From Leptolyngbya boryana PCC 6306 (GTDB lineage Bacteria; Cyanobacteriota; Cyanobacteriia; Leptolyngbyales; Leptolyngbyaceae), in assembly GCF_000353285.1 (NCBI RefSeq), contig NZ_KB731324.1, forward strand, positions 5,722,577 to 5,786,576: a stretch of DNA of 64,000 nucleotides, given 5' to 3'. How positions within the stretch are numbered: the first letter of the stretch is position 1; each line of letters opens with the position of its first letter. Positions 1-64,000 of the stretch are shown in pieces. Below the pieces are notes generated by a model. The model did no database searches. It was not told where the DNA came from and saw only the letters and a program-made list of their open reading frames with translations. The translations under genes and the position numbers were made by a program.

Positions 1-1
1 A

Positions 2-1054
2 GAACCAGACTGGATCACCTTCTCGGTAAGTGATACAGGCATTGGCATGACCCCAGAACAGCAGGCAAACCTATTTCAGGCATTTACTCAAGCGGACGCA
101 TCCACTACACGCAAGTATGGGGGCACAGGATTGGGACTTGTGATTACTCAGCAATTCTGCAAACTGCTAGGAGGAGAGATTCAGGTTGAGAGTGAAACGG
201 GTAGAGGCACCACCTTTACAATGCGATTGCCAGAACAATTACAAAGTCCTGAATCAGACCGACCCACGCTACAGACCTCCTCTACTATGAATGTCAAGCG
301 TGAGGTCAACGGTACTGGAAGCACGATTCTCGTGATTGATGATGATCCCGCCGTTCACGATCTGATGCAACGCTTTCTCGGTCGAGAAGGCTATCACGTC
401 ATGGCAGCTCTGGGAGGACAAGAAGGTGTGCGTCTTGCCAAGCAACAAATGCCCGATGTGATTCTGCTGGATATTCGGATGCCACACATGAATGGCTGGG
501 AAGTTCTGAGCCTGCTCAAGTCTGATCCCGAATTGTCAAGAATTCCTGTGATGATCGTGACGATAGAGGATGATCAAGCCTTGGGATCAGCATTGGGTGC
601 AGTCGATTATTTGTTGAAACCTGTAGATTACGATCACTTACTCACGCTCTTGCAGCCCTACCGCACGCAGTCCTCTTCTTGTTCGGTTTTAGTGGTGGAA
701 GACAACACCGAGAATCGGGAGATGATTACCCGTCAAGTCACCAAAGCAGGCTGGCGCGTTTTGGAAGCTGAGAATGGGCGGAAGGCGCTAGAAGTGATGC
801 AGACCGAGCAACCGGGCGTGATCCTACTTGATTTAATGATGCCGGAAATGGATGGGTTTACGTTTATTCGGGAACTTCGACAGCATCCTCAATGGCGATC
901 GCTACCCGTAATTGTGCTCACGGCTAAGGACTTGACCCTAGAGGAGCGGCAATGGTTGGGCGAACAGACGCAGCAGATTTATTCAAAAGGCGAGAATAAC
1001 CGACAAGTTCTGCTCGACGAGATTCGCAGTTTACTTCAAGCTAAAAACATCTAA
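2..1054 (+). CDS. Hybrid histidine kinase, 3' part (HATPase remnant plus two receiver domains)
   Basis: The gene runs in from the left edge: an open frame from base 2 already encodes the kinase G1 box (SDTGIGM), then a G2-like GGTGLGL motif, so the ATP-binding HATPase_c domain is cut by the window edge. Two receiver domains follow. The first (about nt 320-640) has acidic DDD, phospho-acceptor Asp in ILLDIRMP and Lys in LLKP; the second (about nt 680-1040) has [17 protein letters not shown] and a less standard YSKG in place of the usual KP. By family knowledge it autophosphorylates on His and relays to its own receivers. The next two genes also carry receivers and lie 16 and 19 nt apart, suggesting one multistep phosphorelay operon. 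The true start and any sensor domain are outside the window. Confidence 0.9.
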
Positions 1055-1070
1055 ATTCCGGGCATTCGTC

Positions 1071-3197
1071 ATGGGCAATCGCCAAATTCAGCATCGGCTT
1101 CTCGTTTACCTCCGTCACGAACTCTGTACACCGATCAACGCCATGATTGGGTACAGTGAACTCCTGCTAGAAGAAATCCAAATTCAGCAGCAGACTAATT
1201 TAATAAGCGATTTACAAAAGATTCATGCCTGTAGTCAGCAGTTGTTGACCTTAGTCAGTACGATTCTAGATCCCGCCAAGTTGGAAATGAGCCAGATTGA
1301 GGGTGGGTTAGATAGCTTTGGAGCAACGCTTCGGGTAGAACTGCTCACCCCGTTGAGTGCTATTGTCGGCTACTGCGAGATGTTGCTAGAGGATGCCCCA
1401 GCCTCATTAATTCCGGATTTAGATAGTCTCAACACCTCTGCCCAACAGTTACTCACGCTAGTCAATGACATTGTGAGCTTGGCACAGCAGCAGTTGCAAA
1501 TTCTCAACACGCAGGAGGCACAACCTCTGTTACTGGAAAGTCCAGCAGCAGTTACTTTCATACGGAGTGCCACAACAACTCTTGAAACACTGAGTCAGGA
1601 GTCGCCTGAGAAGCAGGTGCAAAGCGGAACAATTTTAGCGATCGATGACTCCAATCCTGAACTACTCGCGCGACAACTGAAGCGGCATGGCTATACCGTC
1701 ACGACTGCAACCTCTGCTCAACAAGCACTCCGGCTACTGAAAGCAATGCCTTGCGATCTGATTTTGCTGGATGTGATCATGCCTGGAATGAACGGGCTGG
1801 AACTGCTAGAGAAACTGAAGCAACATGAAAGCTGGCGACATATTCCTGTGATTATGATCTCTGCGTTAGATGAGATCGATGGCGCTGTGAAGTGTATTGA
1901 GCTAGGTGCAGAGGACTACTTGCAGAAGCCATTTGACCCTACCTTGCTGAAGGCGAGGATTGGCGCATGTTTAGAGAAGAAGCGCCTGCGGGATCAAGAA
2001 ATTCTCTACTTACAGCAGGTCGATCGCTTAACCACAGCCGCCGCAGAAATCGAAGCAAAAACCTTTAATCCGAAGAGTCTCGATGACCTCAATCAACGCA
2101 GTGACGAGTTTGGTCAACTGGTGCGAGTCTTCCAGCGCATGGCTCAGGAAGTGCAGTCACGGGAGCGATCGCTAGAGCAACAGGTGAATTTCTTACAAGC
2201 AGCGATTCACACAGAGCAGCGATCGCAGATCGCCGATGAACTCGCGGCGACGAATCATTTTCGCCAAATCCAAAAACGCGGAAAAGGCAGTCGAGATACA
2301 GAGAACCTATATCGCGGGTCGCTTTATCCTTCGCTATCTCGCTTTGCTGCGAATGGCGATCAATCGAGTGTTGACGATCGAACGAGTGTGACCGATCGAA
2401 TTCACCGCGTTGATCTCGCAGCAATTGAAACCCAGAGCGATCGCACGACCCAGACTATCATTGTCCACTCTTTTCGGGGCGGCACAGGTAAGTCGAATCT
2501 CACCAGTAATCTTGCAGTCAGTTTGGCAAAACAGGGCAAGCGAGTGGGGATCATCGATTCAGACTTACAATCCCCTGGCATTCATCTGCTGTTTGGATTG
2601 GACGAAGAAACGGTGACGCTCACGTTGAATGACTATTTATCGGGTCGTTGTGCTCTGTATGAAGCTGCCTATGATGTTAGCCACGCCTTACCCTCGCCGG
2701 GTGGAGCCATCTATCTGATTCCAGCAAGTGTGAAAGCGAGCGACATTACTCGTATTCTGCGGGAAGGCTACCACGACGAGAAGTTGCTAGATGGTTTCTC
2801 GGAGATTAGTCGGGATCTTAAGTTAGATGTTCTGCTGATTGATAGTCACCCTGGAATCGATCCTGGAACGCTACAAGCGATCGCGGCGTCCGGGTTGCTG
2901 CTTCTCGTTCTCCGTCCCGATTACCAGGACTATCAAGGCACAGCAGTGATTGTAGAACTCGCCCGCATGTTATCGGTCGAGGCAATCTCGCTGATTGTGA
3001 ATCGGGCGCTTCCGGGCTTTGATGTTGAATCCTATCGGCAACAGTTAGAAGCGTCTTACGAAGTGCCAGTCGCCGGAATCCTGCCCTTTTGCGAAGAGTT
3101 AATGCATCTATCGAGTAGTGAAATTTTCTCAGTCTGCTATCCCGATCATCCATTTACACAAGTCATTGATCAGATTGGTCAGCAATTTATAAGGTAA
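1071..3197 (+). CDS. HisKA-like / receiver / HAMP-like / MinD-ParA ATPase fusion protein
   Basis: This 708-residue protein combines parts rarely seen together. Residues 10-35 resemble a histidine kinase dimerisation helix with its H box (RHELCTPINAMIGYSELLLE). A second copy near residue 90 has lost the His (RVELLTPLSAIVGYCEMLLE). No HATPase domain follows. A receiver domain (about 185-310) has DD, ILLDVIMPGMNG and QKPF. A HAMP-like linker and coiled coil (about 345-395) follow. The C-terminal 250 residues are a MinD/ParA-type P-loop ATPase with FRGGTGKSN, IIDSDLQSPG and LLIDSHPG. The signature Lys of the deviant Walker A (KGGxGK) is Arg here. Inference: a phosphorylation-controlled ATPase that may position or switch a partner. 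It lies 16 nt after the preceding hybrid kinase. Function is unknown. Confidence 0.85.
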   Translation: MGNRQIQHRLLVYLRHELCTPINAMIGYSELLLEEIQIQQQTNLISDLQKIHACSQQLLTLVSTILDPAKLEMSQIEGGLDSFGATLRVELLTPLSAIVGYCEMLLEDAPASLIPDLDSLNTSAQQLLTLVNDIVSLAQQQLQILNTQEAQPLLLESPAAVTFIRSATTTLETLSQESPEKQVQSGTILAIDDSNPELLARQLKRHGYTVTTATSAQQALRLLKAMPCDLILLDVIMPGMNGLELLEKLKQHESWRHIPVIMISALDEIDGAVKCIELGAEDYLQKPFDPTLLKARIGACLEKKRLRDQEILYLQQVDRLTTAAAEIEAKTFNPKSLDDLNQRSDEFGQLVRVFQRMAQEVQSRERSLEQQVNFLQAAIHTEQRSQIADELAATNHFRQIQKRGKGSRDTENLYRGSLYPSLSRFAANGDQSSVDDRTSVTDRIHRVDLAAIETQSDRTTQTIIVHSFRGGTGKSNLTSNLAVSLAKQGKRVGIIDSDLQSPGIHLLFGLDEETVTLTLNDYLSGRCALYEAAYDVSHALPSPGGAIYLIPASVKASDITRILREGYHDEKLLDGFSEISRDLKLDVLLIDSHPGIDPGTLQAIAASGLLLLVLRPDYQDYQGTAVIVELARMLSVEAISLIVNRALPGFDVESYRQQLEASYEVPVAGILPFCEELMHLSSSEIFSVCYPDHPFTQVIDQIGQQFIR

Positions 3198-3216
3198 ATC
3201 ATTTTAGGAACACATT

Positions 3217-5034
3217 ATGACCAGAATTCTTTTAGTTGAAGACAACGAGACCAATCGGGATATGCTGCGTCGGCGGCTAGAACGAAAAGGATTTGATGTA
3301 GTTGTTGCAATCGATGGCGCGGAAGGCGTTGCGAAGGCTCAAACTGAACGACCAGACATCGTGTTAATGGATCTAAATTTGCCCGTGCTCGATGGATGGG
3401 AAGCAACTCGACAAATTAAAGCAAATCCCCAAACTCAAAAGACTCCAGTAATTGCGTTAACCGCAAATGCGATCGTTGGAGATCGTGAAAAAGCCTTAGC
3501 TGCGGGTTGCGATGAGTATGATACAAAACCCGTTGATTTTACGCGACTGCTCGGAAAGATTGATACGCTGCTTCAGCCTTCAGAAGTACCGTTACCAAAA
3601 CCACTAGATCCGGTTCCTGATGTGCCCGGACAAGCGATCGCATGGACTCGCTTGCGGCATGATCTAGAGCAACCGATCTATACCATCGTTGGCTACAGTG
3701 ATATGCTCCTCGATGCACTCGTCGATCAGCAGAATTCAGCGTTCGCGAGCGATCTCCAGAAAATCCATCTCTCAGGTTTACAGTTACTAAAACTGATCCA
3801 AGCGATCCTAAATCCAGCACTCTTAGAAGTTCAGCAGCAAGATTGGACAGCCGATCTTCTAGCTCCAGCGTTGCGCCGAGAATTGCTCACCCCCTTGAGT
3901 ACTATCATGGGCTACTGTGAGTTGCTTTTAGAAGAGTCGCTTTCTGATTTACTGCCAGACCTGGAGCAAATTCACACTTCAGCTCAGGATCTGCTCAGTC
4001 TCGTGAACAATCTAGATAGTTTGATGGCTCGTTATCTCGAATCTAGCGAGGAGCGCGATCGTTTTGATCCACTCAATTTCCCACGGAAACAGCGTAAAGC
4101 AATTGATCCATCGATTGAAAATAGCCGAGTGTTAGTGATTGCTCATGCGGGCAGTCCAGTATATCGACAACTCGAACGTCAAGGCTACTCCGTCAAAATT
4201 GCGACAACCGTAGAGCTAGGTTTGGCAAGCTCGTTTGACTTGATCGTACTGGATAGCCAGACAAACTTGAACGTGTTGGAACAGCTTAAATCGCATGAAG
4301 CGTGGCAACACACTCCCGTCTTAATGATTGCAGCTCCCGATGAGATGGCGCAGATTTCCCAAGCGATCGCCCTAGGAGCAACCGACTACTTGACGAAACC
4401 CTTCCCGACTGCCCTCCTCCGTGCGAAAGTTGCAGCTTGTTTAGAACAAACTCAAATGCGGCATCAGTTAGCTCACTACGAAGGCATTGTGGAAGAGTTC
4501 AGAGAATATAAGCGACTCGAAGCAGATCTAAATCAGCAACTCGAAGCATTACAGGTTGAGCTAGAGCAAATCAAGCGATCGCATCAAGCCACAGAAATTG
4601 TTCAGACCGACTATTTTCGACAGATCTCGTCCAATGCTGAACCCATTGAATTGAAACCTCTAAAAGTTCTCCTCGTAGAAGACAACGACTTAAACTGCGA
4701 TATGCTCTGTCGCCGTTTACAGCGACATGGCTATGAAGTTGTGATTGCCACCGATGGCGCAGAAGGAGTCTCGAAAGCGCTCTCCGAACAGCCGCAGGTG
4801 ATTTTAATGGACATCAGTTTACCAGTAATGGACGGATGGGAAGCGACGCAACATCTGAAAGCAAATGCTGAAACTCGCCACATTCCGATCATTGCCTTGA
4901 CTGCCCATGCCATGACAGGCGATCGCGAAAAAGCCTTAGCCTCCGGTTGCGATGACTATGATACGAAACCGATTGAGTTGCCCCGCCTGCTCAGCAAAAT
5001 TGAAGACTGCCTCAAAAGCTCAACCTCTAAATAG
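3217..5034 (+). CDS. Multi-receiver response regulator with HisKA-like repeats, no kinase domain
   Basis: The 605-residue product starts with a receiver domain (residues 1-120; LVEDNETN, VLMDLNLPVLDG, TKPVD). Two HisKA-like helical segments follow (RHDLEQPIYTIVGYSDMLLD and RRELLTPLSTIMGYCELLLE). A central receiver-like domain (about 305-420) lacks the acidic pair (VIAHAGS) but keeps LIVLDS and TKPF. Then come a coiled coil and a C-terminal receiver (LVEDNDLN, ILMDISLPVMDG, DTKPIE). There is no HATPase domain, so it should receive phosphate, probably from the hybrid kinase upstream. The HisKA-like repeats match those of the preceding MinD-fusion protein, so the two genes look like divergent duplicates. 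The start ATG lies 19 nt after the preceding stop. Confidence 0.88.
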   Translation: MTRILLVEDNETNRDMLRRRLERKGFDVVVAIDGAEGVAKAQTERPDIVLMDLNLPVLDGWEATRQIKANPQTQKTPVIALTANAIVGDREKALAAGCDEYDTKPVDFTRLLGKIDTLLQPSEVPLPKPLDPVPDVPGQAIAWTRLRHDLEQPIYTIVGYSDMLLDALVDQQNSAFASDLQKIHLSGLQLLKLIQAILNPALLEVQQQDWTADLLAPALRRELLTPLSTIMGYCELLLEESLSDLLPDLEQIHTSAQDLLSLVNNLDSLMARYLESSEERDRFDPLNFPRKQRKAIDPSIENSRVLVIAHAGSPVYRQLERQGYSVKIATTVELGLASSFDLIVLDSQTNLNVLEQLKSHEAWQHTPVLMIAAPDEMAQISQAIALGATDYLTKPFPTALLRAKVAACLEQTQMRHQLAHYEGIVEEFREYKRLEADLNQQLEALQVELEQIKRSHQATEIVQTDYFRQISSNAEPIELKPLKVLLVEDNDLNCDMLCRRLQRHGYEVVIATDGAEGVSKALSEQPQVILMDISLPVMDGWEATQHLKANAETRHIPIIALTAHAMTGDREKALASGCDDYDTKPIELPRLLSKIEDCLKSSTSK

Positions 5035-5040
5035 CAAATC

Positions 5041-8000
5041 ATGTGTGGAAATTTTGGTTTTTTAGGCAAGCGATTGCCGCAAGATGGCTCCGATTTGCTT
5101 CCTGAACGAGTGGTCGAAATCTGTCAGACCATGGGGCGAGAAACTGAGATTCGGGGCGAACAAGCCGGGGGAGGCGTTGTCTTCGCCCGCGATCGTGACG
5201 GTCGAGTGATCTTTGTGGGCAAAAAAGTCGTCAATCTCAAGCGACGCAATCTGACGCAGTCTCTGGAACAGACCTTTGCAACAACGCGCCGCCAAGCGAC
5301 CAAGAAAGGCGCGAAGCCATTAGACGAAGCCATTGTCGGCATCTGGCACTATCGTTATGCGACTAGCAGCCCTCCAGCTATCTTGGAAACCCATTGGCAT
5401 GAGTGGATGCCAGCGCGATTTGCGAACGTGTGGCGCGTTGAGAATGGACAATGGATCTGCGATCGTCAACTCGTGAACCATCGCATCACCCACAATGGCG
5501 ACTTCGACGCTTGGACGATCTTTGATGAATCGATTGAAAATGCTCACCTGGGACTCTGGCTCCAACGGGTACTCCATACACCGAATGCCACGCGGGGAGA
5601 CTCTCCTAAAATCGCTGGAATGATGGATTTACTCATCACGCAAGGCATGTGGGATGCTTCGCTTCGCCTCGCGTACCAGCTTGCAGTTGCTGAATCGCTT
5701 GAAGACGCATTTGGCGGGAAACAGCCCTCGGCATCCGCTCCAAATACAGCCCCAACAGAGGAACAGATTAGCGATTGGAGCGCGATCGCGGAACAGGTCT
5801 TTCTCAAACACAAGGACAAACTGCTGCTTCCCTATGCCAACTCAATAGTTGAGCTATCCAGAAAACATGTCAATCAGCTTGAACAAGAACTGCTACAAAC
5901 CCTAAGCCAGCATAGTTCGATCCGCCAATGGTCTACAGCGAAGCAATCTGCCTGGATCAAAACCGCAGTTCACGTTTTCTTCCACAACAACCTGTATCAA
6001 GCCACGAAACTCTTTCTATCGAGAGCTAAGGGCAGCTTTGGTCTCGTCACGGCATCGACACTGAGTGAAGCAACGCTCGTCGTCAGTGCTTGGGGACAAC
6101 CGATCGCAACCGGATTCAATGTCCAAGACAACTATATGGTCTATGCCTCAGAACCTGCGGCGGTTGATGCAGTCCTGTCTCATATTCCCCGATCCTACCG
6201 CTTGGATCTCGACCAAAAAGCTGGAGAAATTGCCTGGGTTGGCGTGGATCACATTACGGTGTACTCCATGCTCGAAGACCGTGAACTGCGAAGTTCAGAA
6301 CTCGAAGAACGCTGGATTCCTCTGCAAGGTAACTCCTACATTCTGCCGCCCGAAGAACAAGCAACAGATCCGGTTCAGCGAGACATTCAGGAGATTCCCA
6401 AGGTTCTAAAATCGATCGAGCTATCCTGGCGTGATCCAACTTCATTCAATCGTCAAACAGCAGACTATTTTGCTGAACTCCTAATTGAGCAGGCGAAAAA
6501 CTGGGATCATAGACAACGGGCAACCGTGAATTTCAAACTAGAACCAGTCACCGATCTGCCCTGCCTTAATTTAATGATTACAGGCGTTGAAAGTAGTCTT
6601 TGGCTGGGAGAGCGCTTTGCTGAAGATTTAATCTCGCTATTTCCAGCATTGACCGTTAAAACTATTTCTGCCAATCAGTTACTCCAGCGCTTGCAGTATG
6701 GTTGGAAAGGACTGCATCTGGGCAAAACTACGATCGTGCTTGCAATTAGTCAGTCCGGGCAGACCTTCCCCACTCTACAAGCCACGAATGCCCTAGAAGA
6801 ACTGCGTCGCCAAGGTCATATTGGTGAACTCTTCATCCTGACGGGAGAAATGTGTAGCTTGATGGGAACTGCAATTTCCCAGTATTACTATCAAGAATCT
6901 AGTTTCACTCGACGGATTTTGATCAATGGGAGTGGACGACGCACCGCAGAACCGACGACGGTTGCTGTCGCTGCGGCTCAAGCTACCTTAACGGAACTCT
7001 TGTTGTATCTAGCAAAACGGCTTCGAGAGCGTTTTCCAGCACATCAGGGCTGCTTTGGGATGACGCTGACGACTACTGAGCTATTGATGCTGGAGCAAAC
7101 CAAAGATGAGTTTATCCATCGCGCCGAATCCATCGTTGGAATCACGACAAAGGGTGACCTAAACCGATCTTCCGACTATCAGCAACTCATTCACAGTAGC
7201 CGAAAATGGGCGTGGCATATTCTCGAAACGCCATTCGCTTGGGGAATTCATGCGCTCTATATTCTCATTACTGTAGGATTAAACGCGCCGCTAGTACAAA
7301 CTCTATTTCGCGTTCTGTTTAGTCTTGCCAATCTTCCATTGCCTGCGGTATTGCTCCCGTTACTTACCTTAGCAGACATCCTAATCTACATCTTTGGTCC
7401 TTGGCTTTGGAGTTTGGGACTACGCTACATTCAGCACAGACCTCTCTTAGCACGCACTGGAAAACGCACCCTAGTAATTGGAGATGTGCCCTGGATTCAT
7501 CAACTCCTGAAAGTCTATGTGAGTAAGCTCTTTTCGCTCAGTTACGGTATTGCATCTTTAGATGTGCATGGTGCCAATCCCCAGGATCACATGCTGCATC
7601 ATTTCGGTCATCGAGTCGTCAGAGGAACCCTAATTTTCTTAGGAGTGCCTGATGGTCGGCGGAGCTTGCTGCAAAAAGAGGATGAAAATGCAGTGCTCAT
7701 GACAGGGAAGCAAGCTACTGGAGTCCAACATCTAAATACTGGCGCGGAAATCATTGCATTGGGGCACAACAGCGCGATCGCACATCAAGGCTTTCAGGAT
7801 GCCATTGTTCTGTCCAGTGACCCGCTGCCTTTGAGGGAAACAGACGATAGCACTGTTGATCGACAATTGACGCTAGAGCAACTACGGGAAGCTCGCTTTG
7901 GAGCATTTGAGCGATTGTTGGCAAGCTATGTCTTCTTCTGGGCGTTGGCAAAACAGGTTGCATCTTTCCCGCTGCTTCGATATCAACACTGGAAGTCCCA

Positions 8001-8094
8001 GAGCCGCACCCGCATTATGACGACAGCTGCACCTATTTCCCGCGTCACTCTAGACCTATCCAAGCATCCAGTTGAACGGAATCAGTCCAAGTAA
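5041..8094 (+). CDS. Large GlmS-like protein: class II glutamine amidotransferase, SIS and membrane segments
   Basis: The 1017-residue protein begins MCGNFGF, placing the amidotransferase nucleophile Cys at position 2 as in GlmS and other Ntn-type glutaminases. HYRYATSS and THNGDF correspond to the glutamine-site motifs. A sugar-isomerase (SIS) half follows with AISQSGQTFPTLQA near residue 570, the counterpart of the GlmS SQSGE/T loop. Unlike GlmS (about 610 residues), it then has a strongly hydrophobic stretch at about 730-805, probably two or three membrane passes, and a second nucleotide-sugar-like domain. The gene starts 6 nt after the receiver gene, so it is probably the output end of the signalling operon. 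Whether it still makes glucosamine-6-phosphate is unknown; a sensor or membrane-bound variant is equally possible. Confidence 0.8.
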   Translation: MCGNFGFLGKRLPQDGSDLLPERVVEICQTMGRETEIRGEQAGGGVVFARDRDGRVIFVGKKVVNLKRRNLTQSLEQTFATTRRQATKKGAKPLDEAIVGIWHYRYATSSPPAILETHWHEWMPARFANVWRVENGQWICDRQLVNHRITHNGDFDAWTIFDESIENAHLGLWLQRVLHTPNATRGDSPKIAGMMDLLITQGMWDASLRLAYQLAVAESLEDAFGGKQPSASAPNTAPTEEQISDWSAIAEQVFLKHKDKLLLPYANSIVELSRKHVNQLEQELLQTLSQHSSIRQWSTAKQSAWIKTAVHVFFHNNLYQATKLFLSRAKGSFGLVTASTLSEATLVVSAWGQPIATGFNVQDNYMVYASEPAAVDAVLSHIPRSYRLDLDQKAGEIAWVGVDHITVYSMLEDRELRSSELEERWIPLQGNSYILPPEEQATDPVQRDIQEIPKVLKSIELSWRDPTSFNRQTADYFAELLIEQAKNWDHRQRATVNFKLEPVTDLPCLNLMITGVESSLWLGERFAEDLISLFPALTVKTISANQLLQRLQYGWKGLHLGKTTIVLAISQSGQTFPTLQATNALEELRRQGHIGELFILTGEMCSLMGTAISQYYYQESSFTRRILINGSGRRTAEPTTVAVAAAQATLTELLLYLAKRLRERFPAHQGCFGMTLTTTELLMLEQTKDEFIHRAESIVGITTKGDLNRSSDYQQLIHSSRKWAWHILETPFAWGIHALYILITVGLNAPLVQTLFRVLFSLANLPLPAVLLPLLTLADILIYIFGPWLWSLGLRYIQHRPLLARTGKRTLVIGDVPWIHQLLKVYVSKLFSLSYGIASLDVHGANPQDHMLHHFGHRVVRGTLIFLGVPDGRRSLLQKEDENAVLMTGKQATGVQHLNTGAEIIALGHNSAIAHQGFQDAIVLSSDPLPLRETDDSTVDRQLTLEQLREARFGAFERLLASYVFFWALAKQVASFPLLRYQHWKSQSRTRIMTTAAPISRVTLDLSKHPVERNQSK

Positions 8095-8304
8095 GAATCA
8101 ATGGGCGCGCTATCAATAGACTTCCTTGTGTGTTGAGAGAAGGTGGCAGACCGATATAGCCCTACCTAGTTGTATTAGGACATATGAATGACAACGAAGC
8201 TCGAGACGACAATTAAGATCGAAACAACAGCTAGAAACGTTTCGGTTGTACTGTCTCTTTCTTGGCGGTCTTCGATGCTTCTGTCTCCCATCGCAGTGAA
8301 TCCT

Positions 8305-8748
8305 TCACACTACAAAACTCGCCCCTTCTCCTTGTGAAGCCTGCCAACTGCGCGCATCGTAATAGAGATCCTCTAGCGAAATGCTATGCAAAGCCTGCTG
8401 CAATTTCTGATGCAAGCGATTCCACACACTAAATGCTACCCAATCTTCCGCCTGACCCTCATCCGGTGTGTGATGCGGCAAAGGATCAATGCTTTCACCC
8501 ACTGCTGCTAAAATCTCTCCCAGCGAAATCTGGGAAGGATGCCGCGCCAGTTGGTAGCCTCCATGTGCGCCGCGAATCGAAACGACTAATTCTGCGCGCC
8601 GCATCTCAATCAAGAGCTTTTCTAAATAGGGAGCAGGGAGATCCTGTCGATCGCTAATTGCTTTCACCGAAGCAGGGCCATACTCCGGCTGAAAACAGAG
8701 ATCTAAAAGGGCTTTCACGCTATAATGTCCGCGTGTGGTTAGCTTCAT
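8305..8748 (-). CDS. Rrf2-family transcriptional regulator
   Basis: 147 residues beginning MKLTTRGHYSVKALLDL, the typical Rrf2 winged-helix start, with the wing sequence RGAHGGYQLAR. In IscR-type members three Cys in the C-terminal half bind an Fe-S cluster. None are present here: the only Cys is near residue 18, so cluster sensing of the IscR type is unlikely. The gene lies 29 nt downstream of the OCP-CTD homolog in the same direction and may be cotranscribed with it. The target is not deducible from the sequence. Confidence 0.85.
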   Translation of the reverse strand: MKLTTRGHYSVKALLDLCFQPEYGPASVKAISDRQDLPAPYLEKLLIEMRRAELVVSIRGAHGGYQLARHPSQISLGEILAAVGESIDPLPHHTPDEGQAEDWVAFSVWNRLHQKLQQALHSISLEDLYYDARSWQASQGEGASFVV

Positions 8749-8777
8749 TGAGTCAGATTAAATGCACAGTCTTCATT

Positions 8778-9149
8778 CTAACCGCGCAATTTCATCAGCT
8801 CTTGAGGACTGGCATTCAGTTTGATGCGAGTAAATGTAATCTCTTGATTGTCATTGAGCGTGAAAAACCACGTGACATTGACTGAAAACATCGGCATTTG
8901 AACTTTTCCAGTAATTTGATAGTCGGTTGTTTCAGGAACCGCGATTCCTTCCCGTGGAAACGCTTGTAATCCTACGGCTTCTCGTTGAAGATAATCCGCG
9001 ATCGCACTTCTTCCCACGATCGGTGATTCAAACGGCGCTTGCATCGCTCCTTCTGGATCAAATAATTCGCTCGTTGCCTCGAATTCGCCCGCGTTCAAAG
9101 TTTCAAAGTATCGCAAAATCGTGGGGTGTGAAATGCCTTCAATCTCCAT
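8778..9149 (-). CDS. Orange carotenoid protein C-terminal domain homolog (CTDH), NTF2-like
   Basis: 123 residues that read like the isolated C-terminal domain of the orange carotenoid protein: EGISHPTILRYFETLNAGEF, LFDPEGAMQAPFESPIVGR, TGKVQMPMFSVNVTWFF and a closing SPQELMKL. Tyr14 and Trp94 sit where OCP has the Tyr and Trp that hydrogen-bond the keto-carotenoid ring. By family knowledge, CTDHs bind ketocarotenoids, carry them between membranes and partner proteins, and can quench singlet oxygen. The Cys used for dimer control in some CTDHs is absent; the protein has no Cys at all. No helical carotenoid protein or full OCP gene lies in the window. The gene is divergent from queG. Confidence 0.85.
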   Translation of the reverse strand: MEIEGISHPTILRYFETLNAGEFEATSELFDPEGAMQAPFESPIVGRSAIADYLQREAVGLQAFPREGIAVPETTDYQITGKVQMPMFSVNVTWFFTLNDNQEITFTRIKLNASPQELMKLRG

Positions 9150-9203
9150 AGAATTTCCCTCGTTTCAGTCAAACTAGAATAGAGAAGCTGCGCAAGAGAT
9201 GTC

Positions 9204-10115
9204 ATGACGCTTACGGAAGAAATTAAGCAAAAAGCGATCGAGCTAGGATTTCACAAAGTTGGAATTGCATCGGTGACTGATCCGGCTCAAAGTTCTGCGA
9301 TTCAGGCTTTGCAGAATTGGCTCGATCGCGGATTTCAAGCGGACATGGCGTGGATGGCAAATCCGAAACGTCAGAATATTCGCGAACTCGTTCCAGATGC
9401 GCGATCGATGATCTGTGTTGCTTTGAACTATCACACTGCGCAGCAACGACCCGCAGGCAAGGAATATGCAAAAATTTCTCGCTATGGTTGGGGACGAGAC
9501 TATCACCGAATTTTGCACAAAAAACTGAAAGCCTTCTCGATCTGGCTCGAACAAAATGGAGCGCAAACTCGTTATTTTGCCGATACCGCTCCAGTTCAAG
9601 ATAAGTTTTGGGCACAGCAAGCAGGACTCGGCTGGATTGCGAAAAATGGCAATCTGATTACTCGCGATTATGGGTCTTGGGTGTTTCTCGGTGGTGTTGT
9701 CACCAATTTAGATTTAGCGATCGATCAACCTCATACGCAGCATTGCGGAACCTGTACTCGTTGTATTGACGCTTGCCCTACCGATGCAATCACAGAACCA
9801 TTCGTAATTGATGCCAATCGCTGCATTGCGTACCATACGATTGAGAATCGGGCTGAGAATTTGCCAGAAATGGATCTCAAAGGATGGGTCGCAGGTTGCG
9901 ATATCTGTCAGGATGTTTGTCCTTGGAATCAGCGGTTTGCTCAAGAGACAGATGTACAAGACTTTCAACCGCGATCGTGGAATATTGCCCCGACCTTGAA
10001 AGAATTAGCTGAGATTTCCGAAGCAGAATACGATCGACGATTTACCGGATCAGCATTGCGACGCATTAAAATTGGCATGTTGAGACGAAACGCGAAGGCA
10101 AATTTGCGCGAATGA
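9204..10115 (+). CDS. queG: Epoxyqueuosine reductase QueG
   Basis: 303 residues matching QueG over its full length. It has the N-terminal cobalamin-binding reductase region (FHKVGIASV, PDARSMICVALNYH, RYFADTAPVQDKFWAQQAGL) and two ferredoxin-like 4Fe-4S motifs (CGTCTRCIDACP and CDICQDVCPWN). QueG performs the last step of queuosine synthesis, reducing epoxyqueuosine to queuosine in the wobble position of GUN-anticodon tRNAs. Some QueGs carry a C-terminal HEAT extension; this one lacks it. The start ATG gives the canonical N-terminus and lies 54 nt from the divergent CTDH gene. Confidence 0.95.
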   Translation: MTLTEEIKQKAIELGFHKVGIASVTDPAQSSAIQALQNWLDRGFQADMAWMANPKRQNIRELVPDARSMICVALNYHTAQQRPAGKEYAKISRYGWGRDYHRILHKKLKAFSIWLEQNGAQTRYFADTAPVQDKFWAQQAGLGWIAKNGNLITRDYGSWVFLGGVVTNLDLAIDQPHTQHCGTCTRCIDACPTDAITEPFVIDANRCIAYHTIENRAENLPEMDLKGWVAGCDICQDVCPWNQRFAQETDVQDFQPRSWNIAPTLKELAEISEAEYDRRFTGSALRRIKIGMLRRNAKANLRE

Positions 10116-10332
10116 TCACAGGTGTAAAACAAAGATAGTTGAAGTTTGATCAGGCTCTCCCTCACTCTGGAAAAGACGATAGCGAAACACCCCTACTCAA
10201 TTCGTTCGGAAATTCGCATCAAATTTTTCTGAGTGAGAGGAGCAAGTTTGTTAGCCTATAGATACAGGAAATCGGGCATTCTTAAGATGCCAAATAGAAT
10301 ATCGACGCTATTTTTTACGAGGGGATGAGCGA

Positions 10333-11331
10333 GTGGCTGCAACAAACTTCAAAGATTATTACCAAATTTTAGGGGTGAGCAAATCCGCAAGCGCTGATGA
10401 CATTAAGAAAGCGTTTCGTAAACTCGCGCGCCAATATCACCCTGACGTAAACCCCGGCGATAAAGCAGCCGAGGCAAAATTTAAAGAGGTCAACGAAGCG
10501 AACGAAGTTCTCTCTGATCCCGATAAGCGCAAAAAATACGACCAGTTTGGACAATACTGGCGGCAAGCGGATCAAGCGGGTGCATCTCGATCGACTTCCA
10601 CCTCGCGATCGCCGTTCAATACAGGCGGGTTCGATGATGTCGAATTCGGACGATATGACAATTTCGAGGAATTTATCAACGATTTGCTAGGAAAATCGCC
10701 CTACGGACGGACGGGCGATCCTTTCCGCAATGCAGGATATCGTGCTCCAGGCGGTTTTAGTACCGACGAACGTGCCTCAACTGGCGAAAATCTGGATATC
10801 GAAGCTTCGATTAAGCTGACCTTTGCAGAAGCGTTTAACGGAACTGAAAAGCGGCTCAGCGTGAACAATGAGGAGATTAACGTCCGGATTCCAGCGGGTG
10901 CAAAAGCGGGCAGTAAAGTAAGAGTCCGTGGAAAAGGTCGTTTCAGCCGATTCTACACAAGTCAGCGCGGAGATCTCTATCTCACGGTGGAAATGTTGCC
11001 GCATTCGTTTTTCCAATTCGATGCTGATGGCAATCTTGTTTGCGAAGTGCCGATCTCGCCTGACGAAGCAGTGTTGGGCGCACAAATCGATGTCCCGACT
11101 CCGGATGGAAATGTTGTGGTGAACGTTCCAGCAGGCGTGCGATCGGGGCAATCCTTACGCTTACGCGGCAAAGGCTGGAAGAATCAAAAAGGCGATCGCG
11201 GCGATCAAATGGTGAAAATTACGATCGCGCCTCCGAAAGAATTAAGCGCGATCGAGCGTGAGGCATACGAAAAGATTCGGGATAATCGCAGCTATGATCC
11301 CCGTAGCGCCATCAAAGCCGTGAAGCTTTAA
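10333..11331 (+). CDS. DnaJ-class cochaperone without zinc finger (CbpA type)
   Basis: 332 residues. The J domain (about 5-75) has the HPD motif in YHPDVNPGD, needed to stimulate DnaK ATP hydrolysis. A Gly/Ser/Phe-rich linker (about 80-150) follows, then the two DnaJ C-terminal beta-sandwich substrate-binding domains ([46 protein letters not shown]). The CxxCxGxG zinc repeats of DnaJ are missing, so it is a type II cochaperone. The start is GTG, preceded by GAGGGG at a suitable distance; a nearby ATG at 10325 is in another frame. Confidence 0.93.
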
Positions 11332-11338
11332 GAGTGGA

Positions 11339-11386
11339 GGTTTCGACTGCCTACAGAGATTCCGAATTCTGAGTGCAGTCGAAACC
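11339..11386. terminator. Perfect 12-bp hairpin between convergent genes
   Basis: GGTTTCGACTGC at 11339-11350 is exactly complementary to GCAGTCGAAACC at 11375-11386. It sits between the end of the DnaJ-class gene and the end of the minus-strand peroxiredoxin gene, where a bidirectional transcription stop would be expected. No clear U-tract follows on either strand, so this is inferred from position and stem strength. Confidence 0.5.
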
Positions 11387-11404
11387 CAATTCTCAACGAT
11401 GAAC

Positions 11405-11950
11405 TCAGCTCAATTGATCGATCGCGCTTAACAACGTTTCAACGCTGGCATTGTGATCGAGAAACGAAAAGAGATGTTTGTATCTAAGAATGCCTTGACG
11501 ATCGATTAAAAATTGAGCAGGTAAAGGCGCACCCAAAGCTTGTCCAGTCTGGTATCGACGAAATGTTTTACAACTGGAATCACTGAGCAAAGGGAACTGT
11601 AATCCCAAGTCTTCAACGACTTTTTTACTTTGCTGCTCGTCGGTACTGGTGATCATGAGAATTTCGACTTGTCGATCGCTAAACTCCTGATACTGCTCAT
11701 TCAACGCCTTGATATGGGGAAAGCAAAACGGACAATATTGCTTCTCTGTAAAAATCCTTGTGAAAGCTAAAAGCACAGGTCGATCATTGCGATAATCCGA
11801 CAATTTCACGCGACGAGCATTTTTAATATCTGGCAGATCAAACTCTGGAGTTGCTTGTCCCAAAGCGAGCGAATTCGTTGCCGGAACGGGCATGAAATTC
11901 TGGAAAAATCGCGGATTGATTAAACCACTGAAATCAGTAGATGTCAACAT
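11405..11950 (-). CDS. Peroxiredoxin-like protein (AhpC/TSA, PrxQ-type)
   Basis: 181 residues with a thioredoxin fold of the AhpC/TSA class: LGQATPEFDLPD, KLSDYRNDRPVLLAFTR, the CPFC motif in QYCPFCFPHIKAL, and APLPAQFLIDRQGILRY near the C-terminus. In PrxQ-like enzymes the first Cys of this motif reduces peroxides. Here the two Cys are only two residues apart, more like a thioredoxin CxxC, so a thiol-disulphide role is also possible. An internal ATG at residue 20 (start 11893, MPVPATNSL) may be the true start, since the first 19 residues look unlike the family. It is separated from the next minus-strand peroxiredoxin gene by a terminator. Confidence 0.8.
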   Translation of the reverse strand: MLTSTDFSGLINPRFFQNFMPVPATNSLALGQATPEFDLPDIKNARRVKLSDYRNDRPVLLAFTRIFTEKQYCPFCFPHIKALNEQYQEFSDRQVEILMITSTDEQQSKKVVEDLGLQFPLLSDSSCKTFRRYQTGQALGAPLPAQFLIDRQGILRYKHLFSFLDHNASVETLLSAIDQLS

Positions 11951-11980
11951 TGTTCAGGATTGTGCCGTAAAAAGTGCAGT

Positions 11981-12005
11981 AAAAAAGAGGGTGAATTTCA
12001 CCCTC
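11981..12005 (-). terminator. Rho-independent terminator of the 2-Cys peroxiredoxin gene
   Basis: On the minus strand GAGGGTG-AAATT-CACCCTC (11987-12005) is followed by six T (11981-11986). It lies directly downstream of the 2-Cys peroxiredoxin stop. Confidence 0.85.
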
Positions 12006-12029
12006 TATTATGAACGGATTAATCAATCC

Positions 12030-12629
12030 TTAGATTGCTGCGAAGTACTCTTTCGACTTCACAGGATCAGGATTCATGGTTTGATCACCAGGCTTCCAAC
12101 CTGCGGGGCACACTTCATCCGGATGCGATTGAACGTATTGAATCGCTTGCAGTGTCCGGAGGGTTTCATCCACGCTGCGACCGAACGAAAGGTTGTTAAT
12201 CGTGGAGTGCTGGATTACACCATCTTTGTCGATGATGAACAAGCCGCGCAGTGCAATTCCTTCATTCGGATCAAGCACGTTGTAAGCGGTGCTGATTTCT
12301 TTCTTGATGTCCGAAACCAACGGATAGGTCAAATCGCCAACTCCACCCGATTTACGATCGGTTTGAATCCAAGCCAAGTGTGAGAAGGGGCTATCGACCG
12401 ATACGCCAAGGATTTCAGTGTTGATCGATTTGAATTCTTCGTAGCGATCGCTGAATGCGGTAATTTCAGTCGGGCAAACAAAGGTAAAATCGAGCGGGTA
12501 GAAAAACAGCACCACATATTTGCCGCGATAGTCGGACAATTTGATGTCTTTGAATTCCTGGTCGATCACAGCAGTCGCTGCAAAATCAGGAGCCGTTTGA
12601 CCAACGCGCAAGCATCCTTCTTGGGTCAT
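12030..12629 (-). CDS. Typical 2-Cys peroxiredoxin
   Basis: 199 residues with peroxidatic Cys52 in FTFVCPTE and resolving Cys174 in EVCPAGW. These belong to the thioredoxin-dependent class that reduces H2O2 and organic peroxides as a head-to-tail dimer. A GGVGDL loop (residues 95-100) and a C-terminal Tyr-Phe (195-196) match the GGLG/YF features linked in this family to sensitivity to over-oxidation, as in chloroplast enzymes. Because a terminator sits just behind it, it is probably monocistronic. It is divergent from the aldehyde dehydrogenase gene, with a shared 93-nt upstream region. Confidence 0.95.
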
Positions 12630-12658
12630 GGGATTTTTTCTCCTTGCAAGAGTAGCAA

Positions 12659-12678
12659 TTCGTAGTAAAGATTACGAA
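12659..12678. promoter_or_regulatory. Palindrome TTCGTA-N8-TACGAA in a divergent promoter region
   Basis: A perfect 6+6 inverted repeat lies between the divergent 2-Cys peroxiredoxin and aldehyde dehydrogenase genes. Its core is GTA-N8-TAC, the NtcA consensus. The distance to the TATCAT sequence at 12692 is 16 nt, shorter than the usual 22-23 of NtcA-activated promoters, so repression or another regulator is equally possible. Confidence 0.4.
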
Positions 12679-12722
12679 ACAGTTACAACTATATCATAGT
12701 CATTACGATTTTGACCTGCGAT

Positions 12723-14240
12723 ATGTTTTCCTCTGAAATTGACGCTGCAATTGCGAGACTCGAATCCCAGAAATCCGCTTGGCTAAACGTCGGAACTCAA
12801 GCCCGAATCGATTATCTGAAGCGCTGTATGACAGGCATGATGGCAGTCGCAGAGGATTGGGCGATCGCGGCTTGCGAGGCGAAGGGGACAGATTCAGTCG
12901 GAGAAGAATGGCTGACGGGATCGGTGACAACGTTAATGACGTTGCGGGCGTTGATCAGAACGTTGGAAGGACGAAAGGCGAAGATTGGGCAGGGAATTGC
13001 CAAAGTCTTTCCGGATAATTTGCTCGATCGATTTCTTTGGCTCGGATTTCGGGGAGAAGTTTTGACGGAAAGCAGCCCCCTAAATCCTCCACAATTTGAA
13101 CCAGGAATTTCTCTGGTCTTAGGAGCCGGAAATGTTGGCTCGACTCCTCCAATGGATTTACTCTATAAGCTATTTGCAGAGAATCAAGTCGTTCTGCTCA
13201 AAATGAATCCTGTCAATGAGTATGTCGGGAAATTTTTAGAGCAAGCGTTTGAGCCATTAATTTCAGATGGATTTCTACAAATTGTCTATGGTGGTTCTGA
13301 TGTCGGAAGTTATCTCTGTCAGCATCCCAAAATTGATTCCATTCATATCACTGGCTCGCATCATACGTATTACGCGATCGCGCAATCTCTCCCCCAACCG
13401 AAACCAATCACCTCTGAGCTAGGCTGTGTCACACCAGTTCTCATCGTTCCAGGAGAGTGGTCTGAATCAGATCTCAGATTTCAAGCGCGTCATGTTGCGA
13501 GCATGGTGTCTCATAATGCCAGCTTCAATTGTGTCGCTGCGAAATTGTTAGTAACCGCGAAGGGGTGGAAATTGCGCGATCGCTTCCTCACACTGCTCCG
13601 CCAAGAATTTGCGAAAATTCCGAGCCGGAAAGCTTACTATCCAGGCGCACAGCAACGATATCAAGCATTTCTCGATCGCTATCCTCAAGCTGAAATTTTC
13701 GGAACTCGAACCGAGGAAATTGTCCCTTGGACATTGATTCCAAACGTCGAAGATGACTATGCTCTGAGGATAGAAGCTTTTTGTGGAGTGCTAGCAGAAG
13801 TGAGTTTGGACGCGGCAACTGCAACCGAATTTCTCGATCGAGCCGTTCCATTTGTGAATGAGCAAGTCTGGGGCAATTTGTCGTGTGTGATTTTGACGAA
13901 AACAAAGGTCGATTCAGCGATCGCAGAGTTGAACTATGGTGCGATCGGAGTCAATGTGTGGACAGGTGTGATCTATGCCTTGCCTGATTTTGCTTGGGGT
14001 GCTTATCCCGGCAATACTTCAGATGATATCCAATCGGGTCAGGGCTTTGTCCATAATGGCTATTTTCTTGAGTATCCTCAAAAATCGGTCTTATATGCAC
14101 CGTTCCGCATTATTCCAACGCCATTTTGGTTTGCCGATCATCGCAATCTAGCAAATTTTGCCAAACGAGCCGCAGAACTCCAACTCACGCCAACCTGGAG
14201 TAAATTTGCTCAAGTGATATTTGAAGCGTTACGGGGATAG
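12723..14240 (+). CDS. Aldehyde dehydrogenase-superfamily protein
   Basis: 505 residues from the ATG at 12723; an upstream TTG at 12711 would add only four residues. The ALDH fold is recognisable from the proline/glycine-rich cofactor region (LVLGAGNVGSTPPMDLL), an NAD-loop-like HITGSHHTY, an ELGCVTPVLI segment where typical ALDHs have ELGGK, and a candidate catalytic Cys in HNASFNCVAAKLLV. Several motifs are divergent, so the substrate cannot be named; acyl-CoA reductase-type or short/aromatic aldehyde use are both possible. The esterase gene follows after 9 nt and the two are probably cotranscribed. Confidence 0.75.
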   Translation: MFSSEIDAAIARLESQKSAWLNVGTQARIDYLKRCMTGMMAVAEDWAIAACEAKGTDSVGEEWLTGSVTTLMTLRALIRTLEGRKAKIGQGIAKVFPDNLLDRFLWLGFRGEVLTESSPLNPPQFEPGISLVLGAGNVGSTPPMDLLYKLFAENQVVLLKMNPVNEYVGKFLEQAFEPLISDGFLQIVYGGSDVGSYLCQHPKIDSIHITGSHHTYYAIAQSLPQPKPITSELGCVTPVLIVPGEWSESDLRFQARHVASMVSHNASFNCVAAKLLVTAKGWKLRDRFLTLLRQEFAKIPSRKAYYPGAQQRYQAFLDRYPQAEIFGTRTEEIVPWTLIPNVEDDYALRIEAFCGVLAEVSLDAATATEFLDRAVPFVNEQVWGNLSCVILTKTKVDSAIAELNYGAIGVNVWTGVIYALPDFAWGAYPGNTSDDIQSGQGFVHNGYFLEYPQKSVLYAPFRIIPTPFWFADHRNLANFAKRAAELQLTPTWSKFAQVIFEALRG

Positions 14241-14249
14241 TTTTCGATA

Positions 14250-15395
14250 ATGATTGCTCAAGTATTGATTATTCTGTTTAGTTTTGTTAGCTTCTTCGTT
14301 TCACTTTGGGTTGTTGTTCCTGCTCCAATTTTTTCGCTATTACCATTAAGCGTTGGCGCACCAGAGATTAGTCACTGGTTAATTGTGACGAATGCGATCG
14401 CAGCTTTCCTAGTATTTGTTCGCCTCAAATCTCTGCCCATTTTTATCGCAATGTTGTTTGCTTTAAGCTTAAGCTTACTGCCCGCGTTGCAATTTCCCTC
14501 TACTGCGGAACGCGCCGAAATTGCAATGCAATCAAAGCTAGGCGACATTCCATCTTCACCCAATTTTCGATCGTCACCCTTCAATGTTTTAGATGCTTTT
14601 CAAGGAATTCCCCGCTCTCAAGTCCGTCGCACACTCGATATTCCGGTTGCAAAGCTTGATAATGTGCAACTGACGATGAATGTTTATCGCCCAATTAAAA
14701 CAGGCAAAAATCCAGCGATCGTCATGATTTATGGAGGAGCCTGGAGATCAGGTAGCCCAAATTCTAATGAACAGTTCAGCCAATATATTGCAGCACAAGG
14801 ATATACAGTTTTAGCAATCGATTATCGTCACGCTCCAGGATATAAATTTCCGACCCAAATTGAAGATATTAAAACCGCATTAAAATTCATTCAACAACAT
14901 GCCGATGAATACGAGGTGAATCTCGATCGTATGGCAATCATGGGGCGTTCTGCGGGCGGACATCTAGCGATGTTAACGGCTTTTGCACTCGATGCTTTTC
15001 CGTTCCGCGCCGTCGTCAATTACTATAGCCCCGTCGATCTGACCGATGGCTATAACAATCCTCCATTTCCTGACCCAATTGATAGTAGAACTGTTTTACG
15101 AAATTTTCTCGGCGGCACACCCCAAGAATTTTCGGATCTCTATCGTCAAGCATCGCCTTATCAAAATGTGCGATCGCATCTCCCCCCGACTTTACTCATT
15201 TACGGTGGACGCGATCACATCGTGCAATCAAAATTCGGACGTGCAATGTATGAAAAGTTAAACCAAAATGGCAACATTGCCGTATTCATTGAAATACCCT
15301 GGGCAGAACATGCTTTTGATGCAGTTTTCAATGGTATTAGCAATCAATTAGCGCTGTATCACACTGAACGCTTCCTAGCGTCTTGGCTGAAGTAG
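14250..15395 (+). CDS. Membrane-anchored alpha/beta-hydrolase (esterase/lipase family)
   Basis: 381 residues. About 90 N-terminal residues hold two or three hydrophobic segments (1-30, about 45-75), suggesting a membrane anchor. The remainder is an alpha/beta hydrolase: oxyanion-type YGGAWRSGS, nucleophile Ser in GRSAGGHLA, Asp in YGGRDHIVQ and His in WAEHAFDAV form the expected triad. Relatives include acylaminoacyl-peptidase-like and feruloyl-esterase-like (BD-FAE) enzymes. It probably forms a two-gene unit with the upstream aldehyde dehydrogenase. The substrate is unknown. Confidence 0.82.
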   Translation: MIAQVLIILFSFVSFFVSLWVVVPAPIFSLLPLSVGAPEISHWLIVTNAIAAFLVFVRLKSLPIFIAMLFALSLSLLPALQFPSTAERAEIAMQSKLGDIPSSPNFRSSPFNVLDAFQGIPRSQVRRTLDIPVAKLDNVQLTMNVYRPIKTGKNPAIVMIYGGAWRSGSPNSNEQFSQYIAAQGYTVLAIDYRHAPGYKFPTQIEDIKTALKFIQQHADEYEVNLDRMAIMGRSAGGHLAMLTAFALDAFPFRAVVNYYSPVDLTDGYNNPPFPDPIDSRTVLRNFLGGTPQEFSDLYRQASPYQNVRSHLPPTLLIYGGRDHIVQSKFGRAMYEKLNQNGNIAVFIEIPWAEHAFDAVFNGISNQLALYHTERFLASWLK

Positions 15396-15596
15396 AAATT
15401 CAAGATCAACTTTGGTGAGACGCGATCGCCTTCTAACAATATGCTGAACTCTATGGAAATTGGCGACTGAGATTTGTATTTTGACACCCAATCAATCGGT
15501 CAGTAGGGCAAAAGAAGATCGCTTCTGTTGATCTTAATCTACAGACCTCGATCGCTTGGTAAGATCAGCAAACTGCCATTTTTTAAGAAGGGTTTT

Positions 15597-16703
15597 ATGT
15601 CTTCTGTGATTCCTGTCTCGCTGCCGCAAAATTCTTATGACATCGCGATCGCATCGATTGCTGAACTCGGAGATCGTATCCAGCCGCTTTCCAAACTGGG
15701 TAAAAAAGCGCTGATTGTCTCGAATGCAGCAATTTTTAAGCAGTACGGGCAAACGGTGACAGATTCCCTGACACAAGCAGGTTTTACCGTCAGTTCTTGC
15801 TTATTGCCCGCAGGAGAACGGTATAAAACACCCGCCACCTTGCAAAAGATTTATGACGCAGCTCTGGAAAATCGATTAGAGCGATCGTCGGTGATGATTG
15901 CCCTCGGCGGTGGCGTGATCGGAGATATGACTGGATTTGCAGCAGCGACTTGGCTAAGAGGAATTAATGTCGTACAAGTGCCGACATCGTTACTCGCAAT
16001 GGTAGATGCGGCAATTGGTGGCAAAACGGGTGTGAATCATCCTAGAGGGAAGAATCTAATTGGCGCATTTCATCAGCCAAGATTGGTGTTAATCGATCCA
16101 GAAGTGCTGAAAACACTGCCTGCCCGGGAATTTCGAGCGGCGATCGCGGAAGTCATCAAATACGGCATCATCTGGGATGCAGAATTGTTTGAAATGCTGG
16201 AACAGGCAAAACGATTAGATCAAATCCGTGCCGTTGGAGATGAACTGGTTCGAGAAATGTTAGTGCGATCGGCGAAAGCAAAAGCACATGTCGTTAGCAA
16301 AGATGAGAAAGAATCAGGATTACGAGAAATTCTTAACTATGGGCATACGATTGGACATGCGATCGAAAGTCTGACGAATTACAAAGTGATCAATCACGGT
16401 GAAGGAGTTGCAATCGGAATGATGGCAGCCGGATTGATTGCGGTAGAAATGGGATTGTGGGATCGAGCAGAATGCGATCGTCAGAAAGCTTTAATCGAAA
16501 AAGCAGGATTGCCCACTCAGATTCCAGGAGGATTCGATCGTTCAGAAATTGTGCCGACTTTACAGGCAGATAAGAAAGTAAAAGACGGAAAAGTTCGATT
16601 CGTCTTGCCGCGCCAAATCGGGACGGTTATTGTCACAGATCAAGTTGCACCCGATACGATCGAAAAAGTACTGAATTCAATAGACCTTTTGCGTGATCCG
16701 TGA
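15597..16703 (+). CDS. aroB: 3-Dehydroquinate synthase AroB
   Basis: 368 residues from the ATG at 15597, preceded by AAGAAGGG. A TTG-type start further upstream (15528) would add an unconserved 23-residue leader and is rejected. Diagnostic motifs are [39 protein letters not shown] (NAD and phosphate binding) and [11 protein letters not shown] (zinc ligands). AroB converts DAHP to 3-dehydroquinate, the second step of the shikimate pathway to aromatic amino acids and quinones. Confidence 0.96.
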
Positions 16704-16741
16704 AATTAAAAATGAGCACTTCGATGCTCTTCGAGTTTGTG

Positions 16742-16789
16742 TTGAGGTAGGGCGGCTCTCGCGGCGCAGGTTAACCAACCCTGCCTCAA
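16742..16789. terminator. Imperfect 11-bp hairpin downstream of aroB
   Basis: TTGAGGTAGGG (16742-16752) pairs with CCCTGCCTCAA (16779-16789) with one G-U type position. It lies between aroB (plus) and the BlaR-like gene (minus), where a stop in both directions would be expected. No U-tract follows. A smaller GAGCA/TGCTC hairpin lies just before it. Confidence 0.4.
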
Positions 16790-16962
16790 TATTCAGACTA
16801 TGCGATTGGTTCTTCGCCCACAGCAACCCAGCGATATGATGACTGGATTGCTGTGCAAAAAAAGGTAACAGCTTCCACGTAAAACCAAACCATTCAAGAC
16901 ATTTTGTTCCCCTACAACGAGGTGTTACAGAAAGGCCTGAACGTCTCAATAAACAGGATGAC

Positions 16963-17793
16963 TTAGAAATGGAATGGAATCATAAACAACGGCAGAAGCA
17001 CGATCGATAATCCCATCCACACAAAATAGCTCTGCGGTTCCTCACTCTCTGCCTCATCTAGCAAAGCATCGATTCGCTCATCCAGACGTGTTCCGCTCAA
17101 CGCTGCAATCCAAGGTTCAGTCTGCATTTGAGAAGCAGAAACGATAGAGAACAATGCTTCAGCGAGTAACAAACCATCCGTCTGCCGAGCTGCCCAACGA
17201 TCTGCCCGTAGCTCTCGCAGCAAAATCAATTCTTGCCACAGCGCTTCCGTATTCGGGAGCCATGCGGTTAACCGACGCAATCCACCCAACCAAAAGAACC
17301 AAAATGTATCCCGATAATGTCGATGCGCCTGTTCATGAGTCAGCGTGACTTGCAAATGCGATTCGTCTAGCGTTTCTAATAAGCTATCACTCACAACTAA
17401 CTCAGGATTCCAGAATCCGATCTGAGCAATGTACGGTGTCGAATGCTCTAGTAATCGAACGGGTATTTCTAAAACCGTTTCTTCTGGCATTTGCTTCACT
17501 TGCTGAAACGATTTCCGAGCTTGCCAAGCTAACTGAGCAAAGAGAAAAACGGCTACCATGAGAAACCCGATCGCAATTCCATAACTTCCCCATCCTTCGT
17601 GCCAGCGCATCATCTGACCGCGCGGTCCCATACACAGAATCGCGATCGCACTTGTAATCAACAACAAAGGCGGAAACAGAAAGGCACCTAGTGTCGTCTG
17701 CCAGCGGGTATTCCAGCTTTCCGTTCGAGCGCGCCAAGCCCATCGAACCGCGATCGCCAAACTGAGCGCAACGAGTAGCAACATCAAATGCAT
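16963..17793 (-). CDS. BlaR1/M56-family membrane metallopeptidase (PetP-like)
   Basis: 276 residues starting at the ATG that overlaps the stop of the upstream BlaI gene (TAATG). Three hydrophobic segments (1-19, 34-55, 70-90) precede a gluzincin HEQAH motif at 153-157, and another membrane segment closes the protein (about 255-275). It is shorter than BlaR1/MecR1 and lacks the penicillin-binding sensor domain, so it should not sense beta-lactams. In Synechocystis a comparable BlaI-protease pair (PetR-PetP) controls the plastocyanin/cytochrome c6 switch in response to copper; this pair is a good candidate for the same role. That assignment is by family and gene order. Confidence 0.78.
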   Translation of the reverse strand: MHLMLLLVALSLAIAVRWAWRARTESWNTRWQTTLGAFLFPPLLLITSAIAILCMGPRGQMMRWHEGWGSYGIAIGFLMVAVFLFAQLAWQARKSFQQVKQMPEETVLEIPVRLLEHSTPYIAQIGFWNPELVVSDSLLETLDESHLQVTLTHEQAHRHYRDTFWFFWLGGLRRLTAWLPNTEALWQELILLRELRADRWAARQTDGLLLAEALFSIVSASQMQTEPWIAALSGTRLDERIDALLDEAESEEPQSYFVWMGLSIVLLPLFMIPFHF

Positions 17794-18212
17794 TATCGTT
17801 CCTCCCGTTTTTGACGAGCCGCTTTCAGCCGTTGTGCGATCGCGTCTAGCTGATCGCAACTCGCTTGATCCAAACTATCCGCAAACGCTGCCACAATATC
17901 TGGATTCGTTACGGCTAGAAACTGATTTAATTGTTCCATCGCTTGCAGCGCTTTTGCCTCAGATTGAGACACGATCGCCGTCCAAGTGAACGAGCGATTC
18001 TGTTTATTGCAGGCAAGCCAGCCTTTCTTCACTAATCGATTGAGAACGGTTGTCACTGAAGTGTAGGCAAGTTCGCGATCAGGATCGGTCAAAATGCGAT
18101 CGTGAACATCCTTCACAGTCACCGTTTCAAGTTCCCAAACGATGCGAAGAATCTCAGCTTCTAAAGGACCGAGCGAGAGTTGTTTCGGGCGATAGTCTGG
18201 AAGCGAAGCCAT
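17793..18212 (-). CDS. BlaI/MecI-family repressor (PetR-like)
   Basis: 139 residues from ATG 18212 (MASLPDYRPKQLSLGPLE); an in-frame ATG at 18245 would add 11 residues. The winged helix is typical of BlaI/CopY: LSLGPLEAEILRIVWE, YTSVTTVLNRLVKKGWL. BlaI repressors are inactivated by proteolysis by their BlaR partner, here encoded immediately downstream with a TAATG stop/start overlap that implies translational coupling. By analogy with cyanobacterial PetR it may repress petJ and activate petE under copper control. No clear operator palindrome was found directly upstream. Confidence 0.82.
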   Translation of the reverse strand: MASLPDYRPKQLSLGPLEAEILRIVWELETVTVKDVHDRILTDPDRELAYTSVTTVLNRLVKKGWLACNKQNRSFTWTAIVSQSEAKALQAMEQLNQFLAVTNPDIVAAFADSLDQASCDQLDAIAQRLKAARQKREER

Positions 18213-18386
18213 CTGTGACAATTCGAGAAGTTCAAAAAGAATCATACCTTGAGATCACGAGATCGAGAAAGCTCTGCCTGCTGTAAGAAACTGGCTTCGA
18301 CTTTCTGCTAAACGAGTCCCTGACTGATTTACGCGATTTTTTGACAACGGTATTGCATCGGCAAATTGTAAGGTTTGCTTAACCAA

Positions 18387-18411
18387 GAGTGGGGAGTAGG
18401 GAGTGGGGAGA
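18387..18411. repeat. Short tandem repeat (GAGTGGGGAGTAGGGA type)
   Basis: A G-rich run of heptamer-like units (GAGTGGG / GAGTAGG / GAGTGGG) between the BlaI gene and the 3' end of the GH57 gene. It is the reverse complement of the ACTCCCC-type repeats at 21350, 29077 and 61500. Confidence 0.7.
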
Positions 18412-18475
18412 ACCCAAACTTAGATTTCTCCCTATCTTCCTATCAGATTCATTGTGGTGAACGAGTACGCGAGAC

Positions 18476-20956
18476 TTAAACCACGATCGCAAACTTTGCT
18501 GCTAATTCCCGCATTGCCGAACTTAGTACAGGCTTGTGATTTAACCACTGGTAAAACGCTTCTTGGCTCTTCGCGATCGACACCCCTAAGCCGAGTTGCC
18601 CATTCAGCACTACCAACCGTTCTAACCGCCGAATCTGAGGCTCTACCGTTTTCAGATCAGCCTCATTTAGCACCATCCACAACGATCGCTCAATCAAGCG
18701 CTGCAAAATCTCGCGGGCTTCCGGTTGCTGCATCTGACACCGTAAATGCGCCGCCTCAGTTGAGATCGCTTCCAACTGCCCCAAATGCATCAGACTGGCA
18801 TTCCACTCATCCATATCTTGTTCGAGCGATCGCAGGGTTAGCAACAAGCGATGCCCGATCGCAATTTCTGCTGCAACCTGCAACTCTCGTGGCACAGGTA
18901 ATTCATCGCGATGAAACGCCATGAGCACTCCATAGTTATCGCGATATACCTGTGTGTAAAGCTGATCCAACCGCGTCAGAGTCTCCTGGCTGAGCAACTG
19001 CATCATCCGATGCCGCTCCTCTGCAAAAAGATCTTGCAGACTGTAGGCAGCTTCTCCAAATGTCTGATTCATCTTCAGAATCGTCTGAGCCGCACTGCCT
19101 TGAGCCAGCGTTTCAAACACCTGCTCTTTCACCTGCGTATAGCTTCGTCGTCCAGTAAACGGCTGAATACAGCAATAAAAATCCCATCCGCAAAGATGCA
19201 GCACCGCAAAAATGAAATGCCGACTTTCACGAGTAATTTCTGAAGTTAATTGCAACTGCCCGATCGCTAAAGTCACAGCTCCCATCCGTTGAGCCTGATA
19301 ATCTAACTGATTCGCCGTATAGCAGTAAACCCGCTCCTCACGTGCATAAGACGTAAACAGTGAACTGATCGCATAGTGTGCCGCCACTTGTTCAAACGAA
19401 ATCTGGGCTGGAATCACTAACTGTCGATAAACTTCCGCTCCATTTTTGAAACAGTCAACATTACTCGGAGCCGATGTCAACCGCTTGGTAAATCCTTTCT
19501 CAAGCTGAACCCCAGACACATCTCCAGCAAGTTCTAACGCGCGCGCCGCATAGCGTAAAATCTGCGTTCCTTCTGGTCGAGAAAGCTCCTCAAAAAACCA
19601 ACCACAACTGGTATACATCAACAGCGCATGTCGCTGCATTTCGAGTAAGCGGACAGCATCTAATCGCTCACCATTGCCCAATTTCTGAACCTGATGCTTG
19701 GCAAGAAATTTAGATAAGTTGCCGCGATCGCGGATCACTTGAATATATTCATCCCGCGCTGCCCAAGGATCATTAAACAGCTTTTTGCCTTCTTCTTCGT
19801 AAACTCGAATCAACTGATCCCGCAACCAATCGAGTGAATCTCGTAGCGGTCGTCTCCAGTGTTGATGCCATTCCCCACCCCCACCACAGCCACAATTCTC
19901 TTGCCAACGATCGACGCCATGCGCGCAGCTCCAAGCGGTCACAGGCTTCAATTCCACTTCCCAAGTCGGTGGATTAAGACTGAGATAATGTGCGAAATTC
20001 GTCACTGTCCAATCTCGACGCGGAAATTCCTCGATAAACGCATACGCTAAACATTTCTCAGTTCCGCCTTTGTGATGTCCAAATGTTTCGCCATCGGTCG
20101 CCACTGAGATCAACTGAGTCGGACGATGATCCCCACGCACAGCCTGTCCTAAGCGTCCTGCAAGATGATGCGAACTACTCAGCGCGGTATCAAATCCCAT
20201 ATCGCGAGAAATGGGACCGTCATAAAAGAAGATATCTAAATAAGGAGAACTGTGATCCCCAGGATTGAGAAAACAGCGATAAGGACGGGTCGGATCAATC
20301 TGTCCACCCCCAACTTCTTGCCAATCTGCATCGGAGAACGCTCGACATCGTTCTGCCTGAGAGGGAGCGAGAATCGTAAACTTAATTCCCTCTTCAATTA
20401 AGGCTTTGACGGTGGGGTAATCGATCGCGGTTTCTGCCAACCACATGCCTTCGGGATCGCGTCCAAAGTGCGATCGAAAATCTGCTTTCCCCCAGCGAAT
20501 CTGAGTTCGCTTATCGCGCTCATTTGCCAAGGGCAAAATAATGTGGTTATAGACTTGAGCGATCGCATTTCCATGCCCGTTCAATCGCTCACAGCTTTTG
20601 CGATCGGCTTCGACAATCCGTTGATACACCTCAACGTCATGCCGCTCAATCCAACTCATCAGCGTCGCGCCAATGTTAAAGCTCAAATACTCAAAATTAT
20701 TGACGATCCCCAGTAACTCACCAGACTCGTTTAGCACTCTGGCAAATGCATTGGGGCGATAGCATTCGTAGTGAATCCGCTCATTCCAATCGTGAAACGG
20801 TGCAGCACTGGGTTGCCGCTCGATCGCATCAAGATAAGGATTCTCGCGGGGGGGCTGATAAAAGTGACCGTGAACCGTGACGTAAACCCCAATTGCAGTT
20901 TCTAGGGGATCCGTCGATCCATCAGACAAACGAGTTGAAACATCAAATGAAGTCAT
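18476..20956 (-). CDS. GH57-family glycoside hydrolase with DUF3536 domain
   Basis: 826 residues from ATG 20956, preceded by GTGGAAA. In-frame codons reach back to 21130 but that leader is unlike the family. The N-terminal GH57 barrel starts with VTVHGHFYQPPRENPYLD. The candidate nucleophile Glu is in GMWLAETAIDYP and the acid/base Asp in SVATDGETFGHHKGG, the two hallmark GH57 blocks. The C-terminal part matches the DUF3536 architecture common in cyanobacteria. GH57 members act on alpha-glucans (amylase, branching enzyme, amylopullulanase); a role in glycogen processing is plausible but the exact reaction cannot be read from the sequence. Confidence 0.85.
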   Translation of the reverse strand: MTSFDVSTRLSDGSTDPLETAIGVYVTVHGHFYQPPRENPYLDAIERQPSAAPFHDWNERIHYECYRPNAFARVLNESGELLGIVNNFEYLSFNIGATLMSWIERHDVEVYQRIVEADRKSCERLNGHGNAIAQVYNHIILPLANERDKRTQIRWGKADFRSHFGRDPEGMWLAETAIDYPTVKALIEEGIKFTILAPSQAERCRAFSDADWQEVGGGQIDPTRPYRCFLNPGDHSSPYLDIFFYDGPISRDMGFDTALSSSHHLAGRLGQAVRGDHRPTQLISVATDGETFGHHKGGTEKCLAYAFIEEFPRRDWTVTNFAHYLSLNPPTWEVELKPVTAWSCAHGVDRWQENCGCGGGGEWHQHWRRPLRDSLDWLRDQLIRVYEEEGKKLFNDPWAARDEYIQVIRDRGNLSKFLAKHQVQKLGNGERLDAVRLLEMQRHALLMYTSCGWFFEELSRPEGTQILRYAARALELAGDVSGVQLEKGFTKRLTSAPSNVDCFKNGAEVYRQLVIPAQISFEQVAAHYAISSLFTSYAREERVYCYTANQLDYQAQRMGAVTLAIGQLQLTSEITRESRHFIFAVLHLCGWDFYCCIQPFTGRRSYTQVKEQVFETLAQGSAAQTILKMNQTFGEAAYSLQDLFAEERHRMMQLLSQETLTRLDQLYTQVYRDNYGVLMAFHRDELPVPRELQVAAEIAIGHRLLLTLRSLEQDMDEWNASLMHLGQLEAISTEAAHLRCQMQQPEAREILQRLIERSLWMVLNEADLKTVEPQIRRLERLVVLNGQLGLGVSIAKSQEAFYQWLNHKPVLSSAMRELAAKFAIVV

Positions 20957-21461
20957 TGAATCAATTTCCACATTAAAAGTGCGTTTACGCTGCATCCGAA
21001 CAAGGGCGTAAACAGAACGGGTCAAACTTAGAAAACTTAGTGAGGTGGAGGCAGCCTTGCATAGAGATTCAGGAATGCGCTCGATCGCAAATTTCCCTGC
21101 TTCAACAATAACAAGCCTAAAAAAACACAATCTAACTCATCACCAACGTCTATTCTGACCAAAATGGGTGCTCAGAGCTAGATTGTGATAACGCTGATGT
21201 GACAGCGGAACGACAAATCGAATGGCTGCGACCCATCATTCTGCAATCATCTGTATCGATTCAACCGCATTTTGCACTCCATTTCACAATTTTTTAAGAT
21301 CCCCGCACGGGAGTTAACATCTTCGCGACGAATCTCAACGCTTCGTTACCTCTCCCCATCTCCCTACTCCCCATCTCCCCACTCCCCACCCTCAATTCCT
21401 CGATCAAAGAAGAAGAATCGTGAGTATCCTATTGAGAGAAATTTCTCATTCTGGAACCCGA
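20957..21461. other. Gene-free divergent region between the GH57 and cax genes
   Basis: About 500 nt shared by the upstream sides of the minus-strand GH57 gene and plus-strand cax. It holds a 9-bp inverted repeat CACAATCTA (21126-21134) / TAGATTGTG (21179-21187) and the tandem repeat at 21350-21393. Open frames here lack family support. No convincing promoter hexamers were seen. Confidence 0.5.
21350..21393. repeat. Short tandem repeat (ATCTCCC / ACTCCCC units)
   Basis: About 44 nt of C/T-rich heptamer units: CTCCCCATCTCCCTACTCCC, then further CATCTCCC and ACTCCCC units. Same family as the repeats at 18387, 29077 and 61500. It lies about 70 nt before the cax start. Confidence 0.8.
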
Positions 21462-22565
21462 ATGTCAGTCAAAAACATCATTTTTACAGTGCTACTGGTG
21501 ATGATCCCGGTTTCGATCGCAGCCCACTACCTCGAATGGGGATCGCTGATCGTTTTCGCCACTGCTGCTGCTGCAATTTTGCCACTCGCAGCCTGGATGG
21601 GGACAGCAACAGAAGAAATCGCTGTTGTGGTCGGTCCCACGTTAGGTGGCTTGATGAATGCCACATTTGGCAATGCTACCGAATTGATTATTGCGCTCGT
21701 TGCCCTGAATGCAGGGCTGATCGATGTGGTCAAAGCCAGCCTCACAGGCTCAATTATCGGGAATCTGCTGCTGGTCATGGGTTTATCGATGTTGCTCGGC
21801 GGACTCCGTTACAAAGAGCAAGAGTTTCAACCGATCGTCGCTCGCGTGAATGCGTCTTCGATGAATTTGGCTGTGATCGCGATGCTGCTTCCTACTGCGA
21901 TGAATATTACGTCTGCCGGGATTTCAGGAGATGTTTTACAAAAACTGTCGATCGCAGTCGCGATCGTGCTGATCACGGTCTATGCCCTGACCTTGCTCTT
22001 TTCCATGAAGACTCATACTTATCTCTATGATGTCGGCGTTGCTGAGAACGAAGGCGCTGCTGAGGCAGAGTCGCCCCACAAAGAACAGCACGAAAAGCCC
22101 AATCTTGTGTTGTGGTCGATCGTGCTTTTGGTCTGTACCGTCCTAGTCGCGATCGAGTCTGAACTGCTTGTCGATAGCTTGGAAGAAGCAACCGCAAAAT
22201 TAGGATTAACCGCGCTCTTTACTGGGGTCATCTTGCTCCCGATCGTGGGAAATGCCGCAGAACATGCCACAGCAGTCACAGTCGCAATGAAAGACAAAAT
22301 GGATCTGTCTGTCTCAGTTGCCGTAGGCTCAAGTTTGCAGATTGCGCTATTTGTGGCTCCAGTGCTAGTGATTGCAGGCTGGTTTATGGGTCAGCCGATG
22401 GATTTGGACTTTAATCCTTTTGAATTAGTTGCCGTTGCCGTTGCGGTTCTAATTACGAACTCGATTAGTTCGGATGGGCGATCAAATTGGCTCGAAGGCA
22501 CGTTATTACTGGCAGCGTATTTAGTGCTTGGATTAGCATTCTACTTCCATCCGGTCATAGTTTAG
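21462..22565 (+). CDS. cax: Calcium/proton exchanger (CaX family)
   Basis: 367 residues from ATG 21462 (MSVKNIIF); a GTG at 21420 in the same frame is an alternative start. About eleven hydrophobic segments are arranged as two inverted halves around an acidic, His-containing loop near residue 205 (EGAAEAESPHKEQHEK). The two ion-binding repeats are GNATELI in the first half and GNAAEHATAV in the second, diagnostic of CAX. The protein exports Ca2+ in exchange for protons across the plasma membrane and in cyanobacteria contributes to salt and alkaline tolerance. Confidence 0.93.
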   Translation: MSVKNIIFTVLLVMIPVSIAAHYLEWGSLIVFATAAAAILPLAAWMGTATEEIAVVVGPTLGGLMNATFGNATELIIALVALNAGLIDVVKASLTGSIIGNLLLVMGLSMLLGGLRYKEQEFQPIVARVNASSMNLAVIAMLLPTAMNITSAGISGDVLQKLSIAVAIVLITVYALTLLFSMKTHTYLYDVGVAENEGAAEAESPHKEQHEKPNLVLWSIVLLVCTVLVAIESELLVDSLEEATAKLGLTALFTGVILLPIVGNAAEHATAVTVAMKDKMDLSVSVAVGSSLQIALFVAPVLVIAGWFMGQPMDLDFNPFELVAVAVAVLITNSISSDGRSNWLEGTLLLAAYLVLGLAFYFHPVIV

Positions 22566-22935
22566 GTGTGATGGCACAACGCATTCGATTGGGCGGATCG
22601 ATTGAATGCGTTGTAGCAGAACAAAATCTGTCACAGAACAAATTCATCTCTTGAACAATCTCATCCACTCTTTTTTAAGCCTGTATAAATTAACCAGGTT
22701 GATCCGGATCACAATCTAGCACCCCGGAAAGAAACCAATAAGTCTGGTAGTAAAAAATATGTGAAGCACACACCGTATTTCTGTATGAAATCCGTGTGAA
22801 GTGACTCAAATTACACTGAGCTTTCACGGATTTCGTTACCATAAACCATACTTTGACCTTGCCCCGGTCGAGTTTACTGAAAAATCACATGACGCATTTT
22901 GTTCCTGAAAACTGGGGTTGAGGGCTACGGAAGTT
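22566..22935. other. Gene-free region upstream of the 420-residue conserved protein
   Basis: About 370 nt. Besides the cax hairpin it contains a 10-bp inverted repeat GAAATCCGTG (22787-22796) / CACGGATTTC (22825-22834), 28 nt apart, about 100 nt before the next gene: either an operator or a leader hairpin. No open frame with family support was seen. Confidence 0.5.
22576..22614 (+). terminator. Hairpin just downstream of cax
   Basis: ACAACGCATTC (22576-22586) pairs perfectly with GAATGCGTTGT (22604-22614), starting about 11 nt after the cax stop. There is no following U-tract, so a transcription stop is inferred from stem strength and position. Confidence 0.5.
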
Positions 22936-24198
22936 ATGAATACTGGGTCAATCTATCACGGTCGCAGCATTTCGCAAGAAGAAGAACGACTTTATCATCA
23001 TCTTTTACACCTTGTTCAAACTGAGCCGCCGCATCGCCTGATTGAAAGATTTCGGCTCTTATTTATCGAAGGCACCGGATATCCTGATCCAGAACTTCAA
23101 AAAACCGTCGATCTCTTAATCCAATCTCCAAGCGCAGCGCAAAATTTCCGCTTCGTTCTCAATCGCTGCTGTCACATTTTGATCAACCGGTGGCAATCTC
23201 GCCCGCATCAGTACGAAAAAGTGGCGGAACTGATCAGCTTGTTCGAGTCTAAACCGAGCCGCCCGATTGCAGGAGATTTTTCGCGATCGCGCTTAATCAA
23301 TCGACAACGACAAATCACTCAGGCTTTCCAGCATACCGAGCAATACCTGACCCTGAAACGGCTATCGAGCGTTCTTCTCCCCGAACTGACTCCTGCTGAA
23401 TCGCAACCTTTCGGAACCCTAATTCGCCGTTACCCATATCTCTACGAGCATTGTCTTGTCACTGAAGGAACCCCAAACGTCCAAAAAGCCTCGATTCGCC
23501 AGCTTCAAGCCGAACGCCAGAAGCAGTTTGAACTAGATTTATCCAAATATGTCACGTACCAAGTGCGTCGAGCATCGAGCAACCGCGTGATTCATCCCGT
23601 CGAAAATCCAACGTTGTTAGATGATCGATCGCTCAGTTCAGCGTTACATCAATTCACGGGGAAAATTGACGGAAACTATACCTGTAAAGACGTTGCGAAG
23701 CGGTTTTCCGTGCACTGTCAGCAAGCCAAATCCTACAAGCATTTCAAAGCTGACCTGTACCACTATCTGACTGATGCAGTCAATCCAGCTTATGGAAATC
23801 GTCACTTCAATCAACAACTTGGGCAGTTTCTCAAACAGACCTATTCAGAAAGTGAAAACCAGCCGCTGAGCGATTTTCTGATGACGCGGACTTGTAGCCA
23901 ATTGCTGAATTTCCTCGTCATTGACAGTCTGCAGCAACCGCAGCATTTTGTCTTCATCGATCTGCTCTCCAATCTGGGCGCAACTGCAACAACTCGTCTG
24001 CTGCTGCAAATTGTTTTACTCTGTCAGCGCGTCAAACCTTATCTCGAAAAGCGATTTTCAGTGTTATTCCATCACTATGAAGGCTACAGCCGCGATCGCG
24101 TTCAATGGCTGGTCGCGGCAATGGAAAACTTACAATTGGCACTGAGTACGAACTTCAGCGATTTAAATTTATGTCTTGTTCATCAACTCGTGCGCTGA
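22936..24198 (+). CDS. Conserved hypothetical protein, helical, cyanobacterial type
   Basis: 420 residues from ATG 22936 (an in-frame TTG at 22918 is possible), preceded by CGGAAG. I do not recognise a catalytic motif. The sequence is soluble, rich in Gln, Leu and Arg, and looks almost entirely alpha-helical. It has a leucine-rich C-terminal part (LLQIVLLCQRVKPYLEKRF) and scattered Tyr/His pairs. No signal peptide or membrane segment. It stands alone behind a 370-nt regulatory-looking region and before rpsU. Codon use and GCGATCGC sites look native. Confidence 0.75.
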   Translation: MNTGSIYHGRSISQEEERLYHHLLHLVQTEPPHRLIERFRLLFIEGTGYPDPELQKTVDLLIQSPSAAQNFRFVLNRCCHILINRWQSRPHQYEKVAELISLFESKPSRPIAGDFSRSRLINRQRQITQAFQHTEQYLTLKRLSSVLLPELTPAESQPFGTLIRRYPYLYEHCLVTEGTPNVQKASIRQLQAERQKQFELDLSKYVTYQVRRASSNRVIHPVENPTLLDDRSLSSALHQFTGKIDGNYTCKDVAKRFSVHCQQAKSYKHFKADLYHYLTDAVNPAYGNRHFNQQLGQFLKQTYSESENQPLSDFLMTRTCSQLLNFLVIDSLQQPQHFVFIDLLSNLGATATTRLLLQIVLLCQRVKPYLEKRFSVLFHHYEGYSRDRVQWLVAAMENLQLALSTNFSDLNLCLVHQLVR

Positions 24199-24345
24199 AG
24201 ACGAGAATTTGTGTTAACCTGCTCAATGGTAGGTAACTCATTCTGTCGGATGCTGTGCATACTCTGGTGTGGACAGTCATTTTTCGTCTGAGTCCGTTCA
24301 AAAAAGAACCATCACTTTCAAGAATTATTCTACTGGAGGAACAGC

Positions 24346-24525
24346 ATGACCCAAGTGGTTTTAGGAGAAAACGAAGGCATTGATTCAGCGTTGCGCCGCT
24401 TTAAGCGCCAAGTCTCAAAGGCAGGGATCTTAGCAGATCTCAGATCTCACCGTCATTTTGAAACTCCGCTCGAAAAGCGCAAGCGCAAAGCGATCGTGGC
24501 TCGCCGTAATCGCCGTTACCGCTAA
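24346..24525 (+). CDS. rpsU: 30S ribosomal protein S21
   Basis: A 59-residue frame starting [20 protein letters not shown], with the basic tail typical of S21 ([17 protein letters not shown]). A strong Shine-Dalgarno GGAGGA precedes the ATG. S21 sits on the 30S platform near the anti-Shine-Dalgarno end of 16S rRNA and assists initiation. It is closed by its own rho-independent terminator, so it is probably a single-gene unit with a roughly 145-nt leader. Confidence 0.96.
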
Positions 24526-24534
24526 AGACCGGGG

Positions 24535-24563
24535 TCGATTCTTGCTTTTGAGAATCGATTTTT
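24535..24563 (+). terminator. Rho-independent terminator of rpsU
   Basis: TCGATTCT (24535-24542) and AGAATCGA (24551-24558) form an 8-bp stem with an 8-nt loop followed by five T, ten bases after the rpsU stop. Confidence 0.92.
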
Positions 24564-24633
24564 AATGGGCAAAGTTCGTTTCTAAACGGCGTTGCTAGGA
24601 TGGAGAGAAGTGAGGATACTTCTCTGTGAATTT

Positions 24634-26094
24634 ATGACTGACTCCATTTCCGATACGGGCAAATCTTTGGATCAGGAACTAGACGAAGCGATTTCAGGCT
24701 TTGATCAGATCCAGACCGAGTTAAATTATCGACAGGCTCAAGCAACGCTACGCGAGTTAGTTGAGAATCTAGATTTAACCGCCCAAGAGCGATCGGGTTT
24801 GGAGTCAGAAATTCACGGACTAGAGACGATGCTCGAAAAGCTTGATCGACTCGTCGTTCAAATCGCAGCTTTTGGTATGGTCGGGCGTGGCAAGTCCTCG
24901 CTCCTGAATGCTCTACTGGGGCAACAGATTTTTGAAACGGGCGCGATTCATGGTGTGACTCGATCGCAGCAGTCCGCGAATTGGAGTATTGAAAGTGAAG
25001 CGATCGCGGGCAGTGATCAAGAGATTCTGCGCGTGACGCTTCCAAGCGTAAATCGCTCTCAGATCGAACTGATTGACACACCCGGCATCGATGAAGTGCA
25101 GGGTGAAGCGAGAGAGGCGCTAGCGCGTCAGGCGGCTCAGCAAGCCGATCTTTTGCTGTTTATTGTGTCAGGCGATATTACAAAAGTCGAATTTCAGGCA
25201 CTTTCTGAACTGCGGAATTTTGGGAAGCCCATGATTTTGGTGTTTAACAAGATCGATCAGTATCCCGATGCCGATCGTATGAGTATTTATCAAAAAATCC
25301 GAGATGAGCGCGTCAAAGAATTGCTTTCACCGGATGAGATTGTCATGGCTGCGGCTTCTCCCATGGTCGCTCGTGCGGTGAAACGTCCTGATGGTCGGAT
25401 GTCGGCACAGATGATCCGACTTGATCCGCAGGTTCAAGATCTCAAACTCAAAATTCTAGAAGTCTTGCATCGAGAGGGGAAATCTCTGGTTGCCTTAAAT
25501 TCGATGTTATTTGCCGATCAGATCAACGATCGCTTACTCCAACGAAAACTCGACATTCGTGAGCAGACGGCAAATCGCACGATCTGGAATGGCGTCATGA
25601 CGAAAGCGATCGCCACGGCAGTTAATCCAGTCATGGTTCTCGATTTAATTAGCAGTGCCGCGATCGATGTGGCGATGATTATGAGTTTGTCAAAACTCTA
25701 TGGGATTAGCATGACGCAGCAAGGCGCGATTAAACTGCTGCAACGAATTGCGATCGCGATGGGTGGCATTACAGCAAGCGAGCTTTTAGCCAATTTAGGA
25801 CTCAGTTCGCTGAAAAGCCTACTGGGCTTATCGGCTCCCGCAACAGGCGGATTATCTCTCGCGCCTTATCTCTCGGTTGCAGTGACGCAAGGAGCAGTTG
25901 CAGGCGTTTCGACTTATGCGATCGGTCAAATCGCCAAAGTTTACCTCGCGAATGATGCCTCATGGGGTGCAGAAAGCCCGAAAGCGGTCGTGACGAAAAT
26001 TCTCTCCTCATTAGACGAAGATTCGATTCTGAATCGAATTAAAGATGAACTCCGAGCCAAATTAGATCTGTCTGCCCGACAACCTGCAAAGTAG
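24634..26094 (+). CDS. Era/dynamin-like GTPase with DUF697 membrane domain
   Basis: 486 residues from ATG 24634; an in-frame TTG at 24592 would start before an 8-bp hairpin (AGAGAAGT/ACTTCTCT at 24603-24624) and is less likely. After an N-terminal helical region (1-80) comes a GTPase domain: P-loop GMVGRGKSSLLN, switch II DTPG and NKID for guanine specificity. The C-terminal half carries hydrophobic helices of DUF697 type (VMVLDLISSAAIDVAMIMSL and following). Cyanobacterial members are membrane-associated GTPases of unknown process; membrane remodelling or chloroplast-like biogenesis are suggested by relatives only. Confidence 0.88.
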   Translation: MTDSISDTGKSLDQELDEAISGFDQIQTELNYRQAQATLRELVENLDLTAQERSGLESEIHGLETMLEKLDRLVVQIAAFGMVGRGKSSLLNALLGQQIFETGAIHGVTRSQQSANWSIESEAIAGSDQEILRVTLPSVNRSQIELIDTPGIDEVQGEAREALARQAAQQADLLLFIVSGDITKVEFQALSELRNFGKPMILVFNKIDQYPDADRMSIYQKIRDERVKELLSPDEIVMAAASPMVARAVKRPDGRMSAQMIRLDPQVQDLKLKILEVLHREGKSLVALNSMLFADQINDRLLQRKLDIREQTANRTIWNGVMTKAIATAVNPVMVLDLISSAAIDVAMIMSLSKLYGISMTQQGAIKLLQRIAIAMGGITASELLANLGLSSLKSLLGLSAPATGGLSLAPYLSVAVTQGAVAGVSTYAIGQIAKVYLANDASWGAESPKAVVTKILSSLDEDSILNRIKDELRAKLDLSARQPAK

Positions 26095-26180
26095 CCAGTG
26101 ACAGGAACAAGTGAAATCAACGATGACGGGAGTCTCGATCGCTCAGTTACGATGTTCTGAGTTCTTTTTTGATCCTTTGC

Positions 26181-26360
26181 ATGATTCGACTCAATCAAAT
26201 GATGATGGGTGTTTCCGTCGCTACTGGCTGTCTAATTGTCGGCATGCAAACGACACCTCAACTGTGGCATCAGTTCCAACTCTGGCGCAATCAAGGCGTA
26301 TCTTGCGAACGATCCACAGACGACGGTAAAGCGACCTTTTACGGGCAAGACTGTCTCTAA
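26181..26360 (+). CDS. Possible small exported protein
   Basis: A 59-residue frame from ATG 26181 with a short positively charged start, a hydrophobic stretch (MMMGVSVATGCLIVGM), then a polar tail with two Cys. That layout resembles a signal peptide or small anchored protein. It overlaps the stop of the convergent beta-lactamase-fold gene by four bases. No ribosome-binding site or family match is evident; it could be chance. Confidence 0.35.
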   Translation: MIRLNQMMMGVSVATGCLIVGMQTTPQLWHQFQLWRNQGVSCERSTDDGKATFYGQDCL

Positions 26361-27292
26361 ATCTCTTGCATGGCTTCTGTCACTTGGCGAGCCACAAACG
26401 GCACAATCTCTTCATTATTGCTATGGGCTGTGCCTTCGGTAAAGACGACCAATAAATAAGGCTGCAAGCTTGGAACTTCTACATAAGCAGCATCATGACG
26501 CACTCGGCTCATCAAGCCTGCTTTTGACCACACTCCAGCATTTTGAGGCACACCGCCACCAATAAATCCAACGACTTGATTTTCCGGATCAGCTTCGAGA
26601 TCAGCAGGATTGAGCGATCGCTTCAGCAGATCCATCATTTGTTGCGATCGTTCTGCTGTGACAGCAACACCGCCCACAATACTATGCAACAACCGTGCAG
26701 ACGCGATCGTCGTTAACATATTCCGATTCTCAAAATTCTCGCCGTAAAAGGCTCTTTCTCGTCCATAAGGACCATCACACCACGTCTTCTGATTCACATT
26801 AATCGTCGTGAACTCCGACCAATTCAGCGATTGCAAATAGCGATTAACAATATTGCGCTGATATTTCCAGGTTTCAAAGGGTGCAGCAGGTAATTCAGGA
26901 CCGCCTGTCGTCCCACTCAGCACATCGACGACTAATCCGGTCGCATCATTGCTGGAATCGACGATCATATCGCGCATGGCTCGATCGAGTTCCGCAGACG
27001 ATGGGATCATGCCTCGTTCTAACCATTCATGGGCTGCGACTAAGTAGAATAATTTGACGACGCTTGCCGGATAAATATTCTCAACGCCCCGATAGGCAAA
27101 TCCTCTAGGAGAGCGCTGCCAAAATTCTTCAGGACGAATTGCACCGCCAGTATTGACGAACACAGGCGAGTCATACACAATCCAAGTGATTGCGATCTGG
27201 TTGGGAGCAAGCGTCGGAAATGCTGCCCAAGTCGCTTGCAATACGCGATCGCCCAATGTTTCTAACCGTTCGTCTTTGTGGAAGAAAGTCAT
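26357..27292 (-). CDS. Class A beta-lactamase-fold serine hydrolase
   Basis: 311 residues from ATG 27292; the in-frame ATG at 27319 would overlap the divergent gene. The fold is indicated by SxxK in YPASVVKLFYL (nucleophile Ser), an SSN triad in VDSSNDATG in place of the SDN of class A beta-lactamases, and KAG in VWSKAGLMS in place of KTG. No signal peptide is visible, which is unusual for a true beta-lactamase. By family it could be a penicillin-binding-protein-like peptidase or an esterase; resistance should not be assumed. It is divergent from, and close to, a cell-wall NlpC/P60 peptidase gene. Confidence 0.78.
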   Translation of the reverse strand: MTFFHKDERLETLGDRVLQATWAAFPTLAPNQIAITWIVYDSPVFVNTGGAIRPEEFWQRSPRGFAYRGVENIYPASVVKLFYLVAAHEWLERGMIPSSAELDRAMRDMIVDSSNDATGLVVDVLSGTTGGPELPAAPFETWKYQRNIVNRYLQSLNWSEFTTINVNQKTWCDGPYGRERAFYGENFENRNMLTTIASARLLHSIVGGVAVTAERSQQMMDLLKRSLNPADLEADPENQVVGFIGGGVPQNAGVWSKAGLMSRVRHDAAYVEVPSLQPYLLVVFTEGTAHSNNEEIVPFVARQVTEAMQEI

Positions 27293-27313
27293 AGTCAGTG
27301 AAATTTTCGTCTT

Positions 27314-27952
27314 ATGCAATATCGCACGATCGCGAATCTCAATCTCTACGATTCACCAGATTTAACGCGTCTGGCAACTCAAGCGGCTCAAGGTCGTTAC
27401 CTGCAAATTTTGTCGGAATCACCGCTCAAAGTCATGACCTGTGAGGATGAGTATCCAGGGTGGCTCGATCCGAATGATTTACAATTTTTAGAAGCCGTTG
27501 AAACGCCCTATCAAGCCCCCGTTTGGACAGAAGGGGAAATCCGAGATTGTATTCCTGAAGTGATTGCCTTTACTCAAGCAGCAATGGCTGTACCCAATGA
27601 GTATCTTTGGGGTGGAACTGTTGCTCCAAATTACGATTGTTCAGGATTAATGCAAGCTGCTTTTGCTTCGGTTGGCATTCGCTTACCCAGAGATGCTTAT
27701 CAACAAGAGGCGTTTCTGCAACCTGTTGAAGATTTGATTCCAGGAGATTTAGTCTTCTTTGGAACGCCTGAGAAAGCGACGCATGTTGGGCTTTACTTGG
27801 GTGAGCAGCGCTATATTCACAGTTCTGGTAAAGATCAGGGGCGTAATGGAATTGGAATTGATGTGCTTTCGGCAGAGGGCGATCGAGTGAGCCAGACTTA
27901 CTTCGCTCAGTATCGAGGTGCAGCCAGAGTGATTCAAAGCTACATTCCCTAA
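27314..27952 (+). CDS. NlpC/P60 cell-wall endopeptidase with N-terminal SH3b domain
   Basis: 212 residues: a bacterial SH3-like domain (about 1-75), then an NlpC/P60 papain-like domain with Cys109 (NYDCSGLM), His157 (THVGLYLG) and a third polar residue, His169 (YIHSSG). Structure-solved homologs from Anabaena and Nostoc cleave the gamma-D-glutamyl-diamino acid bond of peptidoglycan stem peptides. No signal peptide is seen, as in those homologs, which suggests cytoplasmic peptidoglycan recycling. Confidence 0.92.
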   Translation: MQYRTIANLNLYDSPDLTRLATQAAQGRYLQILSESPLKVMTCEDEYPGWLDPNDLQFLEAVETPYQAPVWTEGEIRDCIPEVIAFTQAAMAVPNEYLWGGTVAPNYDCSGLMQAAFASVGIRLPRDAYQQEAFLQPVEDLIPGDLVFFGTPEKATHVGLYLGEQRYIHSSGKDQGRNGIGIDVLSAEGDRVSQTYFAQYRGAARVIQSYIP

Positions 27953-27955
27953 ATC

Positions 27956-27986
27956 AAAAACTCCGGGCTTGGCCAAGCCCGGAGTT
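27956..27986 (-). terminator. Strong palindromic terminator (minus-strand U-tract)
   Basis: A perfect palindrome with arms CTCCGGGCTT / AAGCCCGGAG (27961-27984), followed on the minus strand by five T (27956-27960). The plus strand has no U-tract, so it mainly ends leftward transcripts from terC or from the structured segment between 27990 and 28180. It also sits 3 nt after the NlpC/P60 stop. Confidence 0.9.
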
Positions 27987-28180
27987 GTGAGATCTGGTTA
28001 ACAGACAAAACGCTTGAATATCATCTTGACTGCGTTTCTGTCCCGCACCGGATTCAAAACCCGGTACTAACTGTGCGAACTCCCTCAAGGGACTCCCGAA
28101 CCTAGCCAATGGCTCAGAAAGACAGTCTCTTCAGAGACTTTGTCCGACGATCACGGGGTTTCAACTCGTGCGGACTCGTG
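27987..28180 (-). ncRNA. Candidate structured non-coding RNA or terC 3' UTR
   Basis: About 195 nt with no plausible reading frame but dense complementarity on the minus strand. GACTGTCTTTCTG (revcomp of about 28113-28125) pairs 12 of 13 with CAGAAACGCAGTC further 3', enclosing small hairpins AGCC-ATT-GGCT, TCCC-TTGA-GGGA and ACCGG-N9-CCGGT. Upstream are AGTCTCT-GA-AGAGACT and GTCCG...CGGAC. It ends in the terminator at 27956-27986. It could be a free small RNA or a processed 3' UTR of terC. It does not look like tRNA, tmRNA, SRP RNA or RNase P RNA; 6S RNA cannot be excluded, but the many local hairpins argue against a rod shape. Confidence 0.5.
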
Positions 28181-28184
28181 CAGG

Positions 28185-28958
28185 CTATTCAGTTTCCGAA
28201 ATGGCTTCTACTTTCGCTTCTACTTTTTCAGGTTCAGGTAGCGATTCAACAACATCCGGATTCCGTTTGGAAAATCCCCAAGCAAAGACGAGCGCGACGA
28301 GTGTAATCATCAACCATTCCGGTGGGACAAGCTGATCGTTCACCACCCGCAGAAGCAAGCGAATGCCCACAAACGAAACTGTGATATAGCCTGCATCTTC
28401 CAAATGCGTGAATTCTTCCAGCCAACCAATAAACAAGCCTGCCATAAATCGCAGTGCCACAATCCCGATCGTGCCACCGAGCAGAATCAGCCAAGTCTCT
28501 TGAGAAACCGCGATCGCAGTAGTCACACTGTCAAGCGAAAAGGCTAAATCCGTCAACGCAATCAACGGAATCGCCTGCCAAAGTGAAGTAAAGCGCGGCC
28601 CATGATGCGCGTGTTCCTCATCTTCTTGAGACGTGAAATACTGAAATACCAACCACAACAGATAGAGCGCTCCCGCCAACTCAAACTGCCAGTAGCCAAT
28701 CACCCAAGACGCAGCCAAAATCAGCGACATCCGCAAAACATAGGCAAAGACCAAGCCAATGTTTAAAGCTTGACGCTCCAACTTGAGATTTTGCAATCCC
28801 TGAGTCAAGGCTGCAAGTGCGATCGCATTATCAGCCGAAAGCACACATTCCAAAGCTACTAAAACGAGCAGCACCAGAAATGTTTGCGGGCTAAGTTGAT
28901 CCGGAAAGTTCAGGTCTATCATGTCGAGAATTTCGTGCCAAATTGGCAAAGTAGACAC
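28185..28958 (-). CDS. TerC/YkoY-family membrane protein (putative metal exporter)
   Basis: 257 residues, about seven hydrophobic segments, with the family's acidic membrane motifs ALECVLSADNAIALAAL and LTDLAFSLDSVTTA and an acidic C-terminal tail. TerC relatives export Mn2+ or help load metalloenzymes at the membrane in other bacteria; in photosynthetic organisms related proteins are needed for thylakoid biogenesis and manganese supply. A second in-frame ATG at 28922 (MIDLNFPD) is an alternative start. No yybP-ykoY manganese riboswitch could be recognised upstream. Confidence 0.88.
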   Translation of the reverse strand: MSTLPIWHEILDMIDLNFPDQLSPQTFLVLLVLVALECVLSADNAIALAALTQGLQNLKLERQALNIGLVFAYVLRMSLILAASWVIGYWQFELAGALYLLWLVFQYFTSQEDEEHAHHGPRFTSLWQAIPLIALTDLAFSLDSVTTAIAVSQETWLILLGGTIGIVALRFMAGLFIGWLEEFTHLEDAGYITVSFVGIRLLLRVVNDQLVPPEWLMITLVALVFAWGFSKRNPDVVESLPEPEKVEAKVEAISETE

Positions 28959-29076
28959 TTCATTATCTACTTAAGTGTTTCAGTTTGCGACGATTCTGAG
29001 AGGTACGGAAGTCCGATCTAGGTGGAGAGTGGGGAAGTTCTTCTGCAAGTGCCCAAAAAAGCAATACAACTCTCTT

Positions 29077-29100
29077 TACTCCCTACTCCCCACTCCTCAC
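29077..29100. repeat. Short tandem repeat (ACTCCCT / ACTCCCC units)
   Basis: TACTCCCTACTCCCCACTCC, directly before the 3' end of the flavin reductase gene. A related G-rich piece lies at about 29020-29036 in opposite orientation, so the two could pair. Same family as repeats at 18387, 21350 and 61500. Confidence 0.7.
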
Positions 29101-29105
29101 CTCAA

Positions 29106-29585
29106 TCAACCGCCATATTGCCAACCCGTATCCGCCAAATTCAAAGCCGCTCCCTCTCGATGCACCCCGGCTGCGATCACTTCGCCCACAAAAACGGTGT
29201 GATCTCCATGATCAACGGTTCCGACAACCCGGCATTCCACATAGCCGAGAGAGTCAGAAATAATCGGACACCCCGTTTCGCCGAGATAAAATTCCACATC
29301 TTCAAATTTGTTGCCCACTCGGCGCTGTGGCTTGAAAAACTTCTGCGCGAGATCTTTCTGCCCGGCTTCTAGGAAGCTCAACGCAAACACACCACTCTTG
29401 CGGATCATCTGGTTCGAGCCAGAATCACTTTTGACGCAATTCACCACTAAAGGGGGCTTAAACGAACCTTGCATCACCCAACTTGCGGTAAACCCATTCA
29501 CTTCGTCTCCATCTTTCACGCCACAGACATAGAGTCCATGTGGAATTTTCAGGAGCATTGCTTTTTTCGCTTGTTCGTCGAGCAT
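29106..29585 (-). CDS. Flavin reductase-domain protein (FMN-binding split barrel)
   Basis: 159 residues of the flavin_reduct type: GLYVCGVKDGDEVNGFTASWV, PPLVVNCVKSDSGSN and DHGDHTVFVGEV. In cyanobacteria this domain is best known as the C-terminal part of flavodiiron proteins; here it stands alone. It should bind FMN or FAD and reduce it with NAD(P)H. The partner is unknown. It is followed at 29.1 kb by the tandem repeat and terC. Confidence 0.87.
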   Translation of the reverse strand: MLDEQAKKAMLLKIPHGLYVCGVKDGDEVNGFTASWVMQGSFKPPLVVNCVKSDSGSNQMIRKSGVFALSFLEAGQKDLAQKFFKPQRRVGNKFEDVEFYLGETGCPIISDSLGYVECRVVGTVDHGDHTVFVGEVIAAGVHREGAALNLADTGWQYGG

Positions 29586-29636
29586 TCAATCACCGTTGAT
29601 TTCATCGATCGATAAGCTTAGCAAGGAACGCATAAC

Positions 29637-29668
29637 AAAACCGACCCTCCTAGTAAAAGAAGGGTCGG
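29637..29668 (-). terminator. Rho-independent terminator of psbY
   Basis: On the minus strand CCGACCCT (revcomp of 29661-29668) and AGGGTCGG (revcomp of 29641-29648) form an 8-bp stem, followed by TTTT at 29637-29640, about 27 nt after the psbY stop. Confidence 0.9.
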
Positions 29669-29694
29669 CTGCAAACTGTGGGCAAAAATTCAGT

Positions 29695-29808
29695 CTACTT
29701 AGCCAAGAAACCTTTCACTTGTTGTAAAGCATACGGAAGAATCCGCGTTACTGCCCAACCGCCAGCCAAGATAATCGGAAATAACACGATCAGGATGCGA
29801 AGGTCCAT
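29695..29808 (-). CDS. psbY: Photosystem II protein PsbY
   Basis: A 37-residue single-pass protein: MDLRILIVLFPIILAGGWAV followed by a short basic tail ending QQVKGFLAK. The start (M-D-x-R-x-L-I-V), the length and the single transmembrane helix match cyanobacterial PsbY (usually 36-40 residues). PsbY is a peripheral low-molecular-weight subunit near cytochrome b559 in photosystem II; it is dispensable but affects its redox behaviour. It is a separate transcription unit with its own terminator. Confidence 0.9.
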   Translation of the reverse strand: MDLRILIVLFPIILAGGWAVTRILPYALQQVKGFLAK

Positions 29809-29902
29809 AGTATTGCTCTCGCGTAATCAAATGTTTCAATATTGTTATATGTAAATTTTTAGCGCATTTAGTCCAGCTTTCAAAGCAGTTCTCTCAGGTA
29901 AT

Positions 29903-30442
29903 TTACATTTGTTCATAAAAACCGAGATCTGTGCCCCGATTTGCGTGAACATAGGCGAGTTTTTCGTACTTCTGAGCATGTTCGATTAGGTGTTCGACTT
30001 CTTGATCGCTCAGCTCGCGAATCGGTTTTCCGGGCACGCCTACTACAAGCGATCGCGGAGGAATATCCTTGGTTACAACTGATCCCGCTCCGATGATACT
30101 TCCTGCTCCGACTCGAACCCCATCCAGTACGATCGCGCCAATGCCGATCAAACAGCCTCGCTCAATGTGGGCACTGTGAATCACTGCCCGATGTCCAACA
30201 GTGACAAACTCTTCTAAAAGGGTGATCTGACCGGGATCACCATGCAAAATCGCGCCATCTTGAATATTTGTACTCGCGCCCAAGCTGATCCGCTCGATAT
30301 CCGCACGCACAACTGCGTTATACCAAATGCTTACGCCTGTAGCGATTTCGACATTGCCCAGGACTGTCGCATTGGGAGCCACAAACGCAGCCAGCGACAG
30401 ATCAGGGGGATTCCAGAAATTTGGGGTAAAAAGAAATGACAT
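29903..30442 (-). CDS. Gamma-carbonic-anhydrase-like hexapeptide-repeat protein
   Basis: 179 residues from ATG 30442; the upstream in-frame ATG at 30499 lies before the likely promoter. Left-handed beta-helix repeats are clear (APNATVLGNVEIATGVSIWY and following). His67 (AILHGD), His84 and His89 (VGHRAVIH) occupy the three zinc-ligand positions of gamma-carbonic anhydrases. Many such proteins (YrdA/PaaY type) have weak or no CO2 hydration activity, so the enzyme assignment is tentative. A Fur-like sequence overlaps its presumed -10 element. Confidence 0.85.
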   Translation of the reverse strand: MSFLFTPNFWNPPDLSLAAFVAPNATVLGNVEIATGVSIWYNAVVRADIERISLGASTNIQDGAILHGDPGQITLLEEFVTVGHRAVIHSAHIERGCLIGIGAIVLDGVRVGAGSIIGAGSVVTKDIPPRSLVVGVPGKPIRELSDQEVEHLIEHAQKYEKLAYVHANRGTDLGFYEQM

Positions 30443-30459
30443 TTCCAGCGAATTCACGG

Positions 30460-30474
30460 TGATAATGATTCTAT
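30460..30474. promoter_or_regulatory. Weak Fur-box-like sequence at the gamma-CA promoter
   Basis: TGATAATGATTCTAT matches the 7-1-7 Fur consensus TGATAATnATTATCA at 11 of 14 positions and overlaps TATAGA (minus strand, 30470-30475), a possible -10 with TTGATT 18 nt upstream. It is weaker than the site at 36558. Confidence 0.3.
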
Positions 30475-30564
30475 AAACGTGCAAACAACGTGCAATCAAC
30501 GCCAGTTATAATAATTTCACGATCGCGCCTCGCAAATACGAAATGATTTGAGTGCCCGTACTTC

Positions 30565-31074
30565 ATGATTAATCCCAGTTTTCAATATCCAATTTTCGGC
30601 CCTGAAATTCAGTGTCCCCACTGCCGCCAAACGATTCCGGCTCTGACACTGACTGATACCTACCTGTGTCCGCGACATGGCGCATTTGAAGCAAATCCGA
30701 AGACGGGTGAGTTAATCCATTTGCAGTCCGGGCGGCATTGGCGACTTTGGAACGAAGAATGGTATCGCCAGCATACGCATCCCGATGGCATCCGGTTTGA
30801 GATTCACGAAGCGCTCGATCGACTCTATACGCAGGGCTATCGCGCGACTCGCGTGATTATTGCTCAGCGATACAAAGAATTGATTAGCACCTATCTAGAA
30901 CGCAGTACACCTTGGCGGGGACAAGCTGATTCGCCAAAACCTCGACTCTATGGGCTTCCAGTCGAATTTAGTCCTGATCCAAAAGATGATCCCTGTTGGG
31001 ACGTGATTAACTTTGATTTGGAAAAAGAACCTGGCGCACCTGTCCGGTATCCTTATTTCCGCCTGTTTGAATAA
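30565..31074 (+). CDS. Conserved cyanobacterial protein with zinc-ribbon-like Cys pairs (TIGR02652-like)
   Basis: 169 residues. The N-terminus carries CPHC (residues 18-21) and CPRHG (about 36-40), likely a small metal-binding knuckle, followed by a conserved region (SGRHWRLWNEEWYRQHTHPDG). The remaining sequence is polar and acidic. It recalls a cyanobacteria-restricted family catalogued as TIGR02652; that identification is from memory. Function is unknown. A TATAAT at 30507-30512 may be its -10 box. The stop lies inside the first copy of a 17-bp direct repeat shared with the start of the next gene. Confidence 0.8.
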   Translation: MINPSFQYPIFGPEIQCPHCRQTIPALTLTDTYLCPRHGAFEANPKTGELIHLQSGRHWRLWNEEWYRQHTHPDGIRFEIHEALDRLYTQGYRATRVIIAQRYKELISTYLERSTPWRGQADSPKPRLYGLPVEFSPDPKDDPCWDVINFDLEKEPGAPVRYPYFRLFE

Positions 31075-31119
31075 CACTTTGTCTCATGAGTAACATCATG
31101 AGTAACACTTTGTCTCATG
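31072..31119. repeat. 17-bp direct repeat spanning a stop and a start codon
   Basis: TAACACTTTGTCTCATG occurs at 31072-31088 and 31103-31119. The first copy contains the stop of the upstream gene and the second the ATG of the VOC gene, as if a short tandem duplication created the present junction. Confidence 0.8.
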
Positions 31120-31530
31120 CATCACGTTTCGATTAGAACGGCTGACATTTTTCGCGCGATCGCGTTTTATGAGCAGCTTGGGTTCACTGTTGCTGAACGG
31201 TTCCAGACCGGCTTCACGTTGGCGTGTTGGATGGAAGGTTTGGGTGGAAGGATTGAGCTACTGCAAATTCCAGAGCCGAAACCTGCGCCTGATGCGTTTC
31301 ATGACGAGCATTACACGGGATATTATCATCTGTCATTTGAAGTGACTGAACTGGCAGATGATCTGCCGCAGTGGATTGAGGCGTTAACAGAAAAGTTAGC
31401 CGAGCAAGATCAAGCATTGAATGTGCTCTTGGAGCCGACTCAGCAAATGATTGGCGATCGCGTTTACGAAGTGGCATTTATTTCTGATACGGATGGACTC
31501 GCGATCGAATTTTTGCATCGCCTCAAGTGA
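31117..31530 (+). CDS. VOC-superfamily (glyoxalase/bleomycin-resistance fold) protein
   Basis: 137 residues: MHHVSIRTADIFRAIAFYEQLGFT and DGLAIEFLHR are the paired beta-alpha-beta-beta-beta motifs of the vicinal oxygen chelate fold, with His near the N-terminus and Glu in AIEF as possible metal ligands. The reaction cannot be fixed; glyoxalase I, dioxygenase or a binding protein are all possible. The ATG at 31117 is the only in-frame start. Confidence 0.85.
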   Translation: MHHVSIRTADIFRAIAFYEQLGFTVAERFQTGFTLACWMEGLGGRIELLQIPEPKPAPDAFHDEHYTGYYHLSFEVTELADDLPQWIEALTEKLAEQDQALNVLLEPTQQMIGDRVYEVAFISDTDGLAIEFLHRLK

Positions 31531-31570
31531 AGTAGAGTACGATCACGGCACTCGATGGCTGTGATGTTTC

Positions 31571-32920
31571 ATGCGTGCTGAACCTTTTCTTGATAATTGG
31601 GCGTATCTCAAAGTTGAATTAAATTGGCTAGAACGATTGCTTTTAACCGCAGTCGCACGACAACGCAAAGACACAAAAACGATTGAGCGCATCTCGCAGA
31701 CGAAAGCAGATCGCGTCACGAGTCATTGGTGGAAAGGAGTTGTAAATTTTGAGGAAGTCATCGCTTCTGACTCTCCAGCAGACCGACGCAAATCTGCACC
31801 CACTGCAAGCTATCAACAACAATTAGACGCGAGAATTCAAGCGAGTTGGCAAAAAGGAATCGGGTTAGCTTTACCGATATTATGCGATCGCTTAGAACTC
31901 AATCCGTTTGAAAAGAATGCGATTTTGATTGCGCTTGCCCCAGAAGTGCATCGTCGATACGCGCAAATGTATGGGTATTTGCAGACAGGAGAAGATACAC
32001 CAGAACGACCAACGATCGATTTAGTGTTGCGCCTACTTTGTCGAACGGATGCCGAGTGGCGAATTGCGCGATCGAGCTTTCTCAGTTCCAGTCGGCTGAT
32101 CCAATCGGGATTGATGACGGTCGAAGAACCCGATCAACTTTTTTTAATGCGATCTCTGAAGCTCTCAGAAGCGTGCGTCAATTACTTGCTGTCAGACGCA
32201 GCAGATTTTATGGAATTAGAAGAGTTATTAGAGCCTCAAGTCTCTGATGTCTTTGCGCGATCCGTGCCTCGCACGCCGATCGATTTAGTGCTTCCCGATC
32301 CAGTTTTAGAACAGTTGCAGCAAATCTGTAATCAAATTCAGTTCACGCCGCAGTTAAAGGCTTGGGGATTTCGACAATTGCCGGGTGTCAATGCTTTATT
32401 CATTGGTGCACCTGGAACGGGTAAAACGCTCTCGGTACAGTGGATCGCTCAGCAATTAGAAATGCCACTCACTGAAATTGATTTAGCGATCGTGGATCAC
32501 CCTGCTGCGCTGATTGAGGATTTAATCGCTGAACCACCGATGGTGTTATTAATTAAATCGGCTGAGCGTTGGCTGAAGCGCTCTGCTCCAATCGAGAAAG
32601 TAATTGAATTAATCAATTCTCGTCGAACTTTTACCTGCTTTAGTGTCAGGCATCGGATCGCGGTGCCAATTGCATTGCGATCGCGCTTTCAATTCACGAT
32701 CGAATTGCCGAAACCTGATGCGATGGCTCGTGTGCAATTGTGGAAACAAGCATTTCCGGCAGAAACGCCGCTGTCAGAATTCGATTGGCAAACTTTAGCA
32801 AAGCAGCATCGTTTGACGGGCGGAGAGATTCAAGCCATCGCCAAAGCTGCTGCAATTCAAGCGTTATCACAGGAGGCTTCGGAGATAACGCTTGATCATA
32901 TTCTTCAGGTCTTGCGTTAG
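31571..32920 (+). CDS. AAA-family ATPase with degenerate Walker B
   Basis: 449 residues. A helical N-terminal half (LNWLERLLLTAVARQ and a DUF-like region) precedes an AAA module. Walker A is FIGAPGTGKTLS near residue 280, but Walker B reads MVLLIKSAERW where DE is expected, so hydrolysis may be impaired. An arginine-finger region (LRSRFQFTIELP) and sensor/lid helices follow. N-terminal regions of this kind also occur in AAA proteins of extracellular contractile injection systems, but no such locus is present here, so that link is speculative. It overlaps the convergent rsmG by four bases. Confidence 0.8.
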   Translation: MRAEPFLDNWAYLKVELNWLERLLLTAVARQRKDTKTIERISQTKADRVTSHWWKGVVNFEEVIASDSPADRRKSAPTASYQQQLDARIQASWQKGIGLALPILCDRLELNPFEKNAILIALAPEVHRRYAQMYGYLQTGEDTPERPTIDLVLRLLCRTDAEWRIARSSFLSSSRLIQSGLMTVEEPDQLFLMRSLKLSEACVNYLLSDAADFMELEELLEPQVSDVFARSVPRTPIDLVLPDPVLEQLQQICNQIQFTPQLKAWGFRQLPGVNALFIGAPGTGKTLSVQWIAQQLEMPLTEIDLAIVDHPAALIEDLIAEPPMVLLIKSAERWLKRSAPIEKVIELINSRRTFTCFSVRHRIAVPIALRSRFQFTIELPKPDAMARVQLWKQAFPAETPLSEFDWQTLAKQHRLTGGEIQAIAKAAAIQALSQEASEITLDHILQVLR

Positions 32921-33642
32921 AGCGGTGTTTGAGTCGGAATCCCGATCGCTCTTGGAAATTCTCTCGGAGTTGGCTCGGTTTTGCGAATATATAAACAATG
33001 TCGAACGCCTTGAGTCAAAGGTGTTTCAAAGCGATCACACTCTTCCACTGCTCCACCCAATTGCTGCACCGCCTGATCGAGCGCGATCGCTTCTTCTTCT
33101 GTCCATTGACCTCGATAAAGCACTGCCAAGCCACCGACTTTCAACAGAGGCAACGCATATTCTGCACAGACAGGAGCGGCTGCCACTGCGCGAATGGTTG
33201 CGAGTTGGTAAGCTTCCCGATGTCCAGCAGATTGTCCAATCTGTTCTACTCGATCGCTGAGCAATCGCACATTGGTTAATCCTAAGGAGCGACTCGCATC
33301 CTGGAGAAAATTGATCTTTTTGCGGGTGGAATCAAGCAAGGTAACATTCCAACTCGGACGAGCGATCGCCATCGGAATGCCTGGAAATCCGGCTCCTGTC
33401 CCAATATCGATCGCGCTTAAACGCGATTGCGTCACTTTCGGGAAAACGCCTCTCAGTGAATCCCAAAGATGCTTTTCCCAAAAGTCAGACGGCTCTGTGA
33501 TGCGAGTCAGGTTTTGCTGTTGATTGCCCTGAAGAATTAATTCATAAAAGGCTTGGAACTGCGATCGCTCCTGCTCACTCGGACACCAATTCAAAGTCGA
33601 TTGCCACAGATCAGCGAACTCTGGCAGCGTTGCAACTAACAT
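32917..33642 (-). CDS. rsmG: 16S rRNA (guanine527-N7)-methyltransferase RsmG
   Basis: 241 residues with the RsmG signature: NLTRITEPSDFWEKHLWDS, then the SAM-binding motif AIDIGTGAGFPGIPMAI, DSTRKKINFL and a conserved RAVA segment. It adds m7G at position 527 of 16S rRNA in the decoding region; loss gives low-level streptomycin resistance in other bacteria. The start overlaps the stop of the upstream ABC ATPase gene (ATGTTAG), implying translational coupling. Confidence 0.95.
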   Translation of the reverse strand: MLVATLPEFADLWQSTLNWCPSEQERSQFQAFYELILQGNQQQNLTRITEPSDFWEKHLWDSLRGVFPKVTQSRLSAIDIGTGAGFPGIPMAIARPSWNVTLLDSTRKKINFLQDASRSLGLTNVRLLSDRVEQIGQSAGHREAYQLATIRAVAAAPVCAEYALPLLKVGGLAVLYRGQWTEEEAIALDQAVQQLGGAVEECDRFETPLTQGVRHCLYIRKTEPTPREFPRAIGIPTQTPL

Positions 33643-34307
33643 CCCACCCGCTCCAATTTCTGATCAACGAGATCCTGCGGCGAAACTTCTTTCAGTTCCC
33701 CGTGTTTCAATGTCCAACAGCGATCGGCAATTTCTAGCATATCGCCAGCATCATGCGAAACCACAAGCAAACTCCAATGCGTTTTGAGCTTTGCTAATAA
33801 TCGCACCAACTGTCGCCGAATCGACCAATCGAGTCCCGCAGTCGGTTCGTCGAGTAACAAAATACTCGGCTGACGAATCAGTTGTACCGCCAAGGCAAGC
33901 CTGCGCTGTTGTCCACCGCTCAACGCATGAGGAGCCGTCGAAAGGGGAAGATGATCTAAGCTGACTTCTTGCAGAGCTTCGTGAATGCGATCGGAACTCA
34001 ATTCCGGATGTCCCAACCGCAATTCTTCTAAAATCGTGCCGCCGCAAAAATGGCGCTCTGGAAACTGAAACACCAGTCCACAGAGTTGTTGCATATTCAG
34101 AAAATTCAATTCTTGTTCACGCCAGACAATTTCTCCGCTCGTATGCTCTGCCAATCCTGCCAAAATCTCTAGCAGCGTACTTTTTCCAGAACCGCTTGGA
34201 CCAACAATCAAACTGCATTGCTGAGGCGCAACTTCTAGATTGATCGATTTCAAAATCGGTTCGGGAGTAGCCGTCGGATGATAAGACAAGTCGCGCAGAT
34301 AAAGCAT
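33636..34307 (-). CDS. Energy-coupling-factor-type ABC transporter ATP-binding protein
   Basis: 223 residues with Walker A GPSGSGKST, Q-loop VFQFPERHF, signature LSGGQQRR, Walker B ILLLDEPTAG and the switch His in VVSHD. The FPE after the Q-loop is characteristic of ECF/CbiO-type ATPases that drive vitamin or metal uptake. No membrane partner is adjacent, as often occurs in cyanobacteria. It is coupled to rsmG. Confidence 0.88.
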   Translation of the reverse strand: MLYLRDLSYHPTATPEPILKSINLEVAPQQCSLIVGPSGSGKSTLLEILAGLAEHTSGEIVWREQELNFLNMQQLCGLVFQFPERHFCGGTILEELRLGHPELSSDRIHEALQEVSLDHLPLSTAPHALSGGQQRRLALAVQLIRQPSILLLDEPTAGLDWSIRRQLVRLLAKLKTHWSLLVVSHDAGDMLEIADRCWTLKHGELKEVSPQDLVDQKLERVGC

Positions 34308-34514
34308 GAATTCAGACAGTTAAGGGGCAAGGCTCTCCGCATAGTTTACCCAAGTTCAGGGTTTTCCGGATGGCTGTCTCTATTGTGGCAAATCAGTGAA
34401 AGGACAAGCGCCTAAACTACGCAGTTGTGGAATGCTACCTGTGGAACTTGCGTGGAACTTGCGATCGCATAAGATCGTCAGTTAAAGCTCTGATTGCATC
34501 GAGAAATCAAACAT

Positions 34515-35432
34515 ATGGTTATGGTGAAGTGGGTATCGAGTCGGCTGGCTCAAAGTCTAAGTGCAGCAGCATTAATGATGGGAATGTTAGCGAGTCCGTC
34601 GCTCGCGAAAGATCCGTTTAGAACAACCAATCCCCGCGCCATTAGCACGCAAACAGAATCGGCGTTTCGGGCAATGTTTGAGAAAGGCAATTACACCGAA
34701 GCACAGAAAATTCTCAGTCAGGCAGATGCAAATGAGCCGCTTGCTTTCGCAATGAAAGCGATGATTGCGTACATGAATTTTCAAGGCGAATCGAATGCGG
34801 GACGTAAACAAGCTTTGCTCAGTGAATTTAAGGCAAATGCAGATCAAACTCGCACCGTTGCACAGGCATTACTGAAATCTGACCCGCTGCGAGGCAATCT
34901 CTACATGGCAGCAGGCACAATTCTAGATGGCGGTTATATTGCTGCAACAGAAGGCACAGTCAACGGTGTTCCGAGAATTCTGGGTAGTCTTCAGCAGGCA
35001 TTTGGGTATTTAGACGCAGCAGAACGCATTGATGCCAAAGATCCTGAGTTAAATCTGGTCAAAGGCATGATCGATTTGGCACTAGCAACGAATTTGAGTT
35101 TGCCGTTATCCAGTCCAAAAGATGCGATCGCTCGACTCGAACAAACTGCCCAACCGCGTTATGTTGCCGATCGCGGTTTAGCAGTGGGATATCGAGATCT
35201 CAAGCAGTTTGATAAGGCAATGCAGGCGATCGATCGTGCGATCGCAGCGGCTCCGGATAATCCTGAATTGAGCTATCTGAAAGCGCAAATTTTTGTGCGG
35301 CAGGAGCGCTTAAATGAAAGCGTGCCTTTATTCCAGAAAGCCTTGAATAAAAAGGCTCAGCTTCCGCCAGCCACGGCAAACCAGATTCAGCGAGAATTCA
35401 ACCGAGTTCAACAACGCCTGAGCGGACGCTAG
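34515..35432 (+). CDS. Exported TPR-repeat protein
   Basis: 305 residues from ATG 34515 (an in-frame TTG at 34494 is rejected). The first 32 residues form a signal peptide with AxA-type cleavage (LMMGMLASPSLAKDP). The rest is helical with TPR-like repeats (YRDLKQFDKAMQAIDRAIAA, NPELSYLKAQIFVRQERLNE). It resembles a cyanobacterial family of periplasmic or thylakoid-lumen TPR proteins (Sll0314-like). It is probably cotranscribed with the DUF3531 gene that follows. Confidence 0.82.
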   Translation: MVMVKWVSSRLAQSLSAAALMMGMLASPSLAKDPFRTTNPRAISTQTESAFRAMFEKGNYTEAQKILSQADANEPLAFAMKAMIAYMNFQGESNAGRKQALLSEFKANADQTRTVAQALLKSDPLRGNLYMAAGTILDGGYIAATEGTVNGVPRILGSLQQAFGYLDAAERIDAKDPELNLVKGMIDLALATNLSLPLSSPKDAIARLEQTAQPRYVADRGLAVGYRDLKQFDKAMQAIDRAIAAAPDNPELSYLKAQIFVRQERLNESVPLFQKALNKKAQLPPATANQIQREFNRVQQRLSGR

Positions 35433-35490
35433 AATGAATTTTGGCATTCAGGCAGTTCAACTTTTACCCTGCCTGAATTCTGAATCTTTT

Positions 35491-35949
35491 ATGCGTGTTG
35501 AGTTTCGAGAATTTGATCCGTTTAACGTCTGGATCTGGATTGAGTTTAATACTGTGCCTTCTGAAATGGAGAAGCAGTATGTAGAAGAGACGTTTAGTTC
35601 CTGGTTTTTCCTCGGAAAACTGGGCGGTTTTAATGCGGAAAATCTGCAAGTCCAAGATGTCGGGCTAGAAGTCAGCTATATGCCCTACGACGAAAGTATT
35701 GCAGATAACAGCATGATGGCAGTCATGCACAATATGAGCGATTTTGAATATGAGGGCAATTGGGGACGCTGCTGGTTTGATCTCGGAACCAGTGATGCGA
35801 TCGCGATAGACATTTTGCTCAATTCTCTCCGCCAACTGAGCAAGGATTTCGTCACCCTTGATCGAGTGATTGTCGGTGGAGAGAATGAAGACTGGCGCGT
35901 TCCAGGCAGTGGTGCAGGATTCGTAATGGAAGACAATCAGCGCAATTAG
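35491..35949 (+). CDS. DUF3531-family protein
   Basis: 152 residues from ATG 35491 (MRVEFREFDPFNVWIWIEF); an upstream ATG at 35434 would add 19 unconserved residues. The sequence carries the hallmark blocks of the cyanobacterial/plastid DUF3531 family: SSWFFLGKLGGFNAENLQVQ, HNMSDFEYEGNWGRCWFDLG and GGENEDW. Function unknown; conservation in chloroplasts suggests a photosynthesis-related role. Confidence 0.85.
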   Translation: MRVEFREFDPFNVWIWIEFNTVPSEMEKQYVEETFSSWFFLGKLGGFNAENLQVQDVGLEVSYMPYDESIADNSMMAVMHNMSDFEYEGNWGRCWFDLGTSDAIAIDILLNSLRQLSKDFVTLDRVIVGGENEDWRVPGSGAGFVMEDNQRN

Positions 35950-36118
35950 TCACGTTGCAATCTGCAATTCATAGCAGCATTGTGTCAGGTTTTGCTGAAT
36001 TTGCTGCTCATCTAGGAATGCCTAAAATTTTGATTTAGCAAAGTTGTTTTACTGCTGCCTAGGAATTCCGTAATCATCGTGACGGGCATTCCTTGCTTTT
36101 TCAGGTTTAGCATGTGGT

Positions 36119-36511
36119 TTAGCAATCCTTCAGTTCAGGAGTTTGATTCAAAATCTGACTGCGAATTGAGGTGAATTCTGCATAGGCAGTCGCTGTATCG
36201 CGATCGCGGCGAAACACAGCCAAGTTGTGACAGTTTTGAAAGGCAAGCTTGATATTGAAATGCGATTCGACTGCGCCCCGAATTGCATCCCCTCCGACCA
36301 TGCGTAACAATTGTCCTCGCGCCTGCTCGTTGGGCGGCGCGATCGCATGATTTGACCAGCCTAGGTTTTCTGCTTCGATCTCCTTGACCAGTGTTTCAAC
36401 GATTCCCCAAGCGTAGGGCAATGACTGACGAATCGTTTCAACAAAAGCAGATTCGTCGATCGTATCCATTTCCGCCTGTTGCACCAATTCTGCACTCACA
36501 TCTAGGGACAT
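36119..36511 (-). CDS. SCO5389-type conserved small protein behind a Fur-like box
   Basis: 130 residues. The blocks SLPYAWGIVETLV, PPNEQARGQLLRMVGGDAIR, HFNIKLAFQNCHNLAVF and the terminal RSQILNQTPELKDC match an actinobacterial/cyanobacterial family typified by Streptomyces SCO5389. No enzymatic motif is recognised. Two conserved Cys (about 94 and 130) could matter. A good Fur-box-like palindrome lies 47 nt upstream of the ATG, suggesting control by iron. It stands alone between DUF3531 and tRNA-Gly. Confidence 0.85.
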   Translation of the reverse strand: MSLDVSAELVQQAEMDTIDESAFVETIRQSLPYAWGIVETLVKEIEAENLGWSNHAIAPPNEQARGQLLRMVGGDAIRGAVESHFNIKLAFQNCHNLAVFRRDRDTATAYAEFTSIRSQILNQTPELKDC

Positions 36512-36557
36512 CTATTTTCTCCTTTCGCTAAAAGCTAGGTGATTCTAACACAGAGAA

Positions 36558-36572
36558 TGAGAACAATTATCA
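36558..36572. promoter_or_regulatory. Fur-box-like palindrome upstream of the SCO5389-type gene
   Basis: TGAGAACAATTATCA matches the 7-1-7 Fur consensus TGATAATnATTATCA at 12 of 14 informative positions. It is centred about 54 nt upstream of the minus-strand start at 36511, a position typical of Fur-repressed promoters. Not experimentally supported. Confidence 0.55.
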
Positions 36573-36607
36573 TTACAAAAATACGAGACGTGATTTAAAC
36601 GCAACAA

Positions 36608-36632
36608 AAGCTTCTGAGTCACTCAGAAGCTT
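36608..36632 (-). terminator. Terminator of tRNA-Gly
   Basis: AAGCTTCTGA / TCAGAAGCTT form a perfect 10-bp stem with a 5-nt loop. On the minus strand it is followed by TTTTGTTG. It lies 13 nt beyond the tRNA 3' end. Confidence 0.88.
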
Positions 36633-36644
36633 CTAACTTGCAAA

Positions 36645-36715
36645 AGCGGGCACCGGGAATCGAACCCGGATATCCTGCTTGGAAGGCAGGTGTTTTACCA
36701 CTAAACTATGCCCGC
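36645..36715 (-). tRNA. trnG-UCC: tRNA-Gly (anticodon UCC)
   Basis: Read on the minus strand the 71-nt element folds into a standard cloverleaf: acceptor GCGGGCA with TGCCCGC, D arm AGTTTAGTGGTAAAAC, anticodon arm CTGCC-TTCCAAG-GGCAG-type loop with TCC, and T arm with GGTTCGATTCC. Position 73 is U, as usual for bacterial tRNA-Gly. CCA is not encoded. It reads GGA (and by wobble GGG) codons. Confidence 0.96.
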
Positions 36716-37331
36716 GCGTTTCGGCGCTTAATTAGAATAGCATCTCTTCTTAGCAATTTCAACAACAATCTTTTCAAATTTCTTTTCAGATTTCAGACTT
36801 TTGTTGCTCAAGGAAGTGCACCTCTTACTCGACAGTATATTGCAATGCATTGAGTCTAGACTTTCAATATCATAAGAAATTTAAATTGTTCAAGATGGAA
36901 CTGGCTATCCCCCTTTTATCTAGAGGGATTGAGGGATTCGTCTAGGCTGTGACCGACCTGCTTTGATCGTTTTACTGAGCCAAAAGCTCAGCTGCACGAA
37001 GACTCAATTTAGTAGAAACAGACACTTTGTTAATACTATGGACGAGGAAATTACAATCTTGTTATGATCCCCAATAATTAGATTCCTCATTTCATTGAGC
37101 TTCGCTGTCAACAGATTGGGGTTTCACATTATCAGGGTATGCCAGTCTACCAGGGGCAAGCATTCACACCTAGGGCATACGCAAGTTTTTAATCAATTCA
37201 CGTTCGCAAAGAAGTCTCCTATCGTTTTGGATGAGGAGCAGTCTCATGTGTGTATCGTGCAGATTTGTGAGAGCGCTCAGTGTGATGTGCAGCCTGGAAA
37301 CCATCCTTGAATTGACCTGCCCACATAAGAT
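36716..37331. other. Gene-free region between tRNA-Gly and the NRPS gene
   Basis: About 615 AT-rich nt, divergent promoter space for tRNA-Gly (leftward) and the NRPS gene (rightward). It contains a small perfect hairpin CTGAGC-CAAAA-GCTCAG (36975-36991) and several TA-rich hexamers (e.g. TTATGAT near 37061) but no clear pair of promoter boxes. A 71-codon TTG-initiated frame at 37095-37310 has no family support. No transposase remnant could be established. Confidence 0.5.
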
Positions 37332-40300
37332 ATGCAAAGTTTGACTGTAGCCGATTCATCGACCCAAGTTTCATCTGGGTATCCGCTCTCGCAGCAGCAA
37401 CAAGGACTCTGGTTTCTGTACCAACTCGCTCCTGAAAGCAGTGCGTACAACATTTATCAAACCGTTCGCATTCGAGGCGAGTTTGATTTCAATGCTTGGC
37501 AACAGGCTTGGCAGCAGCTTTTTGAGGCACATGCAATTTTGCGATCGCGCTACCTCGACCTTAAAGGGCAACCCCTACGTATCATTGCTCCAGGCAGAAT
37601 TCCTCTACGGTACATCCAGGCTTCTGACTGGAGAGCGTCCACCTTAAAGCGCCAGATCTTAGCTGAAACTACAAAATCCTTTCGACTCGAAACAGAACCC
37701 GCGATTCGAGTCAGCCTGTTTGAATGCAGCCCGCAAGAACAGATTCAAGTGATCACGATGCACCACATTGCAGGAGACATGTGGACATTTGATCTGTTGA
37801 TTCAGGAATGGCAGCAACTTTATCATGCGCAACCTTTGCAGAAGCAACAGTTTGATTATGCTGACTATGTTCAGTGGCAGACGGAACTGCTGAGAAGCGA
37901 TCGCGCAAAAGACTTACTTGACTTCTGGCAACATCAACTTGCAGGCGATCGACCTCAACTTGATCTGCCGAGTAAGCCCCGTATTCTACAGACTGAGCAA
38001 AGCGGCATTCAGTCGTTTCCGATGCCTCAGCAACTCGTTCAAGCCCTGAAATCTCTGGCTCAGGCTCAAGGGTATAGCCTCTATCGAGTTGTATTGACTG
38101 CTTTTCTAGTGCTGCTTTATCGCTATACAGAGCTAACTGATTTAACGATCGGGACTGCGATGGCAGGACGTTGGGGCGAGGAGCAATTTCGAGGGATGAT
38201 CGGGTACTTCTCAAATATGCTTCCTTTGAGAGTGCCCATACAAGGAAAACTATCATTTGACAGGCTTTTGCAGCAGGTACATCAACGTGTCACCGAGGTA
38301 CAAGCTCATCAGGATATGCCGTTTCAAGAGCTCGTCAAACAGCAGCGGGAAGAGTTGTTCTCGGTGACGTTTACTTGGCAGAAGCATCGTTGGTTGAATC
38401 AACTCGGTGAGGGGTTGCACCTCGAACCGTATTTACTAGAGCATCAAGGTGGAGCAACCTTTGATCTCGATTTGCAAGTGGTCGAGGCAGGCGATCGCTT
38501 TAATGTTGTTTGGCAATACAATGCCAATCGGTTTGAGGACAGCACGATCGCGCGCATGGCTCAGCAGTTTGAGACATTGCTCGAAAGCATCATTCACAAT
38601 CCCCAAGAACGGATTTCTCACCTTGCAATCTTGCCCGTGCAGGAACAGCATCGACTGCTTGTAGAGTGGAATGCAACGGCACAGTCTTTTCCATCAGGTT
38701 GTGTGCATGAATTCATCTCAGTTCAGGCTGCAAAGACACCGAATGCGATCGCGATCGAGTTTGGTCAAGACCAGATAACTTATCAGGAACTCGAACAGAG
38801 ATCGAATCAGCTTGCCCGTTACTTACAAGCAAAAGGTGTTCAGTCTGAAAGTTTAGTTGGCATTTGTATGCCGCGATCGATTGACTTTATTGTGGGAATT
38901 CTCGCCATTCTCAAAGCAGGCGGGGCGTTTGTTCCACTTGATCCAACCTATCCGAAAGAGCGTTTAGCCTTACTGATTTCAGATGCTCAAGTGACACTGC
39001 TCTTAACGCAGCAAAATTCAATGACTGAAATCGATTCGCCTGTCATTGATGTCGAGATTGCACAGGACGAAATTCGATCGTTCAGTTCAGAAACAATTCC
39101 GAGCAACGTCAAGCCCAACAATTTAGCTTATATTATTTACACTTCAGGCTCGACCGGAAGACCGAAAGGCGTAATGATTGAGCATCAGAGTATGATCAAC
39201 CATCATTTCGCAGTGATCCAAGAATATGAGTTGAGGGAAACCGATCGAGTTTTACAAGCTTCTGCGTTGAGTTTTGATATTGCGATCGAAGAAATCTTTC
39301 CCACCTTAATGTGCGGTGCAAGGTTAGTTCTCAGATCTCCTGATTGTCTGCTTTCGACCCAACAGTTTCTGCAATTCATTGAAACTTATCAAATTACTGT
39401 CCTCAATCTCCCGACTGCACTGTGGCATCAAATTGTCTATGCGCTGGCAGAACTGAATTTGCACTTAACGTCTACCGTTCGATTAGTCGTTGTCGGTGGA
39501 GAGAAAGCCTCACGATCGACGTATCTGACTTGGCTCGAAAAAGTTGGGCAGCATCCCCGCTGGATCAATACCTATGGACCAACGGAAGCAACGGTGATTG
39601 CCACACTTTACGATCCAATTCGATCCGGATTCGACCAAGCGGAACTCTCGATCGGTAGTGCGATCGCGAATACTCAAACTTATGTTTTAGATGCGCAGAT
39701 GCAGCCCGTTCCCATCGGAGTCACTGGAGAACTGTGGATTGGAGGAGTAGGCGTTGGGCGTGGCTATCTGCGTCGTCCTGAACAGACCAGAGAAAGATTT
39801 ATCGAACATCAGTTTCCCGGACTGCCGAAAACTCGACTGTATCGAACAGGCGACTTAGTTCGATACCGCGAAGACGGCAAGCTTGAATATTTAGGCAGAA
39901 ATGATGATCAGATCAAGATTCGAGGATTTCGGATTGAGCTAGGAGAAGTCGAATTTCAACTCACGCAACATCCTGCAATCACCACTGCGATCGTGCTTGC
40001 CCAAAATCAGCAACTCATCGCTTATGTGATTCCTCAAGCCTGTGTTGAACCTACGCAATTGCAGCAGTTCTTAAAGCAAAGACTTCCGAGCTACATGATT
40101 CCGAGTGCGTTTGTGGAATTAGAAACTTTTCCAATGACCCCAAACGGGAAAGTCGATCGCAAAGCACTGCTAAAAATTGCACCGTCAGTGCCGACCAGAG
40201 AGATTGCTCTACCAGAAACGAAACTAGAGCGTCAACTGGCTCAAATTTGGCAAGAGGCGTTGCAGGTTGAACCGATTGGATTAGATGATGACTTCTTTGA

Positions 40301-41258
40301 TCTAGGCGGACATTCGCTCTTGATGCTGCGGTTGGCAGCAAAAATCGAGCAGGTTGTAGGCAAATCCGTATCAATGTCACTGCTCTATCAAGCACCGACG
40401 ATTCGGCAATTAGCAACCGCGATCGCAGGTGAACCTCCTGATTTGTCAACCGATCTGATTCGATTTCAGGCAGGAGAACCAGGGCGATCGCCATTATTTT
40501 GCATTCCAGGAGCACTGGGAACCTTTCGAGTATGTGAGGGCTTACGGGCACAGCTCGATCCGCGCGTGCCCATTTATGGCATTCAAGAAATAGCCATGAC
40601 TCGAAAAACAACACTCGAACAGATGGCAAGCCATGCAATTCGAGAAATGCAGACATTACAACCCGAAGGCCCATATTACCTTTTGGGCTACTCGATGGGC
40701 GCGATCGTCGCCTATGAAATTGCTCAACAACTTCATGCTCAAGGGCAATCGGTCGCCCTACTTGGCTTGATTGGGCCTGGCAATTTAGTGACGCTGCCCA
40801 AGTGGTTGTCTGTGCTCCACAACTTTCCCCAATTGCAGTTGCTGCTTGAACTCCTGACACGCTGGAATGCTTATGGGATAGAGATACGATCGCTAAATTT
40901 TGTCGATCGAGCTTGGCTTTTCTTCAAAAAAGCGAGTTGGAGCATCAAATTAGTCTTGAGAAGAATTCTGTTTGGGATACTGGAAACGGTGACACAAAGC
41001 ATTGACTCGCGCTATCCCCAGTACGATCGCATCGCTCAGCGCTACCGTCCCCGCCCCAGTGCATTTCCCGTGCAATTATTTCTGTCGGAAGATGAGCTTG
41101 ATCCGCCCGATCGCTGGGTCAGTTGGCGAATGCTGGCAGAAGACAAATTAACGGTACATATTTTGCCGGGAGATCATGTCACCTGTATCGACAGATCTGC
41201 GATCGCGCAACTCGTCAAAAAAATTGCTCATCTGCTGCCGCCCCCAAAAGCTGTATGA
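37332..41258 (+). CDS. Single-module nonribosomal peptide synthetase (C-A-T-TE)
   Basis: 1308 residues. A condensation domain (about 15-440) has HHIAGDM at 144-150; the usual HHxxxDG keeps both His and Asp but Gly is Met. The adenylation domain (about 450-960) shows AYIIYTSGSTGRPKGVMIEH, INTYGPTEATV, YRTGDLVRY and NGKVDRKALL. The carrier domain has the phosphopantetheine Ser995 in LGGHSLLML. The thioesterase has nucleophile Ser1121 in GYSMGA and a likely catalytic His in GDHVTC. From alignment by eye, the substrate-pocket code begins Asp-Ile-Glu; the amino acid cannot be named. It joins an incoming acyl or peptidyl group to one residue and releases it. No partner synthetase, phosphopantetheinyl transferase or exporter is nearby. 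Confidence 0.92.
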   Translation: MQSLTVADSSTQVSSGYPLSQQQQGLWFLYQLAPESSAYNIYQTVRIRGEFDFNAWQQAWQQLFEAHAILRSRYLDLKGQPLRIIAPGRIPLRYIQASDWRASTLKRQILAETTKSFRLETEPAIRVSLFECSPQEQIQVITMHHIAGDMWTFDLLIQEWQQLYHAQPLQKQQFDYADYVQWQTELLRSDRAKDLLDFWQHQLAGDRPQLDLPSKPRILQTEQSGIQSFPMPQQLVQALKSLAQAQGYSLYRVVLTAFLVLLYRYTELTDLTIGTAMAGRWGEEQFRGMIGYFSNMLPLRVPIQGKLSFDRLLQQVHQRVTEVQAHQDMPFQELVKQQREELFSVTFTWQKHRWLNQLGEGLHLEPYLLEHQGGATFDLDLQVVEAGDRFNVVWQYNANRFEDSTIARMAQQFETLLESIIHNPQERISHLAILPVQEQHRLLVEWNATAQSFPSGCVHEFISVQAAKTPNAIAIEFGQDQITYQELEQRSNQLARYLQAKGVQSESLVGICMPRSIDFIVGILAILKAGGAFVPLDPTYPKERLALLISDAQVTLLLTQQNSMTEIDSPVIDVEIAQDEIRSFSSETIPSNVKPNNLAYIIYTSGSTGRPKGVMIEHQSMINHHFAVIQEYELRETDRVLQASALSFDIAIEEIFPTLMCGARLVLRSPDCLLSTQQFLQFIETYQITVLNLPTALWHQIVYALAELNLHLTSTVRLVVVGGEKASRSTYLTWLEKVGQHPRWINTYGPTEATVIATLYDPIRSGFDQAELSIGSAIANTQTYVLDAQMQPVPIGVTGELWIGGVGVGRGYLRRPEQTRERFIEHQFPGLPKTRLYRTGDLVRYREDGKLEYLGRNDDQIKIRGFRIELGEVEFQLTQHPAITTAIVLAQNQQLIAYVIPQACVEPTQLQQFLKQRLPSYMIPSAFVELETFPMTPNGKVDRKALLKIAPSVPTREIALPETKLERQLAQIWQEALQVEPIGLDDDFFDLGGHSLLMLRLAAKIEQVVGKSVSMSLLYQAPTIRQLATAIAGEPPDLSTDLIRFQAGEPGRSPLFCIPGALGTFRVCEGLRAQLDPRVPIYGIQEIAMTRKTTLEQMASHAIREMQTLQPEGPYYLLGYSMGAIVAYEIAQQLHAQGQSVALLGLIGPGNLVTLPKWLSVLHNFPQLQLLLELLTRWNAYGIEIRSLNFVDRAWLFFKKASWSIKLVLRRILFGILETVTQSIDSRYPQYDRIAQRYRPRPSAFPVQLFLSEDELDPPDRWVSWRMLAEDKLTVHILPGDHVTCIDRSAIAQLVKKIAHLLPPPKAV

Positions 41259-41329
41259 TCCAATTTGCCTGCTCTCCGGTACAATGGAATATTTGTGCGG
41301 AAACAGTTGAAAACTGAGAACAAATTATT

Positions 41330-41788
41330 ATGGCGAAGCGGATTCAGCTCGTCCTGACGCAGGACGTAAGCAAATTAGGACGGATGGGAGACTTAGTCGA
41401 AGTCGCGCCGGGATATGCAAGAAACTATCTCGTACCCCAAGGAAAAGCAACGAACGTCAACCCTGGAATTCTCAAGCAGGTCGCACGTCGTCGTGAGTTG
41501 GAAGAACAACGTTTGGCTGAATTGAAACAGCAAGCGCTCAAAATCTCGGCAGCGATCGAAGCTGCTGGCGGATTTGATATTGCGAAACAAGTCGGTGAAA
41601 ACGATGCGATCTTCGGAACCGTAACGAACCAAGATGTCGCAGATGCAATCCAAGCAAAGACCAATCAAGAGGTCGATCGCCGCACGATTACACTGCCGGA
41701 AATTCACAAGATTGGAGAATACACCGCTCACGTGAAATTGCACCCCGACGTGACTTCTGCAGTCGTGATTCGAGTTGTTGCAAGCTAG
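41330..41788 (+). CDS. rplI: 50S ribosomal protein L9
   Basis: 152 residues: [20 protein letters not shown], then [16 protein letters not shown] (the N-terminal rRNA-binding lobe), a long connecting helix ([20 protein letters not shown]) and a C-terminal lobe. L9 bridges adjacent ribosomes and helps maintain reading frame. Pairing of rplI with dnaB is a conserved arrangement in cyanobacteria and other bacteria. Confidence 0.96.
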
Positions 41789-41831
41789 TACTTAAATACT
41801 AAAAACTTGCTAAGATTAGAAATGCCTGTAT

Positions 41832-41878
41832 ATTGGGGGGTTGAATCCGCAGTTTTTGATTGGATTCAACCCCTCAAT
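41832..41878 (+). promoter_or_regulatory. 17-bp hairpin in the rplI-dnaB gap
   Basis: ATTGGGGGGTTGAATCC (41832-41848) pairs with GGATTCAACCCCTCAAT (41862-41878), with one G-U pair and a 13-nt loop. It ends 33 nt before the dnaB start. No U-tract follows, so it may be an RNA-processing site, attenuator or mRNA-stabilising stem rather than a simple terminator. Confidence 0.6.
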
Positions 41879-41910
41879 ACATTCGCGCTCCTTCTACCCG
41901 CCCCCGCATC

Positions 41911-44538
41911 ATGGTTCAAGAGTTTAGTTTTCAACCTGCAAACGATCGGATTCCGCCCCAAAATTTAGAAGCTGAAGAGTCAATTTTAGGCGGAATTTTG
42001 CTTGATCCTGAAGCGATTACGCGCGTGCTGGATATTCTGAAAACCGAGATGTTTTACAGTAGTGCGCATCAGGAGATTTATCGAGCATGTGTCGCACTGC
42101 ATCAGCAGGGATCGCCGACCGATTTGATGAGTGTGACGACTTGGTTAATCGATCGAGAATTTTTAGACAAAGTGGGCGGGCAGTCAAAACTGGTGCAACT
42201 CGTCGATCGCACCGTGAGTGCCGTCAATATCGATCAATATGCACAGTTAGTGATTGATAAATATTTGCGGCGGAGACTGATCAGTGCTGGACATCAGATT
42301 TCACATTTAGGGCATGAAACCTCGAAAGAGTTAGAAAAAATTCTCGATGAAGCTGAACAAAAGGTGTTTAGCATTACCCAAGTCAGACCGAATCAAGGGT
42401 TAGTTCCGACTTCGGATATTTTGACAAAGACATTCTCAGAAATTGAAGAACGATCGGCAGGCATGGCTCTACCGGGACTCGCTTCTGGTTTCTATGATCT
42501 CGATGGCAAAACTCAAGGCTTTCAGCGATCGGATTTGATCATCGTTGCAGGTCGCCCGTCAATGGGAAAATGCCTTGCTCACGACGCAGAATTAGTGTTA
42601 GCAGATGGCTCTATCTCAACGATCGCAGAAATCTATCAAAATCGCCAAGCCCAATTACTCACCCTCAATGACAATTGGAAGTTTTCGATCACTGAACCTT
42701 CTGCCTTTGTCGATGACGGAATTAAGCCTGTTTTCCGAGTCACAACTCGCTTAGGTAGAACCGTCGAAACAACGCTAAGTCACCCCTATTTGACTTTAGA
42801 TGGATGGTTGCCTTTAGCTCATGTGAAAGTGGGCGATCGCATAGCAGTTCCACGCATCATTGACGTTTTTGGGACACAAACCCTTCGAGCTTGTGAAATT
42901 AAGCTGTTGGGCTACTTGATTGGAGATGGGTGTCTGACGAAAGGTTCGCCAGAGTTTACTAACATCAATCCATTGATTCAAGCAGATTTCGTTGAAGCGG
43001 TATCTGAATTGGGTGATCTACGCGTTCAGAAAACCGATTCTAATGGCACACGAACCCCGTCTTTCCGAATTGCTTCAGCATCGGGTGGCGGTCATGGAAG
43101 TAACGCACTCACGAACTGGCTGAGAACACTGAATCTTTACGGCAAATCAGCACACGAAAAAACGATCCCAGAGCCAATTTTCCAATTAACGCGATCGCAC
43201 ATTGCACTTTTCCTGAATCGGCTTTTTGCAACAGACGGTTGGGCAAGTGTTTTGGCAAGTGGACAGTCTCAACTCGGCTACGCAACAGTTAGCGAGAAAT
43301 TAGCTCGCCAGATTCAACACTTACTGCTGCGATTTGGCATTATTGCAAGACTGAAATTGAGAAGGGTGAAATATCAGGGCGAGCGGCGGTTAGCTTGGCA
43401 ACTTGATATTACCGATGCTCGATCGATTCAAACATTCATCACAGAGATCGGCATTTTTGGCAAAGAAGCGGCATTACTTCAGGTTGAAGCTGCGATCGCG
43501 GTTCGGAAATACCAAACCAATCGTGACTTAATTCCGATCGAAGTTTGGCAACAGCTTGAAGTCGCGCGGCAGGGCGAACCTTGGAGCCAGCTTGCACAAC
43601 GGGCAGGAATCGCAGGATCTTCCAATATTCATGTTGGAAAACGCGCCCCGACGCGCGATCGCCTCATGACTTTAGCGACTGCGCTTCAGCATCCTCAACT
43701 TCAAGAACTTGCCGACAGTGATGTTTATTGGGATGAGATTGTCTCAATTGAATCAGTTGGCGAAAAGCAAGTCTACGATTTGACGATTCCAACAACCCAT
43801 AACTTTGTCGCAAATGACATCTGTGTGCATAACACTGCCTTTTGTCTCGGTTTAGGGCGGAATATTGCGGCTCAATACAAGCTTCCTGTCGCTGTCTTTA
43901 GCTTAGAAATGTCGAAAGAGCAGATCGTGCAGCGCTTACTCGCAAGTGAGGCAAGAATTGAGAGTGGAAGATTGAGATCGGGAAGAATTGCTCAACACGA
44001 TTGGGAGCCTTTGAGCAATGCGATCGGGCAACTTTCCAATTTAAGAATTTTCATTGACGATACCCCCAATATCAGCGTTGTCGAAATGCGATCGCGCGCT
44101 CGTAAACTGCAAGCTGAGCAAGGCGGCGCACTCGGAATGATTCTCATTGACTACCTGCAACTGATGGAAGGGAATGGCAGTGAAAATCGCGTTCAAGAAC
44201 TGTCTCGAATTACACGCGCCTTAAAAGGTCTTGCTCGTGAGTTGAACGTGCCCGTCATTGCGCTCTCGCAATTAAGTAGAAGTGTAGAAGCTCGCGCTGA
44301 TAAACGCCCAATGATGTCAGATCTGCGCGAAAGTGGTTCGATCGAGCAAGATGCCGACCTTGTGATGATGCTTTACCGCGACGAATACTACAATCCAGAC
44401 ACCCCCGATCGCGGCATTGCAGAAGTGCTGATTACTAAACATCGCAATGGACCCACTGGAACGATCAAACTGCTCTTTGAGCCACAATTTACTAAGTTCT
44501 TGAATCTTGCGGTCTCGAATCGATCGACCTACGAATAA
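41911..44538 (+). CDS. dnaB: Replicative DNA helicase DnaB, interrupted by an intein
   Basis: 875 residues before splicing, about 454 after, the normal DnaB length. Start ATG 41911 ([18 protein letters not shown]); the in-frame TTG at 41860 lies within the leader hairpin. N-extein: N-terminal domain ([19 protein letters not shown]) and the helicase core up to the P-loop GRPSMGK. The C-extein resumes with Thr, then [17 protein letters not shown], Walker B-type [10 protein letters not shown] and the conserved [16 protein letters not shown]. DnaB is the hexameric 5'-3' helicase of the replication fork. Because the intein splits the P-loop, splicing is required for ATP binding. Confidence 0.95.
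42571..43833 (+). mobile_element. DnaB intein with LAGLIDADG homing endonuclease
   Basis: 421 residues from Cys1 ([13 protein letters not shown], block A) to Asn421 ([12 protein letters not shown], blocks F and G), followed by Thr+1. Block B reads [13 protein letters not shown], with the catalytic His. Two dodecapeptide-like motifs, [11 protein letters not shown] and [13 protein letters not shown], mark a LAGLIDADG endonuclease domain, so this is a full-length rather than mini intein. The insertion point is after Lys of the Walker A GRPSMGK|T, the same place as the Rhodothermus DnaB intein and different from the Synechocystis DnaB intein, which interrupts RESG|SIEQ. The latter site is intact in this gene. 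Confidence 0.93.
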
Positions 44539-44618
44539 AACCCGCCAACTTACTGATTCAAATCCGTGAGAATCCAGTAAGATAAGTGACAGATTCGGAA
44601 TCGCTATCACGCCTACCA

Positions 44619-45380
44619 ATGGTTGAGTCAAGACTGATTACTGGTCAGCTTGTGGAACTCCCCAAGTATCGAGTTCGAGAAAGCATTAAAGCAAAACACG
44701 TCAGCCTAAAAATGACGGTGCAGGGCGGCTTAGAAGTCATCATCCCTCGCGGATTTGACCAAAGCCGTATCCCGGAAATTTTGCATACCAAACAAAGTTG
44801 GATCGAGCGCACGATTGGGCGGCTCGAAGCCCAACGGCAGCAATTGTCGATCGACCCCTGCCCGCCTTTGCCAGAGCAAATGATCCTCAGAGCGATCGAC
44901 CAAACTTGGGAGATTGACTATCAGCCAACTGGCTTCTCGCGGGTCACTCTGACTGAAAAGGGCAAATCCCGCCTGATCTTGCGCGGCAGTACTCACAACG
45001 AAGACCTCTGCAAAGCACTACTCCAACAGTGGCTCGCCCATAAAGCGTATCAGCGGCTCGTGCCCTGGCTCTGGTCAGTCAGCCAAGAGCTAGAACTTCC
45101 GTTTCACAAAGCCTCGATTCGCGGACAAAAAACTCTTTGGGCAAGCTGCTCGCAACAATACAACATCAGCTTGAACTACAAACTATTATTTTTGCCCCCG
45201 GCACTTGTGCGATATGTCTTTGTGCATGAGCTATGTCACACCATCCATCTCAATCACTCGCCGCGATTCTGGGCACTTGTACAGGAAAAAGATCCCACCT
45301 ATAAAGCGATCGACCAAGAACTCCGACGCTCGAGTCACTATGTCCCCGGATGGTTAGAACCGAGTGGAATCAAGGAATAA
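44619..45380 (+). CDS. YgjP/DUF45-type zinc metallopeptidase-like protein
   Basis: 253 residues from ATG 44619; an in-frame GTG at 44586 would add 11 residues. N-terminal YRVRESIKAKHVSLKM and KQSWIERT, followed by the family block RGQKTLWASCS and the zinc motif HELCH within YVFVHELCHTIHLNHSPRFW, the third ligand being a downstream His. It is a SprT/WLM-like gluzincin fold. Substrates of YgjP-type proteins are poorly defined; in E. coli UpfP-like roles have been suggested. It follows dnaB after about 80 nt. Confidence 0.88.
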   Translation: MVESRLITGQLVELPKYRVRESIKAKHVSLKMTVQGGLEVIIPRGFDQSRIPEILHTKQSWIERTIGRLEAQRQQLSIDPCPPLPEQMILRAIDQTWEIDYQPTGFSRVTLTEKGKSRLILRGSTHNEDLCKALLQQWLAHKAYQRLVPWLWSVSQELELPFHKASIRGQKTLWASCSQQYNISLNYKLLFLPPALVRYVFVHELCHTIHLNHSPRFWALVQEKDPTYKAIDQELRRSSHYVPGWLEPSGIKE

Positions 45381-45455
45381 GTCGCTCTTTTGATAGGGGA
45401 TGAAACCGACTCAAACTTTATAAGATGCGAAGGTTTTTCATCCCCGTCATTGAAT

Positions 45456-45656
45456 ATGACCGAACCCACTGAACGTCTGCCCAGTCCAACGAACGACACC
45501 CCTCCAAAGAAACAGAAGATTGTCAATCCCGATGATCTCGTTTATCGGGGTGGCACAGATGCCGATCCCAGAGAACTCGTTGAAAACCCCGCCGTCACGC
45601 CGGAAATGTTGAATGAACCCGGTGATCTTAGAGATGATTTGCTGGAAGAAGATTAA
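45456..45656 (+). CDS. Small acidic, disordered hypothetical protein
   Basis: 66 residues from ATG 45456 (MTEPTERLPSPTND). It is rich in Pro, Glu and Asp, ends DLLEED, and has a conserved-looking VNPDDLVYRGGTDADPRELVENP segment. An upstream frame opening (45390) would add a leader with no support. No family assigned; lack of hydrophobic core suggests an intrinsically disordered protein. Confidence 0.55.
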   Translation: MTEPTERLPSPTNDTPPKKQKIVNPDDLVYRGGTDADPRELVENPAVTPEMLNEPGDLRDDLLEED

Positions 45657-45691
45657 CGCAACCATGACTTTAGACCTAGGTTTTGACAAAA

Positions 45692-45707
45692 AGTGATCTC
45701 TATCACA
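45692..45707. promoter_or_regulatory. CRP-type palindrome upstream of the exopolysaccharide cluster
   Basis: AGTGA-TCTCTA-TCACA matches the CRP consensus TGTGA-N6-TCACA at 9 of 10 positions. It lies about 207 nt before the first glycosyltransferase start, with an AT-rich GATAAAT sequence 20-odd nt downstream. Cyanobacteria possess cAMP-responsive SyCRP1 with the same consensus. A role is inferred from the match only. Confidence 0.55.
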
Positions 45708-45913
45708 GGAAGGATGAATCAAGCTTCATGATAAATTTACAGTTGGCTTCAGCCCGTAATTTTGCCGTGCTAGTTCATTTCGTGACGATCGCGCATTCAT
45801 GCTAAGTAGAGATGTTCGCTCGTCTCCGCTTGGCAGTATTGTTCCACGATCAACACTTTGAACTTCTGAATGCGCTGGCTCCTCAGATTGCTTGTTGTCT
45901 TATCTGGCGTGTA

Positions 45914-47002
45914 ATGAAAGTAGCCCTAGTTCATGACTATCTAACGCAAAAAGGTGGTGCAGAGCGGGTCTTTGAGATGCTGTGCAAGCGCTATCCGGAT
46001 GCAGATATCTTTACATCGCTATATGAGCCGGAAGCGTCGATCGACTTTGGCGATCGCGAAGTTTTCACAACCTATTTGCAAAAAATCCCCCAAGCCTCTC
46101 GCTACTTCAAACTGCTTGCCCCCCTTTATTACTCTGCATTTCGGGCACTCGATTTGCGCGAATATGACTTAATTATCAGCAGCACAACCAGCTTTGCAAA
46201 AGGTGTCAGAAAGCGCCCCGATGCAAAGCACATTTGTTTTTGTCATAACATCACGCGATTTCTCTGGGACACGAAGACCTATCTGCGCGAATACACCGCT
46301 TATCGCCGCTTTATGCCCGTCATTGAACAAATCTTTCGGGCAATGCGCAAGACCGACTTGACCTATGCACAAGAGCCGGATGTTTACATTGCCAACTCTC
46401 GAACTGTGGCACAGCGCATCGAGCAAATCTATCAGAAGCCAGCGCAAGTGATCAATTGCCCGATCGATACACAAAAGTTTGCGTTTTCTAGTCAGAAAGA
46501 AGACTTTTACCTCGCTTCGGCACGATTAGTCAGCTACAAACGCCTAGATGTTGTCGTTGAAGCTTTTAACTGGTTGGGGTGGAATTTATTGATTACGGGA
46601 GATGGACCTGAACGCGATACGCTAGAAGCACGTGCAATGCAGAATGTTCAATTTTTGGGGCATGTCAGTGATGCAGAACGCAGGCGGCTTTTATCTAAAT
46701 CTCGATCGGTGATTGTCATGGCATTGGAAGACTACGGACTCGTTCCCGTCGAAGCCAATGCGAGTGGAACTCCCGTCATTGCTTACGGGGAAGGCGGTGT
46801 GCTCGATACCCAAATCCCTGGGATCACCGGAGTCTTTTTCAATTCACAGACTCCTCACGCGTTGCATCGAGCGCTTTTGCAAGCTCGATCGATGGAATGG
46901 AACTATCAAACGATCCGAGACCATGCTGTGAGTCGGTTCTCAGAAGATGTTTTCTTTCAATCGGTCGATCAACTCATCTTAGACGTCTGTGGCACTGGGT
47001 AA
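45914..47002 (+). CDS. GT4-family glycosyltransferase
   Basis: 362 residues from ATG 45914 (MKVALVHDYLTQKGGAERVF). The GT-B fold signs are the N-terminal KGGAERV loop, the acceptor-domain CHNITRFLWD and the EX7E motif in EDYGLVPVE, where the first Glu contacts the nucleotide-sugar. Related enzymes (WbaZ-like mannosyltransferases) use GDP-mannose. It is the first gene of the exopolysaccharide cluster and precedes the BY-kinase gene by 70 nt. Confidence 0.9.
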   Translation: MKVALVHDYLTQKGGAERVFEMLCKRYPDADIFTSLYEPEASIDFGDREVFTTYLQKIPQASRYFKLLAPLYYSAFRALDLREYDLIISSTTSFAKGVRKRPDAKHICFCHNITRFLWDTKTYLREYTAYRRFMPVIEQIFRAMRKTDLTYAQEPDVYIANSRTVAQRIEQIYQKPAQVINCPIDTQKFAFSSQKEDFYLASARLVSYKRLDVVVEAFNWLGWNLLITGDGPERDTLEARAMQNVQFLGHVSDAERRRLLSKSRSVIVMALEDYGLVPVEANASGTPVIAYGEGGVLDTQIPGITGVFFNSQTPHALHRALLQARSMEWNYQTIRDHAVSRFSEDVFFQSVDQLILDVCGTG

Positions 47003-47072
47003 GTCGGATCTGAGCGGTTTTTCTAGAGTTTGGAGTTTCCTGAGTTTTTGAATTTAATGGAGTACCGTAATC

Positions 47073-49289
47073 GTGGCGCAAAGCAATATCACCCTCTTCA
47101 ATGCTTCTCCGCACGCTCAAGAACCTGATCCGGGGTATGGACAGCTGTTTGGCGTACTGCTCCGGCGAAAACTTTGGTTTCTCGGTGCATTAGCTGGAAC
47201 TTTAGCATTGGCAGCAGGCGTGACTGCCGTCTTACCGCCGACGTACCGCAGCACGATGCAATTGATGGTGGAGTCGAACTATCGCGAGCGGCGATCGCCT
47301 AATGATACTCGTCCTTCTTTTGCAGATCCCAACGTGGAAACCGATGCCGCAACTCAAGTGAACTTGATGCGGAGCGGTCAACTTTTACAGCGCGCAGTCG
47401 ATCAGTTGAAACCTCGGTACAGCGATATTGATGTCGATCGGTTACGAAAACGTCTCAACATTGCCCAAGTTCAGGAACTACGCGGAAATGAGCGTGTGAC
47501 GACAAATTTGGTCGAAGTCACTTACATCGACCACGATCGCATTAAGACGCGCGAAGTTCTCAAAGCTTTAGAGAAGGTTTATCAAGACTACAACCTTGAA
47601 CAGCAGCGCAATCGATTGACCAAGGGGTTGTCTTTTATCGATCGCCAGATTCCAGAGGTTCAAGCCAAAGTCAACCAAGCAGAGTCAAATCTCGAACGAT
47701 TCCGCAGCACCTCGAATTTAGTTGATCCCGAAGTGCAAGCAAAGTCGCTCGTTGATTCGTTGAAAGAACTCCAGCAAAATCAGCAAGAAAATCGAGGTCT
47801 GCTTGCGAGTTCACGGGCGAAATTTATTGCATTACAGCAGCAGTTACAGCGATCGCCCGGACAAGCAACCGTTGCTGCCCGACTGAGTCAATCGAAGCAG
47901 TATCAAGCACTTCTGGCTGAGATTCAGAAGACTGAAGTGGAATTAGCTCAGATGCAAACCAAGTTTACTAGCAATACTCCACAAGTACAGCAACTTGCCG
48001 AACAGCGACAGCGACAAGTGTCTTTGCTGCAACAAGAAGCCCAACGAATTTTAGGTTCAGAAGCAGGCGCAGCATCGAGTGAAAGCCTGTTTGCAACCGG
48101 GCAGTTAGGCGAGAACGATTTGAAGTTTGCCAGTGACTTAACCGATGCCCAGGTTGAATTCTTTGGCGCCCGAGCGCGCGATCAAGAACTGGCGCGAACC
48201 GAGCAGCAGCTTCGAGGACAGCTTCAGCGATTCCCATCCTTGCTTGCTGAATACAATCGCTTGCAGCCGCTTGTGACCTTGAATCGCGACACCTTGGATG
48301 AATTACAAAAAGCGCGCCAGGACTTGAGCTTGGAGATCGCGCGAGGTGGTTTTGATTGGCAAATGGTCGAACAACCGAAGTTGGGCAGGCAAGTCGGTCC
48401 AAGCTGGATGAGAAATCTACTGATTGGCGCGGCGGGGGGCTTGATGCTCGGCTGTGTCGCAGCCTTCTTACGCGAGTCAGCTGATAAGTCGATTCGGACT
48501 TCTGAGGATCTCACCAAAGAAGCTTCGATTCCATTAATTGGCATGGTTCCAGAGCTACCTATGTCTGAACTGATGCCGACGACCCCCAATTTTGCCTTTA
48601 GTCGCAATGCGTTTGAAGAGAATTCTTCAATGCTGCAAGTTCTGCATTGGGCACCGTTTAGAGAATCATTAGATTTAATTTACAAGAATCTGCAATTGAT
48701 GACTGATGGCGATCCGCTCAAGTCTTTGGTGGTTACTTCAGCGTTAGCGGGTGAAGGAAAGTCAACGGTGGCATTGGGTTTAGCGATTAGTGCAGCACGT
48801 CTGCATCAGCGAGTATTGCTGATCGATGCAGATTTGCGTCGCCCCGGATTGCATAAACAGTTGCAGTTGCCGAACGATCATGGATTATCCACTTTATTGA
48901 CAAGCGATCGCGCAATCACTCAAGGTGCGATTCAGCCTGCAAGTACTTATAGTGATTTGCCGATTTCAGTGCTCACGGCGGGATCATCGCCTTCAGATTC
49001 CGTCAAGTTACTGAGTTCTAAGCGGATGCGTGACTTAATGACTCTGTTTGAGCAACATTACGATTTAGTGATCTTAGATGCGCCGCCTGTTCTCGGCATT
49101 GTCGATGCACTCCTTGCCTCTTCTTGTAGTGACGGAGTACTGCTGGTCGGGCGCATGGGGCATGTTCAGAAATCTGAAATTGCACAAGCTGTCGGAATGT
49201 TAAATCGTCTCAATCTTGTAGGGGTCGTCGCAAATTGTGCAGAAAGTGGCAATAGTTACTATTATCGATCGAGCACAGCTTCAGTCTAA
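47073..49289 (+). CDS. Polysaccharide co-polymerase and tyrosine autokinase (Wzc/BY-kinase)
   Basis: 738 residues, GTG start with GGAG 12 nt upstream. A Wzz chain-length domain lies between two transmembrane helices (LWFLGALAGTLALAAGVTAV and NLLIGAAGGLMLGCVAAFL), with a long coiled coil from about 170 to 420. The cytoplasmic C-terminal kinase has Walker A LAGEGKST, Walker A' LLIDADLRRPG and Walker B LVILDAPPVLG. A terminal tyrosine cluster (NSYYYRSS) is the likely autophosphorylation site. Wzc-type proteins control export and chain length of capsule or exopolysaccharide. Terminated by the hairpin at 49307. Confidence 0.95.
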   Translation: MAQSNITLFNASPHAQEPDPGYGQLFGVLLRRKLWFLGALAGTLALAAGVTAVLPPTYRSTMQLMVESNYRERRSPNDTRPSFADPNVETDAATQVNLMRSGQLLQRAVDQLKPRYSDIDVDRLRKRLNIAQVQELRGNERVTTNLVEVTYIDHDRIKTREVLKALEKVYQDYNLEQQRNRLTKGLSFIDRQIPEVQAKVNQAESNLERFRSTSNLVDPEVQAKSLVDSLKELQQNQQENRGLLASSRAKFIALQQQLQRSPGQATVAARLSQSKQYQALLAEIQKTEVELAQMQTKFTSNTPQVQQLAEQRQRQVSLLQQEAQRILGSEAGAASSESLFATGQLGENDLKFASDLTDAQVEFFGARARDQELARTEQQLRGQLQRFPSLLAEYNRLQPLVTLNRDTLDELQKARQDLSLEIARGGFDWQMVEQPKLGRQVGPSWMRNLLIGAAGGLMLGCVAAFLRESADKSIRTSEDLTKEASIPLIGMVPELPMSELMPTTPNFAFSRNAFEENSSMLQVLHWAPFRESLDLIYKNLQLMTDGDPLKSLVVTSALAGEGKSTVALGLAISAARLHQRVLLIDADLRRPGLHKQLQLPNDHGLSTLLTSDRAITQGAIQPASTYSDLPISVLTAGSSPSDSVKLLSSKRMRDLMTLFEQHYDLVILDAPPVLGIVDALLASSCSDGVLLVGRMGHVQKSEIAQAVGMLNRLNLVGVVANCAESGNSYYYRSSTASV

Positions 49290-49306
49290 TGAGACGTAAA
49301 AAACTA

Positions 49307-49348
49307 AGAACATTGAGTATTTTTTGAAGTGCTCAATGTTCTTTTTTT
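49307..49348 (+). terminator. Rho-independent terminator of the BY-kinase gene
   Basis: AGAACATTGAG (49307-49317) pairs with CTCAATGTTCT (49332-49342) and is followed by an all-T run (49343-49347). Confidence 0.93.
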
Positions 49349-49816
49349 AATCTTGATTTTGTGACAGTCCAATTGGAATATGCCTTTGGTCATAGCCCGA
49401 AATCATTTAATTTGTTCTGAATAAATGGCATTCAGAACAATCAATAAATACAGAGATAAAAATGTAATTAATGCATCAATTCATCTCTGAGAAGCCAATC
49501 GGAAAAAGCATTTTAGTCAATTCAGGTATAGAAAATCACTAATAAGCTGATAGAGCAAATTCAAAAGTTGCTGAGAGAAATCTGCATAAATAAGATGAAT
49601 TTAGACTGGTAATTTTTAGGAATCAGAAAACATAATGAATCATCCCTAAAGTAGATAAAACTCTCCCAAAACCTACTAAGATATAATGTGATTAATTATC
49701 TGAGTAGTAGAGGAAATGGCAGAGAAATTCTGAACGTTTCTGAGGGATTAATCGAATTGATACTAGATTGGCTTTCAAAGATTTGATCTGCATATCGCGA
49801 GTTTACCGGATGGCTC
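49349..49816. other. AT-rich gene-free region before the HepC-like gene
   Basis: About 470 nt with unusually low GC for this window and no credible frame. It contains a perfect 11-bp hairpin TTGTTCTGAAT (49412-49422) / ATTCAGAACAA (49430-49440) with a 7-nt loop, and TATAAT at 49682-49687, a possible -10 box about 130 nt before the HepC-like start; no matching -35 was seen. It splits the exopolysaccharide locus into two likely transcription units. Confidence 0.6.
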
Positions 49817-50779
49817 ATGACAACTTTTGATCCGCTATTTTTGCAAGAAACGCAAAGCTCTACTTGGGAAAAGTCAGAGCTAGAAACCCTGCGGTGTTCT
49901 CTGTACTGGCGGCAACAGCAACTTTTAGTCTTGCAGCCTCCTGTATCAAAAGCTGGACAGAGCAGCGATCGCACTCAGCGCGCTTCCTCAATTCGCCCAC
50001 TTCGTGATCCAAACTGGCTTTCAGAATGCCTCAAGCGATCAACCGTACAACTTGTGCGAGCTGATCTCGACCTGGGAGAGCCTGCTCTTAAATCTTGGGC
50101 AGAAGCCTGTGAATCTTCTGGCAAAGCCCTGTATTTGCGACTTCCGAGTGCTGCGTATCTTCCCCACAAACACAGAGGCTGGCGTTGGGGTTGTAAGCGC
50201 GTTGCAGATTGGATATTAGCAGGAGTGGGTCTGATAGTGCTCAGTCCGATCTTGCTTGTCATTGCACTCGCGATCGCGCTAACCTCTCCCGGCTCGATTT
50301 TCTTTAGCCAGTGGCGAGTCGGAAAGCGAGGCAAGTTATTTCGAGTGCTGAAATTCCGTACCATGACGATGAATGCAGATCAGCAGCACCATCGAGTCAT
50401 GGCAGATCAATCGATTCACTGTCTGCACAAGCGAGAAGACGATCCGAGAATTACCGTGATCGGGAAATGGCTGAGACGCTATAGCCTTGATGAGTTACCT
50501 CAGTTGATCAATGTACTCCGGGGTGAGATGAGTTTAGTTGGACCAAGACCTTGGGCGCTTTATGATGCAGTGCGGCTCAGTGCTGATATGCAATTGCGTT
50601 TGAATGCTCTCCCTGGAATGACTGGAGCTTGGCAAGTGAGTGGGCGATCGACTCAATTAGATCTAGAAACCGTGAGCCAACAGGACTTAGACTATCTGCA
50701 CAATTGGTCATTTCGCGGTGATATTCAAATCTTATTGCGGACACTTCCGAAGGTATTGTCTGGATTCGGAGCTTTTTAG
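49817..50779 (+). CDS. hepC: Sugar transferase initiating exopolysaccharide synthesis (HepC-like)
   Basis: 320 residues. An N-terminal variable part (1-125) precedes a membrane helix (VADWILAGVGLIVLSPILLVI) and the bacterial sugar-transferase catalytic region: RVGKRGKLFRVLKFRTM, DDPRITVIGKWLRRYSLDEL PQ-type block, MSLVGPRPWA and LPGMTGAWQVSGRS. Such enzymes load the first sugar phosphate on undecaprenyl phosphate. The full layout resembles HepC of the Anabaena heterocyst envelope polysaccharide locus and, as there, lies next to a HepA-like exporter. Confidence 0.8.
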   Translation: MTTFDPLFLQETQSSTWEKSELETLRCSLYWRQQQLLVLQPPVSKAGQSSDRTQRASSIRPLRDPNWLSECLKRSTVQLVRADLDLGEPALKSWAEACESSGKALYLRLPSAAYLPHKHRGWRWGCKRVADWILAGVGLIVLSPILLVIALAIALTSPGSIFFSQWRVGKRGKLFRVLKFRTMTMNADQQHHRVMADQSIHCLHKREDDPRITVIGKWLRRYSLDELPQLINVLRGEMSLVGPRPWALYDAVRLSADMQLRLNALPGMTGAWQVSGRSTQLDLETVSQQDLDYLHNWSFRGDIQILLRTLPKVLSGFGAF

Positions 50780-50844
50780 AGGCTGTTTGCACTGTATCGC
50801 AAGTTTTCTGACCCGTGTTAGATCTTTTATGAGGCTTATCCTGA

Positions 50845-52710
50845 ATGCCTTGGGTTCCGCATTATCTCAGACGAGGCGTAAGACAATGGTTTGGGGCGAC
50901 TCGGTTTTGGCAAGAAAATGAGTTTTTTATCCGAGAATTTCGTCACTTTCCCAACATCGCGATCGCTGCTATTTTGTTTGCACTTGGTTCAGCCGCGTTT
51001 GAGGGATTTGGATTTGGGTTTCTCCTCGCATTTTTGCAAAGCCTAGTTAGTCCAACGCTCGAACCGTTTCAAACCGGGATGCATTGGTTCGATGTTTGGA
51101 TTTTGGGCATCGATCGCGATGCGACCGAACGGCTGCTGCGGGTTTCGGGTCTGATTTTATGTTCAGCTTGGATTCGGGCTGGATTTAATTATCTGACTCA
51201 GATTTACACTGAACTGACGCAGCAAACTTTAGTCGATCGCTTACGCACGCAAATTTTCGAGCAGCTACAGTCGTTGAGTCTAAGCTATTTCAATCGTGTT
51301 TCGTCCGGTGATTTGGTCAATACATTAACGAATGAGATTGGCAGACTCAATTTTGCATTTACGCTCATCGCTTTTATTATCACAAAAGGATTAACTTTAA
51401 CCGTCTACGCCGTGTTGCTTTTTACGATCTCATGGCAGTTGACGCTGACATCACTCGTCTTATTCACACTCGTCGCCGTCTGTTTGTCGAATGTGAATGA
51501 GCGTGTCCGCAACAGTAGTGTTGATGTTTCGCGCGCGAATGCCCAATTTACTGCAACGGCACTGGAATTTATCACAGGTATTCGCACCGTACAAGCGTTT
51601 GCGACCCAAGAGTATGAGCGTGATCGCTTCTATGAAGCTAGCTCCAACATTGTTAAAGCGGGCATGAAAGCGATTCGCCAATTTGCGATTGTGCGTCCCC
51701 TCGCTGAAGGATTAGCAACGACCGTTTTGATCAGCATGATTGTTTTAGCAATCACGATTTTTGTGAAGCAGGGGAGTTTACAAACTGCCTCTTTACTGAC
51801 TTTTTTGTTTATCTTGTTTCGGCTCGTTCCAGCCATATATGAGATGAATACGAGCCGAGTGCAACTATTGTCAGCGACGGGCGCGATTCGGAATGTGCGG
51901 GAACTGTTAGCGCGAGAAGATAAACCGTATTTGCAAGAGGGAGATCGCATTTTTACAGGGTTGCATCAGTCGATCGAGTTCTTCACGGTTGATTTCGGAT
52001 ATGACGCAAATCATATCGTCCTTCGAGATGTCTCCCTCTCGATTCCGAAGGGAAAAGTGACGGCGATCGTGGGCGGATCGGGAGCCGGAAAAACAACGCT
52101 CGTCGATTTGATTCCCAGGTTTTACGATCCGAGTGCTGGCTATGTCTTGTTTGATGGCAAAGATGCGCGATCGTTTACTGTGAAATCGTTGCGGCAGAAG
52201 ATTGCGATCGTCAGTCAAGATACCTTTATTTTCAATACGACCGTTCGGGAGAACATTGCTTATGGGTTAACCAACATGACTGACGAACAGATTTGGCAGG
52301 CTGCGGTGCAGGCGAATGCACTGGCATTTATCTTAGAAATGCCGGAGAAATTTGAGACGATTTTGGGCGATCGCGGCGTGCGATTATCTGGAGGACAGCG
52401 GCAAAGATTAGCGATCGCGCGGGCATTGCTCCGTGATCCAGAAATTTTGATCTTAGATGAAGCAACCAGTGCATTAGATTCTGAATCAGAGCGATTGATT
52501 CAACAGTCTCTAGAGCAATTGTCGAAAGGCAGAACCGTAATTACGATCGCGCATCGGTTATCGACGATTATGCGCGCGGATCAAGTAGTGGTGATGGAGC
52601 AGGGGCGGTTAGTCGAGCAAGGTCGATATCAAGAGTTGCTAGAGCGACAAGGGCGGCTTTGGCACTATCACCAAATTCAGCATGAAATGCGATCGAGTGA
52701 AAAGGCGTAG
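50845..52710 (+). CDS. hepA: HepA-like ABC exporter (fused membrane and ATPase domains)
   Basis: 621 residues: six transmembrane helices (about 30-350), then an ATPase with Walker A GGSGAGKTT, Q-loop SQDTF, signature LSGGQRQR, Walker B ILILDEATSALD and switch His in IAHRLS. The N-terminus, length and gene order after a HepC-like transferase fit HepA, required in Anabaena for deposition of the heterocyst envelope polysaccharide. Homologs in vegetative or non-heterocystous strains export other surface polysaccharides, so heterocysts are not proven. Confidence 0.85.
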   Translation: MPWVPHYLRRGVRQWFGATRFWQENEFFIREFRHFPNIAIAAILFALGSAAFEGFGFGFLLAFLQSLVSPTLEPFQTGMHWFDVWILGIDRDATERLLRVSGLILCSAWIRAGFNYLTQIYTELTQQTLVDRLRTQIFEQLQSLSLSYFNRVSSGDLVNTLTNEIGRLNFAFTLIAFIITKGLTLTVYAVLLFTISWQLTLTSLVLFTLVAVCLSNVNERVRNSSVDVSRANAQFTATALEFITGIRTVQAFATQEYERDRFYEASSNIVKAGMKAIRQFAIVRPLAEGLATTVLISMIVLAITIFVKQGSLQTASLLTFLFILFRLVPAIYEMNTSRVQLLSATGAIRNVRELLAREDKPYLQEGDRIFTGLHQSIEFFTVDFGYDANHIVLRDVSLSIPKGKVTAIVGGSGAGKTTLVDLIPRFYDPSAGYVLFDGKDARSFTVKSLRQKIAIVSQDTFIFNTTVRENIAYGLTNMTDEQIWQAAVQANALAFILEMPEKFETILGDRGVRLSGGQRQRLAIARALLRDPEILILDEATSALDSESERLIQQSLEQLSKGRTVITIAHRLSTIMRADQVVVMEQGRLVEQGRYQELLERQGRLWHYHQIQHEMRSSEKA

Positions 52711-52746
52711 GGAGTGGAGAGAAAACATCATTAGGTTGCAAAACGG

Positions 52747-53910
52747 ATGCATTTGATTGTTCTTGAAAATCACACAACGACTCAACGCGGCGGGCAGGAA
52801 TTAAATCTACTCGAAATCTGTCGAGGGCTATTCCAACGCGGGCATCGGATTACTTTGCTTTATCTCAAACCGGGTGATCTACTTCCGCAGTATGCTTCAT
52901 TTTGCGATCGCACCATTCCCATCTCTGCTTATGGTTTCGATTGGCGAAGCTTGAAGAGTATTCTGAAATTTCTTCCTAGCCTGATCCAACTTTGGCAAAT
53001 TCCGAAGGCTAAAAATTCATTGATTTTTTGCAATGACTATCATTTTTCGTTATTTGCTTATGCTCTTTCTTCTTTTCGGCACATTCCTTATGTGTGCTAT
53101 TTACAACTACCGCCGCTGAATCTCAATCATCAGCGAAAATTTGGATTGCGAGACGTCGATCGTTTTATTGCAGTTTCAGAACAAACCAAGCAAGATTGGG
53201 TCAAGTTTGGCATCAAAAGCGATCTAATTCATGTGGTCTACAATGGTGTCGATCTGAATCGATTTCAACCTGCTGAAAATTATATTTCTATCCAACAAAA
53301 ACTAGGTATCACCGACAACACTAAAATCATCTCTTATATCGGTAGAATTGACCGTGAAAAAGGGCTAGAAACTCTGATCAAAGCAACAGCAGCTTTAATC
53401 AAGAAAGGAAAAAGAATTCAGACATTGATTGCAGGAAAACCTGTAACCCACTACAGTTTTTCCAAAGGGCACGAGTGTGAGGATGAAGGGATGAATTACC
53501 TCAGATCCCTGATCGAGTTAGCCGAAACATTCGGAATCCGCGATCGCGTGAAATTCCTGGGACATCTCACCGATCCTGTATCGCTTTATCAAGCCAGCGA
53601 TGTGAATGTTTTACCGAGCATTTGGAACGAACCCTGTAGCTTAGGATTGTTTGAATCCTTAGCCTGTGGCGTTCCAAAAGTTGCCAGTCGAATTGGCGGA
53701 AATCCAGAAATTCTCACTCATGAATTTGCAGACTTATTATTTGAGCCAGGGAACGAGCAAGATTTAGCAGAAAAGCTCGATCGCATTTTAGATTGGCGAA
53801 CCGAAGATCCGTCTTTAGGGAGTAGATGTCGGCAACATATCTCACAGTATTTTACGCATGAAAACATGGTGAACGGTATCGAAAAAAGCCTATTCGATCT
53901 AACAAGCTGA
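52747..53910 (+). CDS. GT4-family glycosyltransferase
   Basis: 387 residues, MHLIVLENHTTTQRGGQELN start with a GG loop, then a Rossmann C-terminal half: SYIGRIDREKGLETLI and EX7E in EPCSLGLFE. It begins 37 nt after the HepA-like gene and is followed after 12 nt by another GT4 gene. The donor and acceptor sugars are unknown. Confidence 0.9.
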   Translation: MHLIVLENHTTTQRGGQELNLLEICRGLFQRGHRITLLYLKPGDLLPQYASFCDRTIPISAYGFDWRSLKSILKFLPSLIQLWQIPKAKNSLIFCNDYHFSLFAYALSSFRHIPYVCYLQLPPLNLNHQRKFGLRDVDRFIAVSEQTKQDWVKFGIKSDLIHVVYNGVDLNRFQPAENYISIQQKLGITDNTKIISYIGRIDREKGLETLIKATAALIKKGKRIQTLIAGKPVTHYSFSKGHECEDEGMNYLRSLIELAETFGIRDRVKFLGHLTDPVSLYQASDVNVLPSIWNEPCSLGLFESLACGVPKVASRIGGNPEILTHEFADLLFEPGNEQDLAEKLDRILDWRTEDPSLGSRCRQHISQYFTHENMVNGIEKSLFDLTS

Positions 53911-53922
53911 TCTAACAAACCC

Positions 53923-55062
53923 ATGAGAACATTATTCACATTTCACTATCCCGCTGATCCAAACGCGGGAGGCCCAGGAGTTACTTGGCGATTGGGGCGA
54001 GAATATGAAAAATTAGGGCATGAAGTCGAGTTTTACTCGCTCGACGATTTACCCAAAAAATTACCACCTTTAGCGCGATTTATTTTATTTCCAGAATTCA
54101 CTGCTGCAAAAATTCTCCACTCTCATCGCCATGCTGCGATCGATGTGATTGATGCGTCCACAGCAGATGCTTGGATCTGGGGACTCGGTTTACAAAAACT
54201 GCAAAAACAGCGCCCCCTTTTAGTGGCACGCTGCCACGGGTTAGAACACATAGAACACTTAGAATATCTCGAAGAATCGCAGCGAGGACATCTCAAACTT
54301 GAGTGGAAATATCCTTTATATCGAGGCAGTATTCGCCTTTGGGAAGTCGCGACTTCGATGCGACAGTCTGACCTCGTTTTATTGCTCAATCAACGCGATC
54401 GCGATTTCGTCGTCGAACAGTTAGGAGTTCATCCCGATCGGGCGCATATCGTCGCCAATGGCATTCCCGAAACGATGCTCAATCTACCCTTTGAGCCGAC
54501 TCCAGCCGAGCCTGAACCGATCCGAATTGCCCAAGTCAGTAGCTACATCGTGCGGAAAGGCATTCAATACGGAACCCCTGCTCTCAATGCACTTCTCAAA
54601 CGCTATCCCAAAATAGAAGTCAGCTTATTCGGAACAGAATGCTCAGCCGATCAAGTTTATGCCGACTTTGATCCAGAGGTGCGCGATCGCGTCACGGTCA
54701 TTCCCTACTACGAAAACCACAAACTGCCAGAACTGCTCAAAGGACATCACATTAAAGTTCTCCCAACGATTTCCGAAGGCTTTGGTGTTGCGCTTGTCGA
54801 AGCGATGGCATGTGGACTCGCACCCGTCACAACCACGGCTCCAGGTCCATTAGAAATCGTGCGCGATAGAGAAACCGGAATGATTGTACCCTGTCGCGAT
54901 TGTGAAGCCTTTGAGCAAGCGATTGAAACCTTAATTCTCGATCGGGCTTTCCTCGATCGCTTACGACACAACGCTTATCGATCGGCACAGCGATACAGTT
55001 GGCAAAACATTGCTCAGGATAATCTAAACTTCTATGAAATGGCGCAACGCATGAGGGCTTAG
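53923..55062 (+). CDS. GT4-family glycosyltransferase
   Basis: 379 residues, beginning MRTLFTFHYPADPNAGGPG. The C-terminal half contains QVSSYIVRKGIQYGTPAL and the EX7E motif EGFGVALVE. Only 12 nt separate it from the preceding transferase and 3 nt from the following polymerase-like gene, so the three are almost certainly translated from one message. Substrates are unknown. Confidence 0.9.
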   Translation: MRTLFTFHYPADPNAGGPGVTWRLGREYEKLGHEVEFYSLDDLPKKLPPLARFILFPEFTAAKILHSHRHAAIDVIDASTADAWIWGLGLQKLQKQRPLLVARCHGLEHIEHLEYLEESQRGHLKLEWKYPLYRGSIRLWEVATSMRQSDLVLLLNQRDRDFVVEQLGVHPDRAHIVANGIPETMLNLPFEPTPAEPEPIRIAQVSSYIVRKGIQYGTPALNALLKRYPKIEVSLFGTECSADQVYADFDPEVRDRVTVIPYYENHKLPELLKGHHIKVLPTISEGFGVALVEAMACGLAPVTTTAPGPLEIVRDRETGMIVPCRDCEAFEQAIETLILDRAFLDRLRHNAYRSAQRYSWQNIAQDNLNFYEMAQRMRA

Positions 55063-55065
55063 CTA

Positions 55066-56487
55066 ATGTACACCGCTCAACCCCAACCTAAAACTCCGCA
55101 AGTCTCAGAGCCTTGGCTGATGATTGGTGCCCTTGTTGCCTTGACTGTACTATGTCTCGCTGCCAATGTTGGTTCAGTCCTTCGTTTTATTTTTCCTACT
55201 GGCAGCTTAGTTGTCGGAGCATTACTGTTCTTTCGATACCCGCTCTTTTATGTTGGGTTTACCTGGTGGTTGTGGTTCCTCACACCCTTGGTGCGGCGGA
55301 TGATCGATTGGCAAGCGGGCTGGCTTGACCCCAATCCAGTGTTACTGGCACCCTTTCTCGTGTCATTTCTCGCGAGTTTGACCTTGCTCACTCAATTGCC
55401 AAAAGCAATTCGTGGGAATGGGTTACCGTTTGTACTTTCGGCGATCGCAGTTCTGTACGGAGCGTTTATCGGCTTGCTCAGTTTTCAACCGCAAACGGTG
55501 ATTATCGCGCTGTTAAATTGGCTCACCCCAATTGTTTTTGGATACCATCTCTTTTCAAAGTGGCGACAATTTCCAGAACTCAAGCGAGTGACTGAGCGTA
55601 CCTTTCTCTGGGGAACGATCGTGATGGGGAGCTATGGAATTATTCAGTTTTTGTTTGCGCCTCTGTGGGATCAGTTTTGGCTGCAAAATCTGATTGCAAT
55701 CATGAAGATCTACTCGTTTGGAACTCCCGATCCGTTACGCATTCGAGTTTGGAGCACAATGCATTCGCCCCAACCCTTTGCCTGTATACTCGTTGCCTGC
55801 GTGCTGTTACTGTTTGCAATCAAAAATCCGCTCAAAATTGCGGCATCCGCTGTAGGCTATCTGACCTTACTTTTAACCTTGGCAAGAACAGCTTGGTTAA
55901 GTTGGTTTATCGGCTTAGTTGTGTTTATTCCATCCTTGAAACCGCGATTGCAGATGCGATTGATCGTCACCTTAATGGTGATGTCGCTGGTCATCTTGCC
56001 CTTAACGGCGATCGAGCCTTTCTCCACTGTGATCAGTTCACGGGTACAAACCTTGTTTCAAGGACAGCAAGACGGCAGCTTTGTCGATCGTAGTATTGGC
56101 TATACGAATTTGCTCAATGATGCACTCGTTGAAGTAGAAGGGCGCGGCATTGGCTATGTGATTCGAGACGCAAATATTGGGGGGAATGACAGTGGAATTC
56201 TCACCTTGCTTTTGAATCTCGGTTGGTTTGGCACGATTCCTTATGTTGCTGGATTAGTATTACTGATTTTTAGCATGATGCAAGGACGGGAAGCCGCGAT
56301 CGATCCGTTTGTGGGAGCTTGCCGAGCGATCGTACTCGCGACCGTTTCGCAAATTAGCTTGAATACCGTCATGCTGGCTCCATTCGGATTAGTACTTTGG
56401 GGCTTTATTGGCTTAGCAGCAGCAGCTCGGCTCTACTATCTGCAACCCGTTCCTGCAACCGATCCTGAGCCGTCTATTCCTCAGTAA
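55066..56487 (+). CDS. O-antigen ligase/polymerase-like membrane protein
   Basis: 473 residues with about eleven transmembrane helices and a larger loop around residues 330-390 containing [21 protein letters not shown] and [10 protein letters not shown], typical for the Wzy/WaaL (O-antigen ligase) fold. In exopolysaccharide loci such proteins polymerise lipid-linked repeat units in the periplasm. It closes the cluster; its last 14 bases overlap the 3' end of the convergent mtnP gene. Confidence 0.85.
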
Positions 56488-57355
56488 AGTACTTCTGTAA
56501 CAGGAATTCCAAGCGTGTTTTCGCCGCTGCTGAAACCTGATCTTTTGGCGTTAAAATGGCATACTTCAATGCCGAATGTGCGTCAGACACAGGCGGATTT
56601 TTGCTCAATCGCCGCACCGTTTCTAAAATCACTTTTTGAGCATTCACTGCATTGCGTTGCAAATTCCCAATCACCATTTCGACGGTGACACTATCATGAT
56701 CGGGATGCCAACAATCGTAATCGGTGACTAAAGCCAGCGTCGCATAAGCAATCTCCGCTTCGCGTGCTAATTTTGCTTCGGGTAAATTCGTCATGCCAAT
56801 CACCGAAGCATCCCAACTCCGATGTAAATTCGATTCTGCTTTTGTTGAAAAGGCTGGTCCTTCCATGCACACATAAGTTCCCCCTCGATGCAGCGTTACG
56901 CCTTCAAGCTGCAAACTCTCAACTGCATCGCCTAACACTTTTGCCAACTGAAGACAGACTGGATCGCCAAAAGCAACGTGAGCGACAATGCCGTCTCCAA
57001 AGAATGTCCCCATTCGCCCAAAGGTACGATCGATAAACTGATCCGGAATGACCATATCCAACGGCTTCATTTCTGCTTGCAACGACCCAACCGCTGAAGC
57101 TGAAATCAGATACTCAACGCCCAGACTCTTCATCGCATAAATATTGGCGCGAAACGGTAATTCAGATGGCAATAAATGATGATTACGTCCATGCCGAGCT
57201 AGAAAAGCCACGCGGGTTCCTTCTAAAGTTCCCACAATGAGCGCATCCGACGGAGAGCCGAATGGCGTTTCGATCTGGATTTCTTCGATATCTTTGAGTG
57301 CCTCCATTTTGTAAAGACCACTGCCGCCGAGAATGCCGATTTTGACTTGAGACAT
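56474..57355 (-). CDS. mtnP: S-methyl-5'-thioadenosine phosphorylase
   Basis: 293 residues of the class II PNP/MTAP family: [47 protein letters not shown] and [20 protein letters not shown] splits methylthioadenosine, a by-product of spermidine and ACC-type synthesis, into adenine and methylthioribose-1-phosphate for methionine salvage. It faces the polymerase gene tail to tail. Confidence 0.94.
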
Positions 57356-57477
57356 ATAACTTGTGCCGAAATTTTTTACTCAGACTATGCGATCGCTCAA
57401 CCCGCAGAAATAACGCAAAATAGTGGCGAACCCCCTAATTTTCCTGATTTTTTTAATGCAAACCCAAACAACTGCAC

Positions 57478-57494
57478 TTACAATCTTCTTGTAA
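57478..57494. promoter_or_regulatory. Inverted repeat upstream of fraC
   Basis: TTACAA (57478-57483) and TTGTAA (57489-57494) are separated by five bases and end 18 nt before the fraC start. This is close enough to cover the ribosome-binding region, so it may be an operator or an mRNA element. No known regulator has this consensus here. Confidence 0.35.
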
Positions 57495-57512
57495 ATTTGT
57501 GCAAAACAGATT

Positions 57513-58046
57513 ATGTGGGATGTGTTGCCCCTGCGCGCGATCTTATATCAACTGCTCTTTATCGTCTTAGCGATCGCAGTCGAAGCCCTCGTGCTGCAGA
57601 AATATCTTGGAATTGGGAAAAAGTCCAGCATTCAGTATGCCGCAACTGCAAACTTGCTTTCGACAGTCGCGGGCTGGTTTCTGTTTTTCGTCGTTGAGCC
57701 TTGGCTTCCTCCCACTTGGCGACAGCAATTAATTAACTATATTTTCTTTGATCTGACCAGCACTCCGCCTGTGCTGATTGGCTTAGCGTTCTTGACCTTT
57801 TTAGGCACATTTGTTGTAAAACTCCAAAGCCTCGATTGGCTCGACTTAATCTTGGAAAATAAAAAGCCAGTCGAAATCGAAGTCTGCGATCGTACCAAAT
57901 TTCAAGGCAGAAAAGCTCAGCGTCAGGCATTCTCAGAAATCCCAAATCGTGCCCTAGCGGTGCTTTGGGCAAATGCCGCCAGTTTTAGCGCCATCACCTT
58001 GATCATCGCGATTCGGACATTTTCTGAACCGCCTAGTAATTTTTAA
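57513..58046 (+). CDS. fraC: Filament integrity protein FraC
   Basis: 177 residues with three or four transmembrane helices (about 9-27, 44-65, 84-101, 148-170) and the FraC-like start MWDVLPLRAILYQLLF. In Anabaena FraC (179 residues) localises to septa and, with FraD, is required for filament integrity and intercellular transfer of small molecules. The identification rests on size, topology and the diagnostic order fraC-fraD-fraE; fraD follows after 12 nt. Confidence 0.88.
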   Translation: MWDVLPLRAILYQLLFIVLAIAVEALVLQKYLGIGKKSSIQYAATANLLSTVAGWFLFFVVEPWLPPTWRQQLINYIFFDLTSTPPVLIGLAFLTFLGTFVVKLQSLDWLDLILENKKPVEIEVCDRTKFQGRKAQRQAFSEIPNRALAVLWANAASFSAITLIIAIRTFSEPPSNF

Positions 58047-58058
58047 TCGCATCCACGT

Positions 58059-59102
58059 ATGGCATTCATCACCGATATTGTTAAAGAAATTCGTAAACTC
58101 TTGCAGCCCCCTCAGTGGGCATCCTGGCAAACGCTAATATTTTTGAGTATCTTTAGCGCAGTCGTGGCTGCGCTCACCACGTCCCCAGCGCCACAAATTG
58201 CCCAACGGATCATTTCATCCTTTGGCTGGCTGTTCCTGGTTTTAGGCGTTTGGTGGTTTGTCTACGAACCGAATGTCAAAAAGAAACTCACGTTTTTTAA
58301 CTTATTTCTCGGACCTTGGATTGTCGGCGCGCTGATTTGTATTTGGTTTTTCGGCACGATCGAAGGCAGAACGATTCCGACTCAAGCCGCATTCATCAGT
58401 TGGCCTCCGATTTCGTCGATTGTTTGGGCAGCCCCAAAATTTGTCAAATCCGATCCCAAAACCAAAAGCCCCATCTACACGAATCCCAACAAAGGACACC
58501 GCCAAGACATCATTCTGCTGATGCTCTCGAATTTAGTCCTCAGCTGTTGGTTTCAGTTTTACTTCCAAATCAATACTTGGATGACGCAATATCCTTCACT
58601 CCGAGCCGATAACCTCAGCCGGAGCGCTTTTGTCTGGCGACCTCAGGAATTTGACAAGGCGGCAGCGTTATCGAGAGGTGCAGATATCTTGAACCTTGCC
58701 GCTCAAAGAGTTCGTTCCGACCTTGAAGGAAAACCTTGGTCAGAAGTAGAACGCTGGCTAGAACAACTCGATCGACAAGTTCCAGAATTGCAGCAGCAGG
58801 TGAAATCGCAACTGCCCAAAGTCGCCGAAGCAGAGTTATGGAATCTCAATGCTAATGTGATTTCAGATGCGTATGATTTGCAACTCAGAGCGACTTGGAC
58901 AGGACCGACCTCTCGTCGCGGCGGATATGAGTTGAGCCGAATCTGCCGCATTGCCCAAGCTCGAAGACAAGGACCCGCGACCCAGTTCAATTTCGATAAT
59001 GCTTCTCCGCCTGCAACCGCTCCGACGACGCCAAAACTGGTTGGGACGGTTCAGTGTGGAGCCATCACCCAACCGAAACAAATCGAACAAGCCAAACTGT
59101 GA
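58059..59102 (+). CDS. fraD: Filament integrity protein FraD (DUF5357)
   Basis: 347 residues: about five transmembrane helices in the first 180 residues (for example TLIFLSIFSAVVAAL and SNLVLSCWFQFYFQI), followed by a periplasmic coiled-coil-prone region (VERWLEQLDRQVPELQQQVKS). That layout matches FraD of Anabaena (343 residues), a septal-junction plug/cap-related component. It is the second gene of a fraCDE operon and is followed by fraE after 52 nt. Confidence 0.9.
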   Translation: MAFITDIVKEIRKLLQPPQWASWQTLIFLSIFSAVVAALTTSPAPQIAQRIISSFGWLFLVLGVWWFVYEPNVKKKLTFFNLFLGPWIVGALICIWFFGTIEGRTIPTQAAFISWPPISSIVWAAPKFVKSDPKTKSPIYTNPNKGHRQDIILLMLSNLVLSCWFQFYFQINTWMTQYPSLRADNLSRSAFVWRPQEFDKAAALSRGADILNLAAQRVRSDLEGKPWSEVERWLEQLDRQVPELQQQVKSQLPKVAEAELWNLNANVISDAYDLQLRATWTGPTSRRGGYELSRICRIAQARRQGPATQFNFDNASPPATAPTTPKLVGTVQCGAITQPKQIEQAKL

Positions 59103-59154
59103 TTCTTCGGGCAAAATGAGGAATCTGATTTTCCCATGGAGCAAGGAGAAAGCA

Positions 59155-59955
59155 ATGAGTGAGGCAGTCTTGACGATTGGTAGCACCTTCAATCGGATTG
59201 GTGCGATCGCATCGAATGTGTTTCGAGAAGTGATGCGCGATCGCATTCTTTATCTCGTCATGTTTTATGCAGGCGCACTCATCCTCGCCAATTATCTCCT
59301 GCCCGAAATCGCGGCTACGACTGAGAAAAAAATTCTGCTCGATCTCGCCCTTGCCACGATGCCAGTGATTGGACTGATCGTGGCAATTTTCATCGGCACA
59401 GGCTTAGTGAATAAAGAAATTGAGAAACGCACCGTCTTCGTGCTGATTGCGAAACCTGTGAGCCGCGCCGAGTTCATCATTGGTAAACATTTGGGACTGT
59501 CTGCAGTCTTGGCTGTTTTGATTGCAGCTATGAGTCTGATTGCAGTCGGCATTTTATTGGTGGAAAAAATTCCGTTTTCTCTGCCCAATTTGCTGATCTC
59601 ATCGGGGTTTCTGCTGCTGCAATTGTCGTTGATTAGTGCGATCGCCATTCTCTTCGGTGTTTTTACAAGTTCACTGCTGGCGATGATGTTGAGCTTCGGG
59701 ATATACCTGATGGGACAACTCAGCCCAGACATTGTGAAGTTTGGCAAACTGACTAAAAATCCTGTGATCGAAACCGTTACTCAAGGACTGTACTTAGTCT
59801 TGCCTGACCTGACACGGTTGGATTTGAAGAATCAAGCGGTCTATAACCTGATTCCGGCTCCACAGATTTTATTAGGCAACGCACTCTATGCATTTCTTTA
59901 TATTGCGTTTGTTCTGACGATCGCGTCGCTAATTTTTTCACGGCGGGAATTCTAA
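59155..59955 (+). CDS. fraE: FraE-like ABC-2 type permease
   Basis: 266 residues from ATG 59155, preceded by a strong AAGGAG; an ATG at 58951 in the same frame lies within fraD and is rejected. Six transmembrane helices with the ABC-2 permease motif GTGLVNKEIEKRTVFVLIAKPVSR-type loop after helix 2. In Anabaena FraE is needed for filament integrity and for the heterocyst neck. Its ATPase partner is not encoded next to it. Confidence 0.88.
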   Translation: MSEAVLTIGSTFNRIGAIASNVFREVMRDRILYLVMFYAGALILANYLLPEIAATTEKKILLDLALATMPVIGLIVAIFIGTGLVNKEIEKRTVFVLIAKPVSRAEFIIGKHLGLSAVLAVLIAAMSLIAVGILLVEKIPFSLPNLLISSGFLLLQLSLISAIAILFGVFTSSLLAMMLSFGIYLMGQLSPDIVKFGKLTKNPVIETVTQGLYLVLPDLTRLDLKNQAVYNLIPAPQILLGNALYAFLYIAFVLTIASLIFSRREF

Positions 59956-60133
59956 GCTTCATACTTCCGTACCCAATCTTAAGGCTTTAGTTAAGTGCCC
60001 ACCCTGCCCGTTCTAAGTCATCCGTAGATCTCGGTACGATAGTTGGTGAACCTAATTCACAATCTCATCTCACCCCCAGAGTTATCAGATTGCCGTTTCA
60101 GACCTTCACCCGTTCAATGATTGAGACTGCGGC

Positions 60134-61951
60134 ATGACTACGCAACTGCATCTACATCAAACGATTCGAGGCAATGCGATCAGCGCCTCACTGCGCCAAG
60201 TTTTCACGCAATCTGATTCCTGCGCGACCAATCAACTTGCAGCCGAACTTTGGATTGAGCGCTTCTTAAATCATTTAAATGCTCGTCTCCAAGACAGTTT
60301 AAATTCGGAGCCGACGGAAGCGAAACTCTGGCAAATGCTCGCGGACGAACTCGGTCACGCCTTATCGGGTGAAATCGTAGCAATTGCCCTGCCGATGGAA
60401 GCTGACCAAGCTGATCAAGCTGACCAATTTGAGATTCAGCATTTAGCCGGATCAATGGTGCAACTTAGCCCTTCGATTTGCATCGCCCGTCATGCGATCG
60501 AACTCGAACTCGGTCGCACCTTTGAACTCGCTGCTCTACAGAACCTCCGGCAATTAGAATGGCAAAACGCTTGGGAATTGTGCGATCGCAAAACGACTTA
60601 CGGCTGGCTCGTAACCGTTTCTTCTCCGATTTCTTCAACAGCGATCGATCCGATATTGATTCAACTGCGCGATCAATGCGTCAGTCGCGCGATTTCCCAA
60701 ACGGTGCAAGTGATTCGCCACGGCAAAAAGACCGAAGCATTAATCGAGCAATGCCAAGCCCTAAAAGCACAAAACCAAGAACTCAGCCAAATTAGCAAAC
60801 TCAAAAGCGAATTTCTCGCCAACACCAGCCACGAGATCCGTACTCCCCTCAGTTCAATTCTCGGTTTCACTCACCTGCTCAGAGAGCAAGGCTACAATCC
60901 CTCTAACTTACGCCACCAGGAATACCTAAAAATCATTCTCAGCAGTGGTCAGCATCTTCTCGCTCTGATTAATGACATTCTCGATCTGTCCAAAATCGAA
61001 GCCAATCAGCTTACTCTCCAGCAAGAAACGATCGACGTCATCGAAGTCTGCAAACTTGCACTCAAACTCGTCCAGGAAAAAGCAAACGATAAAGGGCTAC
61101 CCCTCAAACTCGTCGTCGCACCCGAAATCACAACCATTGCAGCCGATCCACTCCGGCTGAAGCAAATGCTATTCAACTTGCTCTCCAATGCCCTGAAATT
61201 TACCGAGCGTGGGTCGGTCGGCTTAGAAGTTAAAGCGATCGATGATTTCATGCACTTCATCGTCTGGGATACAGGCACAGGCATCTCGCCCGAACAACAG
61301 CAACTCCTCTTCCGCCCCTACACCCAACTGAAAAACGCGACCCCCGGTGAAGGCACAGGTTTAGGTCTAACACTCACCCAAAAACTTGCCGAACTACACG
61401 GTGGATGGGTACGCCTCGACTCAGAACTCGGCGTTGGTTCTCGCTTCACGATCGCGCTCCCACTCACCATGCCCATCAATACCGATCCCACCTCCCCCCC
61501 CAACCAACTCTGCCTCTCCCCCACTCCCCATCTCCCCACTCCTCCACTCCCCCACTCCCCCACTCCCCTTAACCCCACCCGCTCCAACCACATCCTCCTC
61601 GTCGAAGACAACGCCCACAACGCCCGCTTGATCATCACTTATCTATGCAAACTCGGCTATGAAGTCACCTGGTCAAAAGATAGTAAAGAAATGTGGCAAT
61701 CTCTCAAGCAATCGATTCCTGCCGTGATTTTGATGGACATTCATCTACCTGAAGTGAATGGTTTAACGCTGACCCAGCAGTTACGATCGAGAAAACGCTA
61801 TCGCTCCATTCCGGTGATCGTCCAAACCGCAATGGCAATGAAAGGCGATCGTGAAAAATGTCTCGAAGCCGGAGCTGTTGATTACGTCTCAAAGCCGATT
61901 GATCTCAATGCTTTAGCGCAAACTGTTGCAAGGTACAGCCAAAAACGCTGA
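60134..61951 (+). CDS. Hybrid histidine kinase with proline-rich linker
   Basis: 605 residues. An N-terminal region (1-205) is probably a GAF-like or unknown sensor. A helical linker leads into HisKA, with His near residue 235 in NTSHEIRTPLSSILGFT. The HATPase_c domain shows NLLSNALKFT, WDTGTGIS and GEGTGLGLTL. A C-terminal receiver has LLVEDN, ILMDIHLPEVNG and SKPID. Between kinase and receiver (residues about 452-479) lies a Ser/Thr/Pro/His-rich segment encoded by the CCCACTC-type tandem repeats. No transmembrane helices, so it senses a cytoplasmic cue. Confidence 0.92.
   Translation: MTTQLHLHQTIRGNAISASLRQVFTQSDSCATNQLAAELWIERFLNHLNARLQDSLNSEPTEAKLWQMLADELGHALSGEIVAIALPMEADQADQADQFEIQHLAGSMVQLSPSICIARHAIELELGRTFELAALQNLRQLEWQNAWELCDRKTTYGWLVTVSSPISSTAIDPILIQLRDQCVSRAISQTVQVIRHGKKTEALIEQCQALKAQNQELSQISKLKSEFLANTSHEIRTPLSSILGFTHLLREQGYNPSNLRHQEYLKIILSSGQHLLALINDILDLSKIEANQLTLQQETIDVIEVCKLALKLVQEKANDKGLPLKLVVAPEITTIAADPLRLKQMLFNLLSNALKFTERGSVGLEVKAIDDFMHFIVWDTGTGISPEQQQLLFRPYTQLKNATPGEGTGLGLTLTQKLAELHGGWVRLDSELGVGSRFTIALPLTMPINTDPTSPPNQLCLSPTPHLPTPPLPHSPTPLNPTRSNHILLVEDNAHNARLIITYLCKLGYEVTWSKDSKEMWQSLKQSIPAVILMDIHLPEVNGLTLTQQLRSRKRYRSIPVIVQTAMAMKGDREKCLEAGAVDYVSKPIDLNALAQTVARYSQKR
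61491..61570. repeat. In-frame short tandem repeats inside the hybrid kinase gene
   Basis: About 80 nt of units such as CCCACTC, CATCTCC and CTCCACT, continuous with the coding frame and read as Pro-Thr-Pro-His-Leu-Pro-type repeats. The same family occurs between genes at 18387, 21350 and 29077. It keeps the frame and joins two intact domains. Confidence 0.8.
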
Positions 61952-62010
61952 AATTCTAGGTTTCCTTTATATACTGGTTAGGCTGAGCTACCCGTTTATA
62001 TTTTTGAGTT

Positions 62011-62616
62011 ATGCAAGACGTTCCCGCCTGGTTATCTTCAATCGTTTGGGCAGATTACCGTTTGGCAGTCTTGTTCACTGTCATCTTGCCACTCGCTCTC
62101 CTGATTTGGGCGACCGTACAACAGGTTGAAGCCCTACAAAGATTGCTCTTGATTTATTGGCGCGTTTCTAGCTTGTTGGCGATTACCCTCTATTTACTGA
62201 TTGGTGTATTGCCGATCGGGTTTTTCTCTGGTTGGCTTGCGAGAATTCTGATTCCGATCGGGCTTTGGTATTGGGCAGATTTGAATGAAGAAATTCGCGA
62301 TTCGCCGTCGAGTTCGCTGAAATTGGCGCTGGTGTCTTGGCGCTGGGCAGTTTCAGTCTATTGTGCGATCGGGGTGATTGGACAAATCCCAGTCTTACGC
62401 TGTGCAACCTTGGCGAGTCAGCAGATTTTAGGAGATGCAGCTTGCCGAGTTTGGCTAGATCCACCGTTCTTGTTTAGAGAATATCTTCACTCTGGAGTCA
62501 GACCCTTTGTTCTGGGATTTTTTGGCATTGTCGGACTGGTCATCTACGTTCTCTATTTAGGCTACTTCGTCTTTTTCCGTCTCGGGAAGCGGAAACGCTC
62601 TGCGATGGAAAATTAG
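62011..62616 (+). CDS. DUF3177-family membrane protein
   Basis: 201 residues, four or five transmembrane helices (for example LAVLFTVILPLALLIWATV, ITLYLLIGVLPIGFF, FVLGFFGIVGLVIYVLYLGY), and a conserved LYWADLNEEIRDS-like cytoplasmic loop. It matches a cyanobacteria-restricted DUF3177 layout. Function unknown. Followed after 31 nt by a small soluble protein gene. Confidence 0.83.
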   Translation: MQDVPAWLSSIVWADYRLAVLFTVILPLALLIWATVQQVEALQRLLLIYWRVSSLLAITLYLLIGVLPIGFFSGWLARILIPIGLWYWADLNEEIRDSPSSSLKLALVSWRWAVSVYCAIGVIGQIPVLRCATLASQQILGDAACRVWLDPPFLFREYLHSGVRPFVLGFFGIVGLVIYVLYLGYFVFFRLGKRKRSAMEN

Positions 62617-62647
62617 TCCTTGTGTTTATCTCTTCATCAGTTTTCCC

Positions 62648-62947
62648 ATGAGTCATTCAATTGGACAGCGTTTAGAGCAGTACACCATTAAGTGCCCCAA
62701 TGAAGTCTTATTGGTGTCGATCGAGGCAGAAGGACAGCCTGATCAAATTGCGATTTTTAAGGGATTCTCCAGTTCGCTGATGAATCCAACCTCATTCGAT
62801 CCGGATATGCCTGTGCTGCCGGATGATGCGATCGTGCAATCTGTCGATCGCTTGGAGAGTCCTTATAATCCCAATCATCCACGATTTGTCGAGCAGGGAT
62901 TGAGTTGGCTGGAGTTCCAACGGCTGTTAGATGCAGCTGGGGTGTAG
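62648..62947 (+). CDS. Conserved small cyanobacterial protein
   Basis: 99 residues, soluble: LEQYTIKCPNEVLLVSIEAEG, FKGFSSSLMNPTSFDPDMPV, VDRLESPYNPNHPRFVEQGL and SWLEFQRLLDAAG. The even spread of conserved-looking polar blocks and intact frame indicate a real gene. No catalytic motif is recognised. It lies 31 nt after the DUF3177 gene in the same direction. Confidence 0.78.
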   Translation: MSHSIGQRLEQYTIKCPNEVLLVSIEAEGQPDQIAIFKGFSSSLMNPTSFDPDMPVLPDDAIVQSVDRLESPYNPNHPRFVEQGLSWLEFQRLLDAAGV

Positions 62948-63040
62948 TCTAAATACCTAGAGATACGCCTCAGTGTGAGATAGACTGCAAGGGTGCAACG
63001 GTTTAACCACAGTTATTTTGTGTGAGGATGTGATTTATCT

Positions 63041-64000
63041 ATGGTGTCATTGCCATCAAAGGCTGAATCGCTCAGCCGCTTTTCTTCCCGTTCCCAACAC
63101 TGGGAAGCGTTACCTTTGCCAGAGTCTGCTTTGTTTGGAACGGATGGGATTCGAGGAAAGGCTGGAGACTTGCTGACGGCTCCCTTGGCGATGCAGATCG
63201 GATATTGGGCTGGACAGGTTTTAGGCTCCGGAAATCGCGCCCCGATCGTCATTGGTCAAGATTCGCGCAATTCAAGCAATATGCTGGCAATGGCACTTTC
63301 TGCAGGATTGACCGCAGCAGGCTTAGAAGTGTGGGATTTAGGATTGTGTCCGACTCCAGTAGTAGCGCATTTAACGCACTACAGTGAGGCGATCGGCGGC
63401 GTGATGATTTCTGCTAGTCACAACCCGCCTGAAGATAATGGCATCAAGTTTTTTAATTCAGATGGCTCGAAACTCGCGTCAGAACTTCAAAAGCAAATTG
63501 AAGCTTGTCTGCGAGGAGAAAGAAAAATTGCGTCCATTTCCTCGCAATGGGGACAGCATTTCCATCGCTCGGAATTGATTGAGCAATATATTCAAGCAAT
63601 TCAGCAACCGTTGATGGCTGAATCGGCTGAACCCTTTGCTGGATTGAAAGTTGTTTTAGATTTGGCATGGGGTGCTGCAACTCGCTCTGCTGCAGATGTT
63701 TTCCGGTCTTTGGGTGCAGATGTGACTGTGTTGCATGGTCAGCCCGATGGCGATCGCATTAATGTCAATTGTGGTTCGACGCATTTGAATTTGCTGAAAG
63801 CTGCGGTGAAAGAGCAGGGAGCCGATGTTGGATTTGCGTTTGATGGAGATGCAGATCGCGTCTTAGCGGTCGATAGCCAAGGTCGGACAGTCGATGGAGA
63901 CTACATTCTCTACCTTTGGGGCAAGCACCTTTTAGCAGCAGGACAGCTTCCAGGTGCAACAATCGTTGCAACGGTGATGTCGAATCTTGGCTTTGAGCGG
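63041..64000 (+). CDS. glmM: Phosphoglucosamine mutase GlmM, 5' part
   Basis: The frame starts at ATG 63041 and remains open to the window edge (320 codons). [12 protein letters not shown] is the family N-terminus, preceded by a roughly 30-residue extension. The phosphoserine loop is [16 protein letters not shown] and the metal loop is [14 protein letters not shown]. GlmM interconverts glucosamine-6-phosphate and glucosamine-1-phosphate on the way to UDP-GlcNAc for peptidoglycan and lipopolysaccharide. The C-terminal phosphate-binding domain is beyond the window. Confidence 0.94.

Follow-up and report, generated by a model that had tools for sequence, protein, structure and literature searches.

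Results

A one-module synthetase gene lies between tRNA-Gly and rplI

The window (the whole stretch of DNA that we analyzed, 64,000 nucleotides from Leptolyngbya boryana PCC 6306) contains one uninterrupted reading frame that runs from ATG to stop and encodes a C-A-T-TE synthetase of 1308 residues (Table 1). Pfam recognizes Condensation (residues 16–443, 6.3e-87), AMP-binding (464–813, 9.3e-91, with the AMP-binding C-terminal part at 872–940), PP-binding (968–1031, 1.9e-17), and Thioesterase (1054–1148, 2.1e-26); the last match covers profile positions 2 to 101 of 226, and the remaining thioesterase lies outside it. Locally built profiles place the domains at residues 16–450 (C), 458–948 (A), 962–1034 (T), and 1050–1302 (TE). 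HHxxxD, the A core motifs, LGGHSL with the carrier serine, GxSxG, and the thioesterase histidine are all retained in the four orthologs, the window gene included. The protein therefore has the C, A, T, and TE domains of an NRPS module, with HHxxxD, A core motifs, carrier serine, and GxSxG in place. This architecture is already known, and the gene adds a member with two sequence oddities to a known kind of enzyme. The earlier note had called the module complete; this holds for HHxxxD, the A and T core motifs, and GxSxG, but the thioesterase has no acid after β6, and in the condensation domain motif C7 is without its RDxS core.

Table 1. Features of the synthetase locus, in window positions.
Feature	Positions	Strand	Evidence
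tRNA-Gly(tcc), left border of insertion site	36645..36715	-	
616-bp region from tRNA-Gly to start codon	36716..37331	+	
One-module NRPS gene, C-A-T-TE, 1308 aa	37332..41258	+	ORF, Pfam, orthologs
Condensation domain, residues 16–450, protein N terminus	37377..38681	+	Pfam, local profile, tree
C3 motif HHxxxD = HHIAGD, residues 144–149, followed by MWTFDLL; invariant in 4/4 orthologs	37761..37778	+	
Adenylation domain, residues 458–948, pocket DIENVGTVIK	38703..40175	+	Pfam, local profile, alignment
Thiolation (carrier) domain, LGGHSL, Ser995	40215..40433	+	Pfam, orthologs, local profile
Thioesterase domain: GYSMG Ser1121, His1282; β6 acid position Gly1148; Glu1253/Glu1255 invariant in 4 orthologs	40479..41237	+	
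71-bp gap from gene end to rplI; promoter-like stretch before rplI kept, as at empty sites (by eye)	41259..41329	+	
rplI (ribosomal protein L9), right border	41330..41788	+	

Pfam identifies the neighbors in the window as DUF3531, an SCO5389-family ORF, rplI, dnaB with an intein, YgjP, a GT4 glycosyltransferase, and a Wzz protein. Locally built profiles found no second C, A, T, or TE match among proteins of at least 250 residues in the 64-kb window. A sugar transferase (49817–50779) is followed by an ABC transporter (50845–52710), both named from the sequence; they apparently group with the glycosyltransferase/Wzz block. Thus, the suggestion that no transporter lies nearby needs qualifying: one is encoded 9.6 kb downstream but, judged by eye, apparently belongs to polysaccharide genes. 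The window gene itself lies 4.5 kb ahead of the GT4/Wzz block, and a homolog from another family (in G232) adjoins a Glycos_transf_4 (WecA-like) gene. We dropped a link to polysaccharide because, in the stretches read by eye, no GT4- or Wzz-type neighbor accompanies the gene in G021 or the homologs in G141 and G283.

The insertion site is occupied in the genome of the window (G000) and in two other genus members (G017 and G018). In the non-carriers G019, G020, and G023 the site is empty, with only 138 to 148 bp from the tRNA to rplI. At the occupied site, inspection by eye shows the tRNA border preserved on one side and, on the other, the rplI leader including its promoter-like stretch. The fourth ortholog (G021) lies on a short contig among different neighbors, and rplI of that genome comes after tRNA-Gln. 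The gene-proximal part of the 616-bp leader is weakly alike among the orthologs, G021 at its other place included; over the four orthologs the leader aligns poorly (58% mean column identity), and an Rfam scan of positions 36000 to 46000 matched tRNA only and no structured RNA leader. We considered a mobile island at the tRNA and found it unsupported, as tRNA-Gly and the rplI leader are intact and the insert sits at the 5' side of the tRNA. Reading of the neighboring ORFs in the window revealed no integrase. The non-carrier G020 has an ORF near tRNA-Thr that resembles an integrase by eye, at a distance of about 5 kb from tRNA-Gly.

The gene is conserved in part of the genus and constrained in every domain

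Orthologs with 70 to 71% identity, aligned over about 1300 residues, are present in three of the seven other sampled genus members (G017, G018, and G021); in G022, neither an ortholog nor an rplI match was found. The family search matched 5 of 42 genomes at E ≤ 1e-250, namely those of the window gene and its three orthologs, and G004, in which the match (43% identity) lies inside a longer protein; the order search took in the same 42 genomes. Across the class, at least 11 of 388 genomes matched at E ≤ 1e-262, with identities of 39 to 46% outside the genus; match counts from the class searches are lower bounds, as few candidates were scored per genome (2, or up to 4). A scan of genome contigs gave 33 loci whose best segments are 33 to 41% identical. 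Every one of the 557 matching plasmid records falls below 60% identity. Separately, a 20-kb piece of contig C2 of G000 matches a plasmid of Leptolyngbya boryana IAM M-101 and dg5 at 100.0% identity.

In an unrooted tree of rplI, the dnaB extein, and ygjP, G017, G018, and G021 group together (0.94), as do G019 and G020 (0.997), and G000 has the longest branch. Together with the site shared by G000, G017, and G018, this tree suggests that the gene was ancestral in the genus and was lost at least twice; exchange between species is the alternative.

The gene is under purifying selection in every domain. Over the whole gene, dN/dS (Nei-Gojobori) is 0.11 to 0.14 in six pairwise comparisons in which dS is high (0.7–1.7), and ω is 0.05 to 0.22 in the C, A, T, and TE core across all pairs. 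Constraint is weakest at thioesterase residues 1151 to 1235 (ω 0.125–0.352). No frame among the four orthologs is broken by a stop. We conclude from the orthologs and from these ratios that the complete frame described earlier is real, a single intact C-A-T-TE protein.

The condensation domain belongs to a clade of N-terminal domains

Motif C3 reads HHIAGDMWTFDLL in all four orthologs, and the domain is 64 to 80% identical within the genus with HHxxxD intact. We placed it in a tree of 80 C domains from 47 sources, built from C stretches longer than 410 residues; one C domain of locus L073 and a few of G000 were left out, and all 16 C stretches of G000 were additionally compared directly. The window domain falls in a clade of 12 members with support of 1.0. 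All 12 are N-terminal, compared with 30 of the 68 domains outside the clade, some of which may have been cut by locus ends. Because all sampled members are N-terminal, the donor should come in trans. The earlier note had proposed phylogeny as a way to tell a starter from an LCL or DCL domain; what the tree gave is an all-N-terminal clade, labeled by gene context alone.

The basal clade member (L094) is a separate C-A-T-TE protein encoded directly downstream of a PKS protein with KS, AT, KR, and ACP, and this position points to an ACP-bound acyl donor. Two other members (L097 and L098) stand at the start of multi-domain proteins; for L111 and L123, the contig ends within the protein. A subclade (0.967) unites the seven single-module proteins: the four orthologs and three proteins from a cyanobacterial genus of another family (G141, G232, and G283). 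These three are sisters of the window group in their C domains and likewise single-module proteins, but they differ from it in A pockets and genomic places, and the thioesterases of G141 and G283 have cysteine in place of serine; the contig of G283 ends close to the gene start.

In C7, the RDxS core is absent from all seven single-module members but present in the other five of the clade, and its loss may have been one event. Outside the clade, strict RDxS occurs in only 12 of 68 C domains (the looser Rxx[SGHNQ] in 53 of 68), so the loss carries little weight alone. A DNA pattern for HHIAGD followed by M, I, L, V, or F and then W was found in 10 of the 388 class genomes, once in each; the reversed control pattern gave none among the genomes listed in that search of 388.

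The adenylation pocket contains a glutamate

We read the pocket from an alignment of 156 A-domain stretches. DIENVGTVIK in the window gene corresponds to DIENIGTVIK in G017, DIENVGTVTK in the TE-bearing last modules of L087/L094, L095, and L096 (50–52% identity over the domain), and DIEDIGTVTK in L069. The glutamate at the GrsA-239 position (Glu653) is present in all four orthologs. Among PDB chains with a single A domain, ApnA A1 (4d4g) scores best (7.9e-146), at rank 7 behind chains with two A domains. According to one review, a pocket glutamate binds the lysine side chain in Pls, and E204 serves with S243 for arginine and tyrosine in ApnA A1, where the pocket glutamate orients either residue (PMC11253843). 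We would equate the Pls and ApnA glutamates with GrsA 239, and E204/S243 of ApnA with GrsA 239/278; the lone protein thus resembles ApnA A1 in a glutamate tied to arginine and tyrosine binding but has asparagine at 278. A rather similar pocket, DVENAGVVTK, is given for OciB-A4 at the Ahp position of cyanopeptolin synthetase in another report (PMC2533009), and therefore a basic residue is not secured. Because of the Pls and ApnA glutamates and the cyanopeptolin Ahp pocket, the substrate is perhaps a basic or polar amino acid, of which we name none. Our literature search did not find the code DIENVGTV, although it did find DVENAGVV.

The thioesterase lacks the usual acid after β6

All four orthologs keep Ser1121 of GYSMG and His1282. 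None of them has the acid after β6 (the residue is Gly or Ala), whereas the nine other thioesterases compared all have one (Asp in seven, Glu in two); the full type I triad, with its acid after β6, is thus not found here, and release may differ from ordinary hydrolysis. By our own reading, Glu1253 and Glu1255 would sit about where the usual acid of an α/β-hydrolase is expected. The closest PDB thioesterase is AB3403 (4.4e-16, over two short stretches).

No other synthetase was found in all four carriers

The genome of the window (7.26 Mb in 5 contigs, 99.99% complete) has 17 Condensation matches including that of the window; two of these appear to be fragments of a single domain, and we obtained 16 C stretches. 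The other NRPS genes lie outside the window, partly on a plasmid-like contig and partly at several places in the chromosome, and an A-T protein of 624 residues is encoded at C1:4085 kb. The antiSMASH count published for L. boryana CZ1, three NRPS and two NRPS-like, does not name the lone gene (PMC10536570). PF01648, the PPTase family, gave one match in each of the eight genus genomes.

No protein with a second C, A, T, or TE match was found near the orthologs in G017, G018, and G021 or near the three sister proteins, the stretches of G021 and G283 being short upstream. Thus, the claim that no partner synthetase lies nearby stands for the 64-kb window and for the surroundings of the gene in the two relatives read on both flanks; elsewhere the genome does have other NRPS genes.

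In the genus survey of C domains, we found no other NRPS common to all four carriers, one of which, G021, is a draft of 1060 contigs. That genome has the ortholog and one two-gene NRPS. The two-gene NRPS also occurs in G017, G018, G019, G020, and G023 and was not found in G000 or G022. Its C domains are 78 to 96% identical to their nearest genus counterparts (78–87% for G017, G018, and G021) and at best 50 to 58% identical to the 16 C stretches of G000; this synthetase therefore does not follow the lone gene. Ketosynthase matches in G017 and G021 are only FabF-sized or partial, with no modular PKS, while G000, G018, and G023 also have long frames; those of G000 and G018 are of modular size, and a PKS donor is thus possible in these two.

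Discussion

The lone protein shares its four domains and their order with EntF, SrfA-C, and AB3403, whose structures (5ja1, 2vsq, and 4zxh) are among its structure matches. EntF and SrfA-C perform the last step of a known cluster; the lone protein has no cluster, and its thioesterase lacks the acid after β6. ObiF, whose structure (6n8e) is also among the matches, differs in its domain order and belongs to a cluster that supplies a dedicated aryl donor. It reportedly acylates a single amino acid and releases it as an N-acyl amino-β-lactone (PMC6668435). PMC3315503 and PMC10212144 name starter (Cs) and hybrid classes of C domains. With these the window domain has in common that it comes first in its protein (from residue 16), that its donor would act in trans, and that the basal member of its clade follows a PKS. 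It differs in C3 (HHIAGDMWT) and in the missing RDxS of C7, and its placement is one by gene context. The hybrid domains of PMC3315503 come after an aminotransferase domain, and none was seen in the lone protein.

We propose, at about even odds with everything else taken together, that this is a self-contained enzyme: it would attach the acyl group of an acyl-ACP or acyl-CoA to a single amino acid, perhaps a basic one, and release the resulting N-acyl amino acid. The A domain would charge the protein's own carrier domain with one L-amino acid whose side chain is perhaps basic or polar. The C domain would then acylate the carrier-bound amino acid with an acyl-ACP or acyl-CoA taken from primary metabolism, and not with a thioester made by a dedicated synthetase, and the thioesterase would release the N-acyl amino acid or a cyclized form of it. 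The idea in the earlier note that one amino acid meets a donor supplied from elsewhere is plausible, given the N-terminal clade and the absence of a local partner. Nor did we find the same gene in a known multi-locus pathway, the observation that would have spoken against an orphan; the nearest homolog embedded in a pathway is 43 to 45% identical, and our literature search found no paper on the lone gene or its product. The gene probably has a long history in the genus, with more than one loss, and probably a common ancestor with the separate C-A-T-TE protein at the end of a PKS-NRPS line.

It is unlikely, though worth weighing, that the protein is instead a terminal module in trans, accepting a chain, peptidyl or aminoacyl, from an A-T protein or a further NRPS encoded at another place in the genome, with a partner that differs between species. 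The genome does hold several other NRPS loci, including the 624-residue A-T protein, and DIENVGTVTK recurs in TE-bearing last modules of three other cyanobacterial proteins. However, apart from the lone gene, no NRPS was found to be shared by all four carriers, and a C domain starting so close to the N terminus would leave little room for a docking domain. We hold it to be rather improbable that no fatty acyl donor is involved and that the C domain instead couples the amino acid on the carrier to a small free amine or alcohol, or that the protein simply releases or cyclizes one amino acid. Loss of the RDxS core throughout the single-module subclade, against its retention in the five other members, would fit such chemistry, as would the odd thioesterase; yet HHxxxD is intact, the C domain is well conserved within the genus, strict RDxS is scarce outside the clade in any case, and the nearest pathway context (L094) has an ACP-bound donor.

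That the gene is a leftover of a former assembly line, in decay and no longer functional, seems to us very improbable. Its absence from several relatives, the lost thioesterase acid and C7 core, and the weakly constrained residues 1151 to 1235 agree with decay, but four stop-free orthologs and low ω in the C, A, T, and TE core argue against it.

Beyond the self-contained enzyme proposed here, a wider reading, which we consider unlikely, is that of an undescribed cyanobacterial family of self-sufficient, single-gene N-acyl amino acid synthetases. Its members would share one C subclade (HHIAGD[MIL]W, with RDxS of C7 lost) and draw donors straight from primary lipid metabolism, A and TE domains would have been exchanged between lineages, and the window thioesterase would have a relocated acid (Glu1253 or Glu1255) or an unusual mode of release. 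Should a partner be needed, the protein would be an ordinary trans-acting module. If the self-contained reading is right, a single gene would suffice for a small acylated amino acid in a host like Leptolyngbya boryana, and donor choice, thioesterase chemistry, and biological role could be addressed through that gene and its protein. Such an enzyme would also illustrate how a terminal module gains independence from its assembly line.

Genes flanking the lone synthetase gene

The lone synthetase gene has as neighbors an open reading frame of the SCO5389 ("NucS shadow") family and a dnaB gene carrying an intein with an internal LAGLIDADG domain. In two other genomes of the genus that carry the synthetase gene (G017 and G018), a different gene lies past the tRNA at the position of the SCO5389-family frame. 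Comparison of dnaB within the genus showed that the exteins are contiguous in G017, G019, G020, and G023, and that the G018 gene apparently has two insertions. G020, which lacks the synthetase gene, has an open reading frame close to a tRNA-Thr gene (locus L084, 2052-3239) that looks integrase-like by eye.

Positions of the flanking genes and of further synthetase loci in G000, the genome that holds the window
Feature	Position	Strand	Basis
SCO5389 / "NucS shadow" family open reading frame, PF20704	window 36119-36511	-	Pfam
dnaB with intein, LAGLIDADG domain inside	window 41860-44538		Pfam
Second lone C-A-T-TE protein, 1338 aa	L070 7867-11883; G000:C1 about 630 kb		
Plasmid-borne NRPS cluster	L074 (G000:C2 270-290 kb), with L072 and L073		

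Other synthetase loci in the genome and its relatives

The same genome encodes a second lone C-A-T-TE protein, whose thioesterase nucleophile is cysteine (GGYCFGG); cysteine replaces the nucleophile serine in 4 of the 13 thioesterases compared (L070, L071, L109, and L110), and C domains related to that of the second protein are present in G022 and G023. Elsewhere on contig C1, two TGA codons break an A-domain-like match (5342710-5344284). A two-gene synthetase is common to six of the eight genus genomes (loci L132-L136, L146 and L124, L126-L129, L137) and was not found in G000 or G022.

Beyond the genus, loci L097 and L098 (in genomes G297 and G202) encode a related first-module C domain, in a protein that adjoins a fused GATase/anthranilate-synthase-like protein (an assignment with a Pfam basis for L097 only), together with a C-like terminal domain bearing the motif HHYANDHQK.

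Finally, the plasmid-borne cluster adjoins TonB-receptor and acylase annotations and, in one record, a TauD-like one; at L074 its sequence matches a plasmid of L. boryana with 100% identity. It looks like a siderophore cluster.
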